Positions 1 through 64,000 of a stretch of DNA of 64,000 nt are shown here, piece by piece. The stretch is from contig CANLEH010000001.1 in the NCBI GenBank assembly GCA_947489665.1, positions 1,212,501 through 1,276,500 of the forward strand, in the 5' to 3' direction. The translations under genes were made by a program, and so were the position numbers. The first letter of the stretch is position 1; every line of letters begins with the position of its first letter. The stretch is from an uncultured Roseicyclus sp. GTDB taxonomy: Bacteria > Pseudomonadota > Alphaproteobacteria > Rhodobacterales > Rhodobacteraceae. Under the pieces are notes generated by a model that was given only the letters and a program-made list of their open reading frames with translations, made no database searches and had not been told where the DNA came from.

Positions 1-1
1 G

Positions 2-331
2 CTTGGGGCCATCACACTCGACAATATGCGGCGGGGGCCTGCGCAATCCGCGACGTTGGGGTATTGGATTGGTCTGCCATTTGTCCGGCAAGGCTATATG
101 CGTGAGGCAATCGGGGCGGTGTCGCACTATGCGTTTCGCGCATTGGACCTGTCGCGGTTGGAGGCGGCCTGCCTGCCTGAGAACGCCGCATCCCGGGGCG
201 TTCTGGAGAAGTCCGGCTTCAAATATGAAGGCGTTGCGCAAAGCTATCTGCAGATCAACGGCCGATGGCGCAACCACGTGCTTTACGCCAATCTGCGCCA
301 TGATCGGCGCGGAAAGACGGATGTAGGGTGA
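2..331 (+). CDS. GNAT-family N-acetyltransferase (RimJ/RimL-like), 3' part
   Basis: The reading frame is open from the first bases of the window, so the N-terminus lies upstream; about 109 residues remain. They contain the acetyl-CoA binding and C-terminal part of a RimJ/RimL-type fold: a GYWIG segment, a GYMREA helix start, then LEAACLPENAASRGVLEKSGF, in which the N-x-A-S-R-x-(V/L)-L-E-K-x-G-F pattern is typical of acetyltransferases acting on ribosomal protein or tRNA-linked amino groups. The family moves an acetyl group from acetyl-CoA to an alpha-amino group. The substrate here is not known. Confidence 0.85.
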   Translation, partial: LGAITLDNMRRGPAQSATLGYWIGLPFVRQGYMREAIGAVSHYAFRALDLSRLEAACLPENAASRGVLEKSGFKYEGVAQSYLQINGRWRNHVLYANLRHDRRGKTDVG

Positions 332-362
332 CGGGCCAACGGTGTTGGACTAAGTCTGGACC

Positions 363-1754
363 ATGGATTTTCTGGATCAGTTGAAGCAAGCGCTGCCTGC
401 CGAGGCCTTCCGCGACGTGGGCGCGCAATACCTTGAGGAACCGCGGGGGCGCTGGCAGGGGCAGGCCTTGGCTGTCTGCGCGCCGCGCTCGACGAAAGAG
501 GTCTCCAACCTACTGAAATTATGCAACGAATCGCGGGTGCCTGTGGTGCCCTATTCCGGTGGGACGGGTCTGGTCGGCGGCCAGATCAAGGAAGATGGGC
601 CAGCGCCGGTCTTGTTGTCGCTTGAGCGCATGAACGCGATCCGCGCGTTTGATGCGGAGGCCGGGACACTGACGATAGAGGCGGGCGCCGTTTTGCAGGA
701 CGTCCATGGGATCGCAGAGGATGAGGGCTGGGTCTTTCCGCTGACATTGGCGAGCCAAGGTTCCGCGCGGATCGGTGGATTACTGGCCACGAATGCGGGT
801 GGTGTGAATGTGATCCGTTACGGCAACGCGCGCGATCTGGTTTTGGGGATTGAGGCCGTTCTGGCGGACGGGACAGGAGTTAACACGCTGTCTCCACTGA
901 GAAAAAACAACACGGGCTACGATCTGCGGCACCTTCTGATCGGCTCGGAAGGGACGCTTGGCGTCATCACGGCGGCGTCTCTGCGGCTGTTCCCGAAACC
1001 ATCTCAGACCGGTGCGGCCATGATGGCGGTTGCGTCACCGGAGGCCGCGTTGGGGCTTTTGCGACTGGCGCAGAAAGAGGTTGGGGAGGGGATTTCGGCC
1101 TTTGAGCTGATCGGAAAGATGGGCTTCGATTTCCTTTCTGAAGTTGGGCCGGAGGTTCGGCAACCGTTTGAAAACATTCCACAATGGTGCTGCCTGATCG
1201 ATCTGGGCCTGGCCCATGGAAGCTGCGAGGAGGCACTTTTTCGGGTGTTTGAAAAAGCCGCCGAAGAGGGGCTGGTTAGCGATGGCGTCATCGCGCAGTC
1301 CGAACAGCAACGCGCGGACTTCTGGGCGATACGGGAGAATATTCCGGAGGCGAACCGACGGATCGGTTCGGTCTCATCGCATGATATCTCCGTTCCGGTG
1401 GGGCGCATTCCCGAATTCATTGAAAAAGCGCCTGGCCGCTTGGCGGACATAAATGCGTTCAGAATCAACTGCTTCGGCCATATGGGCGACGGGAATTTGC
1501 ATTACAACGTCTTCCCGGTGTCCGGAAAATCCCGCGCGGATCATGAGCATGATCGCGGCGCTGTGAAGGAATGCGTGCACGATTTGGCGCATGAATTGGG
1601 CGGGTCCGTCAGCGCAGAACACGGGATCGGGCGGCTGAAAGTGGGGGATCTTGAGCGTTATGGCGATCCCGGCAAACTGGCCGCGATGCGGGCCATCAAA
1701 GCAGCGCTGGATCCGAACGGGATTCTGAATCCGGGTGCGGTGCTGCGCGCCTGA
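363..1754 (+). CDS. FAD-binding oxidoreductase, GlcD / D-2-hydroxyglutarate dehydrogenase type
   Basis: This 463-residue flavoprotein has the normal length for GlcD-like 2-hydroxyacid dehydrogenases. The N-terminal PCMH-type FAD-binding domain carries SGGTGLVGG (65-73) and GGLLATNAGG (138-147). The C-terminal FAD-oxidase domain contains HMGDGNLHYN (373-382) and ends with the usual SAEHGIG...LDPNGILNPG tail. Such enzymes oxidise D-2-hydroxyacids (2-hydroxyglutarate, lactate, glycolate) and pass electrons to ETF or quinone. No GlcE or GlcF genes follow, so a stand-alone D-2-hydroxyglutarate or D-lactate dehydrogenase is more likely than glycolate oxidase. The gene ends in a terminator shared with convergent metG. 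Confidence 0.88.
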   Translation: MDFLDQLKQALPAEAFRDVGAQYLEEPRGRWQGQALAVCAPRSTKEVSNLLKLCNESRVPVVPYSGGTGLVGGQIKEDGPAPVLLSLERMNAIRAFDAEAGTLTIEAGAVLQDVHGIAEDEGWVFPLTLASQGSARIGGLLATNAGGVNVIRYGNARDLVLGIEAVLADGTGVNTLSPLRKNNTGYDLRHLLIGSEGTLGVITAASLRLFPKPSQTGAAMMAVASPEAALGLLRLAQKEVGEGISAFELIGKMGFDFLSEVGPEVRQPFENIPQWCCLIDLGLAHGSCEEALFRVFEKAAEEGLVSDGVIAQSEQQRADFWAIRENIPEANRRIGSVSSHDISVPVGRIPEFIEKAPGRLADINAFRINCFGHMGDGNLHYNVFPVSGKSRADHEHDRGAVKECVHDLAHELGGSVSAEHGIGRLKVGDLERYGDPGKLAAMRAIKAALDPNGILNPGAVLRA

Positions 1755-1778
1755 ATTGCGTTCCCCTGAACGGAAATA

Positions 1779-1821
1779 CGTTCAACTGAACGCATTTTTT
1801 CAGAAAAGTGCGTTCAGTTGA
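1779..1821 (+). terminator. Intrinsic terminator in the oxidoreductase/metG convergent gap
   Basis: A short hairpin (CGTTC, loop AACT, GAACG at 1779-1792) is followed by CATTTTTT. The same bases also form a longer perfect 13-bp inverted repeat, 1782-1794 with 1809-1821, around an A/T-rich loop. It follows the oxidoreductase stop (1754) and faces the metG stop (1836), so it may serve both strands. A related 18-base motif, TTGCGTTCCCCTGAACGG, precedes it at 1756-1773. Confidence 0.75.
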
Positions 1822-1835
1822 GCAGAGTTTGCCGC

Positions 1836-3539
1836 CTAGCTGCGCACGCCTGAGAATTTTTCGGCCCATTCCCCGCGCTGCTCATCGGCGATTTTTGCGA
1901 ACAACACCTCAGGCACCGTGAAGGCGTGCCCGGCGGGCAGCGCCGTCATCGCGGCATTCGTTGGCCACGCAACCTCCGCTCCCATGGCATCGGCCATCGC
2001 TTTCGCCGCATCGGGGATGAACGGCGCGGAGAGGCCCGCATAGAACGGGATCAGGTTGAGTGCGAAGCGCGTGATTGCGGCAGCGCGGTCGGGGTCTTCC
2101 TTGAAGGCTGTCCAGGGGGCTGCGGATTGCAGATATTCGTTGCCCGCAACCCAGATCGCGCGAAGCTCGGCCGCCGCCTTGCGGATGTCGATGGCATCCA
2201 TGTGGGATTGGTAGGCGGCGAGGCGCTTTTCAAGATCGGCGATCAGCGCGGTTTCCTGTTCTCCATAGGTGCCGCCTTCTGGCACGGCTTCGCCAAACTT
2301 GGAGCGGCAGAATTTGGTGATACGGCTGACGAAGTTGCCCAACACATCGGCGAGGTCCTTGTTGACGTCTTGCTGGAACGCTTCCCACGTGAATTCGCTA
2401 TCGGATGTCTCGGGCGCGTGGGAGAGAAGCCACCAGCGCCAATAGTCGCTTGGCAGGATCTCCAACGCCTGATCCATGAAGACACCGCGCCCTTGGGAGG
2501 TCGAGAATTGGCCGCCATCGTAGTTCAGGTAGTTGAACGACTTGATGTAATCCACGAGCTTCCACGGCTCGCCCGATCCGAGGATGGTGGCGGGGAAAGA
2601 CAGGGTATGGAACGGCACATTGTCCTTCCCCATGAATTGCACATATCGGACGTCATCTGCGCCCTTATCCACACGCCACCAGCGTTCCCAATCAGAAATC
2701 GTGCCTTCCTCCACAGCCTCGGCGGCGCAGGCGATATATTCGATGGGGGCGTCGAACCAGACGTAGAAAACCTTGCCTTCCATGCCCGGCCAATCGTCTT
2801 CGCCGCGACGCACGGGGATGCCCCAGTCCAGATCGCGGGTAATGCCACGGTCTTGCAGGCCGTCGCCGTCGTTCAGCCATTTCTTGGCGATCGACGTGGT
2901 CAGGATCGGCCAATCCGTCTTGGAGTCGATCCAGTCGTTCAGCTTGTCGCGCATGGTGGATTGGCGCAGGTAAAGGTGCTTGGTTTCGCGCACCTCCAGA
3001 TCGGTGGAACCGGAAATGGCCGAGCGCGGTTCGATCAAATCGGTGGGATCAAGCTGCTTGGTGCAATTCTCACACTGGTCGCCGCGGGCCTTGTCGTAGC
3101 CGCAATTGGGGCAGGTGCCTTCGATATAGCGGTCGGGCAGGAAGCGGCCATCGGCGTTGGAATAGACCTGTTTCTCAGACACCTCAGAGATCAGCCCGGC
3201 TTCGGCCAACCGCCCGGCGAAATGCTGGGTCAGTTTGTGGTTCTGAGGCGAAGAGGAGCGCCCGAAATGGTCAAACGACAGGCGAAAGCCCTTTGCCAGC
3301 TCGGCCTGCACAGCCCACATCTCAGCACAATATTCGGCGACGGGCTTGCCAGCCTTGGCGGCGGCAAGCTCAGCCGGGGTGCCATGTTCGTCGGTGGCGC
3401 ACAGAAACAGCACCTCTTGCCCGCGCGCGCGCAGGTAGCGGGCGTAGAGATCGGCGGGCAATTGGGAGCCCACCAGATTGCCGAGATGCTTGATCCCGTT
3501 GATGTAGGGGATCGCCGAGGTGATGAGCGTGCGCGACAT
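1836..3539 (-). CDS. metG: Methionine-tRNA ligase
   Basis: This is a class Ia synthetase of 567 residues that charges tRNA-Met with methionine. Visible signatures are the HIGH-equivalent HLGN (18-21) in [11 protein letters not shown], one zinc knuckle with Cys143, Cys146, Cys156 and Cys159, and a WFDAPIEYI segment in the catalytic domain. The KMSKS loop has the divergent form QFSTS (344-348) in [14 protein letters not shown] recall KFSTS in related alphaproteobacterial enzymes, so the Gln at the first position is the odd residue. The C-terminal helical domain is present and there is no EMAP-like appendix. It is transcribed alone, convergent with the upstream oxidoreductase. Confidence 0.95.
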
Positions 3540-3604
3540 GGGCGGGCCTCTGCCAAGTGGATTGGCGTTAGCCTTTAACGCGCGGCGGTGGGGGTTGCCA
3601 GACC

Positions 3605-4879
3605 TTAGAGATGCTCCAGCAGGCCGTCGATCAGCACGCGGCGGATGGCGGGTTGCGTACAGGCATCCCAGTTGATCGAGACGGTTGTGCCGCCGTGGTC
3701 GTGGATGAAGAGGGAACTGACCTCGCCCGTGGGGTGCGACGCGCGACAGAAGCGGCCCGTATGGCGGACGCCGTCACCGTAATCGTAGTAGCCGATGGAA
3801 TAGCCATCCGCTTCCGGGCGTGGCGAGGTCATGTGGGGTTGATCGGGTGCGAACCAGTGTTGCGCGAGGCGGGCGTAATCCATCGCGGACATTTCCCACC
3901 CGGCATAGGAGGAGAGGGAGCCGAAGCGCCCTTCGATCACGGCGTCGGTGATGCCTGCCGGGGTCACGATGCGGTCCATGCAGGCCTGTGCGTAGCTTTG
4001 GCCGGACAACGCCTCAACCACCACGCCGAGGACGGCGTAGTTGGTGTTGTTGTAGAAATAGGTGCCGGGGGTGCCGGTGATCGCATCTTCCTGAAGTGCT
4101 GCGGCGGCCCAACGGCGGTGCAGGCCAAGCGCGCCGTGCGTGTCGCGCGCCATGTTCGACTGCGTCAGGTCCGGGGCGAGGCCTGAGGTGTGCGTGGCCA
4201 GCGAGGCGAGAGTGATGTGTTCGTTCCAGGGGCGCGGTGTCAGCCCGGCGGCGGACATTTGCGGGGCAATGTCACCGAGCGTTGTGTTCCATGTGAGGCC
4301 GGTTTCGAGCAGCAATTGATCGACGCAAAGGCCGCTGATTGTTTTTGACATGCTCATGACCGGGCGGACCTCTTCCGCGGTGCGGCCCATGCCGGTTCCG
4401 TATTCGGTGCCGTCAGGCAGGATGATGGCCATCGCGCCCGTCTCGATCCCGTTGGCCTGCATCCAGCCGCGCCAGACCTCGGCCATGGCGTCGTAATCGG
4501 CGCTTGGAACAACCGTGCGCGCCATATCGGTGCGCGGTCCGCCCGCCGAAAGGGGTGGCGTGGTGGGGGGCGTGCCGATGCCGGTATAGGCGGCGGCGGG
4601 CTGGGCGATTGGGGTGGCGGTTGCGGTCTGTTCGGGGGCGACGGCTGTCACAAGCATTTGCATCAGCATGGCGCCGACGCCCGGCGCCTCAGCCGAGGTG
4701 GCGGGATCGGGGAATGAGAAGGTCTCATGCGTGGCGTTTGGCAGAGGTTCCGGCCCCGCTGCCGCGAATTCCACGCTATTCATCTGGGTGTCCGGCACAC
4801 CGGAGACGAACAGATTGGCCACGGCAAACAGGAAGGCCGCGCCGACAAAGGCCAGAAGAATGCGAGAGAGAAAGGTCAT
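3605..4879 (-). CDS. Serine hydrolase of the beta-lactamase / class C fold
   Basis: This 424-residue protein has an N-terminal hydrophobic anchor or signal (about 5-25) and a Pro/Thr/Ala-rich linker (about 40-120), followed by a penicillin-binding/beta-lactamase-like domain. The catalytic SxxK is SMSK (176-179), and the second motif YxN is YNN (276-278). HTGRFC near the C-terminus may replace the KTG box. Family members include esterases, D-aminopeptidases and class C beta-lactamase relatives, and the substrate cannot be read from sequence. The protein is expected to be exported and membrane-tethered. It lies downstream of the MFS gene on the same strand. Confidence 0.8.
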
Positions 4880-4954
4880 GGGCTGCTGCGATCTGGTTGA
4901 TTTGCAGCCAGAAAACCGCCGGATCGCGTCAGAAATTGGGCTGGAGCAGGGAAA

Positions 4955-6187
4955 TTAGGGGGAGGGGCCGTCTTTGTCGGACCTCCGGAACAGGCGCCCG
5001 ACACCGAAGGAGGTGCGCGGGATCCAGATATAGGGCTGGCGCGTGTCCGAGGACGCGCGGCGGCGCATGCGCACGACACCGAAAACGATCAGACCGACAT
5101 GGGCGGCTGAGACGAAGTAGAACAGGGCCGCCGGTCCATAGGCGGTGATCAGGGCAGATGTGGTCAAGGGGGCGACGATGGCCCCGATGGCAAAACAGAA
5201 CATCAAGGCGGCCGAAAGCTCGATCCGTTGATCATCGCGCGCCCAGTCATGGGCGTGGGCGGCCGAGATCGAATAGATCGGGAAGGTGGTGGCGCCGAAC
5301 AGGGCAGCGGCGGAGAAGATGCCGATGGGTCCAAGGGTTGGCACGGCGATGGTCACAGCGCAGGCGAGGATCGAGGCGGCAGAAAACCAGATCAGCACCC
5401 AGCGCCGGTCATAGCGGTCCGCGAGCCACCCGGCGGGCCATTGGGCCAGCGCCCCACCGAGGACGACGGAGGCCAGAAAGAGGCCGATGGCGTCAGGTTG
5501 CAGACCCACTTGTGCGCCGTAAAGCGGGCCGGTCATGCGGAAACTGGCGCTCGACAGGCCTGCAACCACCACCCCGAGCGCGGCCAGGGGCGACAAGCGC
5601 CAGGCCAGGCCCGGGCGCAGGCGGGGGGCGCCCTGGGCCTCGGGCTGTTTCAGCCGCGTGAGCGTCAGCGGGAGGAGGGCCGCGCAGCACAGCAGCGCGA
5701 GCAGGTTGTACGAGACATAGGAGGCGGGCGCGAGCAGGCCGATCATCAGCTGTGCGACCACCTGGCTGCCGGTGTCTACCATGCGGTAGATGCCCAAGGT
5801 CCGGCCCCGGTTCTCATTGCTGGCCTTGGCCTGTAACCAGGCCTCGATCACCGTGTAGGCGCCTGCGATGCAGAGCCCGGTCAGCACCCGCATCGCGGCC
5901 CAGGCATAGGGATTGATGATCAGCATATGCGCCAGAAGGCCAATGGCGCCAAGCGCTGTGCACACCGCAAAGCCGCGTGAATGCCCCACGGCGCCGATCA
6001 GGCGCGGGGCCCACCAGCAACCGATAAAGAAACCGAAGAAATGGGCCGAGCCCAGAAGGCCGATCTGCCCGTTGCTGAAGCCGAGCACTGTGCCGGAGAG
6101 CACATCAAGCGGCCCCACGCCCGAGGACGAAAGCTGCAGCAGGATCACAGACAGGAAAAGGGCAGCGAAGGAGATGAGCAGGCGCAT
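4955..6187 (-). CDS. MFS transporter (YcaD-like)
   Basis: A 410-residue inner-membrane protein with about twelve hydrophobic segments in two halves. The first helix pair is followed by a short loop (GHSRGFAV), and a basic loop DRYDRRW sits after helix 8. The sequence resembles the YcaD/UMF-type major facilitator group of small-molecule transporters or permeases of unknown substrate. A basic cytoplasmic tail (MRRRASSDTR...) closes the protein. It is upstream of the serine hydrolase on the same strand with a 75-base gap, so they may be co-transcribed. Confidence 0.85.
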   Translation of the reverse strand: MRLLISFAALFLSVILLQLSSSGVGPLDVLSGTVLGFSNGQIGLLGSAHFFGFFIGCWWAPRLIGAVGHSRGFAVCTALGAIGLLAHMLIINPYAWAAMRVLTGLCIAGAYTVIEAWLQAKASNENRGRTLGIYRMVDTGSQVVAQLMIGLLAPASYVSYNLLALLCCAALLPLTLTRLKQPEAQGAPRLRPGLAWRLSPLAALGVVVAGLSSASFRMTGPLYGAQVGLQPDAIGLFLASVVLGGALAQWPAGWLADRYDRRWVLIWFSAASILACAVTIAVPTLGPIGIFSAAALFGATTFPIYSISAAHAHDWARDDQRIELSAALMFCFAIGAIVAPLTTSALITAYGPAALFYFVSAAHVGLIVFGVVRMRRRASSDTRQPYIWIPRTSFGVGRLFRRSDKDGPSP

Positions 6188-6570
6188 GGGAGCGGTCCGA
6201 CTGGCTATGGGACCGGCTTAGGAGGGCGTGTGGACCGACGCAAGGGAAATAGGCTCGGGTGGGGGCGGATGCGGGGATGAGAGCGGGACGGGGCACCGGC
6301 ATTTTGGGCGGCGCGCGCGGGCGTCGCCCACCCACCCGCCCCGACGCCCGCGCGCGCGGCTGCATAGGAAACGCGGAGTAGGGTTTCGTGTAGCGGGTAA
6401 TACTCGTTTGCGTCGAGGCGGTTCAGGGCCAAGTCTGCCCTGAACGCGCCCTTTCGAGGGTTTTGCCCATGGATCACGCGTCAAGGACAAGCGGCCCGAT
6501 AGGCCGTCGGCTGGCGCCGATCCTTGACCCGCGATCCATGGGGTTGGCGGGTGTGTTTGCGTGTTTCGTG
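6188..6570. repeat. Gene-free GC-rich region with nested inverted repeats
   Basis: This 383-base gap between imuA and the MFS gene holds no gene I can support. It contains four strong symmetric elements: a perfect 16-bp inverted repeat (6311-6326 with 6342-6357); a 9-bp hairpin GTTCAGGGC/GCCCTGAAC (6421-6429 with 6437-6445); CCCT-TTCG-AGGG followed by TTTT (6449-6464); and a 22-bp arm pair with two mismatches (6466-6487 with 6521-6542) around a 33-base core. Open frames through it read as proline/arginine-rich nonsense. A palindromic dispersed repeat, or a structured RNA ending at the UUCG terminator, are the two readings. Confidence 0.6.
6449..6464 (+). terminator. UUCG-tetraloop hairpin with T tract
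   Basis: CCCT, loop TTCG, AGGG, then TTTT: a compact Rho-independent terminator shape on the + strand. It directly follows the GTTCAGGGC/GCCCTGAAC hairpin. No + strand gene ends just upstream, so it would end either an unannotated small RNA or read-through from the promoter side of the MFS gene. Confidence 0.4.
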
Positions 6571-7221
6571 TCAGGCCGGGTGGAGGTCGCGGGCCTGCAT
6601 CGGTTCTGTTGCCGGTTTGGGCTCGGCGGCCATTGCTGCTTTGCCCTGGGGGTCGCGTTCCACCATCCATTGCCCCGGCGCGGCGTCGCGGGCGCGCAGG
6701 CGCGCAAGGGTCCAGCGTTCGCCGTGGAAGCTGTGGGCTGGGGTGAGGCTCCACCTTGTTTCGACCCCGGCGGCGCCGCCTTCGCCGGGGGTCAGCAAAA
6801 GCCCCAGGGGGGCGCGGCCCGTCTGCTCGGCCCCGGCCTCGGCGGCCAGGTGCAAGCGCCGCACGGGCGTCAGGCCCGGTGGTTCAGGCAGGTCGCAGAT
6901 CACCAGATCCGAGAGGCCTGCGCGCAACGCCTCTTCCATACACCACAGAAGATCGGCGGGGCGGCAGCATTCCACGAAGATCAGGCACGCGGGGTCAATC
7001 TCACCCCGGACACCGGCCATGTGCAGCCGGTCGGGGTGCCAATCGGGGCGGATCCAAAGCACCTCACGCTGAGTGCCCTGCGCCAGCCACAGCGCCATCC
7101 TGCGCCGGGCCGGGCCACAGGCTTCGTGCGCGCGGGCGCCTGCCAGATCGAAGCGATCCAGCAGCCGCAGGCCGGGGCGGGCCTTGCGGTGGGATTGGCG
7201 GGTGATGCGGGTCAGATCCAT
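6571..7221 (-). CDS. imuA: ImuA-like SOS mutagenesis protein
   Basis: This 216-residue RecA/SulA-like protein matches ImuA, which works with ImuB and the error-prone polymerase DnaE2 in damage-induced mutagenesis. Recognisable segments are the LLDRFDLAGARAHEACGPAR start, VLWIRPDW, LIFVECCRPADLLWCMEEALR and DLVICDLPEPPGL. The ATG at 7221 is chosen over a TTG at 7257 because the TTG lies inside the promoter and LexA box. The two expected partners do not follow: downstream is a palindrome-rich gap and then an unrelated transporter. The gene is divergent from the aldo/keto reductase. Confidence 0.8.
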   Translation of the reverse strand: MDLTRITRQSHRKARPGLRLLDRFDLAGARAHEACGPARRRMALWLAQGTQREVLWIRPDWHPDRLHMAGVRGEIDPACLIFVECCRPADLLWCMEEALRAGLSDLVICDLPEPPGLTPVRRLHLAAEAGAEQTGRAPLGLLLTPGEGGAAGVETRWSLTPAHSFHGERWTLARLRARDAAPGQWMVERDPQGKAAMAAEPKPATEPMQARDLHPA

Positions 7222-7229
7222 GGGGCGCG

Positions 7230-7257
7230 AGTATAGGTGTTCCTGATATGTTCTCAA
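7230..7257 (-). promoter_or_regulatory. Predicted imuA promoter
   Basis: TTGAGA and TATACT are separated by 16 bases on the minus strand. A start about 6-7 bases after the -10 would fall near 7223, two or three bases before the ATG at 7221, so the mRNA would be almost leaderless. The inference rests on motif match only. Confidence 0.6.
7239..7253. promoter_or_regulatory. LexA box (SOS operator) of imuA
   Basis: GTTC-CTGATAT-GTTC matches exactly the GTTC-N7-GTTC operator known for Rhodobacter and other alphaproteobacterial LexA proteins. It sits 18 bases before the imuA ATG, between a likely -35 (TTGAGA, 7257-7252) and -10 (TATACT, 7235-7230) read on the minus strand. That is the right place for a repressor to block RNA polymerase. 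Confidence 0.85.
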
Positions 7258-7313
7258 CCCTTGTGTCCGGCCAAAAGCCCGCTAGTTTGCCCTTTCACGC
7301 GACGTAAAAGGAC

Positions 7314-8363
7314 ATGCCCATGCGCCCCATCCCCCTAGGTAATACAGACGAGACGATCACGGATTACTGCCTGGGCACCATGACCTGGGGCACGCAAACG
7401 CCTGAGGCAGATGCCCACCGGCAGATGGATATGGCGCTGGATGCGGGGATCGATGTGGTCGACACCGCCGAGATGTATCCGGTCAACCCGGTCCGCGCCG
7501 AGTCCATCGGCGGGACGGAGACCATTCTGGGCAACTGGAACGCAGCCAACGCGGCGCGCCGTGGCACCTACAAGCTGGCCACGAAGCATTCCGGATACAA
7601 TGAGAGTTTCGTGCGCAAGGGGGAGCCGATCAGCAGCAAGACCTTTGCCGAAGCGCTCGACGGCTCCCTCCGACGGCTCCAGACCGACTATATCGACATC
7701 TATCAGCTGCACTGGCCCAACCGGGGCAGCTACATGTTCCGCCAGAACTGGACCTATGCGCCGCAGGGCAATCGCGACGAGATCCTGGCCAATATGCACG
7801 ATGTGTTGGAGGCGGCGGACGCGGCGGTGAAGGCCGGCAAGATACGCCATTTCGCGCTGTCGAACGAAAGTGCCTGGGGGACGGCCAACTGGTTGCGGCT
7901 GGCCGAGGCGCATGGCCTGCCACGGGTGCAGACGGTGCAGAATGAATATTCGCTCATGTGCCGGATGTACGACACGGATATGGCCGAGTTGAGCGTGCAT
8001 GAGAAGGTGACGCTTTTGGCCTTTTCGCCATTGGCGACGGGCTTTCTGACCGGGAAATATGCAGGCGGCGCGCTGCCGGAGGGCAGCCGGATGACGCTGA
8101 GCCCCGAGATGGGCGGACGCAAGACCGATCGCGCGTTCGAGGCGGCGGATGCCTATGTGGGCGTGGCGCGGAAGCATGGCATTGATCCGGTGCATATGGC
8201 CTTGGCCTTCACGGTGCAGCGGCCCTTTGCGGTGTCGACGATTTTTGGGGCCACGACCTGTAACCAGCTGCAGCACATCCTCGACGGTAAGGATGTTGTG
8301 CTGAGTGAGGAGGTTCTCGCGGAGTTGGACGACGTGCATCGCGCCCATCCGATGCCATATTGA
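7314..8363 (+). CDS. Aldo/keto reductase (Tas-like)
   Basis: A 349-residue NADP(H)-dependent oxidoreductase of the TIM-barrel aldo/keto reductase family, Tas subgroup. The catalytic tetrad is visible as Asp50, Tyr55 (DTAEMY), Lys91 (LATKHSG) and His133 (YQLHWP). These enzymes reduce small aldehydes and ketones in the cytoplasm. A second in-frame ATG two codons downstream (7320) is an equally good start. The gene is divergent from imuA and is followed within 10 bases by an SGNH hydrolase, suggesting a small operon. Confidence 0.92.
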   Translation: MPMRPIPLGNTDETITDYCLGTMTWGTQTPEADAHRQMDMALDAGIDVVDTAEMYPVNPVRAESIGGTETILGNWNAANAARRGTYKLATKHSGYNESFVRKGEPISSKTFAEALDGSLRRLQTDYIDIYQLHWPNRGSYMFRQNWTYAPQGNRDEILANMHDVLEAADAAVKAGKIRHFALSNESAWGTANWLRLAEAHGLPRVQTVQNEYSLMCRMYDTDMAELSVHEKVTLLAFSPLATGFLTGKYAGGALPEGSRMTLSPEMGGRKTDRAFEAADAYVGVARKHGIDPVHMALAFTVQRPFAVSTIFGATTCNQLQHILDGKDVVLSEEVLAELDDVHRAHPMPY

Positions 8364-8372
8364 GGGGATGCC

Positions 8373-9065
8373 ATGGCGCTTTGGCGGGCTGCACTTCTGT
8401 CGCCGGTGATTGTGCCGCAACTGATATGGGTGCGGTTGCGGGCCTCCCGCCTGCCCGAAGCGCGCGGCTCGCGTGAGGGTCAGACCGGGGCCGGGCCTGC
8501 GCTGCGGCTGCTGGTGATTGGCGACAGCACGGCGGCGGGCGTGGGCGTTGAGACGCAGGCAGAGGCTTTGCTGGGCCAGTTGGCGACCAATCTGGCCCGC
8601 GATCATGCCGTGACATGGACACTGGTGGCGCGGTCGGGCGCGATTGTGCCCGACCTGCATGAAATGCTGGCAGAGGTTGAGGGGAGCTTTGACTGCGCGC
8701 TGGTCTGCCAGGGTGTGAATGACGCGAAAAACGGTCGTTTGCAGCCTAATTTCGAACGCGAATACGCGGCCTTGTTGCGGACATTGACGGGGCGGTTCGG
8801 GGTGCGGTGCGTGGTCTGCTCGGGCCTGCCGCCGATGCAGTTTTTCACCTTGCTGCCGCGTCCCTTGCGGGATGTGTTGGGCGCGCGGGCAGCGCGGTTT
8901 GATCGCGCCATTGCGCGGCTGGCGGACGCGCATCCCGGTGCACAGTTTCTGCCGATGAATTTCACGCAGGATGTGTCGTTGATGGCGTCGGACGGCTTCC
9001 ACCCCGGTCCGCAGATCTATGCGATGTGGGCGGAGCGTGCGGCCGAAATCATGCGGGTTGCGTGA
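8373..9065 (+). CDS. SGNH/GDSL hydrolase
   Basis: A 230-residue esterase-like protein. It has an N-terminal hydrophobic stretch (about 5-22), then block I GDST (50-53, nucleophile Ser52), the block III-type GVND (114-117), and the block V Asp/His pair DGFH (Asp207, His210). SGNH enzymes deacylate esters, thioesters or acetylated sugars. Its substrate is unknown. It is in the same direction as the reductase and the next SGNH-thioesterase fusion, with gaps of 9 and about 40 bases. Confidence 0.88.
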   Translation: MALWRAALLSPVIVPQLIWVRLRASRLPEARGSREGQTGAGPALRLLVIGDSTAAGVGVETQAEALLGQLATNLARDHAVTWTLVARSGAIVPDLHEMLAEVEGSFDCALVCQGVNDAKNGRLQPNFEREYAALLRTLTGRFGVRCVVCSGLPPMQFFTLLPRPLRDVLGARAARFDRAIARLADAHPGAQFLPMNFTQDVSLMASDGFHPGPQIYAMWAERAAEIMRVA

Positions 9066-9107
9066 CGGAGGGGGCAACGTCAGGGTGTGCGTTGGGGGGA
9101 GAGATGC

Positions 9108-10241
9108 ATGGCCAATATCCTGATCTATGGGGATAGCAATTCGCACGGGACCAAGCCGTTGCGGGTTTTGGGCGGGTTTGATCGCTATGGGGAGGCGGAC
9201 CGCTGGCCGGATGTGATGGCGGCCGCTCTTGGCCCGGGCCACCGGGTTATCTGCGAGGGGCTGCCGGGCCGCACTACGGTGCATCACGACCCGGTTGATG
9301 GTGGCAACCGCAACGGGGCCGAGGTGTTGCCTGCGGTGTTGCTCAGCCATGTGCCGCTGGATCTGGTCATCGTGATGCTGGGTACAAACGATCTGAAGCC
9401 GCGCTTTGCGACCTCGGCCTTTGATATTGGCAAATCCGTGGAGCGGCTTTTGCGCGAGGTGCGCGCGCTGTTGCCGGAGGTGGCGTTGATGGCTCTGGCC
9501 CCGCCGCCGGTGCGGGAGGCGGGAGTTCTGGTGGAGGCGTTTGCGGGGGCCGAAGCGCGGCAGATCGGGCTGACAGAGCATATTCGGGACGCCGCAGATC
9601 GGATGGGCGCGGGGTTTGTGGATGTAGGCGCCCATGTGACCGCGTCGGAGGTGGACGGCGTGCATTGGGAGGCCGACGCGCATCGGCGTTTCGGCGCGGT
9701 GATGGCAGAGGCCGTGGCGGAACTGGTTGCGGTTGCGGTCCCCAAAGCCACCGGTGGCTTGGCCGCCCCGGACCCACATGCGTCGGAGCCCGCGCTGACA
9801 CTGGCCATGGAGGTGCCGCGCGATTGGGTCGATTACAACGGACACATGAACGAGGCGCACTATCTGCGCGCCTTCTCGGATGCGACGGATCAGATGCTGG
9901 ATTGGGCGGGGATGGATGCCGCCTGCGTCGCGGCGGGGCATTCCGTCTTCACCGTGGAGACCCATATCCGCCATCTCGGCGAGGTTGATATTGGCGCGCG
10001 GATCGAGGTGCGCACACGGGTCTTGGACGGAGGCGGAAAGAAGCTGCACGTCTGGCACGAGATGTTTGTGGGCGACGAGCTTTGCGCGACGGGGGAGCAG
10101 TTGTTGCTGCACATGGACATGGCGACGCGCCGGTCGGCTTTGCCGCGCGCGGATGTGGCCGCGTGGCTGGGGGCGGCCTGTGCGGCGCATGCCGGGCGAC
10201 CGGCGCCGGTGGGGTTGGGCCGATTTGTCGGGCAGCGATAG
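9108..10241 (+). CDS. SGNH hydrolase fused to a hotdog thioesterase
   Basis: A 377-residue two-domain protein. Residues 1-210 form an SGNH hydrolase with GDSN (8-11), GTND (92-95) and DGVH (183-186). After a short linker (211-229), residues 230-360 form a 4-hydroxybenzoyl-CoA-thioesterase-like hotdog domain beginning LAMEVPRDWVDYNGHMNEAHY, similar to betainyl-CoA thioesterase domains of carnitine catabolism. The ATG at 9108 is preferred because GGGGGGAGAG precedes it; an upstream in-frame GTG (9087) is weaker. The fusion suggests two acyl-ester hydrolysis steps on one substrate. No carnitine genes are nearby, so that role is open. Confidence 0.85.
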   Translation: MANILIYGDSNSHGTKPLRVLGGFDRYGEADRWPDVMAAALGPGHRVICEGLPGRTTVHHDPVDGGNRNGAEVLPAVLLSHVPLDLVIVMLGTNDLKPRFATSAFDIGKSVERLLREVRALLPEVALMALAPPPVREAGVLVEAFAGAEARQIGLTEHIRDAADRMGAGFVDVGAHVTASEVDGVHWEADAHRRFGAVMAEAVAELVAVAVPKATGGLAAPDPHASEPALTLAMEVPRDWVDYNGHMNEAHYLRAFSDATDQMLDWAGMDAACVAAGHSVFTVETHIRHLGEVDIGARIEVRTRVLDGGGKKLHVWHEMFVGDELCATGEQLLLHMDMATRRSALPRADVAAWLGAACAAHAGRPAPVGLGRFVGQR

Positions 10242-10248
10242 CCCGCGC

Positions 10249-10689
10249 CTAAAGGTGTAGCAGAACCAGCCAATCGGCGAGGAGCGCAGGCGTTTCCTGT
10301 CCTTCAACTTCCATCCGGGTGGCAAGGGCCACGAGCACGCGGTCCGGGCCTTTCTCCGTCACCTCGCGGACCGAGAAATGCGCCCGCAGGCGCGCGTCGG
10401 ACGGGACGGCGGCCAGAAATCGCACGCGATCAAAGCCGTAGTTGATGGAACTGTCATAGGGGCCAAGCGCGGGCATGACGTCGTAGGCCAGGGTGGACAG
10501 CAATGACAGCGTGAGGAACCCGTGCGCGACGGTGGTGCCAAAGGGGCCTTTGGCTGCGGCTTGCGGGTCGATGTGGATGAATTGCCGATCCTCGGTCACA
10601 TCCGCGAACGTGTCGATGCGGGTCTGATCCACGGTGACCCACCGCGATGAGCCAAGCGGTTTGCCGATCAGATGGTCAAAGCGGGTCAC
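10249..10689 (-). CDS. MaoC-like (R)-enoyl-CoA hydratase
   Basis: A 146-residue single-hotdog protein of the MaoC/PhaJ dehydratase group, which hydrates trans-2-enoyl-CoA to (R)-3-hydroxyacyl-CoA. The catalytic region is visible as FADVTEDRQFIHIDPQAA, with the Asp/His pair, followed by GPFGTTVAHGFLTLSLLS, the usual conserved stretch. Its ATG overlaps the stop of the XRE regulator gene by four bases, so the two are translationally coupled. It converges on the SGNH-thioesterase fusion, and both have acyl-CoA chemistry. Confidence 0.88.
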   Translation of the reverse strand: MTRFDHLIGKPLGSSRWVTVDQTRIDTFADVTEDRQFIHIDPQAAAKGPFGTTVAHGFLTLSLLSTLAYDVMPALGPYDSSINYGFDRVRFLAAVPSDARLRAHFSVREVTEKGPDRVLVALATRMEVEGQETPALLADWLVLLHL

Positions 10690-11549
10690 TGGATGCCATC
10701 CCGGAGGCGTTTGAGCGTATCCGGTATGTCGCGCGCCGAAATCGTGGCCTCGCGCACCAGATAGTCGAAATGGCGCGTGATCGCGCGCACCCGGTCCCTG
10801 TCCCGAAAGGCGAGGTAATGCTGGCCCATGTAGATCACTGCCATTTTGGGGCCGAAGACGGTGACGGGGGCAGAAAAGACGGCGCGGGCATCGAACAGGA
10901 ACAGGCGCAGGCCGGGGTAGAGCCGGTCATAGATTTCAGCCATCCAATCCAGTTGTTCGGTGCGGATGGTGGCGTCGAGGCCGGCATAATACCCCTCGGC
11001 CCGAGCGAAGCTTTCAAGCTCGTGAATGGGCAATGCCATTTCATAATCGCTTTCGGTCAGGCGCAGCCAATCCAGCCGTTCGGCGGCGGCATCAATCGCG
11101 GCATCGGGGCGTTTGTGACTTATGGGGGCGTATTCCCATTGCAGCATGGCATTGGTTTTCAGCACGTCCGGCAGCGTCGCGGGAACGTGGCGGATTTTGT
11201 AGCCTTCCGCCTCGCGCTGCCATTCGAAGATCTGATCGTCGAGTGTGGTGGCCCGCCCGGTTTCCGAAATCGACAGCGAGCTTTCCAGCAGCTTACCCGC
11301 CTGTTCCGGTCGGTCTGTGAGCCCCAAAAGCCAATCAGCCGAGACATCAAGCGCCTGCGCGCAGGCAGCCACGACATGGCCGCCGGGCACACGAGCCGTG
11401 TCACCTGACAGGATTTGCGTGATGGTGGACCGGTCGACGCGGACCGCCCGGGCCAGGGCCGCGCGGCTGAGGCCGGAGGCCGTCAGCGCAGTTGTCAGGC
11501 GATCCGAGAACAGGCGTGCGCGGTCGCGTTTGTCGATTGCATGCAGCAT
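10686..11549 (-). CDS. XRE-family transcriptional regulator
   Basis: A 287-residue protein with an N-terminal helix-turn-helix of the XRE/Cro type (about 15-75: LTTALTASGLSRAALARAVRVDRSTITQILSG, ending in the typical SADWLLGL). The large C-terminal part (about 90-287) has no sensor domain I recognise. Coupling to the MaoC hydratase gene suggests control of acyl-CoA metabolism, but this is inference. It is divergent from a fatty acid desaturase gene with a 128-base gap that could hold an operator for both. Confidence 0.82.
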   Translation of the reverse strand: MLHAIDKRDRARLFSDRLTTALTASGLSRAALARAVRVDRSTITQILSGDTARVPGGHVVAACAQALDVSADWLLGLTDRPEQAGKLLESSLSISETGRATTLDDQIFEWQREAEGYKIRHVPATLPDVLKTNAMLQWEYAPISHKRPDAAIDAAAERLDWLRLTESDYEMALPIHELESFARAEGYYAGLDATIRTEQLDWMAEIYDRLYPGLRLFLFDARAVFSAPVTVFGPKMAVIYMGQHYLAFRDRDRVRAITRHFDYLVREATISARDIPDTLKRLRDGIQ

Positions 11550-11677
11550 TGTTGAATTTACAGAACGATGTTGGTTTCATGTGGAGGAAACACTGACTGC
11601 TCCTGACACACAAGTGCCTTTAGGGTTTTCACAGGGCGCCGGGGACGCGCCTTCCTTAAAAACTGTCAGGATCTGTC

Positions 11678-12547
11678 ATGCGGATCGAGTGGCCAACACT
11701 CGGGCTTATCGCCTTGTGCTATTGTGTCTGGACGGGCGCGTTGTTTGCCCCTGTCTGGGCGGCGTTGCCGCTTTTGACGCTGGCGATTGCGCTACAATCC
11801 TCGCTCCAACACGAAGTGCTGCACGGGCACCCCTTTGGCGACCGGCGCTTGGGAGAGCCTTTGGTTTTTGCCAGTCTGAACCTTGCTATTCCCTACCTGC
11901 GGTTCCGCGACACGCATCTGGCGCATCACATGGATGCGAACCTGACTGACCCCTATGATGACCCGGAAAGCAACTATCTGGATCCTGCCCATTGGGCGCG
12001 TCTTGGTGCGCCTGCGCGCAGGCTGCTGTCCTGGAACAACACGCTTTTGGGGCGGATCATGGTGGGGCCGCTGATTGGGCAGATCGCGTTCATGGCGGCA
12101 GATGCACGGCTGATCCGCGCGGGGGATCGAGCGGTCCTTTGGGCTTGGCTGGCACATGGTGCGGCAAGTGCCGCCGTGCTGTGGCTTGTCGTGCTTTCCC
12201 CGCTTTCGGTGTGGGTCTATCTGAGCGCGTGTTATCTGGGCCTTGGCACTCTGAAAATCCGCACCTTTCTGGAGCATCAGGCCCATGAGCGCGCGCGGGG
12301 ACGGACCGTGATCATCGAGGATCGGGGGCCATTGGCGTTCCTGTTCCTCAACAACAATCTGCACGTGGTGCACCATATGCACCCCAAGCTGCCCTGGTAT
12401 CGCCTGCCGCAGATCTACTTCAACAACCGCGAACGGTATTTGCGGCGCAATGACGGCTACTGCTACGCGAGCTATGGGCAGATCTTTCGGCGGCACCTGC
12501 TGCGCGCCAAGGATCCGGTGCCGTATCCGCTTTACCCGCAGAAATAG
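11678..12547 (+). CDS. Fatty acid desaturase-like membrane di-iron protein
   Basis: A 289-residue integral membrane protein with the three histidine clusters of the desaturase superfamily: HEVLHGH (45-51), HLAHH (80-84) and HVVHH (229-233). The second cluster is followed by a run of acidic residues (DANLTDPYDDPE), which is unusual in acyl-CoA desaturases and also seen in carotenoid ketolase and hydroxylase relatives. It could act on fatty acyl chains or other hydrophobic substrates. It is divergent from the XRE regulator. Confidence 0.82.
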   Translation: MRIEWPTLGLIALCYCVWTGALFAPVWAALPLLTLAIALQSSLQHEVLHGHPFGDRRLGEPLVFASLNLAIPYLRFRDTHLAHHMDANLTDPYDDPESNYLDPAHWARLGAPARRLLSWNNTLLGRIMVGPLIGQIAFMAADARLIRAGDRAVLWAWLAHGAASAAVLWLVVLSPLSVWVYLSACYLGLGTLKIRTFLEHQAHERARGRTVIIEDRGPLAFLFLNNNLHVVHHMHPKLPWYRLPQIYFNNRERYLRRNDGYCYASYGQIFRRHLLRAKDPVPYPLYPQK

Positions 12548-12584
12548 CTTGGCAATCTGAGGCCAGGCTTCCATGGCTTAGGCC

Positions 12585-13499
12585 ATGCCATTTTGGATTG
12601 TCGCCTCCGTCTTTGCAGCGTTCATGCAGAATCTGCGCTTTTTGCTGCAACGGCAGCTGAAGGTCACAACGCTATCGACGGGAGGGGCGACCTGGGCGCG
12701 GTTTGCGTTCGCGGTGCCGTTCGTTGCGATTGCCCTGGTCGTTTACAAAGCGGCCAGCGGTCAGGACTGGCCTGTGATCGGCGCAGGTTATTGGCGATTT
12801 GCGGTGACGGGTGCGCTGGCGCAGATGCTGGCGACGGCGTGTGTCGTGGCCCTGTTCGCGCGGCGCAATTTCTATGTGGGCATAACGTTGAAGAAATCCG
12901 AGGTCATTTTGACCGCGTTGGTGGGGCTTGTGGTGCTGGGGGAGGCCGTGTCCGCGCCAGTATTGCTGGCCATTGCAGTGGGGTTTGCGGGTGTGCTGGC
13001 CTTGTCCGACCCGCCGCAGGAAACTGGCCTGCCGTGGACGGCGCGCCTGTTTAACGCGGCGTCGGGGTATGGCTTGGCGTCGGGGCTGCTTTTCGGGGTG
13101 TCGGCGGTTTGCTACCGCGGGGCGACCCTGGCGCTGGAGGGCGGCGATGCGCCGTTGAGGGCGGCCTTGGCCTTGCTGACCGCGACCATTGTGCAGACGG
13201 TCGTACTTGGTCTTTACCTGGCCTTTCGTGAGCGGGGTGAGATTGGGCGCGTTCTGGCCTCCTGGCGGATTTCGGGGCTGACCGGGCTTACGTCGATGTT
13301 GGGCTCGCTTGGGTGGTTCACGGCCTTTGCCTTGCAAACGGCGGCTTATGTCAAAGCAGTCGGCCAGATTGAGCTGGTGTTCACTTTCCTCTTCTCGGCG
13401 TTCTGGTTGCGCGAAAAGGTGTCGCGCAATGAAGTCATCGGGATCGCACTGATCCTTGTGTCTCTGGGGCTGGTGTTCTGGGCGGCTTGGCCGGGCTGA
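12585..13499 (+). CDS. DMT-superfamily (EamA) transporter
   Basis: A 304-residue protein with ten hydrophobic segments in two EamA-type halves. The second half ends in VGQIELVFTFLFSAFWLREK, the usual EamA C-terminal signature. Members export amino acids, nucleotides or other metabolites; the substrate is unknown. It follows the desaturase with a 37-base gap and converges on the NUDIX gene with only six bases between stops. Confidence 0.88.
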   Translation: MPFWIVASVFAAFMQNLRFLLQRQLKVTTLSTGGATWARFAFAVPFVAIALVVYKAASGQDWPVIGAGYWRFAVTGALAQMLATACVVALFARRNFYVGITLKKSEVILTALVGLVVLGEAVSAPVLLAIAVGFAGVLALSDPPQETGLPWTARLFNAASGYGLASGLLFGVSAVCYRGATLALEGGDAPLRAALALLTATIVQTVVLGLYLAFRERGEIGRVLASWRISGLTGLTSMLGSLGWFTAFALQTAAYVKAVGQIELVFTFLFSAFWLREKVSRNEVIGIALILVSLGLVFWAAWPG

Positions 13500-13505
13500 G
13501 TGCCC

Positions 13506-14189
13506 TTACAACCGCCGGAACCGGCTCTCGGACGTGGAATTGTCGAAAAATGGCACACCGGGCGCGGCCCTGCCTTCAACTCGGGCGGTCAGCTCGGACA
13601 GCACGACTTCGGTGATGAACGGCATATCAAAGCCGCGCACCTCATCAAGGGCGACCCATTGCAGATGGCTCAACTCATCCTCGGCGCCCGAGAAGTCATC
13701 GGGGTCGGAGGCCAAAGCCGCGGCCTCTACAAGAAAGAAACGCGCGTCGAACCGCCGGGGGCGGCCCGGAGGCGTGATGGCGCGGAACACGTATTCCAGC
13801 GCCGCGCCGTCGGGTAGATGGCCGGTTGCCAGATAGCCGCGCCACCCACGGGGGGCCTCAAGTGCTGCGGCGCGCGTGTCTTTTGTGCCCAGAAGCAGGC
13901 CGGTTTCTTCCCACAGCTCACGCACGGCGGCGTTGATCAGCGCTGTCGCCTGATCCTCAAGCCGCTTGGCGCAATCCGGGGCAGGCGCCCGCGCCAGGGG
14001 GATGGTTGCATCCACGGCATCGACCGCGCCGCCGGGAAAGACGAATTTCGAGGGCATGAAGACCGCAGATTTTCCACGCTGGCCCATCAGGACGCGTGGC
14101 CGCGTGTCTGCGTCGCGCAGCACGATCACCGTTGCGGCGTCGCGAATGGGAACGTCTTCGGTCAAAAGCCGTGCATCCGTTTGGCCCAT
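13506..14189 (-). CDS. NUDIX hydrolase
   Basis: A 227-residue pyrophosphohydrolase. The Nudix box is split by an insertion: GGAVDAVDA is followed some 30 residues later by AAVRELWEETGLLLG, which supplies the REXXEEXG core that binds magnesium. The ATG at 14189 (MGQTDARLL) is chosen because it lies within the end of the upstream DUF983 gene with a 28-base overlap, while upstream codons read as DUF983 antiphase. The substrate is unknown; some similar proteins hydrolyse CoA or nucleotide-sugar derivatives. Confidence 0.88.
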   Translation of the reverse strand: MGQTDARLLTEDVPIRDAATVIVLRDADTRPRVLMGQRGKSAVFMPSKFVFPGGAVDAVDATIPLARAPAPDCAKRLEDQATALINAAVRELWEETGLLLGTKDTRAAALEAPRGWRGYLATGHLPDGAALEYVFRAITPPGRPRRFDARFFLVEAAALASDPDDFSGAEDELSHLQWVALDEVRGFDMPFITEVVLSELTARVEGRAAPGVPFFDNSTSESRFRRL

Positions 14190-14554
14190 TGGATGCCGAC
14201 AATCATGCCCTTGAAGCGTGGCAAAAGCGCCAGCGCCATGACTGTCACGCCGATGCAGAAAGTCAGCGCCAGCAGCCAAGGCTCTGGCTGCCAGGTCTCG
14301 TAGACCAGCAATTGCAGTGTTCCCATGACCTTTGCCGTCAGCAGGATCGACAGATAGGCAGGGCCATCATCGGCGCGCGCATGCGACAGATCCTCGCCAC
14401 AGCTTGGGCATTCGGTCCGCAGCTTGAGGTAGCCCTTGTACAAATGGCCCTCGCCACATTTTGGGCAGCGATGGCGCAGCCCTTTGCGCACGGCAGGCCA
14501 TGCGGGTCGTTCGGGCAGCGCGGGGCGGAAGGTGTCGGCGTTTTCGAGTTCCAT
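14162..14554 (-). CDS. DUF983 membrane protein
   Basis: A 130-residue protein of the DUF983 family. The N-terminal half has a zinc-ribbon-like pair CPKC (30-33) and CPSC (49-52), followed by two transmembrane helices (about 68-85 and 92-112). The function is unknown. The start is placed at the ATG giving MELENADTF because upstream in-frame sequence is not family-like. The gene overlaps the NUDIX gene and is probably co-transcribed with it. Confidence 0.88.
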   Translation of the reverse strand: MELENADTFRPALPERPAWPAVRKGLRHRCPKCGEGHLYKGYLKLRTECPSCGEDLSHARADDGPAYLSILLTAKVMGTLQLLVYETWQPEPWLLALTFCIGVTVMALALLPRFKGMIVGIQWAKRMHGF

Positions 14555-14707
14555 GTTCTCTAATTGCGCCTCTTGCCCGCTTGGGTAAAGGCCTGACCCC
14601 CGCGACCTGCGCGCGCGGGGCGAAACTTTTTTTCTCTTTTTTGCGACGGAACCCGGGATGTGGCCCGTGAGACCTATCAGACAGGCACGAAACAAAGGAG
14701 AATTCGC

Positions 14708-15199
14708 ATGTCGATGATGAAAGCTGGCCTCTTGGCTCTGATGATCCCCGCGGCCCTGACAGCGCCCGCCTTCGCACAGGAAGCGGGTGGTGAGCCGCCG
14801 CGGATGATTTTTGAAGAGCTTGATGCCGATGGCAACGGGGCCGTGACGCTGGAAGAGCTTCAAGCCGCAGGCGAAGCACGATTTGCCCGCGCCGACATCG
14901 ATGGCGATGGGGCGTTGAGCCGGGATGAGCTGATCGCGCGCGGCGAGGCACGGGTTGAGGCCCGCGTCGACCGTATGCTGGAGCGTTTGGACGCCGATGG
15001 CGACGGCCAGCTGACCGAGGCCGAGATGGAAGAGGCACGTGAAGGCCGTGGCCATCGCCATGGTCGCGGTGGACCTAGCCCTGAGCGCATCTTTGAGCGT
15101 CTGGATGCGGACGGCGATGGCTCCGTGACCGAAGCGGAGTTCGACGAAGGTGTTGCGCGGTTCCTGGAGCGTATGGGCCGCCGTTTCGGCAACAACTGA
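14708..15199 (+). CDS. Secreted four-EF-hand calcium-binding protein
   Basis: A 163-residue protein with a signal peptide (about 1-23, cleavage after AFA). Four canonical EF-hand loops start at Asp39 (DADGNGAVTLEE), Asp63 (DIDGDGALSRDE), Asp95 (DADGDGQLTEAE) and Asp133 (DADGDGSVTEAE), each with Asp/Asn at 1, 3 and 5 and Glu at 12. It should bind about four calcium ions in the periplasm. AAAGGAG before the ATG at 14708 decides the start. A histidine-rich linker GRGHRHGRGG separates loops three and four. It precedes an ECF sigma factor on the same strand, which suggests a shared role in envelope sensing. Confidence 0.92.
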   Translation: MSMMKAGLLALMIPAALTAPAFAQEAGGEPPRMIFEELDADGNGAVTLEELQAAGEARFARADIDGDGALSRDELIARGEARVEARVDRMLERLDADGDGQLTEAEMEEAREGRGHRHGRGGPSPERIFERLDADGDGSVTEAEFDEGVARFLERMGRRFGNN

Positions 15200-15216
15200 G
15201 TCAGGACCAATCGGGC

Positions 15217-15242
15217 GGGGGCGGTCGTTCAGGTCCGCCCCC
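15217..15242 (+). promoter_or_regulatory. Stem-loop between the EF-hand and sigma factor genes
   Basis: A perfect 8-bp stem, GGGGGCGG (15217-15224) with CCGCCCCC (15235-15242), closes a 10-base loop. It has no T tract, so it is better read as a transcript-stability or partial attenuation hairpin than as a full terminator. It would let the EF-hand gene be expressed above the sigma factor. Confidence 0.5.
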
Positions 15243-15277
15243 TCCCCAAGTCACGCGGGGCAGGGTAGACAGGGTGT

Positions 15278-15865
15278 ATGACGGGGCAAGACGGCTCAGA
15301 TCTGGACGCACTGGACGATGGTGCATTGATGGTGCTGTTCGCCAATGGCGATCCGGGTGCGGCGCGGCTGTTGACCGAGCGCCTCTTGCCGCGCGCGTTT
15401 CGCCACGCGGCGCGGGTTCTGGGAGACCGGGCCGAGGCCGAGGATCTGGCGCAGGAAGCGATGTTGCGCCTGTGGAAGGCGGCGGCGGATTGGCGCGCGG
15501 ACGGCAGTGCAAAGCCTGGTACCTGGCTGCACAAAGTGGTCGCGAACCTCGCGATTGACCGGCTGAGACGGTCGGGCCGCTCGGTCGAGTTGGGGGACGA
15601 TGATTTCGCCGATGCCACGCCAGGCGTGGAGGCGCAGATGCAGGAGGGTGATCGCATGAGTGCGCTGGACAGCGCCCTGCGCACCTTGCCAGAGCGCCAG
15701 CGGCAGGCGGTTGTTTTGCGGCATATCGAAGGGTTGTCGAACCCTGAGATTGCCGAGGTTTTGGAGATTGGCGTTGAAGCAGTGGAAAGCTTGACGGCAC
15801 GGGGAAAACGGGCGTTGAAGACAGCGCTGGAAGGTCAGAAGGAGGCCTTGGGTTATGGCACGTGA
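15278..15865 (+). CDS. ECF-type RNA polymerase sigma factor
   Basis: A 195-residue sigma-70 family protein with region 2 (about 25-95, RAEAEDLAQEAMLRLWKAA and GSAKPGTWLHKVVANLAIDRLRR) and region 4 (about 125-185, RTLPERQRQAVVLRHIEGLSNPEIAEVLEIGVEAVESLTARGKRAL). It directs RNA polymerase to stress promoters. The next gene overlaps it by 11 bases and encodes a single-pass membrane protein, the usual place for an anti-sigma factor. Confidence 0.93.
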   Translation: MTGQDGSDLDALDDGALMVLFANGDPGAARLLTERLLPRAFRHAARVLGDRAEAEDLAQEAMLRLWKAAADWRADGSAKPGTWLHKVVANLAIDRLRRSGRSVELGDDDFADATPGVEAQMQEGDRMSALDSALRTLPERQRQAVVLRHIEGLSNPEIAEVLEIGVEAVESLTARGKRALKTALEGQKEALGYGT

Positions 15866-16223
15866 ACCAGATACCGATGCGGCGCTGGAGGCGCTTTTTT
15901 CCGGCGCTCAGGCAGATGCGCCGGGTGATGCGCTGATGGCGCGGGTGCTGGCCGATGCGCAAGCGGTGCAGGAGGATCAGGTGCGACCGGTGGCGGCCCC
16001 CGTCCCGCGCGCCGGTTGGCTGGCGCGGTTTGCCGATGCCTTGGGCGGATGGGGGGCGGTTGGTGGCGTGACAGCCGCAGGCCTTATGGGCCTTTCCATC
16101 GGGCTTTATTCCCCAACGGCAGTGACGGATCTGGTCGGGGCAGAGACGCTGGGGCTTGAGGCCGTGTCCTACGACATTACCCCGGATATGGGTGCGCTGT
16201 GGCTGGAGGCGGATGATGTCTGA
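15855..16223 (+). CDS. Single-pass membrane protein, candidate anti-sigma factor
   Basis: A 122-residue protein with a soluble N-terminal part, one transmembrane helix (about 66-86, GAVGGVTAAGLMGLSIGLY) and a short acidic periplasmic tail. No zinc-binding HxxxCxxC motif is visible, so it is not a classical ZAS anti-sigma. It overlaps the sigma gene start-to-stop and the next gene by eight bases, so the three are translationally coupled. The anti-sigma role is inferred from position and topology. Confidence 0.7.
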   Translation: MAREPDTDAALEALFSGAQADAPGDALMARVLADAQAVQEDQVRPVAAPVPRAGWLARFADALGGWGAVGGVTAAGLMGLSIGLYSPTAVTDLVGAETLGLEAVSYDITPDMGALWLEADDV

Positions 16224-16713
16224 ACAAACACCCACACCTGCACGGACCGGACGTGGGCTGAAGATTGCCCTGGCGCTGTCACTGGCGTTGAACCTTGCTG
16301 TGGCCGGGTTGGTGGGCGGTGCCGTTTTGGGTGTGCGCAATCAGGGCGGGGAGTCGGGATCGGGTGGTCCGGCGCTCAGGACGTTGGGATTGGGGCCGTT
16401 TGCGCTGGCACTTCCACGGGAAGACCGCGAGGAATTGCGGGCGCGGATTGGCGAGCAAGGCACACCTGTGCGCGACGAACGACGTGCGATTGGGCAGGCG
16501 TTGCGCGAGGTTCAGGCGGCTTTGCTGGCCGACCCGTTCGACCGCGCCGCCGCCGAGGCGGCCTTTGAGCGGTCCCGCGCGCGTGTCATCGGGTTGCAGG
16601 AGCTTGGGCACGGGGCCCTGCTGGATCAGATTGAGACAATGAGCGTTGATGAACGGGCTGATCTGGCCGAAAGCCTGAACCGCGTGATGCGGCGCTTTGG
16701 AGGGCGGCGCTAG
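16216..16713 (+). CDS. Periplasmic heavy-metal-sensor-like (CnrX/ZraP-type) protein
   Basis: A 165-residue protein with an N-terminal membrane anchor (about 15-38) and a helical periplasmic domain. The repeated long helices (REDREELRARIGEQG, DERRAIGQALREVQAALLADPFDRAAAEAAFERSRAR, ERADLAESLNRVMRR) match the CnrX/ZraP/Spy-like fold. The ATG at 16216 is preferred for its GGAGG six bases upstream, although an adjacent in-frame ATG at 16213 exists. It is the last gene of the sigma cluster and probably modulates the anti-sigma step in response to envelope stress or metal. Confidence 0.75.
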   Translation: MSEQTPTPARTGRGLKIALALSLALNLAVAGLVGGAVLGVRNQGGESGSGGPALRTLGLGPFALALPREDREELRARIGEQGTPVRDERRAIGQALREVQAALLADPFDRAAAEAAFERSRARVIGLQELGHGALLDQIETMSVDERADLAESLNRVMRRFGGRR

Positions 16714-16722
16714 GCCAACAAA

Positions 16723-18114
16723 TCAGGCGGCCGTGTCGGAGATCACGCGGACCTGATTGCGGCCTTGAGATTTGGCGCGGTAGAGCGCCGTATCTGCATC
16801 GTGGATGAGCATCTCAGGCGTTGAAAACCCACTGTGTTCAGCGGGGTAAGTCAGCCCGACACTTGCAGTCACGTGCACCGGCGGCCCGTTGGCGTCGATG
16901 TCGAAGGCAGCTTCACCGATCGAGCGGCAAAGCCGTTCGGCACATTCGACCGCGTTGGAATGATTGATGGGTGACAGGCCGATCAGGAACTCTTCCCCGC
17001 CGATGCGGGCCAGCAGATCGTCATTGCGCAGTTGCGCCCGCAGGCGCGACGCAACCTGTTTCAGGATCGCGTCACCCGCCGCGTGGCCGTACGTGTCGTT
17101 CACCTGTTTGAAATGATCGAGGTCCAGCATCATCACGGCCGGGCCCGGACCCGGCCGCGACATCATCAATTCCAGTTGCGGAAGGGCGAAACGCCGGTTG
17201 TGCAGCCCCGTCAGCGGATCATAGATCGCTGCTTCAAGGCCCGCCCGGACGCCTGCGCGCATGCGATCGGATTGCCGTTTGCGATCCAGCTGCGCGGAAA
17301 TCCGGATTGCCAATTCCTTTGCGTCGAAAGGATCATGCAGGACGTCATTGGCCCCGAGGTCAAGCGCGATGGCCGCGCGCTCCGTATCGCCTTCGGGCAG
17401 GATCATTATGGTTGCCGCATGGCGCGTGCCAGCGCGCGACCGCAGGTCGGACAGCAGACGCAACCCTTCGTTGCGCTGACCAAGATCAACGGAGACAACA
17501 AAGACGTCGGTGGATCGCCCCGTCTCGGAACTGGCCTCGGTCAACGCGGCTTCGCGCGGGATGATGGAGACTGTGCCGCCGAGGCGGTCTTCGATGGCGG
17601 CTTTCCACAAAACCGCGCCGCGCGGGCCGGGAGCGACAAGTGCGACCTTTCCGGGTGCGGCCTTGGCGCTGAAACCGGCGGCAGATTCCGCAAAGCCGAA
17701 CGCCGCGACCGTATCGTTGCCCCCCTGCATCTCACGCACCGCATCGCTGGCCCGCAAAAGGGAGCGGACGCGGGCAAGAAGAGTGACTTCTTCTACAGGT
17801 TTGGTCAGGAAGTCGTCGGCGCCAGCCTCCAACCCCTCCATCTTGGCATCGTGGTCGCTGAGGGCCGTGATCAGCACGACCGGAATGCCCGAGGTCGCGG
17901 GGTCGGCCTTGAGGGCACGGCACACATCAACGCCGCTCATATCCGGCATCATAATATCAAGCAAAATCAGGTCTGGCTTGGTTTCCCGGGCAACGCGCAA
18001 CGCCTCCAACCCATTTTCAGCCTGTTCAACCGAATAGCAGGCAGCCGCCAGCTTGACCTTCATGACGATGCGATTGGTCGCAACATCATCAACGATCAGA
18101 ATTCGCCCGGCCAT
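16723..18114 (-). CDS. pleD: PleD-type response regulator diguanylate cyclase
   Basis: A 463-residue protein with the PleD layout. The first receiver (1-125) has the phosphoacceptor Asp53 in LLDIMMPD and Lys in FLTKP. A second, degenerate receiver follows (about 155-290), then a GGDEF domain with GGEEF at 372-376 and an I-site RNDD five residues before it. It makes c-di-GMP when phosphorylated and is subject to product inhibition; in Caulobacter it controls the motile-to-sessile switch. It is divergent from a DUF3572 gene, a neighbourhood typical of alphaproteobacteria. No divK gene is adjacent. Confidence 0.95.
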   Translation of the reverse strand: MAGRILIVDDVATNRIVMKVKLAAACYSVEQAENGLEALRVARETKPDLILLDIMMPDMSGVDVCRALKADPATSGIPVVLITALSDHDAKMEGLEAGADDFLTKPVEEVTLLARVRSLLRASDAVREMQGGNDTVAAFGFAESAAGFSAKAAPGKVALVAPGPRGAVLWKAAIEDRLGGTVSIIPREAALTEASSETGRSTDVFVVSVDLGQRNEGLRLLSDLRSRAGTRHAATIMILPEGDTERAAIALDLGANDVLHDPFDAKELAIRISAQLDRKRQSDRMRAGVRAGLEAAIYDPLTGLHNRRFALPQLELMMSRPGPGPAVMMLDLDHFKQVNDTYGHAAGDAILKQVASRLRAQLRNDDLLARIGGEEFLIGLSPINHSNAVECAERLCRSIGEAAFDIDANGPPVHVTASVGLTYPAEHSGFSTPEMLIHDADTALYRAKSQGRNQVRVISDTAA

Positions 18115-18230
18115 GGCTACCTCTCACTCTACCGTTCTTACTGGGCAGGCGCATGCCGTCCCTGTATCACTGCCGCAAACCTGACCTGCAAAGGTTAACA
18201 AACCCTTTAAAGTGAAATGAGTTGAAAAGA

Positions 18231-18509
18231 ATGCAGCAAGAAATTGCCGAGACGCAGGCCTTGACCGTTTTGGCGTGGTTAACCGGGGACGAAGACCTGT
18301 TGCCGCTGTTCATGGGCGCGACAGGAACCGGTGAGGATGACATCCGCGCCAGGGCCGGAGAGCCTGAGTTCCTCGCCTCTGTCCTCGACTTTCTTCTGAT
18401 GGATGACCAGTGGATCCTGAAAGCCGCAGAAGGTACTGACATTCCAGCAGAAAACTTTCAGATTATCCGGGCGGGCCTACCCGGTGGCGCTGTGCCGGAC
18501 TGGACCTGA
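18231..18509 (+). CDS. DUF3572 protein
   Basis: A 92-residue cytosolic helical protein of the DUF3572 family, beginning MQQEIAETQALTVLAWLTGDEDLLPLFMGATG. Its function is unknown. The ATG at 18231 is chosen over an upstream in-frame TTG (18222). It is divergent from pleD and followed four bases later by a HAD phosphatase gene. Its conserved position next to pleD in alphaproteobacteria hints at a cell-cycle link, but nothing in the sequence shows this. Confidence 0.88.
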   Translation: MQQEIAETQALTVLAWLTGDEDLLPLFMGATGTGEDDIRARAGEPEFLASVLDFLLMDDQWILKAAEGTDIPAENFQIIRAGLPGGAVPDWT

Positions 18510-18512
18510 GCC

Positions 18513-19214
18513 ATGTCCAAAATCGCGGGAATCCTGTTCGACAAAGATGGTGTGCTGTTCGATTTCCAGAAAACCTGGGGCACTTGGGCGGCAGGCATGA
18601 TCACGGATATTGCAGATGGCGATTTGCGCCTGGCTGGACGTTTGGCCAATGCTTTGGACTTCGATTTGCAAATGCAGGCGTTCCGCCCTGACAGCTTTGT
18701 GATTGCGGGAACGGCGCAGCAGGTTGCGGATGCGCTGGCCGCTGAACTGCCGGAATGGGAGCCGTCGGCCCTGTTCACCCATCTCAAGGATGAAACGGCC
18801 CGCGCCCGGCAGGTCGAGGCGGTCCCGCTCAAGCCAACGCTCGCAGGGTTGAAAGGCCGTGGCTTGCGCCTTGGGGTGGCCACCAACGACACCGAGGATG
18901 CCGCGAAAGCCAATATCGCCAGTGTCGGCGCCTTGGATGTGTTCGATTTCGTGGCAGGATCCGACAGCGGATTTGGCGCAAAGCCAGAGCCAGGGATGCT
19001 ACTGGGCTTTGCCGAGGCCATGGATCTGCACCCCGGCACCTTGGTCATGGTGGGCGACAGCACGCACGACATGCACGCGGCGAAAGCGGCGGGCTTTACG
19101 CGGGTGGCCGTTCTGACAGGCGTAGCGACTGCGGCTGATCTGGCCCCACATTCCGATGTGGTGTTGCCGAACATTGGCGCCTTGGCGGACTGGCTGGACA
19201 GCAGGCCGGGCTAA
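18513..19214 (+). CDS. HAD-superfamily phosphatase (phosphoglycolate phosphatase-like)
   Basis: A 233-residue hydrolase. Motif I is FDKDGVLFDF with the two catalytic Asp, motif II is GVATNDT, and motif IV is MVGDSTHDMHAAKAAGF. The helical cap between motifs I and II (about 20-95) places it in the Gph/PGP subfamily that dephosphorylates small phosphometabolites such as 2-phosphoglycolate. It is downstream of the DUF3572 gene with a four-base gap, so the two probably share a transcript. Confidence 0.88.
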   Translation: MSKIAGILFDKDGVLFDFQKTWGTWAAGMITDIADGDLRLAGRLANALDFDLQMQAFRPDSFVIAGTAQQVADALAAELPEWEPSALFTHLKDETARARQVEAVPLKPTLAGLKGRGLRLGVATNDTEDAAKANIASVGALDVFDFVAGSDSGFGAKPEPGMLLGFAEAMDLHPGTLVMVGDSTHDMHAAKAAGFTRVAVLTGVATAADLAPHSDVVLPNIGALADWLDSRPG

Positions 19215-19304
19215 ATACGACGCGCAGCCGTCGCATTCCGTCCATACAGGGCCTCGTTGGTTGGGGATGATACGGCTGAACAGACCGAAAGTCAGCGTGT
19301 CCCC

Positions 19305-20867
19305 ATGAACGAAGCCTCACCTTCCCCCAGACGTCGCAGAGCCGGCGGCCGCGCCGCAGGGGTTGCCCGTGCGGCGGCCCATGTCATTGATCAGACGCCG
19401 TGGCGCGTGCCGGTCAACAATGACCGCCCCACGGAGCCGCTGGATGAAGACGGCGTCCGTGCGATCGACAATGGCGCGATGCGCATCTTGTCGGAGCTTG
19501 GGATCGAATTCCTGAATGATGAGGCGATTGGCCATCTCAAAGAGGCCGGCTGCAAGGTTGAAGGGCAGACGGTCTTCTTTGAGCGCGATTTTGTAGAAGA
19601 AATGGTCGCCAAGGCACCTGAGACTTTCACGATCACCCCGCGCAATCCGGACCGGACCCTGACCATGGGCGGCAAGCATATGGTGTTCGGCAATGTCTCC
19701 AGCCCGCCCAATGCATGGGATATGGAACGCGGCAAACGCCCGGGCGACATGGAAAGCTATGTCGAGTTCATCAAGCTGACGCAGTATTTCAACTGCATCC
19801 ACTTCGCGGGTGGCTATCCGGTTGAACCGATTGATGTGCATGCCTCGGTCCGCCACCTCGATTGCCTTTTTGAGAAGCTGACGCTGACCGACAAGGTGGC
19901 CCATGCCTATTCGCTGGGAGCCGAGCGCGTCGACGATGTGATGGAGATGGTGCGCATTGCCGGTGGCCTGACGCATGAGGAGTTCGACGCCACGCCGCGC
20001 ATGTACACCAACATCAACTCCGTCAGCCCGCTGAAGCACGATTTCCCGATGCTGGACGGCGCGATGCGGTTGGCGCGGCGCGGGCAGCCGGTGGTAGTGA
20101 CACCCTTCACGCTGGCCGGTGCGATGGCGCCGGTGACACTGTCCGGGGCTGTGGCGCTGAGTATTGCCGAGGGGTTGGCCGCGATTGCGCTGTTGCAGTG
20201 GATTGCACCCGGTTGCCCGGTGGCGATTGGAACGTTCACCTCGAACGTCGACATGAAATCGGGCGCGCCTGCGTTCGGGACACCGGAATATATGCGCGCG
20301 ACGCAGATGACGGGCCAGATGGCGCGGTTCTACAAGCTGCCGATGCGCGCAAGCGGGGTTTGCGCGGCCAATGTGCCAGACGGGCAGGCGATGTGGGAGA
20401 CCGCGAATTCGCTTTGGTCCGCGGTGCAATCGGGGGCCAACATGGTCTACCACGCCGCCGGTTGGCTGGAGGGTGGGTTGATCGCCAGCCCGGAAAAGTT
20501 CGTGATGGATTGCGAGTTGCTGCAACAAATCCAGCGCTACTTCGAGCCGATGCTTCTGGGCACCGAGGAAGAGGACATCGCCTTTGATGCCATCCGCGAG
20601 GTTGGCCCAGGCGGGCACTACTTTGGCTGTCAGCACACGCAGGACCGCTATCAGGAGGCGTTTTACGGCCCTTTCCTGTCGGATTGGCGGAATTTTGAGG
20701 CGTGGCGGTTGGATGGCGCGGTCTGGACGGCGGAGCGGGCGCACAAGACCTACAAGGACATCCTCGGAGAGTTCGAGGCACCGCCGATGGATATCGCGAT
20801 CCGCGAGGAGCTGGCGGATTTTGTGGCCCGCCGCAAGTCCGAGGGCGGGGCACCAACAGATTTCTGA
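19305..20867 (+). CDS. MttB-family (non-pyrrolysine) methyltransferase
   Basis: A 520-residue TIM-barrel protein of the trimethylamine methyltransferase family. The basic N-terminal tail (MNEASPSPRRRRAGGRAAG) precedes a full-length catalytic barrel with no in-frame stop, so it is the non-pyrrolysine type. Characterised relatives (MtgB) demethylate glycine betaine onto a corrinoid protein. Segments such as NSLWSAVQSGANMVYHAAGWLEGGL and FGCQHTQDRY are typical. The ATG at 19305 is preferred over an upstream TTG. No corrinoid protein or corrinoid:THF methyltransferase gene is in the window, so its methyl acceptor must be encoded elsewhere or differ. Confidence 0.88.
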   Translation: MNEASPSPRRRRAGGRAAGVARAAAHVIDQTPWRVPVNNDRPTEPLDEDGVRAIDNGAMRILSELGIEFLNDEAIGHLKEAGCKVEGQTVFFERDFVEEMVAKAPETFTITPRNPDRTLTMGGKHMVFGNVSSPPNAWDMERGKRPGDMESYVEFIKLTQYFNCIHFAGGYPVEPIDVHASVRHLDCLFEKLTLTDKVAHAYSLGAERVDDVMEMVRIAGGLTHEEFDATPRMYTNINSVSPLKHDFPMLDGAMRLARRGQPVVVTPFTLAGAMAPVTLSGAVALSIAEGLAAIALLQWIAPGCPVAIGTFTSNVDMKSGAPAFGTPEYMRATQMTGQMARFYKLPMRASGVCAANVPDGQAMWETANSLWSAVQSGANMVYHAAGWLEGGLIASPEKFVMDCELLQQIQRYFEPMLLGTEEEDIAFDAIREVGPGGHYFGCQHTQDRYQEAFYGPFLSDWRNFEAWRLDGAVWTAERAHKTYKDILGEFEAPPMDIAIREELADFVARRKSEGGAPTDF

Positions 20868-20950
20868 TTGTTGCCGCTGCAAAGGGTTTCTTTACCTCTG
20901 GCCACTAGCATCCCGTGGAGCAGTGGTACCAACAAGAGGCAACCCGCCCG

Positions 20951-21538
20951 ATGCATGGCATGATCAACCGCGCGTTCCAGGGGTTTTTGGTGGATACCTA
21001 TGGGCGCGATACATGGGATGAAGTGCGCAGTGTCGCGCAGCTCAGATTCCCCGATTTCGAAGCAATGCTGCGCTATGAAGACAAGGTGACCCTGGATTGC
21101 TTCAAGGCGGCGACCGATGTGCTGCACAAACATCCCAATGCGTTGCTCGAAGACCTTGGCACCTTCCTGATCACACATGAACCCTATGCGCCGTTAAAGC
21201 GCCTGTTGCGGTTTGGTGGATCAACCCTGTCGGAATTCATCCTGTCGCTGGATGAATTGGCCGATCGTGGGCGCATGGCGATGCCGGACATCGAGATGCC
21301 GGAAATCGAAGTCACACAAGGCGCCGAAGCCTCGTTTCGCATCAAGGCGGAATGGGCGCTGCCCGGGGTCGGGCCGATCCTGTTGGGCGCGCTTCGGGCG
21401 ATGGCGGATGATTATGGTGCATTGGCAACGCTAAGCCTGGATGGCTTCGACGGTGCAAGGGAATGCATCCGGATCGACGTGTTCGACATGGCTCATTCCG
21501 AAGGCAATGCCTTCGTTTTGGGGGAGATGCCCGCATGA
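20951..21538 (+). CDS. H-NOX-like (heme NO-binding fold) protein lacking heme ligands
   Basis: A 195-residue protein whose start MHGMINRAFQGFLVDTYGRDTWDEV and the region LLRFGGSTLSEFILSLDEL clearly match the H-NOX gas-sensor fold. By eye, the proximal heme histidine expected in the NLDNLH-type motif is Ala104 (LDELA), and the YxSxR heme-propionate motif has become RIKAE (about 130-134). It is therefore unlikely to bind heme in the usual way. The ATG at 20951 is preferred over an upstream GTG. Its stop overlaps the start of an HNOBA-GGDEF gene by four bases, the typical partner arrangement. Confidence 0.85.
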   Translation: MHGMINRAFQGFLVDTYGRDTWDEVRSVAQLRFPDFEAMLRYEDKVTLDCFKAATDVLHKHPNALLEDLGTFLITHEPYAPLKRLLRFGGSTLSEFILSLDELADRGRMAMPDIEMPEIEVTQGAEASFRIKAEWALPGVGPILLGALRAMADDYGALATLSLDGFDGARECIRIDVFDMAHSEGNAFVLGEMPA

Positions 21539-22575
21539 ACATTCAAGTGCCCAAGCCTCAACCGGGTATTTTGATGCCGAAGCCTGTCATGGACGCATTG
21601 CTGCCGATGCACGTTGTGGTCGACACACGCGGTGCAATCACGCAAACCGGGCCGACATTTGCGAAGATGGCGGGCCAGCAAGAGGTCCTTGGCCGCCCTA
21701 TGATGGATGTATTCTCCATCCGCCGCCCCAGCGGGATAAAGACCTTTGATGCGTTGATGCAAAATGCCGACCAACGGTTGAGCTTGTGTTTGCAACAGGC
21801 CGAGCATTTGCCGTTTCGGGGCGTGATCCTTCCGCTGCCCGATGAAGGCGGCGCGGTTTTGAACCTGTCTTTCGGATTGTCCTTTGCCCGCGCGGTCGCG
21901 GACTTTTCGCTAACGCTCTCAGATTTCGCTGCGACCGATCAGACCATCGAATTGCTGTATCTGAACGAGGCCAAGGCCTCGACCACACGGTTGTCCGAAC
22001 ACCTGACCAAACGGCTGCAAGATGCCAATGCGGTCGCGCACGAACAGGCGCGTACGGATGTTTTGACGGGCCTGTCGAACCGCCGCGCGATGGACGACGA
22101 GCTTGAGCATTTGATGTCGTGTCGGGGCCAGAGCTTCACTTTGATGCATCTCGATCTGGACCTGTTCAAACAGGTCAACGACACCCACGGGCACGCGGCA
22201 GGCGACGCCGTCCTGGTGGAGATCGGCCGCATTCTGGACTACGAGCTGCGGCGCAATGACTTTCCCGCGCGGATCGGGGGCGACGAATTCTTGATCGCGC
22301 TGCGTCCGGCGCAAAGCGACGCGATCGTGTCCCGCATCGCCAAACGCCTGATCGCGCGTATCGAAGAACCGATCGATCTCGGTGAGTTCACGGTCCAGAT
22401 TTCGGCCAGCATCGGAATTGCATCGACCTCTGCCTACGCAAAGCGGCCCTCGGTCGAGCAATTGATGAACGATGTCGATGAGGCCCTTTATGAGGCTAAA
22501 CGCAATGGACGCGGGCGGCACAGCATCTTCAAGCCCAGTGCAGAGAACGCCGTCGCGCCTTTGGACGACAGGTGA
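21535..22575 (+). CDS. HNOBA-GGDEF diguanylate cyclase, partner of the H-NOX-like protein
   Basis: A 346-residue protein. Residues about 30-150 form an H-NOX-associated (HNOBA, PAS-like) sensory domain (VVVDTRGAITQTGPTFAKMAG, GRPMMDVFSIRRP). A signalling helix (about 150-185) leads into a GGDEF domain with GGDEF at 248-252 and an I-site RRND five residues before it. It should make c-di-GMP under product inhibition. The four-base overlap with the H-NOX-like gene implies a stoichiometric complex in which that protein tunes cyclase output. Confidence 0.9.
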   Translation: MNIQVPKPQPGILMPKPVMDALLPMHVVVDTRGAITQTGPTFAKMAGQQEVLGRPMMDVFSIRRPSGIKTFDALMQNADQRLSLCLQQAEHLPFRGVILPLPDEGGAVLNLSFGLSFARAVADFSLTLSDFAATDQTIELLYLNEAKASTTRLSEHLTKRLQDANAVAHEQARTDVLTGLSNRRAMDDELEHLMSCRGQSFTLMHLDLDLFKQVNDTHGHAAGDAVLVEIGRILDYELRRNDFPARIGGDEFLIALRPAQSDAIVSRIAKRLIARIEEPIDLGEFTVQISASIGIASTSAYAKRPSVEQLMNDVDEALYEAKRNGRGRHSIFKPSAENAVAPLDDR

Positions 22576-22694
22576 GATAATACGTGGCGATTGGCCCGCA
22601 CCGCGTTCAGACATCGCTTATCGCAGACCTGTTCGTCCCCCGGTGACGCGCTAGGTGCACTCTCAACGGAGTTGATCCAAAGAACGGCAAGCGC

Positions 22695-24026
22695 ATGTCT
22701 GACACCGCAAACAGCCAGGGGCTGCGCCCGCGGGCCGTCCCCACCGGACGCGTTGCGCGGTTTGCACGGATGGGTGGCCTCGCCACAGGGCTTGCAGGAC
22801 AAGCCGCTGTGGCGCGCGCCCGCGCCGCAGTGACCGGGACGTCCCCGGACATGGCGTCGGCGCTGATGACGCCCAGAAACCTCACCCGCATCACGGATCG
22901 CCTATCGGAAATGCGCGGCGCGGCCATGAAGCTTGGCCAGCTTCTTTCGATGGAGACCGGAGACGTTCTGCCGCCGGAGCTGGCGGGCATTCTCGCGCGC
23001 CTGCGCGCCGAAGGCGACGCGATGACGCCCAAGCAGTTGAAGACAGTTCTGGAAGCCGCCTATGGCACACATTTCCGGCAGTATTTCAAAAGCTTCTCCG
23101 CCGCTCCGCTCGCCGCCGCCTCCATCGGGCAGGTGCACCGCGCCGTTGCGCAAGACGGCATGCGGCTGGCGCTCAAACTGCAATATCCGGGTGTGAAAGA
23201 TGCCATCGATAGCGACCTCGACAATGCGGCGAGCCTGATCCGATGGTCCGGGATGTGGCCCAAGGAACTCGACCTTGCCCCACTGATCACAGAGGCGCGA
23301 AAACAACTGCACGAGGAGGCCGACTATGCGCGTGAGGGCCGTTACCTCGCGCAATTTGGCGCGCTGTTGGCCGACGATGCGCGCTTCGCCGTGCCGACCT
23401 TCCGCGAAGACCTGTCCACCGATGTCGCGCTGGCCATGTCCTTTGAGGACGCCGCCCCCATCGAAACCCTGGCGGAGGCAAACCCTGCGGACCGTGACGC
23501 AGCCATGGCCGCGTTGATCGAGTTGTGCTTGCGAGAGTTGTTTGACCTGCGCGTCATGCAAACCGACCCAAATTTCGCCAATTACCGCTGGCGCGCATCG
23601 ACGGGGCAGATTGTCTTGCTGGATTTTGGGGCGACTCGCGACATTCCTGATGACCTGGCCGAGGGACATCTGACCTTGCTGAAAGCGGGGTGGGATGGAC
23701 AGCGCAGCGATGTTCTGGCCGCGCTTGAAGGCATTGGCTTTGTGAAGGCAGGGCTGAGCGTGCCTCAACGCGATGCCATCCTTGATATGGCAGAGCTTGG
23801 GTTTTCGGCAATGCGTCGCGCCGAGCCCTTTGATTTCGGTGTAACGGATCTGGCCAACGAGTTGCGCCAAAAAGGCCAGGCCATCGGTCAAGATCGTGAA
23901 CTTTGGCACATTCCACCCGCCGAAACCCTGTTTTTACAGAGAAAAATTGGTGGCCTTTACCTTCTGGCAACGCGCCTTGGGGCGCGGGTTGATTTGCACC
24001 ACATGCTCAAACGATGGGCTGAGTGA
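22695..24026 (+). CDS. ABC1/UbiB-family atypical kinase
   Basis: A 443-residue protein of the AarF/UbiB/ADCK family. The family-specific KxGQ motif is KLGQ (79-82), and the alanine-rich loop replacing the glycine loop is AAASIGQ (140-146). Lys161 in LALKLQYPG matches the kinase lysine, and LLDFGATRDIP supplies the metal-binding Asp. These proteins support ubiquinone biosynthesis or lipid handling, probably as ATPases. There is no C-terminal membrane helix pair as in UbiB, so it is a soluble AarF-type paralogue. It stands alone. Confidence 0.9.
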   Translation: MSDTANSQGLRPRAVPTGRVARFARMGGLATGLAGQAAVARARAAVTGTSPDMASALMTPRNLTRITDRLSEMRGAAMKLGQLLSMETGDVLPPELAGILARLRAEGDAMTPKQLKTVLEAAYGTHFRQYFKSFSAAPLAAASIGQVHRAVAQDGMRLALKLQYPGVKDAIDSDLDNAASLIRWSGMWPKELDLAPLITEARKQLHEEADYAREGRYLAQFGALLADDARFAVPTFREDLSTDVALAMSFEDAAPIETLAEANPADRDAAMAALIELCLRELFDLRVMQTDPNFANYRWRASTGQIVLLDFGATRDIPDDLAEGHLTLLKAGWDGQRSDVLAALEGIGFVKAGLSVPQRDAILDMAELGFSAMRRAEPFDFGVTDLANELRQKGQAIGQDRELWHIPPAETLFLQRKIGGLYLLATRLGARVDLHHMLKRWAE

Positions 24027-24101
24027 GCCCGCCACCCTTGCGCGACACCGTGATCTGGGTTCGATTGTCTCGGTGTATGGGAGACATGAGGGAGACCCCG
24101 A

Positions 24102-24839
24102 ATGGCCAGCGACCTACCCGAGGGCGGTTACCTTCCGCGCGATCGCGCGTGGCAGCCCGATGCGCTGACACCGCCCTACAAGACCAGCGTCGCGCGTAGC
24201 CCGCAGGCCCCACTGATCTCCTTTCCGACGAGCCTTGGCGAAGAAACCTCGCCGGTCTTTCCAGACAGCATCATGGGGCCGCTGGACAATGACCTGATCC
24301 TGAATTTCGCACAGCCCGGCGAAAGTGCGATTGGCCCGCGGATCATCGTGCATGGGCGTGTTCTGGATGAAACCGGCCGACCGGTGCCGAATGCATTGGT
24401 GGAGTGCTGGCAGGCAAATGCGGGCGGTCGGTACCGTCACAAGAACGAGGGGTACATCGCGCCGCTTGATCCGAACTTTGGCGGGTGCGGGCGTACGATT
24501 ACCGCCGAAGATGGGTCTTACGAATTTCGCACCGTCATGCCTGGGCCTTATCCCTGGCCCAACGGCCCGAACACGTGGCGGCCGGCCCATATCCATTTTT
24601 CGCTGTTTGGCCATGGGTTTGCGCAGCGGTTGATCACCCAGATGTATTTTGAGGGGGATCCGTTGATCCCGCTTTGCGCGATCGTCGGCGCACTGAAAAG
24701 CCAAGCCGCGGTGGACGCTTTGACCGCCCCGCTCGACATGGACCGCACGGTTCCCATGGACGCGCGGGCCTACCGCTTCGACATGGTGTTGCGCGGCCGC
24801 AGGCAGACCTATTTTGAGAACCGTTCGGAGGGGTTGTGA
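24102..24839 (+). CDS. pcaH: Protocatechuate 3,4-dioxygenase beta subunit
   Basis: A 245-residue intradiol dioxygenase subunit that holds the catalytic iron. The ligands are visible as Tyr111 (GRYRHKNE), Tyr150 (PGPYPW), His163 and His165 (PAHIHFS). With PcaG it cleaves protocatechuate to 3-carboxy-cis,cis-muconate in the beta-ketoadipate pathway. Its stop overlaps the pcaG start by one base (TGATG). The other pca genes (pcaB, pcaC, pcaD, pcaQ) are not in the window. Confidence 0.94.
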
Positions 24840-25450
24840 TGAATCGTTCCGGTACGCTCAAGGAAAGCCCCAGCCAGACGGCGGGACCGTATGTGCACAT
24901 CGGCTGCACCCCCAATCTTGCGGGGCTGGCGATGTACGGCGGCGATCTGGGGGCGGTGATGAAAACCGGCCCGGTTCAGGGGCAGGAGATTACCCTCAAA
25001 GGCACCGTTTACGATGGCGACGCTGCGGCGCTGAAGGATGCAATGGTTGAGATTTGGCAGGCCGATGCGGCGGGTCTGTTCAATTCCGCAAACGAGACAC
25101 GGGGGAAGGCGGACCCAAACTTTACCGGCTGGGGGCGGTCGGCAGCCGATATGCAAACGGGTGAATTTGTGTTCGACACGATCAAGCCGGGTTGCGTTCC
25201 GTTCCCCGACGGGCGGCTGCAGGCCCCCCATATCAGCGTCTGGATCGTTGCGCGCGGGATCAACGTCGGTTTGCAGACGCGCCTTTACTTCGATGATGAG
25301 GCCGATGCGAATGCGACCGATCCGCTATTGACCCACATCGCAGACGAATACAGAGTTCCAACGCTGTTGGCGAAATCCGAAGGCGGCGGCGTTTATCGGT
25401 TCGACATCCATCTGCAAGGGCCGCAAGAGACCATCTTTCTGGACATCTGA
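24839..25450 (+). CDS. pcaG: Protocatechuate 3,4-dioxygenase alpha subunit
   Basis: A 203-residue intradiol dioxygenase subunit beginning [25 protein letters not shown], the PcaG start signature (SQTAGPYVHIG). It lacks the full set of iron ligands, as expected for the alpha chain, and pairs with PcaH. The ATG directly overlaps the pcaH stop, so it is translationally coupled. It converges on pxpC. Confidence 0.94.
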   Translation: MNRSGTLKESPSQTAGPYVHIGCTPNLAGLAMYGGDLGAVMKTGPVQGQEITLKGTVYDGDAAALKDAMVEIWQADAAGLFNSANETRGKADPNFTGWGRSAADMQTGEFVFDTIKPGCVPFPDGRLQAPHISVWIVARGINVGLQTRLYFDDEADANATDPLLTHIADEYRVPTLLAKSEGGGVYRFDIHLQGPQETIFLDI

Positions 25451-25476
25451 GCGTTCAAACCGATTGCGCGCGATCT

Positions 25477-26484
25477 CTAATCCTCGGCAACGGCCCCGCT
25501 GATCAGATTGGCCTGCTGCAAGCGTTGTTCCAGTGAAAGACGCGGCGCGGCGAGGTCTTCCAGTGCATGAGCGCGCGCATGGGAAGCGTCGCGGGCGATG
25601 GTGATTGCCTCTTCGACTTCAACAGCGTGGAAATTCAGCCGGCCGCCTGATCTGGCCTGCGCAATCCGATCCGTGTCGGCGCCGATCATCGTGGCGATCT
25701 TGGGATAGCCGCCGGTGGTCTGATGGTCCGCCAGCAAAAGGGTTGGAACACCGTCACCGGCCACCTGAATGGATCCGCGCACAATGGGTTCAGACGGAAT
25801 CGACAGCGCGTTGCCAAGCCGCAGTGCAGGTCCGTCCAGGCGCATGCCCATTCGGTTATAGGCATCCGTGACCCGATAGGGGTGGCTGCAAAGGGTGTCG
25901 GTGGCGCCGTGCTCAAACAGATGGTCTTGCGGGCCGATGACGAGGCGCCCCATGGGCAGCGGCCGTGCGACCTCCGGCACATCGTAGGTCCCCACCCGGC
26001 CCGGGCGCGTGGTGGCCTCAGTGATCGTGATGATGTCGCCGGTCCGAACGGTGCCGCCGCCCAGTCCCGACAGGGTATGGGTCGCCTTGGAGGATAACCA
26101 TGTCGGGGCCGCTATTTCGCCAGCAAATGCGAGGTAACACCAACTGCCCCACGCCCCGCCACTGACGCTGAGCCGCGTGCCCGGTGCGAGCGTGTGCACC
26201 GCCCATCCCTCGCTGATCACTCCGTCCAATCCGGTGCGAAAGGACCCACCCGCGATGGCGACCGAGACTTCCCCTTCCACGCATTCCAGAACCAAACCGC
26301 CCAGGGAAACTTCGATGCAGGCGGGGTCGGGCATATTGCCAAGCATGGTATTCGCCGCCGCATGGGCGAAGCGATCCATCGGGCCGGAGGCCGGTACGCC
26401 GTAGCGCATCAGGCGCGGACGGCCGGCGTCCTGGTACGACACAAGCGGGCCCGCGCTGATCACTTTGAGGCGCGCCGTCGTCAT
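25477..26484 (-). CDS. pxpC: 5-oxoprolinase subunit C (biotin-dependent carboxyltransferase fold)
   Basis: A 335-residue protein of the KipA/PxpC family (MTTARLKVISAGPLVSYQDAGRPRLMRYGVPASGPMDRFAHAAANTMLGN). With PxpA and PxpB it forms the prokaryotic ATP-dependent 5-oxoprolinase that opens 5-oxoproline to glutamate, repairing a damage product of glutamine. Its ATG overlaps the pxpB stop by four bases. A role on allophanate-like substrates is possible for relatives, but the complete pxpABC set favours 5-oxoproline. Confidence 0.92.
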   Translation of the reverse strand: MTTARLKVISAGPLVSYQDAGRPRLMRYGVPASGPMDRFAHAAANTMLGNMPDPACIEVSLGGLVLECVEGEVSVAIAGGSFRTGLDGVISEGWAVHTLAPGTRLSVSGGAWGSWCYLAFAGEIAAPTWLSSKATHTLSGLGGGTVRTGDIITITEATTRPGRVGTYDVPEVARPLPMGRLVIGPQDHLFEHGATDTLCSHPYRVTDAYNRMGMRLDGPALRLGNALSIPSEPIVRGSIQVAGDGVPTLLLADHQTTGGYPKIATMIGADTDRIAQARSGGRLNFHAVEVEEAITIARDASHARAHALEDLAAPRLSLEQRLQQANLISGAVAED

Positions 26485-27164
26485 GGGGTCTGCAAATGCG
26501 ATGGCAAGGCCGTTCGCCCGACCGGCGTGTAACGGACCGTATCGCCGACATTGAAGCGGAAGCTCGTCTCACCCGTCGTTTGCATCACCTCGAACGGGGA
26601 GCGGCCGATGATCGACCAGCCGGTGGGCATGGTCAGCGATGTGACGATGCTTTGCGGCCCTGCCATCAAGATGCTGCCTTTGGGGACATCCGGTTTCGGG
26701 GTTTGTTTGCGAGGAACGTGCAGCGCCTTCGGCACGCCGGTCAGATAGGCATAGCCGGGCGCAAAGCCATACATCGCGACCTTCAGGTTCACGGCAACAA
26801 GCTCCGCGACCACGTCATCGACCGATCTTTTGCAGGCCGTCGCGACGTCACGCAGGTCGGATGTCAGCTCTGCGTCGAAACAGACCGGAACGTCATGGTG
26901 TGTGGTTTGACTACCCGTGGCTTCGGGCAGCGGAAGCAGCGCCTGAACGGCGGCTTTGATCGCGCCGTGGTCCACCACAACCGGATCAAACACGACAAGC
27001 AGGTTCACAAGGGCCGGGACTGTCTCGCGCACACCGTGGATCTCCGCACGGGCGATGGCGTGGTCGAGCGAGATGACCAATTGGTTCAGGACATCATCTT
27101 CCCGCGTGCCGAATTCGACAAGAAGGGCGCTGTCCCCCACAGGTTTGAAGACAGGAGCGATCAT
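26481..27164 (-). CDS. pxpB: 5-oxoprolinase subunit B (KipI-like)
   Basis: A 227-residue protein of the PxpB/KipI family. The start APVFKPVGDSALLVEFG and the core MYGFAPGYAYLTGVPKALHVPRK (the conserved GFxPGFxYL region) identify it, and the end TPVG follows the family. It is subunit B of the PxpABC complex. Four-base overlaps with both neighbours make the operon pxpA-pxpB-pxpC tightly coupled. Confidence 0.92.
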   Translation of the reverse strand: MIAPVFKPVGDSALLVEFGTREDDVLNQLVISLDHAIARAEIHGVRETVPALVNLLVVFDPVVVDHGAIKAAVQALLPLPEATGSQTTHHDVPVCFDAELTSDLRDVATACKRSVDDVVAELVAVNLKVAMYGFAPGYAYLTGVPKALHVPRKQTPKPDVPKGSILMAGPQSIVTSLTMPTGWSIIGRSPFEVMQTTGETSFRFNVGDTVRYTPVGRTALPSHLQTP

Positions 27165-27928
27165 GACGCGGACAGGAACCCTGCGATTGTGATCCCCGCA
27201 TCCTCCAGCTTTGACCGGATCGCCTGTGCCATGCGCACGGCATGGGGGCTGTCGCCATGCACACAGATCGAGTGTGCCTCCAACGGGATCGCGTCACCGT
27301 CGATCACGGGCATCAGGCCGGTGTCCAGCATTTTCAGCAGGCGGTTTGCCGCCTCCTCGGCATCTTCGATCATGGCACCGGGTTGACCGCGCGGGACCAA
27401 TTGGCCGGAGGCGAGATAGCCCCGATCCGCGAAGATCTCGGAGAACACGCGCACGCCTGCCGCTTTCGCCTGAACCTCGACCCGAGTACCCGATATCGCC
27501 AAAAGCGCAAGGTCTGGAAACGCGGTTTTGGTCGCCGCAACAACGGCGCGAGCGACCGCATCATCGCGCGCGGCAAGGTTCGCCAAGGCCCCGTGGGGCT
27601 TGATGTAGGATACGGACGTTCCCGCCAGTCTGGCCATCGCCTGAAGCGCGCCAACTTGCGCCGTGATCATGCGCCCGATCTCATCCGGTTCCATTGGAAT
27701 AACCCGGCGTCCAAAGCCCTCACGATCAGTGTAGCCGGGATGCGCGCCAACGCTGACGCCGTTGGCTTTGGCCGCGACGACGGTTTTGAACATCGTTTCC
27801 GGGTCGCTTGCATGGCCGCCGCACGCGATGTTGGCGCTTGTGACGATCGAAAGCATCGCCGCGTCATCGCCCATGGGCCAGGGGCCAAAGCCTTCGCCAA
27901 GGTCCGAGTTCAGGTCGATCTGCTTCAC
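27161..27928 (-). CDS. pxpA: 5-oxoprolinase subunit A (LamB/YcsF family)
   Basis: A 255-residue protein with the LamB/YcsF signature at its start (IDLNSDLGEGFGPWPMGDD) and ANIACGGHASDP. The KPHGAL segment and EIFADRGY (as FSEIFADRGYLASGQLVPR) are also conserved. It is the first gene of the operon and likely carries the substrate-opening active site. The upstream gap to puuD is about 125 bases. Confidence 0.93.
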   Translation of the reverse strand: MKQIDLNSDLGEGFGPWPMGDDAAMLSIVTSANIACGGHASDPETMFKTVVAAKANGVSVGAHPGYTDREGFGRRVIPMEPDEIGRMITAQVGALQAMARLAGTSVSYIKPHGALANLAARDDAVARAVVAATKTAFPDLALLAISGTRVEVQAKAAGVRVFSEIFADRGYLASGQLVPRGQPGAMIEDAEEAANRLLKMLDTGLMPVIDGDAIPLEAHSICVHGDSPHAVRMAQAIRSKLEDAGITIAGFLSAS

Positions 27929-28053
27929 CGGTCCGCTCCGTTAAGGTGTCCGCCGCCGCGAGGGACGGTCGATACCCCGGTGATATAAGACGTGGCTCGG
28001 TATGCAAGGAAAGCTGTCGACACAGCGGGGAAAGGCGTTCCAATCGCGCGGCG

Positions 28054-29295
28054 TCAGTTGGAGGTTTGCGTCACATCCCTGTACCACGCCACCAGCGTCG
28101 CGCGGCTTTCAGCATCCATGGTGGAAATTGCATTGGGCGGCGGCATCGCATGGCTGAGGCCAGCGTGATAGTAGATCTGTTCTGCATGCCGCGCGATGTC
28201 GCCATCCGTTTCCAGATAGACGCCACGCGGGGCCCACATCAGGCCCGGCCAAACCGGGTCGCGTGCATGGCACATGGAGCAGTTGCCCATCACGATGCTG
28301 GCGGCGTCGGCAAAGTGGTCGGACGCGGTGAAGCGCTCCTCATAAGGGGTGAGGGTGCGGGCATTGGCCTCCTCCCATGTCTCGGTGTCGGTGGCCGTCG
28401 AAAGCCAGGCAATTGCAATCATCAGCAGTACGGTCACACCCCAAGTCCAGTGCGGGCCTTTGCCTGTGGCATGCATCGTGTTGAAATAGTGCCGAATAGT
28501 CACGCCGGTCAGAAAGATCAGCGACGCGATGATCCACGAATACTCGGTGGCAAAGGCCAGCGGGTAGTGGTTGGACAGCATCAGGAAGACAACCGGAAGC
28601 GTCAGGTAATTGTTGTGGGTCGAACGGACCTTGGCAATCTTGCCGTACTTCGCATCCGGCGTTCGGCCCGTCTTCAGGTCTTCCACGACGATGCGCTGGT
28701 TCGGCATGATCTGGAAGAAGACGTTGGCTGTCATGATGGTGGCCGTGAACGCACCCAGATGCAGCAGGGCCGCGCGACCAGTGAACACCTGATGATAGCC
28801 CCACGACATCGCAACCAGTATGACAAACAGCAGCAGCATCAGAATCGTTGGATGGTCGGCCAGCTTTGATTTGCACATCTGATCATAGAGCAGCCAGCCG
28901 ACGGTCAGCGATGCGCCTGAAATCAGGATGCCCTGAAACAGCGTCAGGTCTGCCCTTGTCGGGTCCAGCAGATACAACTCGCCGCTGACCCAATAGATGA
29001 TCATCAGCAGGGCGGCCCCCGACAGCCAGGTCGCGTAACTTTGCCATTTGTGCCAGGTCAGATGCTCTGGCATCCGGGCCGGTGCGACCATGTATTTGAC
29101 GGTGTGGTAAAAGCCTCCGCCGTGCACTTCCCATTCTTCGCCATGGGCGCCTTCGGGCAGCGCCTCATTGGGCTTCAGCATCAGATCGAGTGCTATGAAA
29201 TAGAACGAGGCACCGATCCACGCCATCGCCGTGACGACGTGAAGCCACCGGACCGAAAAGGCGATCCAATCCCAGATTACGAGCAAATCGAACAT
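28054..29295 (-). CDS. puuD: Membrane-bound urate hydroxylase with cytochrome c domain
   Basis: A 413-residue protein of the PuuD family. Eight hydrophobic segments form the urate-oxidising membrane domain (WDWIAFSVRWLHVVTAMAWIGASFYF at the start). A C-terminal cytochrome c domain has CSMCH (339-343) and the axial Met384 in SHAMPPPN. It oxidises urate to 5-hydroxyisourate and passes electrons to the respiratory chain instead of making hydrogen peroxide. The ATG at 29295 is chosen because it opens with the family start MFDLLVIWDWIAF. A LysR gene is divergent 100 bases away, the likely regulator. Confidence 0.93.
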   Translation of the reverse strand: MFDLLVIWDWIAFSVRWLHVVTAMAWIGASFYFIALDLMLKPNEALPEGAHGEEWEVHGGGFYHTVKYMVAPARMPEHLTWHKWQSYATWLSGAALLMIIYWVSGELYLLDPTRADLTLFQGILISGASLTVGWLLYDQMCKSKLADHPTILMLLLFVILVAMSWGYHQVFTGRAALLHLGAFTATIMTANVFFQIMPNQRIVVEDLKTGRTPDAKYGKIAKVRSTHNNYLTLPVVFLMLSNHYPLAFATEYSWIIASLIFLTGVTIRHYFNTMHATGKGPHWTWGVTVLLMIAIAWLSTATDTETWEEANARTLTPYEERFTASDHFADAASIVMGNCSMCHARDPVWPGLMWAPRGVYLETDGDIARHAEQIYYHAGLSHAMPPPNAISTMDAESRATLVAWYRDVTQTSN

Positions 29296-29395
29296 GCTCT
29301 TCCTCTCTATGGTCGAACGTCTGGACAGACTAGGCGAATGTGCACTTTTCCGGTATCCTGGGCAAAAGCCAAGCAGCATCAAAAAAAGCAGAATA

Positions 29396-30337
29396 ATGTC
29401 TTACCTCGACAATATCCGCACCTTCGTCCGTGTGTATGAGCTTGGCAGCATGTCCGCTGCAGGCCGGGACCTTCGGATTTCGCCCGCGGTGACGTCCTCG
29501 CGGATCTCGCAGTTGGAGGAGCATCTGAGTGTCCGGTTGTTTCAGCGGACAACGCGCAGCTTGACGCCGACCGAACAGGGCAAGGCGTTCTACAATGGCG
29601 CGAAAGAGGTGCTGGAATCGGTGGAAAACGCCGAGGCGCAGGTCGTCAATATAACCGAAAACCCCAAAGGTTCGCTTTATGTCGCTGCTCCGCTTGGGGT
29701 AGGGCGCCGCCTGATCGCACCGTTGGTGCCGGAATTCCTGAAAGTATATCCCGAAGTCAGGTTGCGTCTAAGGCTGACGGACCGGAAAGTTGATCTGACG
29801 ACCGAAGGTCTGGATCTGGCTTTTTTTCTGGGCCAACCCGAGGACAGCAACCTTCGTATCCGCAAGATCGCGGATGTGGAGCGTGTGCTGTGCGCGTCGC
29901 CCGATTACATCACCCGGCACGGGCACCCGACATCCGGGGATGACCTTTTGGGGGGCAAACACGAATGCCTGAACCTGCGGTTCCCGGGCGCGTCGGAATT
30001 CCAATGGCGATTGATGACAGCGACCGGCGCAAAGCGGTTTCGTGTCGACGGGCGCTACGAGTCAGACGATGGCGATGTGCTGACAGACTGGGCGCTTGGC
30101 GGGCATGGGATTGCGATGAAGCCCGTCTTCGAAGTGGCCGATCACCTGAAGGCAAAAAGTCTGATCGCGGTCGCGCGGCAAACGCCGCCGGAGCCGATCC
30201 AGATGGCCTGCCTGTTCACTCACCGCCGCATGCAAGACCCTAAGACGCGCCTGTTCATGGAGTTTGTGATCGACCGTGTCAGTGCGACCATTCACGCGGC
30301 CGAGCAGGCGGCTCAACTGCCGCGATATGTCGAATAA
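29396..30337 (+). CDS. LysR-family transcriptional regulator of the purine block
   Basis: A 313-residue LysR-type regulator. The winged helix-turn-helix occupies residues about 1-60 ([45 protein letters not shown]), and the effector-binding domain about 90-300. It belongs to the CrgA-like branch with the short HTH leader. It sits between puuD (divergent) and uraH (convergent, overlapping by 25 bases), so it probably controls the urate genes in response to a purine intermediate. The effector is not identifiable. The ATG at 29396 fits the family start [11 protein letters not shown]. Confidence 0.88.
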
Positions 30338-30666
30338 CTGAACGGCGAAAGCAGCAGCGGCACGTGATAATGCGCGGCTTCCGACATCCCGAAGCGGATT
30401 GGAATGACGTCTAGGAAGCGTGGAGTTTCCGGCGGTGTGCCGGAGGCATCGAGATACGCACCGGCGTGAAAGACCAGCTCATAATCGCCGATCTGGAAAT
30501 CGGACGCGGGCAAGATCTGCTCATCAGTGCGGCCATCATGGTTTGTTTTCAACGTCTTGAGGAGCGTGCGCGACTCCCCCTCGATCCGGTAGAGGTCGAT
30601 TTGCAGGCCCTCAGCCGGGCAGCCGCGTGCGGTATCAAGGACATGGGTTGTCAGATAGCCAGTCAT
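30313..30666 (-). CDS. uraH: 5-hydroxyisourate hydrolase
   Basis: A 117-residue transthyretin-like enzyme with the N-terminal [16 protein letters not shown] motif (catalytic His) and the C-terminal tetrapeptide YRGS, both diagnostic. It hydrolyses 5-hydroxyisourate from PuuD to OHCU. Its 3' end overlaps the LysR gene on the other strand by 25 bases. It is divergent from the puuE-uraD fusion, which carries the next enzyme. Confidence 0.95.
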
Positions 30667-30814
30667 CGCAGGCTCCTTTCATTGGTTGTACGTCTATAGC
30701 CGTGGTGATGGGATGCTCGCAAAGGACGATGGACAGAAGGCTGTATAAAGAATTTTTTGAAAAACAAATCCATTGCCTTGATCTATTAATCATTAACTCT
30801 GGAAGGAAACTGCC

Positions 30815-32227
30815 TTGAACCGTTACCCCCGTGACATGTCAGGATACGGCGCAATGCCTCCGGCTGCGAATTGGCCGAATGGGGCGAAGATCGCGGTTCA
30901 GTTCGTCCTGAACTACGAAGAAGGCGGCGAGAACTGCATTCTGCATGGCGATGCCGCGTCCGAGGCATTTTTGTCCGAGATCACCGGTGCGCAGCCCTGG
31001 CCCGGTCAACGGCATTGGAACATGGAGTCGATCTACGAATACGGCGCGCGTGCCGGGTTCTGGCGTGTGCATCGCATTCTGGGTGATGTGCCGGTCACGG
31101 TCTACGGAGTGGCCACAGCGCTCGCCCGCGCACCGGAACAGGTTGCCGCCATGAAGGCGTCAGGGTGGGAGATCGCCAGCCACGGCCTGAAATGGGTGGA
31201 GCATAAGGATATGTCCGCCGATGAAGAGCGCGCGCAGATCCGCGAGGCGATCCGTCTGCACACAGAAGTCACCGGCGCGCCGCCACGCGGCTGGTATACG
31301 GGCCGCTGTTCGATGAATACCGTCGATCTGGCCGCGGAAGAAGGCGATCTGGCCTATATCGCCGACAGCTACGCCGATGATTTGCCCTATTGGGTGAAAG
31401 CCGGGGGCAAGGATCAGCTGATCGTGCCCTACACGATGGATTGCAATGATATGCGGTTCTCCATCCAGGCGGGGTTCACGACTGGCGCCGACTTTGAACA
31501 GATGCTGCGTGATGCCTTCGATGTGCTTTATGCCGAAGGGGAGGCGGGTGCGCCCAAGATGTTGTCCATCGGCCTGCATTGTCGCCTGATCGGTCGCCCC
31601 AGCCGGGCCGCCGCGCTGCAACGCGCGCTGGCTTACATGCAAAGCCGTGACGGCGTCTGGTTCGCCACCCGCGAACAGATTGCCGATCACTGGGTGCAGG
31701 AACATCCAGTTGATGAGGGGCTTCGTCCGTCGCAAATGGACCTCGACACATTCGTCGCCGAATTTGGCGGGATATTCGAGCACTCGCCGTGGATTGCCGA
31801 AGGCGCCCATGGCCTTGAACTGGGTCCGATGCACGACAGTGCATCGGGCGTGCACAACGCGTTGGCGCGTGTGTTCCGCAGTGCAACTGAAGAGCAACGT
31901 TTGGGTGTGTTGACGGCGCATCCCGATCTGGCGGGCAAGCTAGCGGCCGCCGGCAAGCTGACCGCTGAATCGACCGCCGAGCAGGCAGGCGCGGGCCTTG
32001 ACCTACTGACCGATGAAGAACGCGCGACGTTCCAGCGCCTTAACGCTGACTATGTCGAACGGCATGGCTTTCCCTTCATCATCGCGGTCAAGGACAACAC
32101 CAAGGCGTCCATTCTTGAGGCATTCCAGAACCGGATCGCCAATGATCGCGGCACCGAGTTTGCCGAGGCCTGCAAGCAAGTCGAACGAATTGCCGAGCTG
32201 CGTTTGCAGGAGAAACTGGGGCAATGA
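30815..32227 (+). CDS. puuE: Bifunctional allantoinase / OHCU decarboxylase
   Basis: A 470-residue fusion. Residues 1 to about 300 are a PuuE-type polysaccharide-deacetylase-fold allantoinase (YPRDMSGYGAMPPAANWPNGAKIAVQFVLNYEEGGEN, with HGLKW and HCRLIGRP). Residues 306-470 are OHCU decarboxylase (UraD), with the conserved AHPDLAGK and STAEQAGAGL. The protein makes allantoin from OHCU and then opens it to allantoate, so both flanking steps lie in one chain. The TTG start at 30815 is supported by AAGGAA a few bases upstream and by the family N-terminus; the ATG at 30836 is less likely. Its stop overlaps allA by four bases. Confidence 0.93.
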   Translation: MNRYPRDMSGYGAMPPAANWPNGAKIAVQFVLNYEEGGENCILHGDAASEAFLSEITGAQPWPGQRHWNMESIYEYGARAGFWRVHRILGDVPVTVYGVATALARAPEQVAAMKASGWEIASHGLKWVEHKDMSADEERAQIREAIRLHTEVTGAPPRGWYTGRCSMNTVDLAAEEGDLAYIADSYADDLPYWVKAGGKDQLIVPYTMDCNDMRFSIQAGFTTGADFEQMLRDAFDVLYAEGEAGAPKMLSIGLHCRLIGRPSRAAALQRALAYMQSRDGVWFATREQIADHWVQEHPVDEGLRPSQMDLDTFVAEFGGIFEHSPWIAEGAHGLELGPMHDSASGVHNALARVFRSATEEQRLGVLTAHPDLAGKLAAAGKLTAESTAEQAGAGLDLLTDEERATFQRLNADYVERHGFPFIIAVKDNTKASILEAFQNRIANDRGTEFAEACKQVERIAELRLQEKLGQ

Positions 32228-32742
32228 CCCAGCGCCTGAACGCCATGCCCCTGACATCCGATGCGTTTTGTGCGTTCGGGGATGTATTGGAGGCGACAGG
32301 AACAGCCGACAAGATCATCAATCAAGGCCTGTGCGGGCGTTTCCATGATCGCGCGCAGCTCGATTTCGGCCCGGACGGACGGGCCGGGATCAGCGTCTTC
32401 CAAAGCGAGATCGTGACCTGGCCCATCAATGTGGGTCTCGTGGAGCGTCACCCCGAAGGCTCCCAAGCCTTCATCTGCATGAGCGCGCATCCATTCCTGG
32501 TCTTCGTGGCCGAAGACAATAACGGCACGCCCGCGAACCCCCGCGCCTTCGTGGCAGCACCGGGGCAGGGCATCAACTTTCACCGCAACATTTGGCACGG
32601 GGTTCTCACACCCCTTTACGCGCCAGGTCTGTTTGCGGTCATCGACAGGATCGGCACCACGCCGAACCTCGAAGAACACCGGTTCGACACCCCGTATCTT
32701 GTCGAGCCGGGACAAAAATGCATCAGCGCGGGGCTGGTCTAG
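32224..32742 (+). CDS. allA: Ureidoglycolate lyase
   Basis: A 172-residue AllA-family protein with the conserved MSAHPFLVFVA and NIWHGVLTPL segments. It splits (S)-ureidoglycolate to glyoxylate and urea, the last step of allantoin breakdown. Its ATG overlaps the puuE-uraD stop (ATGA), and the permease gene starts 23 bases later, so the three form an operon. Confidence 0.93.
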   Translation: MTQRLNAMPLTSDAFCAFGDVLEATGTADKIINQGLCGRFHDRAQLDFGPDGRAGISVFQSEIVTWPINVGLVERHPEGSQAFICMSAHPFLVFVAEDNNGTPANPRAFVAAPGQGINFHRNIWHGVLTPLYAPGLFAVIDRIGTTPNLEEHRFDTPYLVEPGQKCISAGLV

Positions 32743-32765
32743 GGCTTTCTTGGGAGGGACAGAGA

Positions 32766-34202
32766 ATGGCCGATACATCGATTGGAACGCCGGAGCAGCT
32801 CCGCGATCCAAATTATACACCACCGCTTTACAAGGCGATCCCATTGGGCATCCAGCACGTGCTGGCCATGTTCGTGTCGAACGTCACACCCGCGATCATT
32901 GTGGCCGGTGCGGCAGGCTTCGGGTTTGGGTCGAACAGCCCCGATTTTCCGCAGCTTCTGTACCTTATCCAGATGTCGATGCTGTTTGCAGGTCTGGCGA
33001 CGTTACTGCAGACCGTGTCCATCGGCCCGATCGGGGCGAAACTGCCCATCGTGCAGGGCACGTCTTTTGCCTTCCTGCCGATCATGATCCCGCTGGTGGC
33101 GGGGCAGGGCGTTGATGCGCTGGCGGCGTTGTTCACCGGTGTGATCGTCGGCGGCATCTTCCATGGCTTCCTGGGCCTCTTCATCGGCAAGATCCGCTTC
33201 GCGCTTCCGCCGCTGGTCACGGGACTTATCGTGACGATGATCGGTTTGGCGCTTGTGAAAGTCGGCATCCAGTACGCCGCCGGCGGCGTGCCGGCCATCG
33301 GGACCGAGGAATATGGCTCGCTTGGCAATTGGATCGTCGCGCTGATCGTGGTCTTCGTGACGCTGGCGCTGAAATTCTTCGCCCGCGGCATGCTGTCGAT
33401 CTCCGCCGTACTGATCGGCCTGATGGTCGGCTACCTCTACTGCCTGTTCTTCACCGACATGCTGTCGTTTGAGGCGATTGCGACCTCCTGGGATCGGGCC
33501 GCTGCGTTCGCGCTGCCACGTCCATTCGCTTATGGGTTCGAATTCTCGGTCGCAGCGATCCTGGGCTTCTGCCTGATGTCCTTCGTCTCTGCCGTTGAAA
33601 CGGTGGGTGACGTCTCGGGCATCACCAAGGGCGGTGCAGGCCGTGAAGCAACCGATGAAGAAATCCGTGGCGCAACCTTCGCTGACGGTTTCGGCACCGC
33701 GATTGCCGGCTTCTTCGGTGGCTTCCCCAACACCTCCTTCAGCCAGAACGTGGGCCTGATCGCCATGACCGGCGTGATGAGCCGCCATGTCGTGACCTGC
33801 GGGGCGATCTTCCTGATCATCTGTGGCCTGATCCCTAAAGTGGGCGGCCTGATCCGCACGATCCCGATTGAGGTTCTGGGCGGCGGCGTGATCGTGATGT
33901 TCGGCATGGTTGTGGCCGCAGGTATCTCCATGCTGTCGGACGTGAACTGGAACCGCCGCAACATGGTGATCTTTGCGGTCGCTTTGTCGGTGGGCCTCGG
34001 CCTGCAGCTAGAGCCCGGCGCTGTGCAATATCTGCCGGATTCGATCCGGGTGCTGATGGTCTCGGGCCTTCTGCCGGCCGCGTTCATCGCGATTGTACTG
34101 AACCTGGTTCTGCCGGAAGAACTGTCCGGTGAGGCGACCGAGGAAGTCTCGGGCGGGCTTGCGGGCCATGGCTCGGGCAGCTTGCCTGGCAAAGACAGCT
34201 AA
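32766..34202 (+). CDS. NCS2-family purine (xanthine/uric acid) permease
   Basis: A 478-residue transporter with about 14 hydrophobic segments. The family signatures are present: GIQHVLAMFVSNVTPAIIV near the start, and GFFGGFPNTSFSQNVGLIAMTGVMSRHV with the conserved NTSFSQNVG. It takes up xanthine, urate or uracil by proton symport. Its place behind allA indicates a urate or xanthine substrate. AGGGAC before the ATG at 32766 supports the start. A strong bidirectional terminator follows. Confidence 0.93.
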   Translation: MADTSIGTPEQLRDPNYTPPLYKAIPLGIQHVLAMFVSNVTPAIIVAGAAGFGFGSNSPDFPQLLYLIQMSMLFAGLATLLQTVSIGPIGAKLPIVQGTSFAFLPIMIPLVAGQGVDALAALFTGVIVGGIFHGFLGLFIGKIRFALPPLVTGLIVTMIGLALVKVGIQYAAGGVPAIGTEEYGSLGNWIVALIVVFVTLALKFFARGMLSISAVLIGLMVGYLYCLFFTDMLSFEAIATSWDRAAAFALPRPFAYGFEFSVAAILGFCLMSFVSAVETVGDVSGITKGGAGREATDEEIRGATFADGFGTAIAGFFGGFPNTSFSQNVGLIAMTGVMSRHVVTCGAIFLIICGLIPKVGGLIRTIPIEVLGGGVIVMFGMVVAAGISMLSDVNWNRRNMVIFAVALSVGLGLQLEPGAVQYLPDSIRVLMVSGLLPAAFIAIVLNLVLPEELSGEATEEVSGGLAGHGSGSLPGKDS

Positions 34203-34223
34203 GGGTCGTATCTATGCAAGTGA

Positions 34224-34258
34224 AAGGGCGCGGCATGTCCTCATGCCGCGCCCCTTTT
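34224..34258. terminator. Bidirectional terminator between permease and bhcD
   Basis: A perfect 12-bp stem GGGCGCGGCATG (34226-34237) with CATGCCGCGCCC (34242-34253) closes a four-base TCCT loop. It is flanked by AAA on the left and CTTTT on the right. It lies between the convergent permease and bhcD stops, so it ends both transcripts. Confidence 0.85.
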
Positions 34259-34287
34259 ATTGGGTCAAAGACTGGACAGAGAGGCGG

Positions 34288-35253
34288 TTAGAAATCGACC
34301 TCGATTGCAACGCCCTGCTCAACAGCCAGATCGACGACGGCGGCGGCCACGGCCAGGTCTTGCAGGCCAACCCCGGTTCCGTCGAATAGCGTGATCTCTT
34401 CAGCCGAAGACCGCCCCGGATGCGCGCCGTTGATGACTGCGCCCACCTGATGCACGTCAGCCTCGGCAATCAGACCTTCGGCCACCGCGTGTTGCGCTTC
34501 TCCGATGGAGATGGACTGCGCCACTTCATCCGTAAACACGGTCGCGCGAGCCAGCAGCGCCGCGTCAACCTCCTGCTTGCCCTTGGTGTCGGTGCCCATG
34601 CAGGCGATATGCGTGCCGGGGCTGACATGATCGGACATCAAGGACGGTGCAAAGGCAGAGGTGATTGAGATGATGACATCGGCCTCAGCCATACCCGGCA
34701 AATCCACGGCCTCAAACGGCAAGCCTGCCTCAGCCGCCACCTTCTCGATATTCGGCAGCATCTCGGGGTGGTAATTCCAGCCGATCACCTTCTCGAACGA
34801 TCGCTGTTCCAATGCGGCGCGCAACTGGAATGTGGCCTGGTGACCCGCGCCGATCATGCCGATCACCTTGGCGTCTGCGCGCGCCAGATGCTTGATCGAC
34901 ACCGAAGACGCCGCCGCCGTCCGCAAGGCCGTCAACAGGTTGCCGCCCACCATGGCCTTTGCCTTGCCTGTATCGGGGTCGAACAGGAATACCGTGGATT
35001 GGTGGTTGATCAGGTTTCGCTTGTCGAGGTTGTTGGGCCAGTACCCACCGGCCTTCAGACCCAGGGTCAGGCCGGCGCGGTCAAAGCCGCCCTTGAACCC
35101 ATACAGCGCGTCTTCATGGCCAATCGCCTCCCGTACGACCGGAAAATTGTAAGCATCGCCAGTTGCCATAGCGGCAAACACCTTCTCGACGGCGTCAAAC
35201 GCGGCCTCGCGCGTCATGAGGTCTGCGATTTCGCGTTCGGGAACGATGATCAT
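34288..35253 (-). CDS. bhcD: Iminosuccinate reductase (ornithine cyclodeaminase family)
   Basis: A 321-residue protein of the ornithine cyclodeaminase/mu-crystallin family with an NAD(P)-binding fold (VIGMIGAGHQATFQLRAAL). In the beta-hydroxyaspartate cycle, BhcD reduces iminosuccinate to L-aspartate. The assignment rests on its place as the last gene of a bhcABCD set and on general similarity; on its own it would be annotated ornithine cyclodeaminase-like. AAGGAC precedes the ATG at 35253. A 144-base, hairpin-rich gap separates it from bhcC. Confidence 0.88.
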   Translation of the reverse strand: MIIVPEREIADLMTREAAFDAVEKVFAAMATGDAYNFPVVREAIGHEDALYGFKGGFDRAGLTLGLKAGGYWPNNLDKRNLINHQSTVFLFDPDTGKAKAMVGGNLLTALRTAAASSVSIKHLARADAKVIGMIGAGHQATFQLRAALEQRSFEKVIGWNYHPEMLPNIEKVAAEAGLPFEAVDLPGMAEADVIISITSAFAPSLMSDHVSPGTHIACMGTDTKGKQEVDAALLARATVFTDEVAQSISIGEAQHAVAEGLIAEADVHQVGAVINGAHPGRSSAEEITLFDGTGVGLQDLAVAAAVVDLAVEQGVAIEVDF

Positions 35254-35302
35254 GGAAGTTGTCCTTGAAATGGAAGTGCAAAGACGCCCACCCGGTCGGG
35301 AA

Positions 35303-35382
35303 GGCGCTTTTTCATGCGCCCGCGTGCATACCCAAGGGTGGCCACCGCACGCGGACGTCTTGGTCCGACCTCCCGCCGGACC
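35303..35382 (-). promoter_or_regulatory. Three stem-loops in the bhcC-bhcD gap
   Basis: The gap holds three stems: GGTCCG/CGGACC (35362-35367 with 35377-35382), CCGCGTGC/GCACGCGG (35320-35327 with 35347-35354), and GGCGC/GCGCC (35303-35307 with 35316-35320). The last two share base 35320. None has a T tract on the minus strand, so they look like mRNA-stability or processing structures that could set bhcD apart from bhcABC. Confidence 0.55.
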
Positions 35383-35397
35383 CCCTAGTCTTGAGGC

Positions 35398-36561
35398 TTA
35401 ATAGGCCTTGCCGCGGGCCGAGACGGGCCAGAGCGTTTCCACCTTGCCGCCGCGTACGCCAACATACCAATCGTGCACGTTGCAGGTCGGGTCGCAATGG
35501 CCAGGCACAAGGCGCAGCTTGTCGTTGACCTTCAAGGCGCCGCCTTCGTCCATGACCACGCCATGCTCGTCCGAGCATTTCACGTATTCGACGTCATCGC
35601 GGCCGTAAATCTTGGGAAGACCGGAGTCCACGGATTGCGCCTTCAGTCCCGCGTCCACGATGGCCTTGTTGGCCTTGGCGTGGGACATCACGGTGGTCAG
35701 GATGAACAGCGCGTTCTCCCACTCGCCCTCATCAATGCGTTTGCCGTCCTTGTCGAGGATGCGCCCGTAATCGGCATCCATGAACGCGTAGGACCCGCAC
35801 TGAAGCTCGTTGAACACGCCTGAATTGCTTTCGAAATAGTAGGATCCGGTGCCGCCACCGCCGACGATATCGCACTCCAACCCTTCGGCCTTAAGGCCGG
35901 CAATGGCGTCTTTCACCATGTCGATGGCGATCTGGGTCTTGCCCATCCGCTCTTCATAGCTGTCGAGGTGCTGCATCGCGCCCTGATAGGCCTGGATGCC
36001 CGCAAATTTAAGCCCTTCGGCCGCGTCGATCATCTTGGCGATCTCCACCACGGCCTCGGTGGTGGTCACGCCGCACCGGCCCGCGCCACAGTCGATCTCA
36101 ACCAGTGCCTCGATCTGGGTGCCGTGACGCACGGCTGCCGCCGACAAATCCGCCACGTTCGCAGGATCATCCACACAGCACAGCACGCGCGCGCCGAACT
36201 TGGGCATGCGGGCAAGACGGTCGATCTTGGCCGGGTCCGTCACCTGGTTGGAGACCATGACATCCTTGATGCCGCCGCGCGCAAAGACCTCGGCCTCTGA
36301 CACCTTCTGGCAACACACACCACAGGCGCCGCCAAGCTGTTCCTGCAGCTTCGCCACATCAACCGACTTGTGCATCTTGCCGTGGACCCGGTGGCGCATG
36401 CCGTGGGATCTGGCGTAGTCGCCCATCTTCTTGATGTTGCGCTCCAGCGCATCGAGGTCCAGCACAAGACAGGGTGTCTGGATGTCTGCTTCGTCCATGC
36501 CGGGCAGGGCGGGGACATCAAAACCAACTTCCAGCTCTTCGAAATTTACTTGCTTGTTCAT
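35398..36561 (-). CDS. bhcC: beta-Hydroxyaspartate aldolase (D-threonine aldolase fold)
   Basis: A 387-residue PLP enzyme of the alanine racemase-like / D-threonine aldolase group. The PLP lysine region is RVHGKMHKSVDVAKLQ (about residues 50-65), and the metal-binding tail is GHCDPTCNVHDWYVGVRGG. BhcC joins glycine and glyoxylate into (2R,3S)-beta-hydroxyaspartate. The ATG at 36561 follows AAGGGAGA and gives the family start MNKQVNFEELEVGFDVPALPG. It lies 13 bases after bhcB on the same transcript. Confidence 0.9.
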   Translation of the reverse strand: MNKQVNFEELEVGFDVPALPGMDEADIQTPCLVLDLDALERNIKKMGDYARSHGMRHRVHGKMHKSVDVAKLQEQLGGACGVCCQKVSEAEVFARGGIKDVMVSNQVTDPAKIDRLARMPKFGARVLCCVDDPANVADLSAAAVRHGTQIEALVEIDCGAGRCGVTTTEAVVEIAKMIDAAEGLKFAGIQAYQGAMQHLDSYEERMGKTQIAIDMVKDAIAGLKAEGLECDIVGGGGTGSYYFESNSGVFNELQCGSYAFMDADYGRILDKDGKRIDEGEWENALFILTTVMSHAKANKAIVDAGLKAQSVDSGLPKIYGRDDVEYVKCSDEHGVVMDEGGALKVNDKLRLVPGHCDPTCNVHDWYVGVRGGKVETLWPVSARGKAY

Positions 36562-36574
36562 TTCCGATCTCCCT

Positions 36575-37537
36575 TCAGAGTGTCCATGGCAGTTTGTCCA
36601 AGTCGACATTTCCGCCCGTAATGATCACGCCCACGCGCTTACCGGCGAAGCGTTCCTTGTTCTTGAGGATGGTCGCCAACGGCACTGCCGAGGACGGCTC
36701 CATCACAATGCGCAGATGTTTCCACGTCAGCTTCATCGCATCGATGATCTCTTCCTCGCTTGCGGTCAGAATGTCGGTGACGTGGTTCGACACGAAATGC
36801 CATGTCCGCTCTTTCAGCGGGACCAACAGGCCGTCGGCGATGGTCTTGGGCGCATCATCTGCAATGATGTAGCCCGCCTTGAAGCTGCGCATCGCGTCAT
36901 CGGCCTGTTCCGGCTCGGCCGCGATGATCTGCACTTCAGGGGCCAGCGTCGAAAGCGTCAGGCAGGTGCCCGACACCATGCCACCGCCGCCAATGGGGGC
37001 CATGGCGATATCGATGCCGTCGGTTTGCTCCATCATCTCACGCGCACAGGTGCCTTGCCCTGCGATCACGCGCGGATCGTTATAGGGATGGACGAAATCG
37101 CCGCCGGTCTTGGCCTGAACCTCGGCAAAGGTCGCCTCGCGCGAAGTGGTTGACGGCTCACATTCCGTGATGTTGCCGCCGTAGCGCCGAACCGTGTCTT
37201 TCTTCGCCTGCGGGGCCGTTGACGGCATCACCACGTTGCATGGAATACCGCGCAGCATGGCTGCGTAGCTGAGGCAGGAGGCATGGTTGCCCGAGGAATG
37301 CGTCGCGACACCTTTCTTGGCCTGCTCCTCATCCAAGCCGAAAACCGCGTTGGTCGCGCCTCGGACCTTGAAGGCACCCGGTTCCTGGAAATTCTCGCAC
37401 TTGAAGAACAGCTCTGCGCCCGTCAGTTCGTTCAGATAGGCCGAGGTGCGGATCGGTGTGCGGCGGATATGCGGCTTGATGCGGTCATGGGCCTCAAGCA
37501 TGTCTTGATAGGTGGGGATATACATTTGTCCGTCCAT
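36575..37537 (-). CDS. bhcB: beta-Hydroxyaspartate dehydratase (threonine dehydratase fold)
   Basis: A 320-residue fold-type II PLP enzyme with Lys57 (EPGAFKVRGA), the SSGNHA phosphate loop and GGGGM. BhcB dehydrates beta-hydroxyaspartate to iminosuccinate. Alone it would be called serine/threonine dehydratase; the operon context makes the specific call. The ATG at 37537 sits next to the bhcA stop (TGATATG); a second ATG six codons in (37519, MYIPTYQDML) is an equally plausible start. Confidence 0.9.
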   Translation of the reverse strand: MDGQMYIPTYQDMLEAHDRIKPHIRRTPIRTSAYLNELTGAELFFKCENFQEPGAFKVRGATNAVFGLDEEQAKKGVATHSSGNHASCLSYAAMLRGIPCNVVMPSTAPQAKKDTVRRYGGNITECEPSTTSREATFAEVQAKTGGDFVHPYNDPRVIAGQGTCAREMMEQTDGIDIAMAPIGGGGMVSGTCLTLSTLAPEVQIIAAEPEQADDAMRSFKAGYIIADDAPKTIADGLLVPLKERTWHFVSNHVTDILTASEEEIIDAMKLTWKHLRIVMEPSSAVPLATILKNKERFAGKRVGVIITGGNVDLDKLPWTL

Positions 37538-37538
37538 A

Positions 37539-38729
37539 TCAGGCTGCCTCTAGTGCGGAAGTTGCGGGATGCGAGCGGTAGAAATCCTGTGCCGCTGCAA
37601 CGCCGGAGCCGAGTTGGATATTGAGCCCGAGATCGGCCATGACCATCTCGGCCGTGGCGATGCCCGACAGCGTCATGACGTCGGTCAGGCTGCCCAAATG
37701 GCCGATGCGGAAGACCTTTCCAGCGACTTCCCCCAAGCCTACGCCGAAAGCGACGCCGTATTGACTGGCCGCATGGGTCACGATGTCGGTGGCATTGAAG
37801 CCTTCGGGCGTGCGAATTGCGCTGACGGTGTCAGAGTAGACGTCAGGCGAGGCCGCGCAAAGCTCAAGCCCCCACGCACCAACGGCCAGACGCACGCCCT
37901 CGGCAATGCGGTGGTGGCGGGCAAAGACGTTTTCCAGCCCCTCATCCAGCAGCATGTCCGTGGCCAGTTTCAGGCCATTCATCAAACCCACCGGTGGCGT
38001 GTAGGGAAAGGCGTTCGCCGCGTAGCCAGCGTCCATATCCTTGATGTCAAAGAAGGTGCGCGGCAGCTTGGCGGTGTTCGTGGCCTCAATCGCCTTGTCG
38101 GAGAAACCCAGGATCGCAAGCCCTGCGGGCAGCATGAACCCCTTTTGCGAGCCCGTGACGGCGACGTCCACGCCCCAGTCGTCAAACCGAAAGTCCATCG
38201 ACCCGATGGAACTGACGCCATCCACGAACAACAGTGCGGGGTGGCCCGCAGCATCGAGTGCGCGGCGGACGGCGGCGATGTCGGATTTCACGCCCGTGGC
38301 CGTCTCGTTGTGCGTCGCCAGAACCACCTTGATCTCGTGGGCTGTGTCCGCCGTCAGAATCTCTTCGTACCGGTCGGCAGGCAGACCCTCGCCCCAGGGC
38401 GTTTCGACAATCTCGACATCCAGGTTGTGGCGCTGGCACATGTCGATCCAGCGATGCGAGAACATCCCGTTGCGCGCCGCCAGTATCTTGTCGCCGGGCG
38501 AAAGTGTGTTGGTCAGCGCCGTTTCCCAGCCACCGGTGCCGGTCGAGGGATAGATGTAGATGTGCGCGCTGTCGGATTTGAGGATCTTGCGCACATTCTC
38601 AAGGCACGGGTTCAGGATACCGCCAAAAAGCGGCGAGCGATGGTCAATCGTCGCCATGTCACACGCTTTGCGAATTTCTTCGGGCATGTTGGTCGGACCG
38701 GGGATGAAAACCGGATTCTGAAAGCTCAT
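37539..38729 (-). CDS. bhcA: Aspartate-glyoxylate aminotransferase (class V)
   Basis: A 396-residue class V PLP transaminase. PLP Lys196 is in VTGSQKGFMLPAGLA, and FIPGPTNMPEEIRKA opens the protein as in serine-glyoxylate aminotransferases. BhcA moves the amino group of aspartate to glyoxylate, giving oxaloacetate and the glycine needed by BhcC, and so closes the cycle. An alternative in this purine context is ureidoglycine-glyoxylate aminotransferase (PucG). The complete bhc order, and close resemblance to the Paracoccus enzyme as I recall it, favour BhcA. AAGGAG precedes the ATG. Confidence 0.88.
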   Translation of the reverse strand: MSFQNPVFIPGPTNMPEEIRKACDMATIDHRSPLFGGILNPCLENVRKILKSDSAHIYIYPSTGTGGWETALTNTLSPGDKILAARNGMFSHRWIDMCQRHNLDVEIVETPWGEGLPADRYEEILTADTAHEIKVVLATHNETATGVKSDIAAVRRALDAAGHPALLFVDGVSSIGSMDFRFDDWGVDVAVTGSQKGFMLPAGLAILGFSDKAIEATNTAKLPRTFFDIKDMDAGYAANAFPYTPPVGLMNGLKLATDMLLDEGLENVFARHHRIAEGVRLAVGAWGLELCAASPDVYSDTVSAIRTPEGFNATDIVTHAASQYGVAFGVGLGEVAGKVFRIGHLGSLTDVMTLSGIATAEMVMADLGLNIQLGSGVAAAQDFYRSHPATSALEAA

Positions 38730-38857
38730 TGCCGTCTCCTTGTCTCAGGTTACCGTCACCATATTCCGACGCGAGACAGAGTGATATATTTGCAAAAAGG
38801 GAGGGCTGCGGCGGCTAGCGGTCAAAAAGCGCTTATAAATTAGGCTGTTATATTTTT

Positions 38858-38932
38858 CGCACCGTGAAATCAGATTCCACAAATCCTGAGCGCGAATCCC
38901 TTCGTATGGAATTCAACCGCCAACACGGTGCG
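38858..38932. promoter_or_regulatory. Inverted CGCACCGTG pair upstream of bhcA
   Basis: CGCACCGTG (38858-38866) and its exact inverse CACGGTGCG (38924-38932) lie 57 bases apart in the 220-base gap between allE and bhcA. Their spacing suits looping or two dimer half-sites of a regulator of the bhc operon. No IclR-type bhcR gene is adjacent to supply that regulator. The link is speculative. Confidence 0.35.
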
Positions 38933-38949
38933 TTTCAATCTCGCGGAAT

Positions 38950-39786
38950 TCAAAATCCGGACGCTGCAGGCCGCAGCGTCATGTGGCGGTTTACGTCCTT
39001 GTAAAGCAGATAGCGGAACTGCCCCGGCCCGCCGGCATAACAGGCCTGCGGGCAGAAGGCGCGCAGCCACATGTAATCACCGGCCTCAACCTCAACCCAA
39101 TCCTGGTTCAACCGATAGACGGCCTTTCCTTCCAGCACATAAAGCCCGTGTTCCATCACATGTGTTTCGGCAAAGGGGATAACGGCACCCGGCTCGAACG
39201 TCACAATGGTCACATGCATGTCGTGGCGCAGATCTTTGGGGTCCACGAACCGCGTGGTTGCCCATTTGCCATCCGTTTCTGGCATGGGGGTCGGTGCCAC
39301 GTCCTCCTCATGCAGGATGATCGGGTCAGGAAGCGGCAGGCCGTCGACCGGCTCATAAGCCTTGCGGATCCAGTGAAACCGCACCGGTGTGTTGCTGTTA
39401 TTGGCAAAGGACCAGTTGGTTGCAGGTGGCAGGTAGACGTAGTGACCGGGTCGCAAATCCGTCGCCGCGCCGTCGATGGTGATCGTGCCCGTGCCGTCGA
39501 CCACGAACAACGTACCTTCGGCGGACGCATCCGTTTCCGGGCGGTCCGAGCCGCCACCGGGCGAGACTTCCATGATGTATTGCGAAAACGTTTCGGCAAA
39601 CCCGCTCAGAGGTCGGGACAGGACCCATAGCCGCGTCTCTGACCAAAAGGGCAGAAAGCTGGTCACGATATCCCGCATCGTTCCGCGCGGGATCACGGCA
39701 TAGGCATCTGTGAAAACCGCCCGGTCGGTCAGCAACTGCTCTTGCGGCGGGTGCCCGCCCGTCGGGGCGAAATAGCGTGCGGTCAT
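38950..39786 (-). CDS. allE: (S)-Ureidoglycine aminohydrolase
   Basis: A 278-residue bicupin protein of the AllE/UGHY family. Recognisable segments are TARYFAPTGGHPPQEQLLTDRAVFTDAYAVIPRGTMRDIVTSFLPFWS at the start, VVDGTGTITIDG in the first cupin, and TFEPGAVIPFAETHVMEHGLYVLEGKAVYRLN in the second, which carries the metal ligands. It releases ammonia from ureidoglycine to give ureidoglycolate for AllA. It lies directly upstream of bhcA on the same strand, physically linking purine breakdown to the glyoxylate cycle. Confidence 0.93.
   Translation of the reverse strand: MTARYFAPTGGHPPQEQLLTDRAVFTDAYAVIPRGTMRDIVTSFLPFWSETRLWVLSRPLSGFAETFSQYIMEVSPGGGSDRPETDASAEGTLFVVDGTGTITIDGAATDLRPGHYVYLPPATNWSFANNSNTPVRFHWIRKAYEPVDGLPLPDPIILHEEDVAPTPMPETDGKWATTRFVDPKDLRHDMHVTIVTFEPGAVIPFAETHVMEHGLYVLEGKAVYRLNQDWVEVEAGDYMWLRAFCPQACYAGGPGQFRYLLYKDVNRHMTLRPAASGF
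38951..38980 (-). terminator. Possible terminator overlapping the allE 3' end
   Basis: On the minus strand the last allE codons form an 8-bp stem GACGCTGC/GCAGCGTC (38980-38973 with 38967-38960) with a GGCCT loop, followed by CGGATTTTGA. The T tract is only four bases, so termination would be partial, letting allE transcription read into bhcA. Confidence 0.4.
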
Positions 39787-39972
39787 GACGGCTCCGAGGA
39801 ATGGATTTGCCGCGATACTAAATCAAACGCCCCGCGCTGGACCATGGCGGATTGGCGACAAGGACCTTTTGGATTTTGAAAACAATGGGCTGGATTGGGA
39901 TATGCCGAACGACAATGCACACGAACGGTCCGGCGCGTACCATCAAGGAACCAAGGATTTGCGAAGGAGAAG

Positions 39973-40047
39973 TGGCAGCCCGTAGGGGAATCGAACCCCT
40001 CTTTCCAGGTTGAAAACCTGGCGTCCTAACCGATAGACGAACGGGCC
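39973..40047 (-). tRNA. tRNA-Glu (TTC anticodon)
   Basis: On the minus strand the sequence folds as a complete tRNA: acceptor GGCCCGT with ACGGGCT, D-arm TCGGTTAGGA, anticodon stem CCAGG/CCTGG around loop TTTTCAA with anticodon TTC, T-arm with GGTTCGATTCC, and an encoded CCA end. It reads GAA codons (and GAG by wobble). It stands alone between allE and recJ. Confidence 0.95.
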
Positions 40048-40125
40048 ACGCTTGGCAGTGAGGTGGCTTCTAGAAAAAGCCAAGCGCAGGTTCAAGCGGA
40101 TTCTTTGCGCGATTGGCGCGAAAAT

Positions 40126-41865
40126 TCATTCCGCCCAGGCGGCATCTTCCAGCCGCAGCTGCACACTCGTGCGACCTTGCCAATGGTTCAGTTCAACCCG
40201 GCCCGCGACATGCGCGGGTCGGCCATTATGGGCCTGCAATTCATCGAGGCCCGAGGTCACGGCATCAAAGCAAATTGCGTCGATTGTCTTTGGGCCGCCA
40301 TCGCCAAGCGTCAGTTTCAAATGGGTCTCGCCCACGGGGCGCGCGTGCCGGATACGAAGGGCAGGCAGGGCAAAGCGTGGCGCGGGTGCACCTGCCCCAA
40401 AGGGGCCAGCCGTCTCGATCTGTTCAATCAGCTCGGGCGTTGCGGCCGACGGCATCAGCGTCGCATCCAGGCGCAGGTCTGCCGGGCCGCCTTGTCCGGC
40501 CCCCTGTTTCGCCAAAAGCTCAGAAAGCCGCGCCATCGCAGGCTCCAGCTGCGCGCGCGACAGCGACAGGCCCGCCGCCATCTTGTGACCGCCGCCCTTT
40601 TCGATCAGGCCTTCCGCCGCAAGCCTCTGGATCGACGCACCCAGATCGACCCCGGCCACCGACCGGCCCGAGCCTTTGCCCGCATCCCCATCAAAGCCAA
40701 TCACGACCGAGGGGCGGCGCGTCCGATCCTTCAGGCGCGAGGCGACGATGCCCACCACACCGGGGTGCCAGCCATCCTCCGCCGCCCAGATCAGCGGTGC
40801 ATCCAGGCCGCGACCCTCGGCCTGGGCAAGGGCGGCCTCGCGCACCCGCATCTCAATCTCACGGCGATCGGTGTTGAGCGTGTCGAGCCGCGCGGCGATT
40901 TCCTCTGCCTCGCCCATATTGTCCGTCGACAACAGACGCGCGCCCAGATCAGCCGCGCCGATCCGCCCGCCCGCATTCACGCGGGGCCCAAGCACAAAGC
41001 CAAGGTGATAGGACGTCGGCGAACGGTCGAGCCGCCCAACATCCGAAAGGGCAACGAGCCCCGGCCGGGCGCGACGGGCCATGACCTTCAGGCCCTGACG
41101 CACCAGCGCACGGTTCACGCCAATCAGGGGGGCCACGTCCGCAACGGTTGCCAGCGCCACAAGGTCAAGCATCGCCATCAGGTCTGGGCCTTTGACGCCG
41201 TCCGCGCGCAGACGGCGATTGGCCTCCACCAGCACCATGAACACGACGCCCGCGGCACAAAGGTGGCCCAGATCGCCGCTTTCGTCCTGCCGGTTCGGGT
41301 TCACGACTGCGACGCATTCGGGCAGCTCTGCACCGGCCAGGTGATGGTCCAGCACGATCACATCCGCGTCTTTCGCAGCCGCAATCGGCCCGTGGGAGAG
41401 TGTTCCGCAATCCACACAGATGATCAGATCATGGTCGCGGGCCAGCGCCGCCATCGCCTCATCATTCGGACCGTAGCCCTCATCGATACGGTCCGGCACA
41501 TAAAGCGTGGCGCTGCGGTTCAGACCGCGCAACCACCAGATCAACAGCGCGGCGGAGGATCCGCCATCCACATCGTAATCCGCGAAAATTGCAATGCGCT
41601 CACCCGCGCGCGCCGCAGCCACGATCCGTTCGGCAGCGGGTTCCATATCGCGCAGGACCATCGGATCGGGCAGCAGATCGCGCAAGGCAGGCGCAAGGAA
41701 GCCGGGCGCCTCCTGTGGGCTGACACCACGCTGCGCAAGGATGGCCGCAACTGCAGGTGGAAGATCGGCCCGCTGCACCAGCGCCTCAGCATGGCGGGCA
41801 AGATCATCAGACGGGCCAACCCAGCGCCGACCGGTCAGCGAGGTTTCGACGCCGAGGTAACTCAT
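40126..41865 (-). CDS. recJ: Single-stranded-DNA-specific exonuclease RecJ
   Basis: A 579-residue DHH-family nuclease. Motif I is DYDVD (96-100), and motif III is DHH (173-175) in VLDHHLAG; the DHHA1 domain includes GGGHKMAAGLSL. It degrades single-stranded DNA 5' to 3' in recombination and repair. The ATG at 41865 overlaps the stop of the isochorismatase-like gene (ATGA) and gives the family start. The order hom, glpX, recJ is seen in many alphaproteobacteria, here interrupted by two insertions. Confidence 0.95.
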   Translation of the reverse strand: MSYLGVETSLTGRRWVGPSDDLARHAEALVQRADLPPAVAAILAQRGVSPQEAPGFLAPALRDLLPDPMVLRDMEPAAERIVAAARAGERIAIFADYDVDGGSSAALLIWWLRGLNRSATLYVPDRIDEGYGPNDEAMAALARDHDLIICVDCGTLSHGPIAAAKDADVIVLDHHLAGAELPECVAVVNPNRQDESGDLGHLCAAGVVFMVLVEANRRLRADGVKGPDLMAMLDLVALATVADVAPLIGVNRALVRQGLKVMARRARPGLVALSDVGRLDRSPTSYHLGFVLGPRVNAGGRIGAADLGARLLSTDNMGEAEEIAARLDTLNTDRREIEMRVREAALAQAEGRGLDAPLIWAAEDGWHPGVVGIVASRLKDRTRRPSVVIGFDGDAGKGSGRSVAGVDLGASIQRLAAEGLIEKGGGHKMAAGLSLSRAQLEPAMARLSELLAKQGAGQGGPADLRLDATLMPSAATPELIEQIETAGPFGAGAPAPRFALPALRIRHARPVGETHLKLTLGDGGPKTIDAICFDAVTSGLDELQAHNGRPAHVAGRVELNHWQGRTSVQLRLEDAAWAE

Positions 41866-42419
41866 GGCCCCTCGGCCAGGATCGCGTCGGTGGTCATCGC
41901 AGTGCAAAACTCGCCGTGTAGATGGCTGATTGCCGTGTTGTGGATGGTTTGCGGGTCCAATTCGGCCAGCTCAGGCGCCCATGTGGTCGACGCATTGGAC
42001 GCAAACGCCGCGCAAGCATCATGGGCAAGTCGGACGTTGAAGCCCAGATTGGCCGCCATCCGCGTGGTGGTTGAGACGCAGTGGGGTGTCGTCAGGCCGC
42101 AAATCACCAGATCACCGACGCTCGAATGGGTCAGATGGTCTTCCAGTTCCGTGCCGATAAAGGCGGAATTGACGTGCTTCTCAAAGATCGGTTCCGCGTC
42201 CAAGGGCGTGACCTCGGATTTGAAGATCGTGCCTTCCGAGACCAGCGGGCTGGCGAACTCGGTGCTGATATGGCGGATGTGGCAGACAGGGGCTGCCCAT
42301 TTGCGCCACTCGGCCAGCAGACGTCCCGCATTGGCTTCGGCCTGCGGATTATTCCGTGCGCCCCAGCTGGGGTCGTTGAACCCCATTTGGATGTCGATCA
42401 GGATGAGAGCAGAGGCCAT
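41862..42419 (-). CDS. Cysteine hydrolase of the isochorismatase family
   Basis: A 185-residue hydrolase with the catalytic triad visible as Asp in LILIDIQMGF, Lys in the central region, and the nucleophile Cys in VICGLTTPHCVSTTTRMA. Relatives are nicotinamidases, ureidoacrylate hydrolases and other amide hydrolases; the substrate is unknown. The ATG at 42419 is chosen; a TTG at 42434 directly after the glpX stop is an alternative. It is coupled to recJ by a four-base overlap. Confidence 0.85.
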   Translation of the reverse strand: MASALILIDIQMGFNDPSWGARNNPQAEANAGRLLAEWRKWAAPVCHIRHISTEFASPLVSEGTIFKSEVTPLDAEPIFEKHVNSAFIGTELEDHLTHSSVGDLVICGLTTPHCVSTTTRMAANLGFNVRLAHDACAAFASNASTTWAPELAELDPQTIHNTAISHLHGEFCTAMTTDAILAEGP

Positions 42420-42430
42420 GGCGTCTGTCG

Positions 42431-43393
42431 TCAATGCCGCGGATTGCGGTAGCTCATCCGCCGGACGGAGCCGGTTTTTGAGCGCATAAGGATCGTCTCG
42501 GTCGTCAGGTGGGTGGGCTCGCGCACGATGCCCGGCAGGATTGAGCCGTCGGTCACGCCGGTGGCGGCAAAAATCACGTCTGCCGTGACCATGTCATCGC
42601 GGCTGTAGATGCGGTCGAGGTCGGTGATGCCAGCTTTTGCAGCGCGCCCCTTCTCATCATCATTGCGGAAGGTCAGGCGGCCCCACATCTGCCCGCCCAT
42701 GCATTTGAGCGCGGCGGCGGCCAGCACGCCCTCGGGCGCGCCGCCAAGACCCATATACATGTCGATGCCGGTCTTGTCGGCTTCGGCGCAGTGGATGATC
42801 CCCGCTACGTCGCCGTCGGTGATGAGCCGGATTGCCGCGCCGGTGTCGCGCAGTTCCTGGATCATCGCCTCGTGGCGCGGGCGGTCGAGGACGCAGACGG
42901 TGATGTCTTTCGTTGTGCATTGCTTGGCGGCGGCCAGCAGGCGGACGCGTTCGCCGGGGGTTTGGTCGAGGCTGACGATGTTCTCGGGAAATCCGGGGCC
43001 AATCGCCAGCTTTTCCATGTAGACATCAGGCGCGTGCAGCATCGATCCGCGTGGGCCCATGGCAATTACGGTCAGAGCGTTGGGCATGTCTTTGGCCGTC
43101 AGCGTGGTGCCTTCCAGCGGATCGAGGGCGATGTCGACCTCGGGGCCGGTGCCGGAGCCGACTTCCTCACCGATATAGAGCATCGGCGCTTCATCGCGTT
43201 CGCCTTCGCCGATCACCACGACGCCTTTGATGTCGAGCTTGTTGAGCTGTTCGCGCATGGCGTTGACGGCGGCCTGGTCGGCGGCTTTCTCATCGCCGCG
43301 GCCGATCCACTCGGCGCTGGCAATCGCGGCGTGTTCGGAGACGCGGGCAAGACCCAGCGAAAGCGTGCGGTCGTTGAAGTCTTTTTTGGCCAT
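42431..43393 (-). CDS. glpX: Class II fructose-1,6-bisphosphatase
   Basis: A 320-residue GlpX-type phosphatase. Conserved segments are GRGDEKAADQAAVNAMR, the metal site GEGERDEAPMLYIGEEVG, and DPLEGTTLTAKDMPNALTVIA. It hydrolyses fructose-1,6-bisphosphate in gluconeogenesis and possibly sedoheptulose-1,7-bisphosphate. It belongs to the hom-glpX-recJ neighbourhood. Two palindromes lie upstream of its start. Confidence 0.95.
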   Translation of the reverse strand: MAKKDFNDRTLSLGLARVSEHAAIASAEWIGRGDEKAADQAAVNAMREQLNKLDIKGVVVIGEGERDEAPMLYIGEEVGSGTGPEVDIALDPLEGTTLTAKDMPNALTVIAMGPRGSMLHAPDVYMEKLAIGPGFPENIVSLDQTPGERVRLLAAAKQCTTKDITVCVLDRPRHEAMIQELRDTGAAIRLITDGDVAGIIHCAEADKTGIDMYMGLGGAPEGVLAAAALKCMGGQMWGRLTFRNDDEKGRAAKAGITDLDRIYSRDDMVTADVIFAATGVTDGSILPGIVREPTHLTTETILMRSKTGSVRRMSYRNPRH

Positions 43394-43499
43394 GGAAGTC
43401 CCTGCGCGATGAGTGCCTGAATTGCCAGTGCCTTAACTTGGCAGGGCGGGGGCGACAAGGCTGGGGGCGCTAACGGGGATAGGGCGGTATCACGTTGAT

Positions 43500-43558
43500 C
43501 ATTCATGGATGAATGGAAACCCGTCGGTTAACGGCCGCTGCTATTCACACATGAATAG
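43500..43558. promoter_or_regulatory. Two ATTCA/TGAAT palindromes between phoD-like gene and glpX
   Basis: CATTCAT-GG-ATGAATG (43500-43515) and CTATTCA-CACA-TGAATAG (43541-43558) lie 25 bases apart, downstream of the PhoD-like stop and upstream of glpX. The second could be a weak terminator for the phosphatase gene but has no T tract. The pair could also be operator sites for glpX. Confidence 0.4.
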
Positions 43559-43569
43559 GGTGCGCCCCC

Positions 43570-44997
43570 TCAGATCGCCAATGCGGGCGAGGGACCGTAC
43601 GTCTCGAAATGCCAAACAGCCTGCCAATCATCGCCGTTTCGCTCCAGCACCAGTGCATTGCGGTCGGCCACATAGCGCAAGCCCTGGCCCGGAATGCGGC
43701 GGATGCGGATGGGGTGGCCCGGCAGCGGGCTTTCGCCAAGGCGCGACAAGGCGCCAAGAAATAGCGCCCATCCCTTGGGCGGCGGGCGATGGGTGATGCC
43801 GGAGGCGACAAGTTGGTGCAGGGGCTGGCCGTTGCGGGCGGCCATCTCGGCCCGCGTCGCAAGGTGGATTTCGCCTGACAAGATGGTGACGTCCTGGCCG
43901 TCCGTCTCTTGCATCTGCATCATCAGCGTCAGCATCCGCCGCCACGAGTCCCGATGCGCGCGGGATTGCCATTGGTCGCGCAGATCATCCTCGTATTTTT
44001 GCATTTTCGGCACAGCCACCATCAGTGCCTCCAGGATCGAAAGACGCGGCCCGAGCAGCGGGACGGAGGACATGACCAGCGTGCGGCCTTGGAAATCAGC
44101 TGCCGCCTGCGCCTCGACCGCTTGCCAACCACCCTCATCCATCACTTGCCGCCGCGTGCGCTCGCCGCGCAGGTCCGGGCCAAGCAGGCGCAGGCCCGGC
44201 GCCTCAACCTGCCAGCCCAGATGATAGGCGTCGGGGTCGGTGAAACGCGCGGGCAAGTCGCCCGCAACGGTGCCGTGCTGGAACGCAAGCGTGGCTTCCT
44301 TGGCGACCTCGAACAGGCATTGGCCCACGGGGGAATAGGTGCGGGACCGCGGCAGAGACCCCCAGCCATCGCAGATGTCGTGATCGTCCCATTGCGCCAG
44401 CGCAGGCACGCGGGCGACGAGCCAGGCATAGCTTGGATGCTGAAGCTGGACGATGTAGCGCGCGGCAAAGCCTTCGCGCAGATGGGCGCGCAGATCGTCG
44501 ATATCGTGCGGCAGGGGATCGCGCGGGATCTTGTCAGGCCAATCCTCGGAGAGCGGGTGGCCGTGCGTCGCCTCATCGGCATAGACCTGATCGCCGCCGT
44601 GCAGCAGCAGGGCGAAGGGGGCGCGGCGGTGCTCTTCGGCGAGGTGCGCCCACATCACGTTCCTCTCATCCTCATCGCGGTCCATGTCGCCATGTTCCTC
44701 GCCATTGCAGGAGGCATAGGCGAGGCGCAGATCGCCGGTCAGGTCGGAAGCGAGATCGTAGGTTTCGCCGTTCCAGCTGTAGGAGGAGGGGGCATCTGTC
44801 GGCACCGCGAAGCGCGCCCGAAAGAGCTGCGCGGCGGTGTAGCCGAGGAGGGGCTGACAGGGGATATCCCTGTCGCCAACCCGGAGCGGAGGCACGGTTT
44901 GGCCATGCGGCGCCACGAAGATCGCGGCCAGATGCATCTGGCCGTCTGCGATGTCATCCAGGATCAGAAGGGGGCCGAGGATCCGGTCAATTGGCAA
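43570..44997 (-). CDS. PhoD-like metallophosphatase
   Basis: A 475-residue protein with the PhoD alkaline phosphatase D fold. Metal-binding regions are LLHGGDQVYADE, AQWDDHDICDGWG and ILSGEIHLATRAEM. There is no signal peptide, unlike secreted PhoD, so it probably acts in the cytoplasm on a phosphodiester or monoester. The start is a TTG three bases after the hom stop, with AGGA in the end of hom as a possible ribosome site. It breaks the usual hom-glpX adjacency. Confidence 0.82.
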   Translation of the reverse strand: MPIDRILGPLLILDDIADGQMHLAAIFVAPHGQTVPPLRVGDRDIPCQPLLGYTAAQLFRARFAVPTDAPSSYSWNGETYDLASDLTGDLRLAYASCNGEEHGDMDRDEDERNVMWAHLAEEHRRAPFALLLHGGDQVYADEATHGHPLSEDWPDKIPRDPLPHDIDDLRAHLREGFAARYIVQLQHPSYAWLVARVPALAQWDDHDICDGWGSLPRSRTYSPVGQCLFEVAKEATLAFQHGTVAGDLPARFTDPDAYHLGWQVEAPGLRLLGPDLRGERTRRQVMDEGGWQAVEAQAAADFQGRTLVMSSVPLLGPRLSILEALMVAVPKMQKYEDDLRDQWQSRAHRDSWRRMLTLMMQMQETDGQDVTILSGEIHLATRAEMAARNGQPLHQLVASGITHRPPPKGWALFLGALSRLGESPLPGHPIRIRRIPGQGLRYVADRNALVLERNGDDWQAVWHFETYGPSPALAI

Positions 44998-45000
44998 AGC

Positions 45001-46287
45001 TCAGACATCCTCGATCCTTAGCGCCACCGGATCGGCGACCACGACACCGGTTGAGGGTAGGGCGCTGAGCGCGGCGTCAAGGTCGGGGCGGGCGGCTTTG
45101 TGCGTGATGATCAGCACCGGCGCATTGCCGCCGTCATGGTCATACTGGCGCATCCGGTCGATGGAGATGCCGTTTTCGCCGAGCGCCGTGGCGACCTTGG
45201 CCAGCGCGCCGGGTTTGTCGGCCAGATCCATGCGTAGATAGAAGCAGGCGGGGCTTTCGGCATTGGCGGGCGTTGCCTCAACCAAGCTATCGGCGGGCTG
45301 GCCGAAGACGGGCAGGCGCAGGCCGCGCGCGATGTCGCAGATGTCGCCCATCACCGCACTTGCCGTGGGGCCTTCGCCCGCGCCGGGGCCGCGTAGGACG
45401 ATTTGTTCGACGGCGTCGCCTTCGATCACCACCATGTTGGTGCCGCCAACGAGCTGGCCAAGGGGCGAGGTTGCGGGCACAAGGCAGGGCGTCATGCGCT
45501 GTTCAAGGCCCCGGCCTGTCATCTGCGCCACGCCGAGCAGCTTGATCTTGTAGCCCAGATCGCCCGCGCGACGGATATCGTCGATGGAGACGTTTCCGAT
45601 CCCTTCCAGCCGCAAATCGTCAAAGGCCACCTTGGTGCCAAAGGCGATGGCGGCGAGGATCGAGAGTTTGTGGCCTGCGTCGATGCCGCCCACATCAAGG
45701 TTTGGGTCCGCCTCCAGATAGCCGAGGCCATCGGCCTCATCGAAGGCCTCTTGGTAGGACAGGCCAGCTTCGTCCATGCGGGTCAGGATGTAGTTGCAGG
45801 TGCCGTTCATCACGCCCATGACGCGGTCGATGCGGTTGCCGGCCAGCCCTTCGGTGAGCGATTTGATGACGGGGATGCCGCCGGCAACGGCAGCCTCATA
45901 CCGCAGGGCTGCGCCCATGCTTTCGGCCAGCTCCGCCAGTGCCTGACCGTGGTGGGCAAGCATTGCTTTGTTGGCGGTGACGACATCCTTGCCCGCCTTG
46001 AGTGCGGCTTCGGTCGCGTCTTTTGCCGGGCCTTCATCGCCGCCCATGAGTTCCACGAACAGGTCCACATCGTCACGTTTGGCGAGCGCGACGGGGTCGT
46101 CTTCCCACGCATAGTCGGTGAGGGATACGCCACGATCCTTGTCTTTGGAGCGCGCAGAGACGGCGGAGATCGTGATTTCACGCCCGGTGCGCGCCGAGAG
46201 CAGGCGCGCCTGCCGCTGCACGATCTTCACAACGCCAACACCAACGGTGCCAAGCCCGGCGATGCCAAGGCGAATGGGGTCAGTCAT
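45001..46287 (-). CDS. hom: Homoserine dehydrogenase
   Basis: A 428-residue enzyme that reduces aspartate semialdehyde to homoserine for threonine and methionine. The NAD(P)-binding start is GIAGLGTVGVGVVKI, the catalytic region includes GVMNGTCNYILTRM and SILAAIAFG, and a C-terminal ACT domain (about 345-415, FYLRMDLADKPGALAKVATAL) allows threonine feedback. It is the first gene of a minus-strand group running toward recJ. Confidence 0.95.
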   Translation of the reverse strand: MTDPIRLGIAGLGTVGVGVVKIVQRQARLLSARTGREITISAVSARSKDKDRGVSLTDYAWEDDPVALAKRDDVDLFVELMGGDEGPAKDATEAALKAGKDVVTANKAMLAHHGQALAELAESMGAALRYEAAVAGGIPVIKSLTEGLAGNRIDRVMGVMNGTCNYILTRMDEAGLSYQEAFDEADGLGYLEADPNLDVGGIDAGHKLSILAAIAFGTKVAFDDLRLEGIGNVSIDDIRRAGDLGYKIKLLGVAQMTGRGLEQRMTPCLVPATSPLGQLVGGTNMVVIEGDAVEQIVLRGPGAGEGPTASAVMGDICDIARGLRLPVFGQPADSLVEATPANAESPACFYLRMDLADKPGALAKVATALGENGISIDRMRQYDHDGGNAPVLIITHKAARPDLDAALSALPSTGVVVADPVALRIEDV

Positions 46288-46362
46288 TGCGGAAACTCCG
46301 GGGCCGAATTGAATTGTTGGGATCGTTTAGCGGCTCAGGTGCGGGGCTGCAACGCAGGCGCG

Positions 46363-46611
46363 TTACAGAGGCATATTGCGCAGCCAATTGGCACGGCGGC
46401 GTAGGTCGGCGACGCGGGCCTCCAGGCTGAGGCCTTCGGTGGCCGCCACGCGGGGGGGCTCTGCATCGGCACTGGCCAGAAGAGGCTCCAACGGGACAAG
46501 TTGCGGGAAGCCTGATGCCTGCGACTCTGCTGTCAGGCGGTGGTCCAGATCCGGCATGCCGGGCCCGCAGGCAGCAGGGATCAGGCAGAGGAGGAGGGCG
46601 GCAGCACGCAT
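46363..46611 (-). CDS. Small lipoprotein of unknown function
   Basis: An 82-residue protein with a signal peptide ending in a lipobox (LIPAAC, Cys at about residue 15), so the mature protein would be lipid-anchored. The rest is short, polar and helical near the end (SLEARVADLRRRANWLRNMPL). I do not recognise a family function. It is upstream of hom on the same strand with a 75-base gap. Confidence 0.7.
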   Translation of the reverse strand: MRAAALLLCLIPAACGPGMPDLDHRLTAESQASGFPQLVPLEPLLASADAEPPRVAATEGLSLEARVADLRRRANWLRNMPL

Positions 46612-46660
46612 GGGCGCGACGGTAGCGCGGGCTCAAGGGGCAAGTCCAGATGCCTTGAAT

Positions 46661-46674
46661 TGAACATGCGTTCA
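46661..46674. promoter_or_regulatory. Palindromic operator candidate of the first TetR gene
   Basis: TGAAC-ATGC-GTTCA is a perfect palindrome 14 bases before the ATG of the TetR gene at 46689. The half-sites are the same as those repeated around the second TetR gene, but the spacer is four rather than three bases. Autoregulation is the likely function. Confidence 0.6.
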
Positions 46675-46688
46675 GATAGGGTCGCGGG

Positions 46689-47279
46689 ATGGCACGCACT
46701 CAAGGCTCCCATGCTGGTACGACCGGCCCAAAGGTCCGCGACGCGGCGCTGCGCCTGTTCGCGCGGCATGGATTTGCGGCGGTGTCGATGCGCCAGATCG
46801 CGCGGGAGGTGGGCGTGCAGGCGGGGGCGTTGTACCTCTATACGCCCGACAAGCAGACACTGCTGTTCGAGCTGATGCGGGACCATCTGGAGGATTTGCT
46901 GGCGGGATGGTCCGCGCCGGAGGGCGGGGCGGCGGTGCAGCTCGAACACTTTGCGCGCCACCACATCGCCTATCACCTCGACCGGCCCGATCTGGTGTTC
47001 ATTGCCTATATGGAGCTGCGCAATCTGAGCCCCGAGAACTTCGCCGTGATCGAGGGATTGCGGCGGGATTATGAGGATCGGTTGGAGGCCATTTTGCGGG
47101 CGGGGGTGGCAGAAGGAGTGTTTGATGTGCCCGACACGAAGCTTGCCACGATGGCCGTCATCTCGATGCTGACGGGCGTCACAACATGGTTCCGCGACGG
47201 CGGGCGGCTGTCGCGGGGGGATGTCGAAAGCATCTATTGGGACATGGTGCGCAAGGCGGTGATGTCCGGCGGGGTGTGA
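46689..47279 (+). CDS. TetR-family transcriptional regulator (first)
   Basis: A 196-residue regulator with an N-terminal helix-turn-helix (about 12-58; FAAVSMRQIAREVGVQAGALYLYTPDKQTLLFELM) and a C-terminal ligand-binding helical domain. It converges exactly on the desaturase gene (stops at 47279 and 47280). A palindrome lies just before its start. Regulation of the neighbouring desaturase, by analogy with FabR or DesT-type circuits, is plausible but not shown. Confidence 0.9.
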   Translation: MARTQGSHAGTTGPKVRDAALRLFARHGFAAVSMRQIAREVGVQAGALYLYTPDKQTLLFELMRDHLEDLLAGWSAPEGGAAVQLEHFARHHIAYHLDRPDLVFIAYMELRNLSPENFAVIEGLRRDYEDRLEAILRAGVAEGVFDVPDTKLATMAVISMLTGVTTWFRDGGRLSRGDVESIYWDMVRKAVMSGGV

Positions 47280-48323
47280 TTACTCCGCCGGGACAACGGG
47301 TTGTGTGGCCGTCTCTTTCGGGAAGGGCACCAGACGTTCCTGGTCCTCATCCCAGACTTTGAGCGTGAAAGAGCGGAAGGCCTCCAGCCAGCCGATGGTC
47401 TGCACATCGTATTTCTCGCGCAGGGCGAGGTGGCACACACGCAAGCGGTAGGAGGGGATGTTGGCGTTGAAATGATGGATGTCGTGGTAGGTGATGTTCG
47501 CCACGGCGAAATCAAACAGCCAGCCGAGGTTGAGCGCGGACGAGCCCTGCAGCGCGGCGCGGGCCGGGTTGAGGTCGGGCTTCCGATCCCACCACGTATC
47601 TTCAAAATTGTGCTGCAAGTAGACGAGGAACACGCCAATGCAGCCGGCCGTGAAAACGGTGCCCGCGTAGATGATCAGGCCAGGCGTACCCGCCAATGCC
47701 CAGATCAGCGCAACCCAGGCCACCAGCCCGGCATTGTGTGCCAGTACCTGCAACGGCGCGATGCGGGCGGCGTTCTTCGGCCAGCGGTAAGCCAGCACAT
47801 AGGTAAACAGCCCGCCAACAGGGATCATCAACAGCGGGTTGCGGTAGAGGCGGTATTGCAGGCGTTTCCAGAACCCGGCCTCGTTCCACTCGCGCAGGGT
47901 CATCGTGAAGATCTCGGTTGTGTCCCGCTCATCGAGATTGCCAAGATGACTGTGGTGCTCGTTGTGGTTGAACTGCATCACGCTGAACGGTGTCAGCGTG
48001 AAGATGCTGCTGGCATGGCCTGCGAGCGTGTTCAGCCGTTTCGTTGAGAAGAATGAGTTGTGGCCCAGATCGTGCTGGATCACGTACAGCCGCACGCCGG
48101 CAAAGGCGTTGATGATGATCAGCGGCACGACAAGCCACCAGACCGGCCAGGCCTGTACGGCCAGCCAGAGCGTCAGCACATAAGCCGCAAACGTACCAAA
48201 ATAGCTGAGCGAGGCGAGTCGATTGTCCCGCTTCGTCCAGTCACGCGTAAAGCGCCGAATCTCTCGCTCGGCCTCTTTGCGGTAGTTCGGTGTGATCTCG
48301 GGAAGGGACGAAGGTGCGTGCAT
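47280..48323 (-). CDS. Fatty acid desaturase
   Basis: A 347-residue integral membrane di-iron enzyme with HDLGHNS, HNEHHSHLGN and HDIHHFNA as the three histidine clusters, and four hydrophobic segments between them. It should introduce a double bond in acyl lipids to adjust membrane fluidity. The ATG at 48323 (MHAPSSLPEI) is preferred; a TTG at 48470 would add a basic, low-complexity leader. It is flanked by two TetR genes, one convergent and one divergent. Confidence 0.9.
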   Translation of the reverse strand: MHAPSSLPEITPNYRKEAEREIRRFTRDWTKRDNRLASLSYFGTFAAYVLTLWLAVQAWPVWWLVVPLIIINAFAGVRLYVIQHDLGHNSFFSTKRLNTLAGHASSIFTLTPFSVMQFNHNEHHSHLGNLDERDTTEIFTMTLREWNEAGFWKRLQYRLYRNPLLMIPVGGLFTYVLAYRWPKNAARIAPLQVLAHNAGLVAWVALIWALAGTPGLIIYAGTVFTAGCIGVFLVYLQHNFEDTWWDRKPDLNPARAALQGSSALNLGWLFDFAVANITYHDIHHFNANIPSYRLRVCHLALREKYDVQTIGWLEAFRSFTLKVWDEDQERLVPFPKETATQPVVPAE

Positions 48324-48340
48324 TGGTCCGGTCCAGGTCT

Positions 48341-48354
48341 TGAAAAGGTGTTCT
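48341..48354. promoter_or_regulatory. Degenerate TGAAC/GTTCA site upstream of the desaturase
   Basis: TGAAA-AGGT-GTTCT lies 18 bases before the desaturase ATG on the minus strand and matches eight of ten half-site positions of the nearby TetR palindromes. It could tie the desaturase into that circuit. The match is weak enough that chance is possible. Confidence 0.3.
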
Positions 48355-48546
48355 TTCTCAGTCGGTTGCTCGATCGGTGTCGTTCGTCTGGTCGTTTCAA
48401 ATATGTTATTGAGCGGATTTAGTATGCTTTTTCGGTTTCGCAATCTGACACTACGCGCTTTTTTCGACAATAAGCTTCATGCGCAATCAATCAAACCGGT
48501 GGAAAACCGCAGCCTTTCCCCACTTCTCAGCCCATGTTATGCGAGC

Positions 48547-48559
48547 TGAACGGTGTTCA
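48547..48559. promoter_or_regulatory. Operator of the second TetR gene
   Basis: TGAAC-GGT-GTTCA is a palindrome with a three-base spacer, 13 bases before the ATG at 48573 and directly upstream of its AAAAGGGG ribosome-binding site. It has the same half-sites as three sites in front of pspA, which indicates autoregulation. Confidence 0.7.
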
Positions 48560-48572
48560 AAAGGGGTTTTCG

Positions 48573-49172
48573 ATGGCTGGCAAAGTAGAGGCGCGAAAAG
48601 CCGCCTTGCGGGAAAAACTGATCGACCTTGCCGAAGCCCAGATCGAGGCGGAGGGCCTTATCTCCCTGCGCGCACGTGATCTGGCCAAAGAGGCAGGATG
48701 CGCTGTGGGCGCCATCTATAGCCATTTTGATGACCTGCATGCCCTGACCCTGGAGGTGAACGGGCGCACCTTCATTCGTTTAGGGGCTGTGGTTGGCGCG
48801 GCGGTTGAAGATGCGGAGGGCAAAGCCCCGAATGAACGCCTGATCGCCATGTCGCACGCCTATCTGGGTTTTGCTGCGGAGCATCCCAAGCTGTGGCGCG
48901 CGTTGTTTGATGTACAGATGAGCAGCGATGGACCCGTGCCGGAATGGTATAGTGCTGCGATGATGCGGCTGTTTCGCTTCATCTCGGAGCCGTTGGCCGA
49001 AATTTTCCCTGATTTCGATGCGCGCGAGCTGGATCTGATGACGCGCACTCTGTTCTCAAGCGTGCATGGCATCACGCTTCTGGGCCTTGAAAACCGTATT
49101 TCCGGCGTGCCGGGGGAGCAGTTGCGCACCATGATCCGCTTGCTTCTGGAGCAGGTCGGACAAAAAAACTGA
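48573..49172 (+). CDS. TetR-family transcriptional regulator (second)
   Basis: A 199-residue regulator with an N-terminal helix-turn-helix (about 25-60; [36 protein letters not shown]) and a C-terminal WHG-type ligand domain ([18 protein letters not shown]). The ATG at 48573 follows AAAAGGGG; an upstream in-frame ATG (48534) would read through the operator. Its stop codon is itself the first bases of an operator for the next gene. It is expected to repress pspA and its own gene. Confidence 0.9.
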
Positions 49173-49182
49173 ACATCGTTCA
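49170..49182. promoter_or_regulatory. TetR operator 1 of pspA, overlapping the tetR stop
   Basis: TGAAC-ATC-GTTCA; its first three bases are the TGA stop of the TetR gene. It is the first of three matching palindromes in the 83-base gap before pspA. Confidence 0.75.
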
Positions 49183-49191
49183 AAAAACTTC

Positions 49192-49220
49192 TTGAACATC
49201 GTTCACGAATCTCCTACATC
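49192..49220 (+). promoter_or_regulatory. Predicted pspA promoter
   Basis: TTGAAC (49192-49197) and TACATC (49215-49220) are separated by 17 bases, the ideal sigma-70 spacing. The -35 lies inside operator 2 and the start region runs into operator 3, so TetR binding would block both. Confidence 0.55.
49193..49205. promoter_or_regulatory. TetR operator 2 of pspA
   Basis: TGAAC-ATC-GTTCA, identical to operator 1 and centred 23 bases further on, about two helix turns. It overlaps the likely -35 element TTGAAC (49192-49197). Confidence 0.75.
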
Positions 49221-49227
49221 CAATTTG

Positions 49228-49240
49228 TGAACGTTGTTCA
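49228..49240. promoter_or_regulatory. TetR operator 3 of pspA
   Basis: TGAAC-GTT-GTTCA, same half-sites with a different spacer, just before the GGAGA ribosome-binding site of pspA. It falls near the predicted transcription start. Confidence 0.75.
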
Positions 49241-49255
49241 ATTTTGGAGAAGACG

Positions 49256-49942
49256 ATGTTGAGAACTTTGACCACGCTGTTTGACGGGGCCAATGCCCGC
49301 GCTGAAGAGCGTCTGCGCGATCACTTCTGCATTGAATTGATTGATCAAAAAATCCGCGAGGCCGGGGCGAGCCTGAAGGCCGCCAAGTTTTCGCTGGCCT
49401 CGCTTATTCAACGCGAGCGGGCTGAAAGCCGTCAGGTGACGGCGCTTGAAAACCGGATCACCGACCTGACAGGGCGGGCGACCCAGGCGCTGAATGACGG
49501 GCGCGAAGACCTTGCGACCGAGGCGGCTGGCGCGATTGCGCAGCTGGAAAACGAGCTGACCCTGCGCCGTGAAACGGTGCGCCGGCTGGAGACACGCATC
49601 TTGCAACTGCGCCAATCGGTTGAGGCCGCCAATCGCCGGATTATCGATTTGAAACAAGGCGCTATTGCGGCCCGTGCGGCCAAGAAAGAGGCCGATATTC
49701 AGAAGCGTCTGGGCCGCCATGTGGCGCAGGACACCGCTTTTGAAGAGGCCGAGGCGATGATCCAGCGGGTGTTGAACCGCGATGATCCGTTCGAGCAGAG
49801 CCAGATCCTGAAAGAGATCGATGCGGGCCTTGATCGGACCGATATGGCCGACCGGCTTGGCGAAGCGGGCTACGGCGATCCCACCAAATCCACTGCGGCC
49901 GACGTGTTGAGCCGTCTGCGCGCACAATCTGACAGCAAATAA
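49256..49942 (+). CDS. pspA: PspA/IM30-family membrane stress protein
   Basis: A 228-residue almost wholly helical protein of the PspA/IM30 (ESCRT-III-like) family. Long coiled-coil stretches (RHAESRQVTALENRITDLTG-like, QLENELTLRRETVRRLETRILQLRQSVEAANRR) cover most of it, preceded by an amphipathic N-terminal helix. It binds damaged inner membrane and helps maintain the proton gradient. The ATG at 49256 with GGAGA upstream is chosen over an in-frame TTG at 49244. No pspF, pspB or pspC is nearby; control appears to be by the adjacent TetR instead. Confidence 0.88.
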   Translation: MLRTLTTLFDGANARAEERLRDHFCIELIDQKIREAGASLKAAKFSLASLIQRERAESRQVTALENRITDLTGRATQALNDGREDLATEAAGAIAQLENELTLRRETVRRLETRILQLRQSVEAANRRIIDLKQGAIAARAAKKEADIQKRLGRHVAQDTAFEEAEAMIQRVLNRDDPFEQSQILKEIDAGLDRTDMADRLGEAGYGDPTKSTAADVLSRLRAQSDSK

Positions 49943-49972
49943 TCAAACGACCTGAACGAGGAGACTGAACCC

Positions 49973-50248
49973 ATGTTTGAGAAGCATCATAACACCCTGA
50001 TCCTGAACGTGAATTTCCTGGGCGTTGCCCTGTCCTACACCCTGCTTGGCCTGTCCTTGTGGTTCTCCACCGACGTGCCGCTGGCGACCAAAGGTTACTG
50101 GGCGATGGGCATCTTCCTTTTGACGCTGAGCCTGATCAACGTGGTCAAGTACCGCTTTGACATGCGCCTGGATGAGGACCGGATCAAACGCATCGAGGAT
50201 GCGCGGAACGAGAAGATGCTGGAAGAGGCAATCAAAGACGCCGCCTGA
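49973..50248 (+). CDS. YiaA-like small inner-membrane protein
   Basis: A 91-residue protein with two transmembrane helices (about 9-31 and 38-58: LNVNFLGVALSYTLLGLSLWFS and GYWAMGIFLLTLSLINVVKY) and a charged cytoplasmic tail (RLDEDRIKRIEDARNEK). It resembles YiaA/YiaB-domain proteins of unknown function. It follows pspA by 30 bases and is probably co-expressed as its membrane partner. A terminator follows. Confidence 0.82.
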   Translation: MFEKHHNTLILNVNFLGVALSYTLLGLSLWFSTDVPLATKGYWAMGIFLLTLSLINVVKYRFDMRLDEDRIKRIEDARNEKMLEEAIKDAA

Positions 50249-50311
50249 CGGTCGAGCAGGGGAACTCCGCTCATCTGGACGCAGTTGCGTTCACTTGAGC
50301 GGGGCTTTCAC

Positions 50312-50340
50312 AAAAAAAGCGTCCAGTTGGACGCTTTTTT
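50312..50340. terminator. Bidirectional terminator between yiaA-like gene and glyA
   Basis: An A tract, GCGTCC (50319-50324), loop AGTT, GGACGC (50329-50334) and a T tract form a symmetric terminator between convergent genes. A motif TTGCGTTCACTTGAGCGG precedes it (50285-50302) and matches 15 of 18 bases with one near 1756. Confidence 0.9.
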
Positions 50341-50361
50341 CATGTGTGCGGGTGGGTTGGT

Positions 50362-51657
50362 TCAGAGGTCCGGGTAAATCGGGAACTTGTCGCAGAGCGC
50401 CTTGACCTCGTCGCGGACCTTGGCTTCGACCGCGCCGTTTCCGTCTTCACCATTTGCGGCGAGACCATCGACGACTTCGACGATCCAATCGGCGATCTGG
50501 CGGAACTCAGCCTCAGAAAAGCCGCGGGTTGTGCCAGCGGGGGAGCCCAGGCGGATGCCCGACGTGATCATCGGCTTTTCCGTGTCGAACGGGATACCGT
50601 TCTTGTTGCAGGTGATGTGCGCGCGACCCAGCGCCTTCTCGGTCGCGTTGCCTTTCACGCCCTTGGGGCGCAAGTCGACCAGCATCAGGTGCGTGTCGGT
50701 GCCGCCAGTGACGATATCGAGGCCGCCTTTCATCAGCTGATCGGCCAGCGCCTGCGCGTTGGCGATCACTTGCGTCTGGTAGTCTTTGAAGCCGGGGCGG
50801 AGCGCCTCACCAAAGGCCACGGCCTTACCGGCGATCACATGCATCAGGGGGCCGCCCTGGATGCCGGGGAAGATGGCGGAGTTGCACTTCTTCGCAATCG
50901 CCTCGTCATCCGTCAGGATCATGCCGCCGCGTGGGCCGCGCAGGGTTTTGTGGGTGGTGGTCGTCGCGACATGGGCGTGCGGGAAGGGCGAGGGGTAGTG
51001 GCCCGAGGCCACGAGGCCCGCGAAGTGGGCCATGTCGACGAGGAGGTAGGCGCCGACCGAATCCGCGATCTCACGCATCTTGGCGAAGTCGATGATGCGG
51101 GGAATGGCGGAGCCGCCCGCGATGATCATCTTGGGTTGGTGTTCGGTGGCGAGTTCCGCGACCTGGTCGTAATCAAGCTCGAGATCCTGCTGGCGGACGC
51201 CGTATTGGACGGCGTTGAACCACTTGCCCGACTGGTTCGGCTTGGCGCCGTGGGTGAGGTGGCCGCCTGCGTCGAGCGACATACCGAGGATGGTATCGCC
51301 GGGCTGGAGCAGCGCCTGGAAGACGCCCTGGTTGGCCTGCGATCCGGAATTGGGCTGCACGTTGGCAAATCCCACGTTGAAGAGCTGCTTGGCGCGGTCG
51401 ATGGCGAGGTCTTCGGCGATGTCGACGAATTGGCACCCGCCATAGTAACGACGGCCCGGATAACCTTCGGCATATTTGTTGGTCATCACGCCGCCTTGCG
51501 CTTCCATCACGGCGGCGGAGACGATGTTTTCGGACGCGATCAATTCGATCTCATCGCGCTGGCGGCCAAGCTCGGACCGCGTGGCGGCAAAGATCTCAGG
51601 GTCGCGGGTTGCGAGGCTTTCGGTGAAGAAACCATCGTCTTTGTGCGGGGCGTTCAT
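50362..51657 (-). CDS. glyA: Serine hydroxymethyltransferase
   Basis: A 431-residue PLP enzyme that interconverts serine and glycine with tetrahydrofolate. Conserved parts are [37 protein letters not shown], and the PLP lysine region [14 protein letters not shown]. The ATG at 51657 follows GGAGGAG. It lies convergent with the YiaA-like gene. It may also consume glycine or glyoxylate-derived carbon from the bhc route, though it is not adjacent. Confidence 0.96.
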
Positions 51658-51757
51658 GGGCGGCTCCTCCTGCCATGATGATCGGGTCGCTGAGGGGCGA
51701 TGTAGGGCAATTGCGTGTTCGGGGGAAGGGCTTAAAGCGGCGCTGGGGCCTTGTTTT

Positions 51758-51828
51758 GCGGCACCTTTTGGCATGCAAAGGAATACAATCCGCGCATCGT
51801 GCCGCCGATCGGAACTTGTGTTTCCGAT
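51758..51828. promoter_or_regulatory. Inverted repeats in the glyA-nadK divergent gap
   Basis: GCGGCAC/GTGCCGC (51758-51764 with 51799-51805) and ATCGGAA/TTCCGAT (51808-51814 with 51822-51828) lie in the 219-base divergent gap. TACAAT at 51784-51789 could be a -10 for nadK, which would place the second stem in its leader. I do not recognise a known riboswitch. Confidence 0.4.
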
Positions 51829-51876
51829 AGGTGCGCGCGATGGTCGCGGGGCAGGGACGGAAGAAGGACCAAGGCC

Positions 51877-52644
51877 ATGCCCGCCGCGCGCAACATCGCC
51901 TTTCTGGCCTCGGACACGGACCTCGCACAGGAGGCGAAGCTGGCGCTGGAGGCGCGCTACGGCGCCCATGCCCCGGACGAGGCGGACGTGATCGTGGCGC
52001 TGGGGGGCGATGGCTTCATGCTGTCGACGCTGCACGGCACGCAGGCCTTGCCCGCGCCGGTCTACGGCATGAATCGGGGCACGGTTGGCTTTTTGATGAA
52101 CGAATATACCGCCGATGGGCTGATTGATCGGCTGGAAGGCGCGGAAGAAGCGGTGATCAACCCGTTGAAAATGCGCGCGGAATGCGTGGATGGCAGCGTG
52201 GTGGAGGCGCTAGCGATCAACGAGGTCAGCCTGCTGCGCGCGGGACCACAGGCCGCGAAGCTGCGTATTTTCGTGGATGGGCGGCTGCGGATGGATGAAT
52301 TGGTGTGTGATGGCGCGCTGGTGAGCACGCCTGCCGGGTCAACGGCCTACAATTACTCGGCCCATGGGCCAATCCTGCCCATTGGGGCGGATGTTCTGGC
52401 GATGACGGCGGTGGCGGCGTTTCGGCCCCGGCGATGGCGGGGGGCGTTGCTGCCGAAAAAGGCCGTGGTGCGGATCGAGGTGGTGGAGGCCGCCAAGCGC
52501 CCTGTGATGGCGGATGCGGACAGCCGATCGGTGAAGGCAGTGGCGGCGGTCGAGATCCAGTCCGAGCCCGAAATCGAGCATCGGATCCTGTTCGATCCGG
52601 GCCATGGATTGGAAGAGCGGCTGCTGCGCGAGCAATTCCAGTAG
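51877..52644 (+). CDS. nadK: NAD kinase
   Basis: A 255-residue kinase that makes NADP from NAD. It has the GGDG motif (43-46, ALGGDGFML), [12 protein letters not shown], and the second conserved site [16 protein letters not shown]. The ATG at 51877 follows AAGGACCAAGG. It is divergent from glyA and 85 bases before maeB, an NADP-dependent enzyme. Confidence 0.95.
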
Positions 52645-52729
52645 CGGCGCAGCTTGTCGCAGGGTCAACCTGCGCTGTGGCTGTTAGGGGAATGTTTAAC
52701 GTTAAACGATCTGCTGGGAGGGCGGGGCA

Positions 52730-55006
52730 ATGAGCGACGACAAACAAGACGGATTGCGCGACGCGGCCTTGCATTACCATGAGTATCCCCGGCCCGGAAA
52801 ACTGGAAATCCGCGCAACGAAACCTTTGGCGAATGGCCGCGATCTGGCCCGCGCCTACAGCCCCGGCGTGGCCGAGGCGAGCCTTGCCATCAAGGAAGAT
52901 CCGGGCGATGCGGCGCGTTACACGGCGCGGGGGAACCTGGTGGCCGTCGTCTCAAACGGGTCAGCCGTGTTGGGGTTGGGAAATATCGGGGCGTTGGCGT
53001 CGAAGCCTGTGATGGAGGGCAAGGCGGTTCTGTTCAAGAAGTTCGCCAATATCGATTGTTTCGATATCGAGGTGAACGAACCCGACCCCGAAAAGCTGGC
53101 CGATATTGTTTGCGCGTTGGAGCCCACGTTCGGGGCGATCAACCTGGAAGACATCAAGGCGCCGGATTGTTTTATCGTTGAACAAATCTGCCGGGAGCGG
53201 ATGGGGATCCCCGTCTTTCACGATGATCAGCACGGCACGGCGATTGTTGTGGGCGCCGCTGCGACCAATGCGTTGCACGTGGCGGGCAAGCGGTTCGAGG
53301 ACATCAAGGTCGTCTCGACAGGTGGCGGGGCGGCGGGGATCGCGTGCCTGAACATGCTGCTGAAGCTGGGCGTGCGGCGCGAGAATGTCTGGCTGTGCGA
53401 TATTGACGGGCTGGTCTACGAGGGGCGCGGAAACTCCACCCCGCAGAAGGATGCCTATGCACAGGGGTCTGAGGCGAAGGACCTGGGCGATGTGATCGAG
53501 GGGGCTGATCTGTTCCTCGGGCTGTCGGGGCCGGGGGTTCTGACGCCCCAGATGGTGGAAAAGATGGCGGCGCGGCCGATCATCTTTGCACTGGCCAATC
53601 CGACGCCGGAAATCCTGCCGGACGATGCGCGCGCGGTGGCTCCGGACGCGATCATTGCCACGGGCCGCAGCGATTTTCCCAATCAGGTCAACAACGTGCT
53701 GTGTTTTCCGTTCATCTTCCGGGGCGCGTTGGATGTGGGCGCGACCGAGATCAATGACGCGATGCAACTGGCTTGTATCGACGGTATCGCGGCTTTGGCG
53801 CGGGCCACGACCAGCGCGGAGGCAGCGGCGGCCTACAAGGGTGAGCAGCTGACCTTCGGGGCCGATTACCTGATCCCGAAGCCGTTCGACCCGCGCCTGA
53901 TGGCTGTGGTGGCGGGCGCCGTGGCGGAGGCCGCGATGACCTCCGGCGTGGCGACGCGGCCGTTGGAGGATCTGGACGCCTACCGCGCGAAGCTGAACGA
54001 AAGCGTGTTCAAATCGGCGCTGATCATGCGCCCGGTCTTTGAGGCGGCCGCGACAGCCAAGCGCAAGATCGTCTTTGCCGAGGGCGAGGATGAGCGGGTT
54101 CTGCGTGCGGCACAGGCCATGGTGCAGGAGACGACGGACGCACCGATCCTGATCGGACGCCCAGAGGTGATCGAAGCGCGGATTGAACGGGCGGGCCTTG
54201 TGATCCGGCCGGGGCAGGATTTCGAGCTGGTGAACCCCGAAAATGACCCGCGCTACCGGGATTATTGGGAGACCTATCACGGGCTGATGGCGCGCAAGGG
54301 TGTCTCGCCCGATCTGGCGCGCGCGATCATGCGCACGAACACGACCGCGATTGGGGCCGTGATGGTGCAGCGGGACGAGGCCGACAGCCTGATCTGCGGG
54401 ACCTTTGGGCAATATCTGTGGCACTTGAACTATGTCTGCCAAGTGCTTGGAACAAAAGAGTATCACCCTGTTGCGGCCCTGAGCCTCGTGATTCTGGAAG
54501 ATGGCCCCTTGTTCATCGCGGACAGTCAGGTGCACCCGACGCCCACGCCTGAGCAGATCGCCGAAACGGTGGTGGGCTGCGCGCGCCATATCCGTCGCTT
54601 TGGGGTGGAGCCGAAGATCGCGCTGTGTTCGGGCAGCCAGTTCGGCAACCTCGACAGTGACAGCGGGCAACGGATGCGGGCGGCGCTGGCGCTCCTCGAT
54701 AGTGAGACGCGGGACTTCATCTATGAGGGCGAGATGCACGTGGATAGTGCGCTTGACCCGGAATTGCGGGCACGGGTCTTTCCGAATTGCCGGTTGGAGG
54801 GGAGTGCGAACGCGTTGGTCTTTGCCTCTACCGATGCGGCGGGGGCCACGCGCAACATCCTGAAGGCGAAGGCCAACGGGTTGGAGGTTGGTCCGATCCT
54901 GATGGGAATGGGCAACCGCGCGCATATCGTGACGCCGTCGATCACGGCGCGGGGCTTGCTGAACATCTCGGCTTTGGCGGGCACACCTGTCAGTCTGTAT
55001 GGCTGA
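52730..55006 (+). CDS. maeB: NADP-dependent malic enzyme with phosphotransacetylase-like domain
   Basis: A 758-residue MaeB. The malic domain (about 1-420) includes [22 protein letters not shown] and [16 protein letters not shown]; the C-terminal domain (about 430-758) is PTA-like but thought to be regulatory, sensing acetyl-CoA. It decarboxylates malate to pyruvate with NADPH formation. With glyoxylate entering as oxaloacetate upstream, it could supply pyruvate. Confidence 0.95.
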
Positions 55007-55086
55007 GCGGACTCAGGTTCGCTGAAAACCGCAACGGGGCCGCTTTTTCCTTAGCTGGCGTGTTGGGATAGGCCATAGTGGGCGGC

Positions 55087-56616
55087 ATGGAACGGCCACT
55101 CCAACGCCCGGACGGCCTGTTTGTGGGTGAAGAGGCGGCGGATCATGCTGCCTCGCCCCGCAAGATCAGGCACCTGTCCCACGATATCCGCGCCGCCATG
55201 TCGGACGTGATCGGTGGCCTGCGCCTAGTGGATCTGGGGCGTGTGGATCCGCAAACGCAAACCCAGCTGCAGCGTGTGCAGGCCGCGGCGGACACCTTGG
55301 CCGCGCTTGTGGACGAGGCATTGTTTGCCGCCGCGGGCGAAAGCCCGATGGCACGTGACGTCGGGCCGGTTGAGGTGGAAGCCTGGCTCGCGAGCCTCGT
55401 GCACCGTTGGCGCGGGCAGGCCGCGGAGCAGGGACGGGCGCTGCATCTGCTGCGCAACGGGACGCTGCCCGAGCGGTTGGATGTGCAGCCGGTGGCTTTG
55501 ACGCGTTTGGTTGGAAATCTGGTGAGCAATGCGCTGCGCCATGTGCCGGACGGCGATGTTGAGGTGCAGGTGACGGCGGGAGCCGATCACGGGCTTTCGA
55601 TCAGCGTGCAAGATGAGGGGCCGGGCTTGCCGGTGGACGTGATCGAGGGGCGCGGTGTTGCGGAAGAGAATACGCAAACCGGGTCAGGTCTGGGGTTGAA
55701 GATCGCACGGGACTTGAGCCGTTCGATTGGCGGCACGTTGCGCCTTGAGAACACCGCAAAAGGCGCGCGCGTCACCCTGTCTTTCGGCCCGGAGGCTGTG
55801 TTGCAGGTGGGCTCTGCCCCCCGCGAGCGTCCGATGCCGGATCTGAGTGCCCTGGATATTCTGGTGGCCGAAGACAACCTGACCAACCAGACCATCTTGC
55901 GCCATATGCTGGATGCGATGGGCGCGCGGACGCACTTTGTAGCCGATGGGCGCTCGGCCTTGACGGCGTTGCAACAGACGCCGTTCGACATCGCCTTGCT
56001 GGATATCGAGATGCCCGAATTGTCGGGCCTTGAGGTGATGGAAGCGGTGCGTGCCATGGCGGGTCCCACAGCCGCCATGCCTTTGGTCGCGATCACTGCC
56101 TATGTGCTGCGCGACAATCGCGAGGCCATCTATGCCGCAGGCGCGGACGGGATCATCGGCAAACCTGTCGCCTCGGCCGAAGATCTGGGCCATGCCATTT
56201 TGCGCCATGTCGGCAATGCAGATCTGGAGATGCTTCCCGATGTGCCAGAGCCGCACGGGGGAACGCTGCTCGACAATGACAGGATGGACCGGCTGCTGGA
56301 TGCTGCCGGACCGAGTGAGAGCGCGGAATTGCTGGCCCGGCTGGAAGAGGATCTGAACGTCACGCTTGCGACGATGGTTGAGGCCTTCGCAGAAAAGAAT
56401 GCGAACGAATTGCGGGCGCAAACCCATATCCTGATCGCAATCTCTGGGGCTGTTGGGGCGGACCGGCTGTGCCACAACTCCGAGGCGCTGAACATCGCGG
56501 CGAAGCGAAAGTCCTTTGACCGGTTCGAGGCCCTGTTCCAACCGATCCGGACAGACCTGACGCATCTGATCGATGAGGTTGCGCGCCTTCGCGCGGGCGC
56601 CCCGGCGCAGCCTTGA
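55087..56616 (+). CDS. Hybrid histidine kinase (HisKA-HATPase-REC-HPt)
   Basis: A 509-residue soluble phosphorelay protein without a visible sensor or transmembrane domain. The H-box is LSHDIRAA with His32; the ATPase domain has the N-box NLVSNALRH (144-152), DEGPG (176-180) and GSGLGL (199-204); the receiver has Asp306 and Lys359; and the C-terminal HPt has His447 in QTHILIAISGAVGA. A GTG at 55078 could add three residues. Its partner output regulator is not in the window. Signal input may come from another protein. Confidence 0.88.
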   Translation: MERPLQRPDGLFVGEEAADHAASPRKIRHLSHDIRAAMSDVIGGLRLVDLGRVDPQTQTQLQRVQAAADTLAALVDEALFAAAGESPMARDVGPVEVEAWLASLVHRWRGQAAEQGRALHLLRNGTLPERLDVQPVALTRLVGNLVSNALRHVPDGDVEVQVTAGADHGLSISVQDEGPGLPVDVIEGRGVAEENTQTGSGLGLKIARDLSRSIGGTLRLENTAKGARVTLSFGPEAVLQVGSAPRERPMPDLSALDILVAEDNLTNQTILRHMLDAMGARTHFVADGRSALTALQQTPFDIALLDIEMPELSGLEVMEAVRAMAGPTAAMPLVAITAYVLRDNREAIYAAGADGIIGKPVASAEDLGHAILRHVGNADLEMLPDVPEPHGGTLLDNDRMDRLLDAAGPSESAELLARLEEDLNVTLATMVEAFAEKNANELRAQTHILIAISGAVGADRLCHNSEALNIAAKRKSFDRFEALFQPIRTDLTHLIDEVARLRAGAPAQP

Positions 56617-56685
56617 TGGCTTGCGCTTTGGGGGTGTCGGCCCCAAGGTACGCCGATCATTGATCCTTGAGATGTAGGTGAAGAT

Positions 56686-57084
56686 TTGGACGAGCCGCTT
56701 CTTTCCCAAGCCGCCGCGGTGCGTGAAAATGCCCATGCGCCCTATTCCAACTTCAAGGTTGGCGCGGCCCTGCGTTCCGTCGAGGGGCGGGTGCATTTGG
56801 GATGTAACGTGGAAAACGTGGCCTATCCGGAAGGCACCTGTGCCGAGGCGGGCGCGATTGCCGCGATGATTGCGGCCGGGGACACGCGGATTGCCGAGAT
56901 TGCGGTGATTGCCGACAGCCCCACGCCGGTGCCGCCCTGTGGCGGATGCCGCCAGAAGCTGGCGGAATTTGCGGCAGGCGATGTGAAGGTCACGATGGGC
57001 ACAACGGGCGGGGCCTTCGAGACGGTGACGGTGGCGGATTTGTTGCCGGGCCAGTTCACCGCCGGGCATATGTCCGGGGCATGA
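56686..57084 (+). CDS. cdd: Cytidine deaminase
   Basis: A 132-residue tetrameric-type zinc deaminase with CNVEN, TCAEAGA (catalytic Glu and a Cys ligand) and PPCGGCRQ. It converts cytidine and deoxycytidine to uridine forms. The start is a TTG with AGGTG upstream; no ATG is in frame nearby. Its stop overlaps deoA by four bases. It is the first of five coupled nucleoside salvage genes. Confidence 0.93.
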   Translation: MDEPLLSQAAAVRENAHAPYSNFKVGAALRSVEGRVHLGCNVENVAYPEGTCAEAGAIAAMIAAGDTRIAEIAVIADSPTPVPPCGGCRQKLAEFAAGDVKVTMGTTGGAFETVTVADLLPGQFTAGHMSGA

Positions 57085-58391
57085 GCGACGCACGCTCCAT
57101 CCTTCTGAAATTGCACGGTGGTGACCGGCTGACCGAGGCAGAGTTGTTCTGGTTCGCCGAAGGCTTGGCCACGGGTGCCGTCAGCGATGCGCAGGCCGGG
57201 GCCTTTGCCATGGCCGTTTGCCAGCAAGGGCTGGGGGACGCGGGCCGGGTGCAATTGACCAACGCGATGCGCGAGAGCGGGCGCAAGCTGAAATGGCGGC
57301 TGGATGGCCCGGTATTGGATAAGCATTCCACGGGGGGCGTGGGCGATTGCGTGTCGCTGGTGCTGGCCCCGGCCTTGGCCGCGTGCGGGGCGTTTGTGCC
57401 AATGATCTCAGGCCGGGGGCTGGGGCATACCGGCGGCACGCTGGATAAGCTGGAGGCCATTCCGGGCTACAATGTCGATGTCTCGCCGGACGATTTGCAA
57501 GACATCGTGGCCGATGTGGGCTGCGCGATTGTGGGCGCCTCGGCGGATATCGCGCCAGCCGACAAGCGGCTTTATGCGGTGCGGGATGTGACCGGCACGG
57601 TGGCGTCGATTGACCTGATCACGGCCTCGATCCTGTCCAAGAAGCTGGCGGCGGGGTTGGAAGCGCTGATTTTGGATGTGAAGGTCGGCACTGGCGCGTT
57701 CATGGGCGGCGAGGCGGAGGCCATCGCCTTGGCGCAGGCCCTGGTTTCGACGGCGCAGGGCGCGGGGTGCATGACCTCGGCCCTTGTGACGGACATGAAC
57801 CAGCCGCTGGCGGACAGCGCGGGCAATGCGCTGGAGATCATCAAGGTGATGGAGGTGCTGACCGGCGCAGGTGCCGAGACGGACCTGCAGCGGCTGACGG
57901 TGGCATTGGGCGGCGAGGTTCTGGCCTTGGGCGGGCTGGCGGATGATGCTGCAGATGGCGAGGCGCGGATTGATACGGCGATTGCCAGCGGTGAGGCGGC
58001 GGATGTGTTCGGCGAGATGGTCGCGGAACTGGGCGGGCCTGCGGATTTTGTGGAGCGCTGGCCGGACAGGCTGCCTGCGTCGCGCGTGATGATGGATATT
58101 CATGCGGGCGAGGCGGGGTTCGTGGCGGGCGTGGATACGCAGGCCTTGGGTGAAGTGGTCGTGGCGTTAGGTGGTGGACGGATGCGGGACGGCGACCGGA
58201 TCGATCCGGCAGTGGGCCTGAGTGACATCGCGCGGATCGGCGCCGGTGTAGATGACTCGGTGCCCTTGGCGCGCATCCACTGCGCGACGGAGGAGGACGG
58301 GCGCGCGGTCGCCGCGAAGTTACGGGGCGCGTTCCGCTTGTCGGACCGGGCGGTAAATGCGCCACCGCTGATCCACGAAAGGATTGCCTGA
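57081..58391 (+). CDS. deoA: Thymidine phosphorylase
   Basis: A 436-residue nucleoside phosphorylase II. Signatures are KHSTGGVGDCVSLVLAP and SGRGLGHTGGTLDKLEAIPGY. It splits thymidine and deoxyuridine to base and deoxyribose-1-phosphate. ATGA overlap with cdd and TGATG overlap with deoB. Confidence 0.95.
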   Translation: MSDARSILLKLHGGDRLTEAELFWFAEGLATGAVSDAQAGAFAMAVCQQGLGDAGRVQLTNAMRESGRKLKWRLDGPVLDKHSTGGVGDCVSLVLAPALAACGAFVPMISGRGLGHTGGTLDKLEAIPGYNVDVSPDDLQDIVADVGCAIVGASADIAPADKRLYAVRDVTGTVASIDLITASILSKKLAAGLEALILDVKVGTGAFMGGEAEAIALAQALVSTAQGAGCMTSALVTDMNQPLADSAGNALEIIKVMEVLTGAGAETDLQRLTVALGGEVLALGGLADDAADGEARIDTAIASGEAADVFGEMVAELGGPADFVERWPDRLPASRVMMDIHAGEAGFVAGVDTQALGEVVVALGGGRMRDGDRIDPAVGLSDIARIGAGVDDSVPLARIHCATEEDGRAVAAKLRGAFRLSDRAVNAPPLIHERIA

Positions 58392-59599
58392 TGGGCCGTG
58401 CATTTCTGGTGGTGATGGATTCGGTCGGGATCGGCGGTGCGCCCGATGCGGCAGAGTTTTTCAACGACGGGGTGCCGGACACGGGCGCGAACACGTTGGG
58501 CCATATCGCAAAGGCTTGTGCGGAGGGGCGCGCGGAAGAGGGACGCTCGGGCCTGTTGAAGATGCCGGTGCTGGATGGGCTGGGTTTGGGCGCGGCGCTG
58601 CGGCTGGCCTCCGGCGCGCGGGGCGAAGGGTTGGACGCGCTGCCCGAGGGGTTGTGGGGCGTGGCGGAAGAGGTCTCTCCCGGGAAGGACACGCCGACGG
58701 GGCATTGGGAATTGGCTGGGCTGCCGGTGCCGTGGGATTGGCATTACTTCACGGAGAAGACTGAGTCTTTCCCGGAAGAGGTGGTGGCCGAGGTTTGCCG
58801 CTTGGCGGGCACGGACGGCATCCACGGGAACATGCATTCCAACGGCGTTAAAGTGATCGAGGATTTCGGGGAACAGCATCAGAAGGATGGCTGGCCGATC
58901 TGCTATACCTCCGCCGATAGCGTGTTCCAGATCGCCGCCCATGAGGAGAGCTTCGGGTTGGATCGGTTGCTTGCCTTGTGCGAGGGGCTGGCGCCGATGT
59001 TGCACAAGATGAAGGTGGGCCGTGTGATAGCGCGGCCCTTTGTGGGCGAGCCCGGCGCGTATGCACGCACGCCGAACCGGCGGGATTATGCGATTGAGCC
59101 GCCGGGGCCGACCTTGCTCGATCTCGCGCAGGCCAATGGGCGGGTGACCTACACGATTGGCAAGATCCGCGACATCTTCGCGGGGCGCGGGGTGAGCCAT
59201 GTGGAAAAGGGGCCGGATGCGGCCCTGATGGGCCATCTGAGCGACGCAGTGGCGGGGGCCGAGGACGGGTCGCTGACCTTTGCGAATTTCGTGGAATTCG
59301 ACAGCATGTATGGCCATAGGCGCGATATTTCGGGCTATGCGCGGCATCTGGAATGGTTTGACGCGGCGATTGCGCCGGTGCTGGCGGCACTGCGCCCCGA
59401 TGATCTGATGATCTTCACCGCGGACCATGGCAATGACCCCAGCTGGACTGGCACGGACCACACGCGCGAGCGTGTGCCGGTGCTTGCGGCTGGCCCGTAT
59501 TCGGGGCAAATCGGCGTGAAGGGCTTTGTGGATGTGGGCGCGTCGGTTGCGGCACATCTGGGCCTGAGCGCACGGGGCGCGGGGGAGAGTTTTCTGTGA
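58391..59599 (+). CDS. deoB: Phosphopentomutase
   Basis: A 402-residue alkaline-phosphatase-superfamily mutase with VVMDSVGIGGAPDA, PDTGANTLGH and TADHGNDPSWTGTDHTRE (metal site). It moves the phosphate of (deoxy)ribose-1-phosphate to C5. The start lies within the deoA stop, and its own stop overlaps the add GTG. Confidence 0.95.
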   Translation: MGRAFLVVMDSVGIGGAPDAAEFFNDGVPDTGANTLGHIAKACAEGRAEEGRSGLLKMPVLDGLGLGAALRLASGARGEGLDALPEGLWGVAEEVSPGKDTPTGHWELAGLPVPWDWHYFTEKTESFPEEVVAEVCRLAGTDGIHGNMHSNGVKVIEDFGEQHQKDGWPICYTSADSVFQIAAHEESFGLDRLLALCEGLAPMLHKMKVGRVIARPFVGEPGAYARTPNRRDYAIEPPGPTLLDLAQANGRVTYTIGKIRDIFAGRGVSHVEKGPDAALMGHLSDAVAGAEDGSLTFANFVEFDSMYGHRRDISGYARHLEWFDAAIAPVLAALRPDDLMIFTADHGNDPSWTGTDHTRERVPVLAAGPYSGQIGVKGFVDVGASVAAHLGLSARGAGESFL

Positions 59600-60570
59600 A
59601 AGAGCTGCCGAAGGTTGAGCTGCACTTGCACCATGAAGGCGCGGCGCCGCCTGCGTTTATCCGCGGGTTGGCCTCGGAAAAGGGTGTCGATCTGAGCGGG
59701 ATCTTCCGCGAGGATGGCAGCTATTCCTACCGGGATTTCAATCACTTCCTGTCCGTTTATGAAGCCGCGACTTCTGTTCTTACGGGCCCAGAGGAATTCG
59801 CGCGGCTGACCCGGGCAGTGCTTGAGGAAAGCGCGTCGCACGGCGTGATCTATACTGAAAGTTTCCTGAGCCCGGATTTCTGCGGTGGCGGCGATGTGGG
59901 CGCGTGGTGCGAGTATCTGGCGGCGATCCGGGAGGTGGCCGATGAGGCCGAGCGCGATATGGGCATCACCCTGCGCGGGATCGTGACGTGCATCCGCCAT
60001 TTCGGGCCGGAACAGGCGAAAACGGCGGCGACTTGCGCGGCGGAGACGGCGGGCGACTGGATCGTGGGTTTCGGCATGGGCGGAGACGAGATGGTCGGCC
60101 ATCAGCGCGATTTCCTCTGGTCGTTTGAATGCGCGCGTGAGGCGGGCTTGAGCATCACAACCCATGCTGGCGAATGGGGTGGCGCGGCCTCGGTCCGCGA
60201 GGCGGTGGAAGACCTGAACCCGGCGCGGATCGGGCATGGGGTGCAGGCGATTGATGACCCGGCGCTGTGCGACGTGCTGGCCGAGCGGGAGATCGTGCTG
60301 GAGGTGTGCCCGGGCTCGAACGTGTTCTTGGGCGTCTATCCGACGCTGGCAAAGCACCCGATCCAAAAGTTGCGGGAGCGTGGTGTAAAAGTGACCGTAT
60401 CCACCGACGATCCGCCGTTCTTTCACACGACCATGACCCGCGAATATGAGGGGCTGGAGAAGACGTTCGGCTGGGGTGAAGAGGATTTCGCCGAAATAGC
60501 CGAGACGGCCCTTTCCGCCGCCTTCTGCGACGACACCACCAAGGACAAAATTCGGGAGCGCCTGAAATGA
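59596..60570 (+). CDS. add: Adenosine deaminase
   Basis: A 324-residue amidohydrolase. The zinc-binding HLH is at His10 and His12 ([10 protein letters not shown]), with [15 protein letters not shown] and STDDPPFF supplying the rest of the site. It deaminates adenosine to inosine. The GTG start overlaps the deoB stop (GTGA), and its own stop overlaps upp. An adenine deaminase-like substrate is possible in this subfamily. Confidence 0.92.
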
Positions 60571-61199
60571 GTGACCATCTGACCGTTGTTGATCACCCGC
60601 TGGTGCAGCACAAGTTGACGCTGATGCGGGACAAGGACTGCTCGACCAAATCGTTCCGGCAGCTTTTGCGTGAGATCAGTCACTTGCTGGCCTACGAGGT
60701 GACACGCAACCTGCCGATGACGACGATGACGGTCGACACGCCGCTGGAGCCGATGGAGGCGCCGACCATTGCGGGCAAGAAGCTGGCTTTGGTGTCGATC
60801 CTGCGGGCGGGCAACGGGTTGCTCGATGGTATTCTGGAGCTGATCCCGAATGCGCGGGTCGGTTTCGTGGGCCTTTACCGCGATCCGGAGACGCTTCAGC
60901 CGGTGCAGTATTACTACAAGGTGCCCGAGGCGATTGATGAGCGGCTGACGATTGTGGTGGACCCGATGCTGGCGACGGGAAATTCCTCTGCTGCGGCGAT
61001 TGATTTGCTGAAAGAGGGGGGCGCGAAGAACATTCGCTTCCTATGCCTTCTGGCCGCCCCAGAAGGCGTGGCGCGAATGAAAGAGGCGCATCCGGATGTG
61101 CCGATTGTGACCGCGGCGCTCGACAGCCATCTGAACGATCACGGCTATATCGTGCCGGGTCTCGGCGATGCGGGCGACAGGATGTTCGGGACGAAATAG
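60567..61199 (+). CDS. upp: Uracil phosphoribosyltransferase
   Basis: A 210-residue PRTase with the PRPP loop [17 protein letters not shown] and the C-terminal [16 protein letters not shown] typical of Upp. It makes UMP from uracil and PRPP. It is the last gene of the coupled cdd-deoA-deoB-add-upp operon and completes pyrimidine salvage. Confidence 0.96.
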
Positions 61200-61273
61200 T
61201 CCTTACGCTGCCTTTACTTAACGGCACGACTCCGCCAGACTATCCACAAGCGATTTCTGTGGGGGAGTTTCGC

Positions 61274-62083
61274 ATGGCGAAGACGCTATGTCTGCGCGCT
61301 GCTGTATTGGGCCTGTCTGTAGGGCTTGCATCGGGTGGCGCTGCATTTGCACAACAAGGGTTTCCGGCGGAGATACCGCCGTCGAGCTACACGGCCGACC
61401 AATATGTCGACAGTCAGGGCTGCGTGTTTGTGCGCGTGGGCTTTGGGGCGGCGACCGAATGGGTGCCACGCGTTGGCCGCGACCGACAGCAGGTCTGCGG
61501 GCAGCGTCCCTCCGGCGGTGGCGGCGCTGCAGCCGCTGATCCATTTTCCAACGACTCGGTGGTGGTGATCGGCGAAGCGCCGGTAGCCGCAGCGCCTGCA
61601 CCGGCGCCTGCGCCCCAGGCCCCTGCGCCTGTGATTGCAGCGGCGCCCGCGCCCGCGCCCGCACCTGCCCCTGCGGCCCCGCAGATCCGTGTGCAGACAC
61701 CGGCCCCGGTGACGATCACGGCCCCGGCGGCCAGCGGCAATTGCGCGAACCTTCCTTCTGCGCACCGGCCGTACTTCACGGGGGATGATGTGCGCTGTGG
61801 CCCGCAAGCAGTCCACCCCGGCGATGGTCGCGCGGTTGGCGATCAATCCCTTCTGGCGCCCGCCGTGACCGATGGCGTCACGGGTATCCCGCGCAGTTTC
61901 GTGCTGACCGCACCGCCGCCGGGCTACGACTTTGCGTGGGACGATGGCCGCCTGAACCCCTATCGCGGGCTTGGCACTGCGCAGGGCGAGGCGCAGATGC
62001 GCATGGTCTGGACCGACACAGTGCCGCGTCGTTTGGTGGCTGTGCCGATCAACTCCGGCCAAGTGGCGGTTATTCGTCGCTGA
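61274..62083 (+). CDS. Secreted Pro/Ala-rich protein of unknown function
   Basis: A 269-residue protein with a signal peptide (about 1-26, ending AFA). It has a short conserved-looking N-terminal module (SSYTADQYVDSQGCVFVRVGF), a long alternating Pro/Ala linker (about 105-160), and a C-terminal domain (GNCANLPSAHRPYF to VAVPINSGQVAVIRR). The linker suggests a span across the periplasm. I recognise no enzyme motif. It stands alone after upp and converges on the next gene. Confidence 0.75.
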   Translation: MAKTLCLRAAVLGLSVGLASGGAAFAQQGFPAEIPPSSYTADQYVDSQGCVFVRVGFGAATEWVPRVGRDRQQVCGQRPSGGGGAAAADPFSNDSVVVIGEAPVAAAPAPAPAPQAPAPVIAAAPAPAPAPAPAAPQIRVQTPAPVTITAPAASGNCANLPSAHRPYFTGDDVRCGPQAVHPGDGRAVGDQSLLAPAVTDGVTGIPRSFVLTAPPPGYDFAWDDGRLNPYRGLGTAQGEAQMRMVWTDTVPRRLVAVPINSGQVAVIRR

Positions 62084-62101
62084 CCCGCTTGAGGCTTGCG
62101 G

Positions 62102-63121
62102 TCAGCCTGCGCAGATTTCCTGTAGGCTGACCCAATCGCTGTCGCTGAGCACCGGGTCGGCCTGCTGGCCGCGCATCGGGTCAGCCTCAATCAACGCCAG
62201 AACGCTTTCCCCTGAGACATCCTGCGCAAAAGCGTAGGGTTGCGAGGATATCCCAGCCTCCGTGAAATGACCCAGAAGGGCATCATCGTCGGCGCGCATC
62301 GTGTCATGCGACAGCAGGTGCGCGGCATGGGCATGGATAGGCTCGGCCGCGACTTCGCCGGTGGTCAGCAGCCGGAAGGTCACGCCTAGGCCCGCATCGC
62401 GCAGGAAAGCCTCAACCGGATCAACGGCTTGCGACCGGGTGCGTTCAGCCAGCAGATACCCCGCAAACACCTCGGGCGTCTCATGGTCTTCGGCCAGCGC
62501 TGCCGAGGCGATGACGATGTTGCCGGGAAGGGTCAGCGTGTCGGGGATCGTCGCCGGGAAGACGACGATCTGGGGGGGCATGTCCGCGCCATAAGTTCTT
62601 GAGGCCAGCCGAACCAGCGCCGTGCGCCCGCCGGACCCGCCACAGGGGCGACCCGCAATGGCGGCGATTTCCCCCAGAAGATCATGGCCGATTTCCAGCC
62701 GCTTGGCGGGCGGCAGAAGCGAGACGGTTTGCCGGATGAGCGCATCGGGAAGCCAGAAAACCCCCAAAAGAATGCCGGCAAGGGTTGTGCCACCGGCAAG
62801 GTAAAGGCGCAGGCGCCCCGGGCGGGGGCGGGATTTAGCAATGGCGGTTCGGATGCGTTCGACGGCCTGGATCATCTCGGGATCTGACAGCTCCAACTCC
62901 TCATCGCTGTCGCGAGCAGGGGAGAAGAGCGCAGGCAACTTGCCGGGGTTGAGCCGTTCCACCGCCGCAAGGGACCAATGACCAACGGCTGCACCAGAGG
63001 CGGACGACATGACAAGCGAGGCATCGCCAAGCGACACGATCACCTCACGCCGCTGATCCTCGGCGTGTTCGCGCCAGAGGCCAATGGCCTCGAGCCGCCT
63101 GTATTCCTGAAGCGCAGTCAT
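62102..63121 (-). CDS. Membrane protein resembling an inactive M48 peptidase
   Basis: A 339-residue protein with one clear transmembrane helix (about 105-125) and a C-terminal domain with an M48-like segment, LTLPGNIVIASAALAEDHETPEVFAGYLLAER (about 196-226). Where M48 enzymes have HExxH, this has AERTR (225-229), so the zinc histidines are missing and only the Glu stays. The N-terminal part is polar and acidic. If the likeness is real it is a pseudopeptidase; otherwise it is of unknown function. Confidence 0.55.
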   Translation of the reverse strand: MTALQEYRRLEAIGLWREHAEDQRREVIVSLGDASLVMSSASGAAVGHWSLAAVERLNPGKLPALFSPARDSDEELELSDPEMIQAVERIRTAIAKSRPRPGRLRLYLAGGTTLAGILLGVFWLPDALIRQTVSLLPPAKRLEIGHDLLGEIAAIAGRPCGGSGGRTALVRLASRTYGADMPPQIVVFPATIPDTLTLPGNIVIASAALAEDHETPEVFAGYLLAERTRSQAVDPVEAFLRDAGLGVTFRLLTTGEVAAEPIHAHAAHLLSHDTMRADDDALLGHFTEAGISSQPYAFAQDVSGESVLALIEADPMRGQQADPVLSDSDWVSLQEICAG

Positions 63122-63224
63122 TGCCTGTTTGCGGTGCCCGGTGTCGTCTCACGCCTTAATGGCGTGGGCTTTGTAAGGCAGATGGTACACCAGAGTGCGT
63201 GTTGCAACAACGCAGGCCGCGCAA

Positions 63225-63241
63225 GGGCGTTTGGGACGCCC
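63225..63241. terminator. Weak hairpin downstream of the acyl-CoA synthetase gene
   Basis: GGGCGT, loop TTGGG, ACGCCC lies about 30 bases past the stop of the minus-strand acyl-CoA synthetase gene. No T tract follows on that strand, so it is a poor terminator candidate. Confidence 0.3.
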
Positions 63242-63268
63242 GTGCGATTGTTCAGGACTTGGGCGCGC

Positions 63269-64000
63269 CTAGAGGCTTGCCGCGCGTTTGCGAAGCTCGA
63301 ATTTCTGGATCTTGCCTGTGGAGGTTTTGGGAAGCTCCTCAAACACCACGCGCTTGGGCGTTTCAAACCCGGCAAGCTGTTTGCGAGCGAAGGCGATGAT
63401 CTCGTCCGCGTCGCCGGTGGCGCCCTCTTTCAGCTCCACATAAGCGCAGGGGACTTCGCCCCATTTGTCGTCAGCCTTGGCGACAACGGCACACAAGGAC
63501 ACCGACGGATGGCGCATCAGGACGCCTTCAACCTTGACGGAGCTGACATTTTCACCGCCGGAGATGATGATGTCCTTCGCGCGGTCGGCGATCTGGATGT
63601 AGCTGTCTGGGTGCTGCACGGCGATGTCGCCGGTGTGGAAATAGCCGCCTGCGAACGCTTCGGCTGTGGCCTCCGGGTTCTTGTAATAGCCCTTCATGGT
63701 GGAATTGCCGCGCATCATGATTTCGCCCTGCGTGGCACCGTCGCGGGTGACGGGGGCCATATCGTCCGGGGTCATCACGGCGATGTCGTCCATATTCGGA
63801 AGCGGCACGCCCTGGCGCGCCTTGATGGTGGCGCGGTCGTCTGGCGCCAGCGCGTTCCAATCATCGTCCTGCCAGAGGCATTCTGTGGCGTGGCCATAGG
63901 TTTCGGTCAGGCCGTAGACCTGCGTGACGTTGAAGCCCATCGTCTCAATCGCGGCGAGGGTGGCAGCGGCAGGCGGTGCGCCGGCGGTGAAGACTTCGAC
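63269..64000 (-). CDS. Acyl-CoA synthetase (AMP-binding), C-terminal part
   Basis: The frame stays open to the window edge, so the N-terminal portion is outside. About 243 residues remain: VYGLTETYGHA (A5-type motif), GEIMMRGNSTMKGYYKNPEAT, the YFHTGDIAV and DRAKDIIISGGENVSSVKVE hinge region, and the C-terminal catalytic Lys in PKTSTGKIQKFELR. These enzymes activate a fatty or other organic acid through an acyl-AMP to acyl-CoA. The HTGD and STGKIQKF forms fit medium/long-chain FadD-like relatives. Confidence 0.92.
   Translation of the reverse strand, partial: VEVFTAGAPPAAATLAAIETMGFNVTQVYGLTETYGHATECLWQDDDWNALAPDDRATIKARQGVPLPNMDDIAVMTPDDMAPVTRDGATQGEIMMRGNSTMKGYYKNPEATAEAFAGGYFHTGDIAVQHPDSYIQIADRAKDIIISGGENVSSVKVEGVLMRHPSVSLCAVVAKADDKWGEVPCAYVELKEGATGDADEIIAFARKQLAGFETPKRVVFEELPKTSTGKIQKFELRKRAASL

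Follow-up and report, generated by a model that had tools for sequence, protein, structure and literature searches.

An H-NOX fold protein without canonical heme ligands, encoded beside an HNOBA-GGDEF diguanylate cyclase in a Roseicyclus genome

Introduction

Canonical H-NOX proteins are considered to signal by a mechanical route: NO breaks the bond between the heme iron and the proximal histidine, helix F shifts, and a rotation of the domain about two glycines brings it into a signaling shape. The breaking of the Fe-His bond is regarded as the activating step (PMC12329717). The hinge is described as two glycines, and a proline as the residue that bends the heme (PMC7108781). A 64,000-nucleotide stretch of DNA from an uncultured Roseicyclus sp. 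(termed the window) contains an open reading frame, P0001, that displays the H-NOX fold but has no histidine at the proximal position. It overlaps the gene of a diguanylate cyclase, P0002. The locus raises the question of what an H-NOX protein does for its partner when the heme ligands are missing; how H-NOX proteins without the histidine signal is a question open in print.

The hnoX-dgc gene pair

20951-21538, plus strand: hnoX-like gene (P0001, 195 aa)
21535-22575, plus strand: dgc gene (P0002, 346 aa), HNOBA-GGDEF diguanylate cyclase
21577-21786, plus strand: HNOBA domain match (PF07701), P0002 residues 15-84
22249-22260, plus strand: I-site RxxD, P0002 R239-D242
22276-22290, plus strand: GGDEF active-site motif, P0002 residues 248-252

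P0001 matches the Pfam HNOB profile (PF07700) with 70 bits (cut-off 25.5) and covers profile positions 1-155 of 163. Its AF2 model has a mean pLDDT of 89.5, and the best PDB match found by Foldseek is the Nostoc H-NOX 2o09 (TM 0.82). A phmmer search of P0001 against solved structures recovered Nostoc Alr2278 and the sGC beta-1 subunit. The first-pass annotation of this DNA had proposed that the H-NOX fold is kept, and the profile score and modeled structure agree with this; it had also placed the two genes and their overlap correctly, the shared bases being ATGA.

P0002 matches HNOBA with 43 bits (cut-off 23.4) and GGDEF with 144 bits. Among 48 aligned partner sequences G248, G249 and D250 of the active-site motif are invariant and E251 and F252 are conserved at 90% or more; in the I-site, R239 is found in at least 90% and D242 in 100%. 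An HNOBA domain, an intact GGDEF motif and an I-site are thus all present, as expected from the sequence of an HNOBA-GGDEF cyclase, and the earlier proposal of an intact c-di-GMP output holds. P0001 and P0002 are the sole HNOB and HNOBA matches in the genome (profile search, E 0.001).

The AF2 model of P0002 (pLDDT 91.9, pTM 0.60) displays a mixed alpha/beta N-terminal domain, a long helix at positions 136-177, and the GGDEF domain. Its structural matches are PAS-GGDEF proteins. Alignment with sGC subunits extends over about 310-315 columns with a poor superposition (TM about 0.35, rmsd >12). The hnoX and dgc genes together can be read as a split counterpart of the H-NOX plus PAS-coil-cyclase arrangement.

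The heme ligand positions of P0001

21260-21262, plus strand: codon GCC, Ala104, at the position of the proximal histidine
21347-21361, plus strand: A133-E-W135-A-L137, the columns of the YxSxR motif

Ala104 aligns with the histidine of the LDNLH stretch in Alr2278 (phmmer alignment). The YxSxR columns were located by alignment with Alr2278 and with canonical relatives. Among canonical H-NOX proteins of the same bacterial family, all 16 sequences carry the proximal His as well as the Tyr and Ser of YxSxR. P0001 lacks both sequence features of a heme-binding, NO-sensing H-NOX: the histidine is Ala104, and AxWxL is found in place of YxSxR. This confirms P0001, at the level of sequence, as an H-NOX fold protein without canonical heme ligands.

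Alignment to characterized H-NOX proteins thus puts no histidine at the proximal site, as the first-pass annotation had claimed. The loss of the YxSxR motif also stands, but not its reading as RxKxE (R130/K132/E134), which is a register slip of three residues. An intact gene beside a cyclase gene, yet without canonical heme ligands, is what the data support.

The model was also compared with human sGC as possible evidence on shape. The values for the NO-activated form (8hbh, TM 0.83, rmsd 2.3) and the inactive form (8hbe, TM 0.80, rmsd 2.7) differ too little, and this line of evidence was rejected.

Distribution in the family

HNOB matches are present in about 296 of the 394 genomes sampled from the same bacterial family. 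Those listed fall into two score classes, the lower of which is orthologous to P0001. The canonical set of 16 comes from 30 high-scoring HNOB loci (L003-L032), the other 14 not being caught by the phmmer queries.

A first set of 95 aligned orthologues has Pro in the proximal column in 68, His in 15 and other residues in 12, and the Tyr of YxSxR in none (0/95). This set was taken from the higher Pfam scores and is enriched in His (15/95 versus 2/76 in the second set). When all 171 genomes that were read are taken together, the window included, Pro is found in 123, His in 17 (9.9%) and other residues in 31. The corresponding figures for 168 distinct sequences, named relatives included, are Pro 108, His 18, Ser 14, Ala 6, Glu 6, Gly 6 and others 10. 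Some relatives, including Dinoroseobacter shibae, keep the proximal His though they too are without YxSxR. Four loci were left out: L041 (internal stop), L039 (caught by neither query), and L304 and L305 (weak match). Among 80 further genomes, G101 gave no match and G036 (split copy) was excluded from the state counts.

The next gene downstream, on the same strand, encodes a cyclase in 93/94 relatives from the first set and in 76/76 from the second (169/170 in total), and the one miss, L111, is a locus that stops at a contig end. The closest named relatives are Roseicyclus. A draw of 385 genomes of the same class gave 11 matches, five of them in the window's family; of the six outside it, five were aligned and all have His. 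No relatives were confirmed in viral contigs.

The missing ligands are no peculiarity of this one gene: their loss is the norm in a group that spans the family and has been described before as Group 5 (PMC8738867).

History of the proximal histidine

Trees were constructed from concatenated hnoX and dgc sequences with the proximal column removed. The larger, of 164 rows, is a quick tree with a midpoint root and many weak deep branches, made after 7 identical and 2 near-identical rows, and 2 that lack a partner, had been removed; a careful tree used 50 rows picked from it.

The 50-row tree places the window in a His-less clade of 18 rows (support 100/100), where the proximal site is Gly in 6, Pro in 4, Ala in 4 and Ser in 4. 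This clade is nested with L093 and L170 in a 20-row clade (99/96), which in turn belongs to a 25-row clade (98/98). Of the seven rows that the latter has beyond the 18, six have His and one has Lys. L093 is D. shibae DFL 12, and its second contig agrees with plasmid NC_009955.1 at every position of the 4000 bases tested. It has a single HNOB protein, with His present and YxSxR absent.

On the 164-row tree, His versus non-His requires at least 10 changes, or 17 losses if His was never regained; 500 shuffles of the states gave 17.3 changes on average with a minimum of 14. A model that allows losses only is as good a fit as a free one (lnL -32.45 versus -32.15), and a non-His root is worse (-38.69). 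The two-state model gives a probability of His of 0.9997 at the 25-row node and 0.93 at the 20-row node that joins the window with D. shibae, falling to 0.13 at the 18-row node of the window and to 0.01 at that of Roseicyclus. The ancestral state would accordingly be His, repeatedly lost, on a tree with weak deep branches, and the window's clade appears to have lost it within a clade that includes the His-bearing D. shibae.

There is counter-evidence. A tree of hnoX alone with a canonical outgroup has Asn (L049) and Pro (L037, L044) in its deepest rows, with weak support and long branches meeting. This tree does not favor an ancestral His, and the history given here is taken from the concatenated trees.

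Conserved residues and selection

21158-21160, plus strand: Gly70, read as hinge glycine
21299-21301, plus strand: Pro117, aligned with a proline of Alr2278 and read as the heme-bending proline
21386-21388, plus strand: Gly146, read as second hinge glycine

Gly70, Gly146, Pro117, Arg87 and Asp153 are invariant in all 168 orthologues (150 non-His and 18 His). By homology, the first three probably correspond to the hinge glycines and the heme-bending proline of canonical H-NOX proteins. Residue 104 varies widely in the 150 non-His sequences (P, S, A, E, G, K, R, Q, N, V or T). Two motifs stand out in these sequences: R83-F88 with G90, where six of seven residues are at 98-100% and L86 is at 93%, and A152-G156 with L158, at 97-100%. 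Twelve columns are invariant across 93 sequences. There is no conserved Cys set; the most frequent Cys column is Cys133 (96/168), where the window has Ala.

Among His-less Roseicyclus-like relatives the dN/dS of hnoX is 0.13-0.20, a sign of purifying selection. That of dgc is 0.16-0.28, and hnoX is the lower in 6 of 6 pairs; the pairs have members in common and dS is high (0.8-1.8), so that the ratios are rough. Of the 171 genomes with a scored state, 170 have an open hnoX frame (L041 and G036 are outside the 171). Broken copies were seen in three relatives, with an internal stop in L041 and in L303 (G176) and a split in G036.

It was suggested earlier that the fold either senses something else or is a constitutive partner. 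Purifying selection together with a conserved hinge is compatible with either.

Two further features of the sequence should be mentioned. His2 (20954-20956) is specific to this family and is found in 98% of the 150 members without the proximal His; at this position the canonical set of 16 shows Lys (8), Tyr (3), Leu (1) or a gap (4). It might anchor the N-terminus to helix F or serve as an alternative ligand. There is also a conserved C-terminal motif at positions 185-190 (21503-21520), for which most relatives have GRxFxL and the window has GNAFVL. It has low confidence in the single-chain model and is a candidate docking tail.

Genomic neighborhood and nitrite reductase

18513-19214, plus strand: HAD-like hydrolase (PF13419), upstream neighbor
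19257-20867, plus strand: MttB-family methyltransferase (PF06253, 740 bits), upstream neighbor
16723-18114, minus strand: PleD-like REC-GGDEF cyclase, close by in opposite orientation

Of 166 loci, 101 have MttB upstream in the same orientation and 87 have the HAD-like hydrolase there, the latter count being affected by flanks that often end before the HAD position. A neighborhood figure legend in PMC8738867 names MTTB and HAD among H-NOX neighbors, the group not being stated there. A tie between His state and MttB linkage was considered and rejected, as there is no difference (7/15 His versus 90/144 non-His loci, p 0.27).

The genome of the window gave no match to cd1 nitrite reductase, and for Cu nitrite reductase only matches of about 38 bits or less (cut-off 296). 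NO production from nitrite by these enzymes is therefore unlikely in it. Across the family, nirS was scored as PF02239 at E 1e-50 or better and nirK as TIGR02376 over its cut-off. A nitrite reductase is present in 10 of 17 His genomes versus 48 of 139 non-His genomes (156 genomes, p 0.064). The first 80 genomes, from the set of 95, gave 9/15 versus 22/65 (p 0.08); 15 non-His genomes were omitted from this test, part of them because of low completeness and the others arbitrarily. The second set gave 1/2 versus 26/74. On the tree there are 6 well-supported independent pairs; averaged over random pairings, nitrite reductase goes the same way as His in 2.8 and the other way in 0.2, a number that cannot reach significance. 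An association of His retention with nitrite reductase is suggestive only and is not claimed. Similarly, W135 occurs in 10 of the 18 rows with His and in 25 of the 150 without, as plain row counts, and is not claimed as a companion of His.

Proposed role of P0001

The explanation preferred here, with a probability set slightly above even, is that P0001 is a regulatory subunit independent of heme. NO sensing would have been lost while docking and inhibition were retained, and the subunit would be either locked or gated by some signal. By analogy, P0001 would dock on the HNOBA (PAS-like) domain of P0002 and restrain the cyclase. The proximal His appears to have been lost in the window's lineage where YxSxR was already missing, and heme-based NO control was very probably lost in this lineage. 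The hinge and the partner being kept, P0001 most likely works without heme. It may rest in an NO-bound-like, partner-inhibiting shape, or another signal may switch it.

If rupture of the Fe-His bond is the activating step, a protein without that bond may rest in the signaling shape. A Shewanella H-NOX mutant with His changed to Gly reportedly behaves as if resting in this shape, and its structure, 2kil, is one of the Foldseek matches of P0001. A permanently locked subunit does not by itself account for P0001 being kept under selection.

The main rival, though an improbable one, is re-use of the old heme pocket for another small molecule, e.g. a metabolite linked to MttB/HAD, that switches the fold and with it the cyclase. 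Most family-motif residues and His2 are kept in the 150 His-less members, hnoX is under more constraint than dgc in all six pairs, and MttB is a frequent upstream neighbor. However, the sequence points to no ligand, the MttB linkage is the same whatever the His state, and conservation may serve partner binding alone.

It is less probable still that P0001 binds heme, through another residue or with no protein ligand, and senses NO. D. shibae H-NOX is without YxSxR yet is listed as a heme NO sensor (PMC8846402), so that YxSxR seems dispensable in this family, and the conserved His2 is in favor of the idea as well. Against this, D. shibae retains the proximal His, the window's 18-row clade has four different residues at that site, and the commonest Cys column is Ala in the window. 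That hnoX is a decaying remnant maintained through its neighbor is very improbable, since the lost ligands and the three broken copies are outweighed by the low dN/dS, the nearly universal open frame and the 12 invariant columns.

The preferred reading, that of a heme-independent regulatory subunit, can be carried further only with considerable doubt: some ten or more times, a heme NO sensor may have been converted into a heme-free switch of the same cyclase, with the empty but still hinged H-NOX domain now reporting a non-gas signal or imitating the NO-bound state. If the His-less form does inhibit its cyclase without NO, "NO sensor" would be the wrong name for most members of the family. The repeated losses, together with the contrast between the His-bearing D. 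shibae, where NO control has been reported, and the window's His-less sister clade, provide matched pairs for direct tests.

Comparison with known systems

Group 5 H-NOX proteins are described as a very large cluster around the Paracoccus denitrificans H-NOX, with His in less than 10% and mostly Pro at the site, with no conserved Cys, and with a signal that is presented as a puzzle (PMC8738867). Judged by this published description, P0001 is a Group 5 protein by sequence: His is present in 17 of 171 genomes, most have Pro, there is no conserved Cys and a GGDEF gene is adjacent. P0001 and P. denitrificans H-NOX (Pden_3719) are homologous (39% identity), have RRLLRFGG and ADDYG in common, and both lie next to a GGDEF cyclase. 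The latter has Pro at the proximal site (HAMBI_2443 sequence; strain Pd1222 is that of PMC5588039). The window differs in having Ala and not Pro, and its clade appears to have lost His separately from the large Pro clades.

PMC5588039 reports that P. denitrificans H-NOX is without the His, that deletion of hnoX lowers biofilm and that deletion of dgcAB raises it; its authors suggest inhibition of DgcA by H-NOX. From the opposite effects, a member without the His does seem to have a regulatory role. In hnoX mutants NO is still active, and PMC5588039 attributes the effects of NO on biofilm partly to H-NOX. A later paper from another group gives c-di-GMP as below detection in P. denitrificans (PMC12582929), so the inhibitory direction derives from genetics.

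The D. shibae H-NOX/Dgc1 pair (Dshi_2815 and its neighbor) belongs to the same orthologue family and the same 25-row clade, has the same kind of partner, and is without YxSxR. Unlike P0001 it keeps the proximal His, and it is reported to inhibit Dgc1 when NO-bound (PMC7232146, PMC8846402).

The pseudo-H-NOX domain of the sGC alpha subunit is likewise an H-NOX fold without heme, and its neighbors are a PAS-like domain and an output cyclase. An N-terminal extension blocks the pocket there (PMC8196705), whereas P0001 has no such extension when read from ATG 20951: it begins with MHG at the canonical position, and the upstream GTG at 20915 adds only 12 residues. The heme-free H-NOX redox sensor of Vibrio cholerae indicates that signaling is possible without heme, but it uses Cys at a zinc site (PMC8738867), and a conserved 3-Cys site is absent from the P0001 family.

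In a search of the open-licence literature, no account turned up of an ancestor with His and its repeated loss, of D. shibae as the His-bearing counterpart, or of selection. The kind of protein is thus already known, and what is new here is the probable ancestral His with its repeated loss, the contrast with D. shibae, and the purifying selection on the His-less form.
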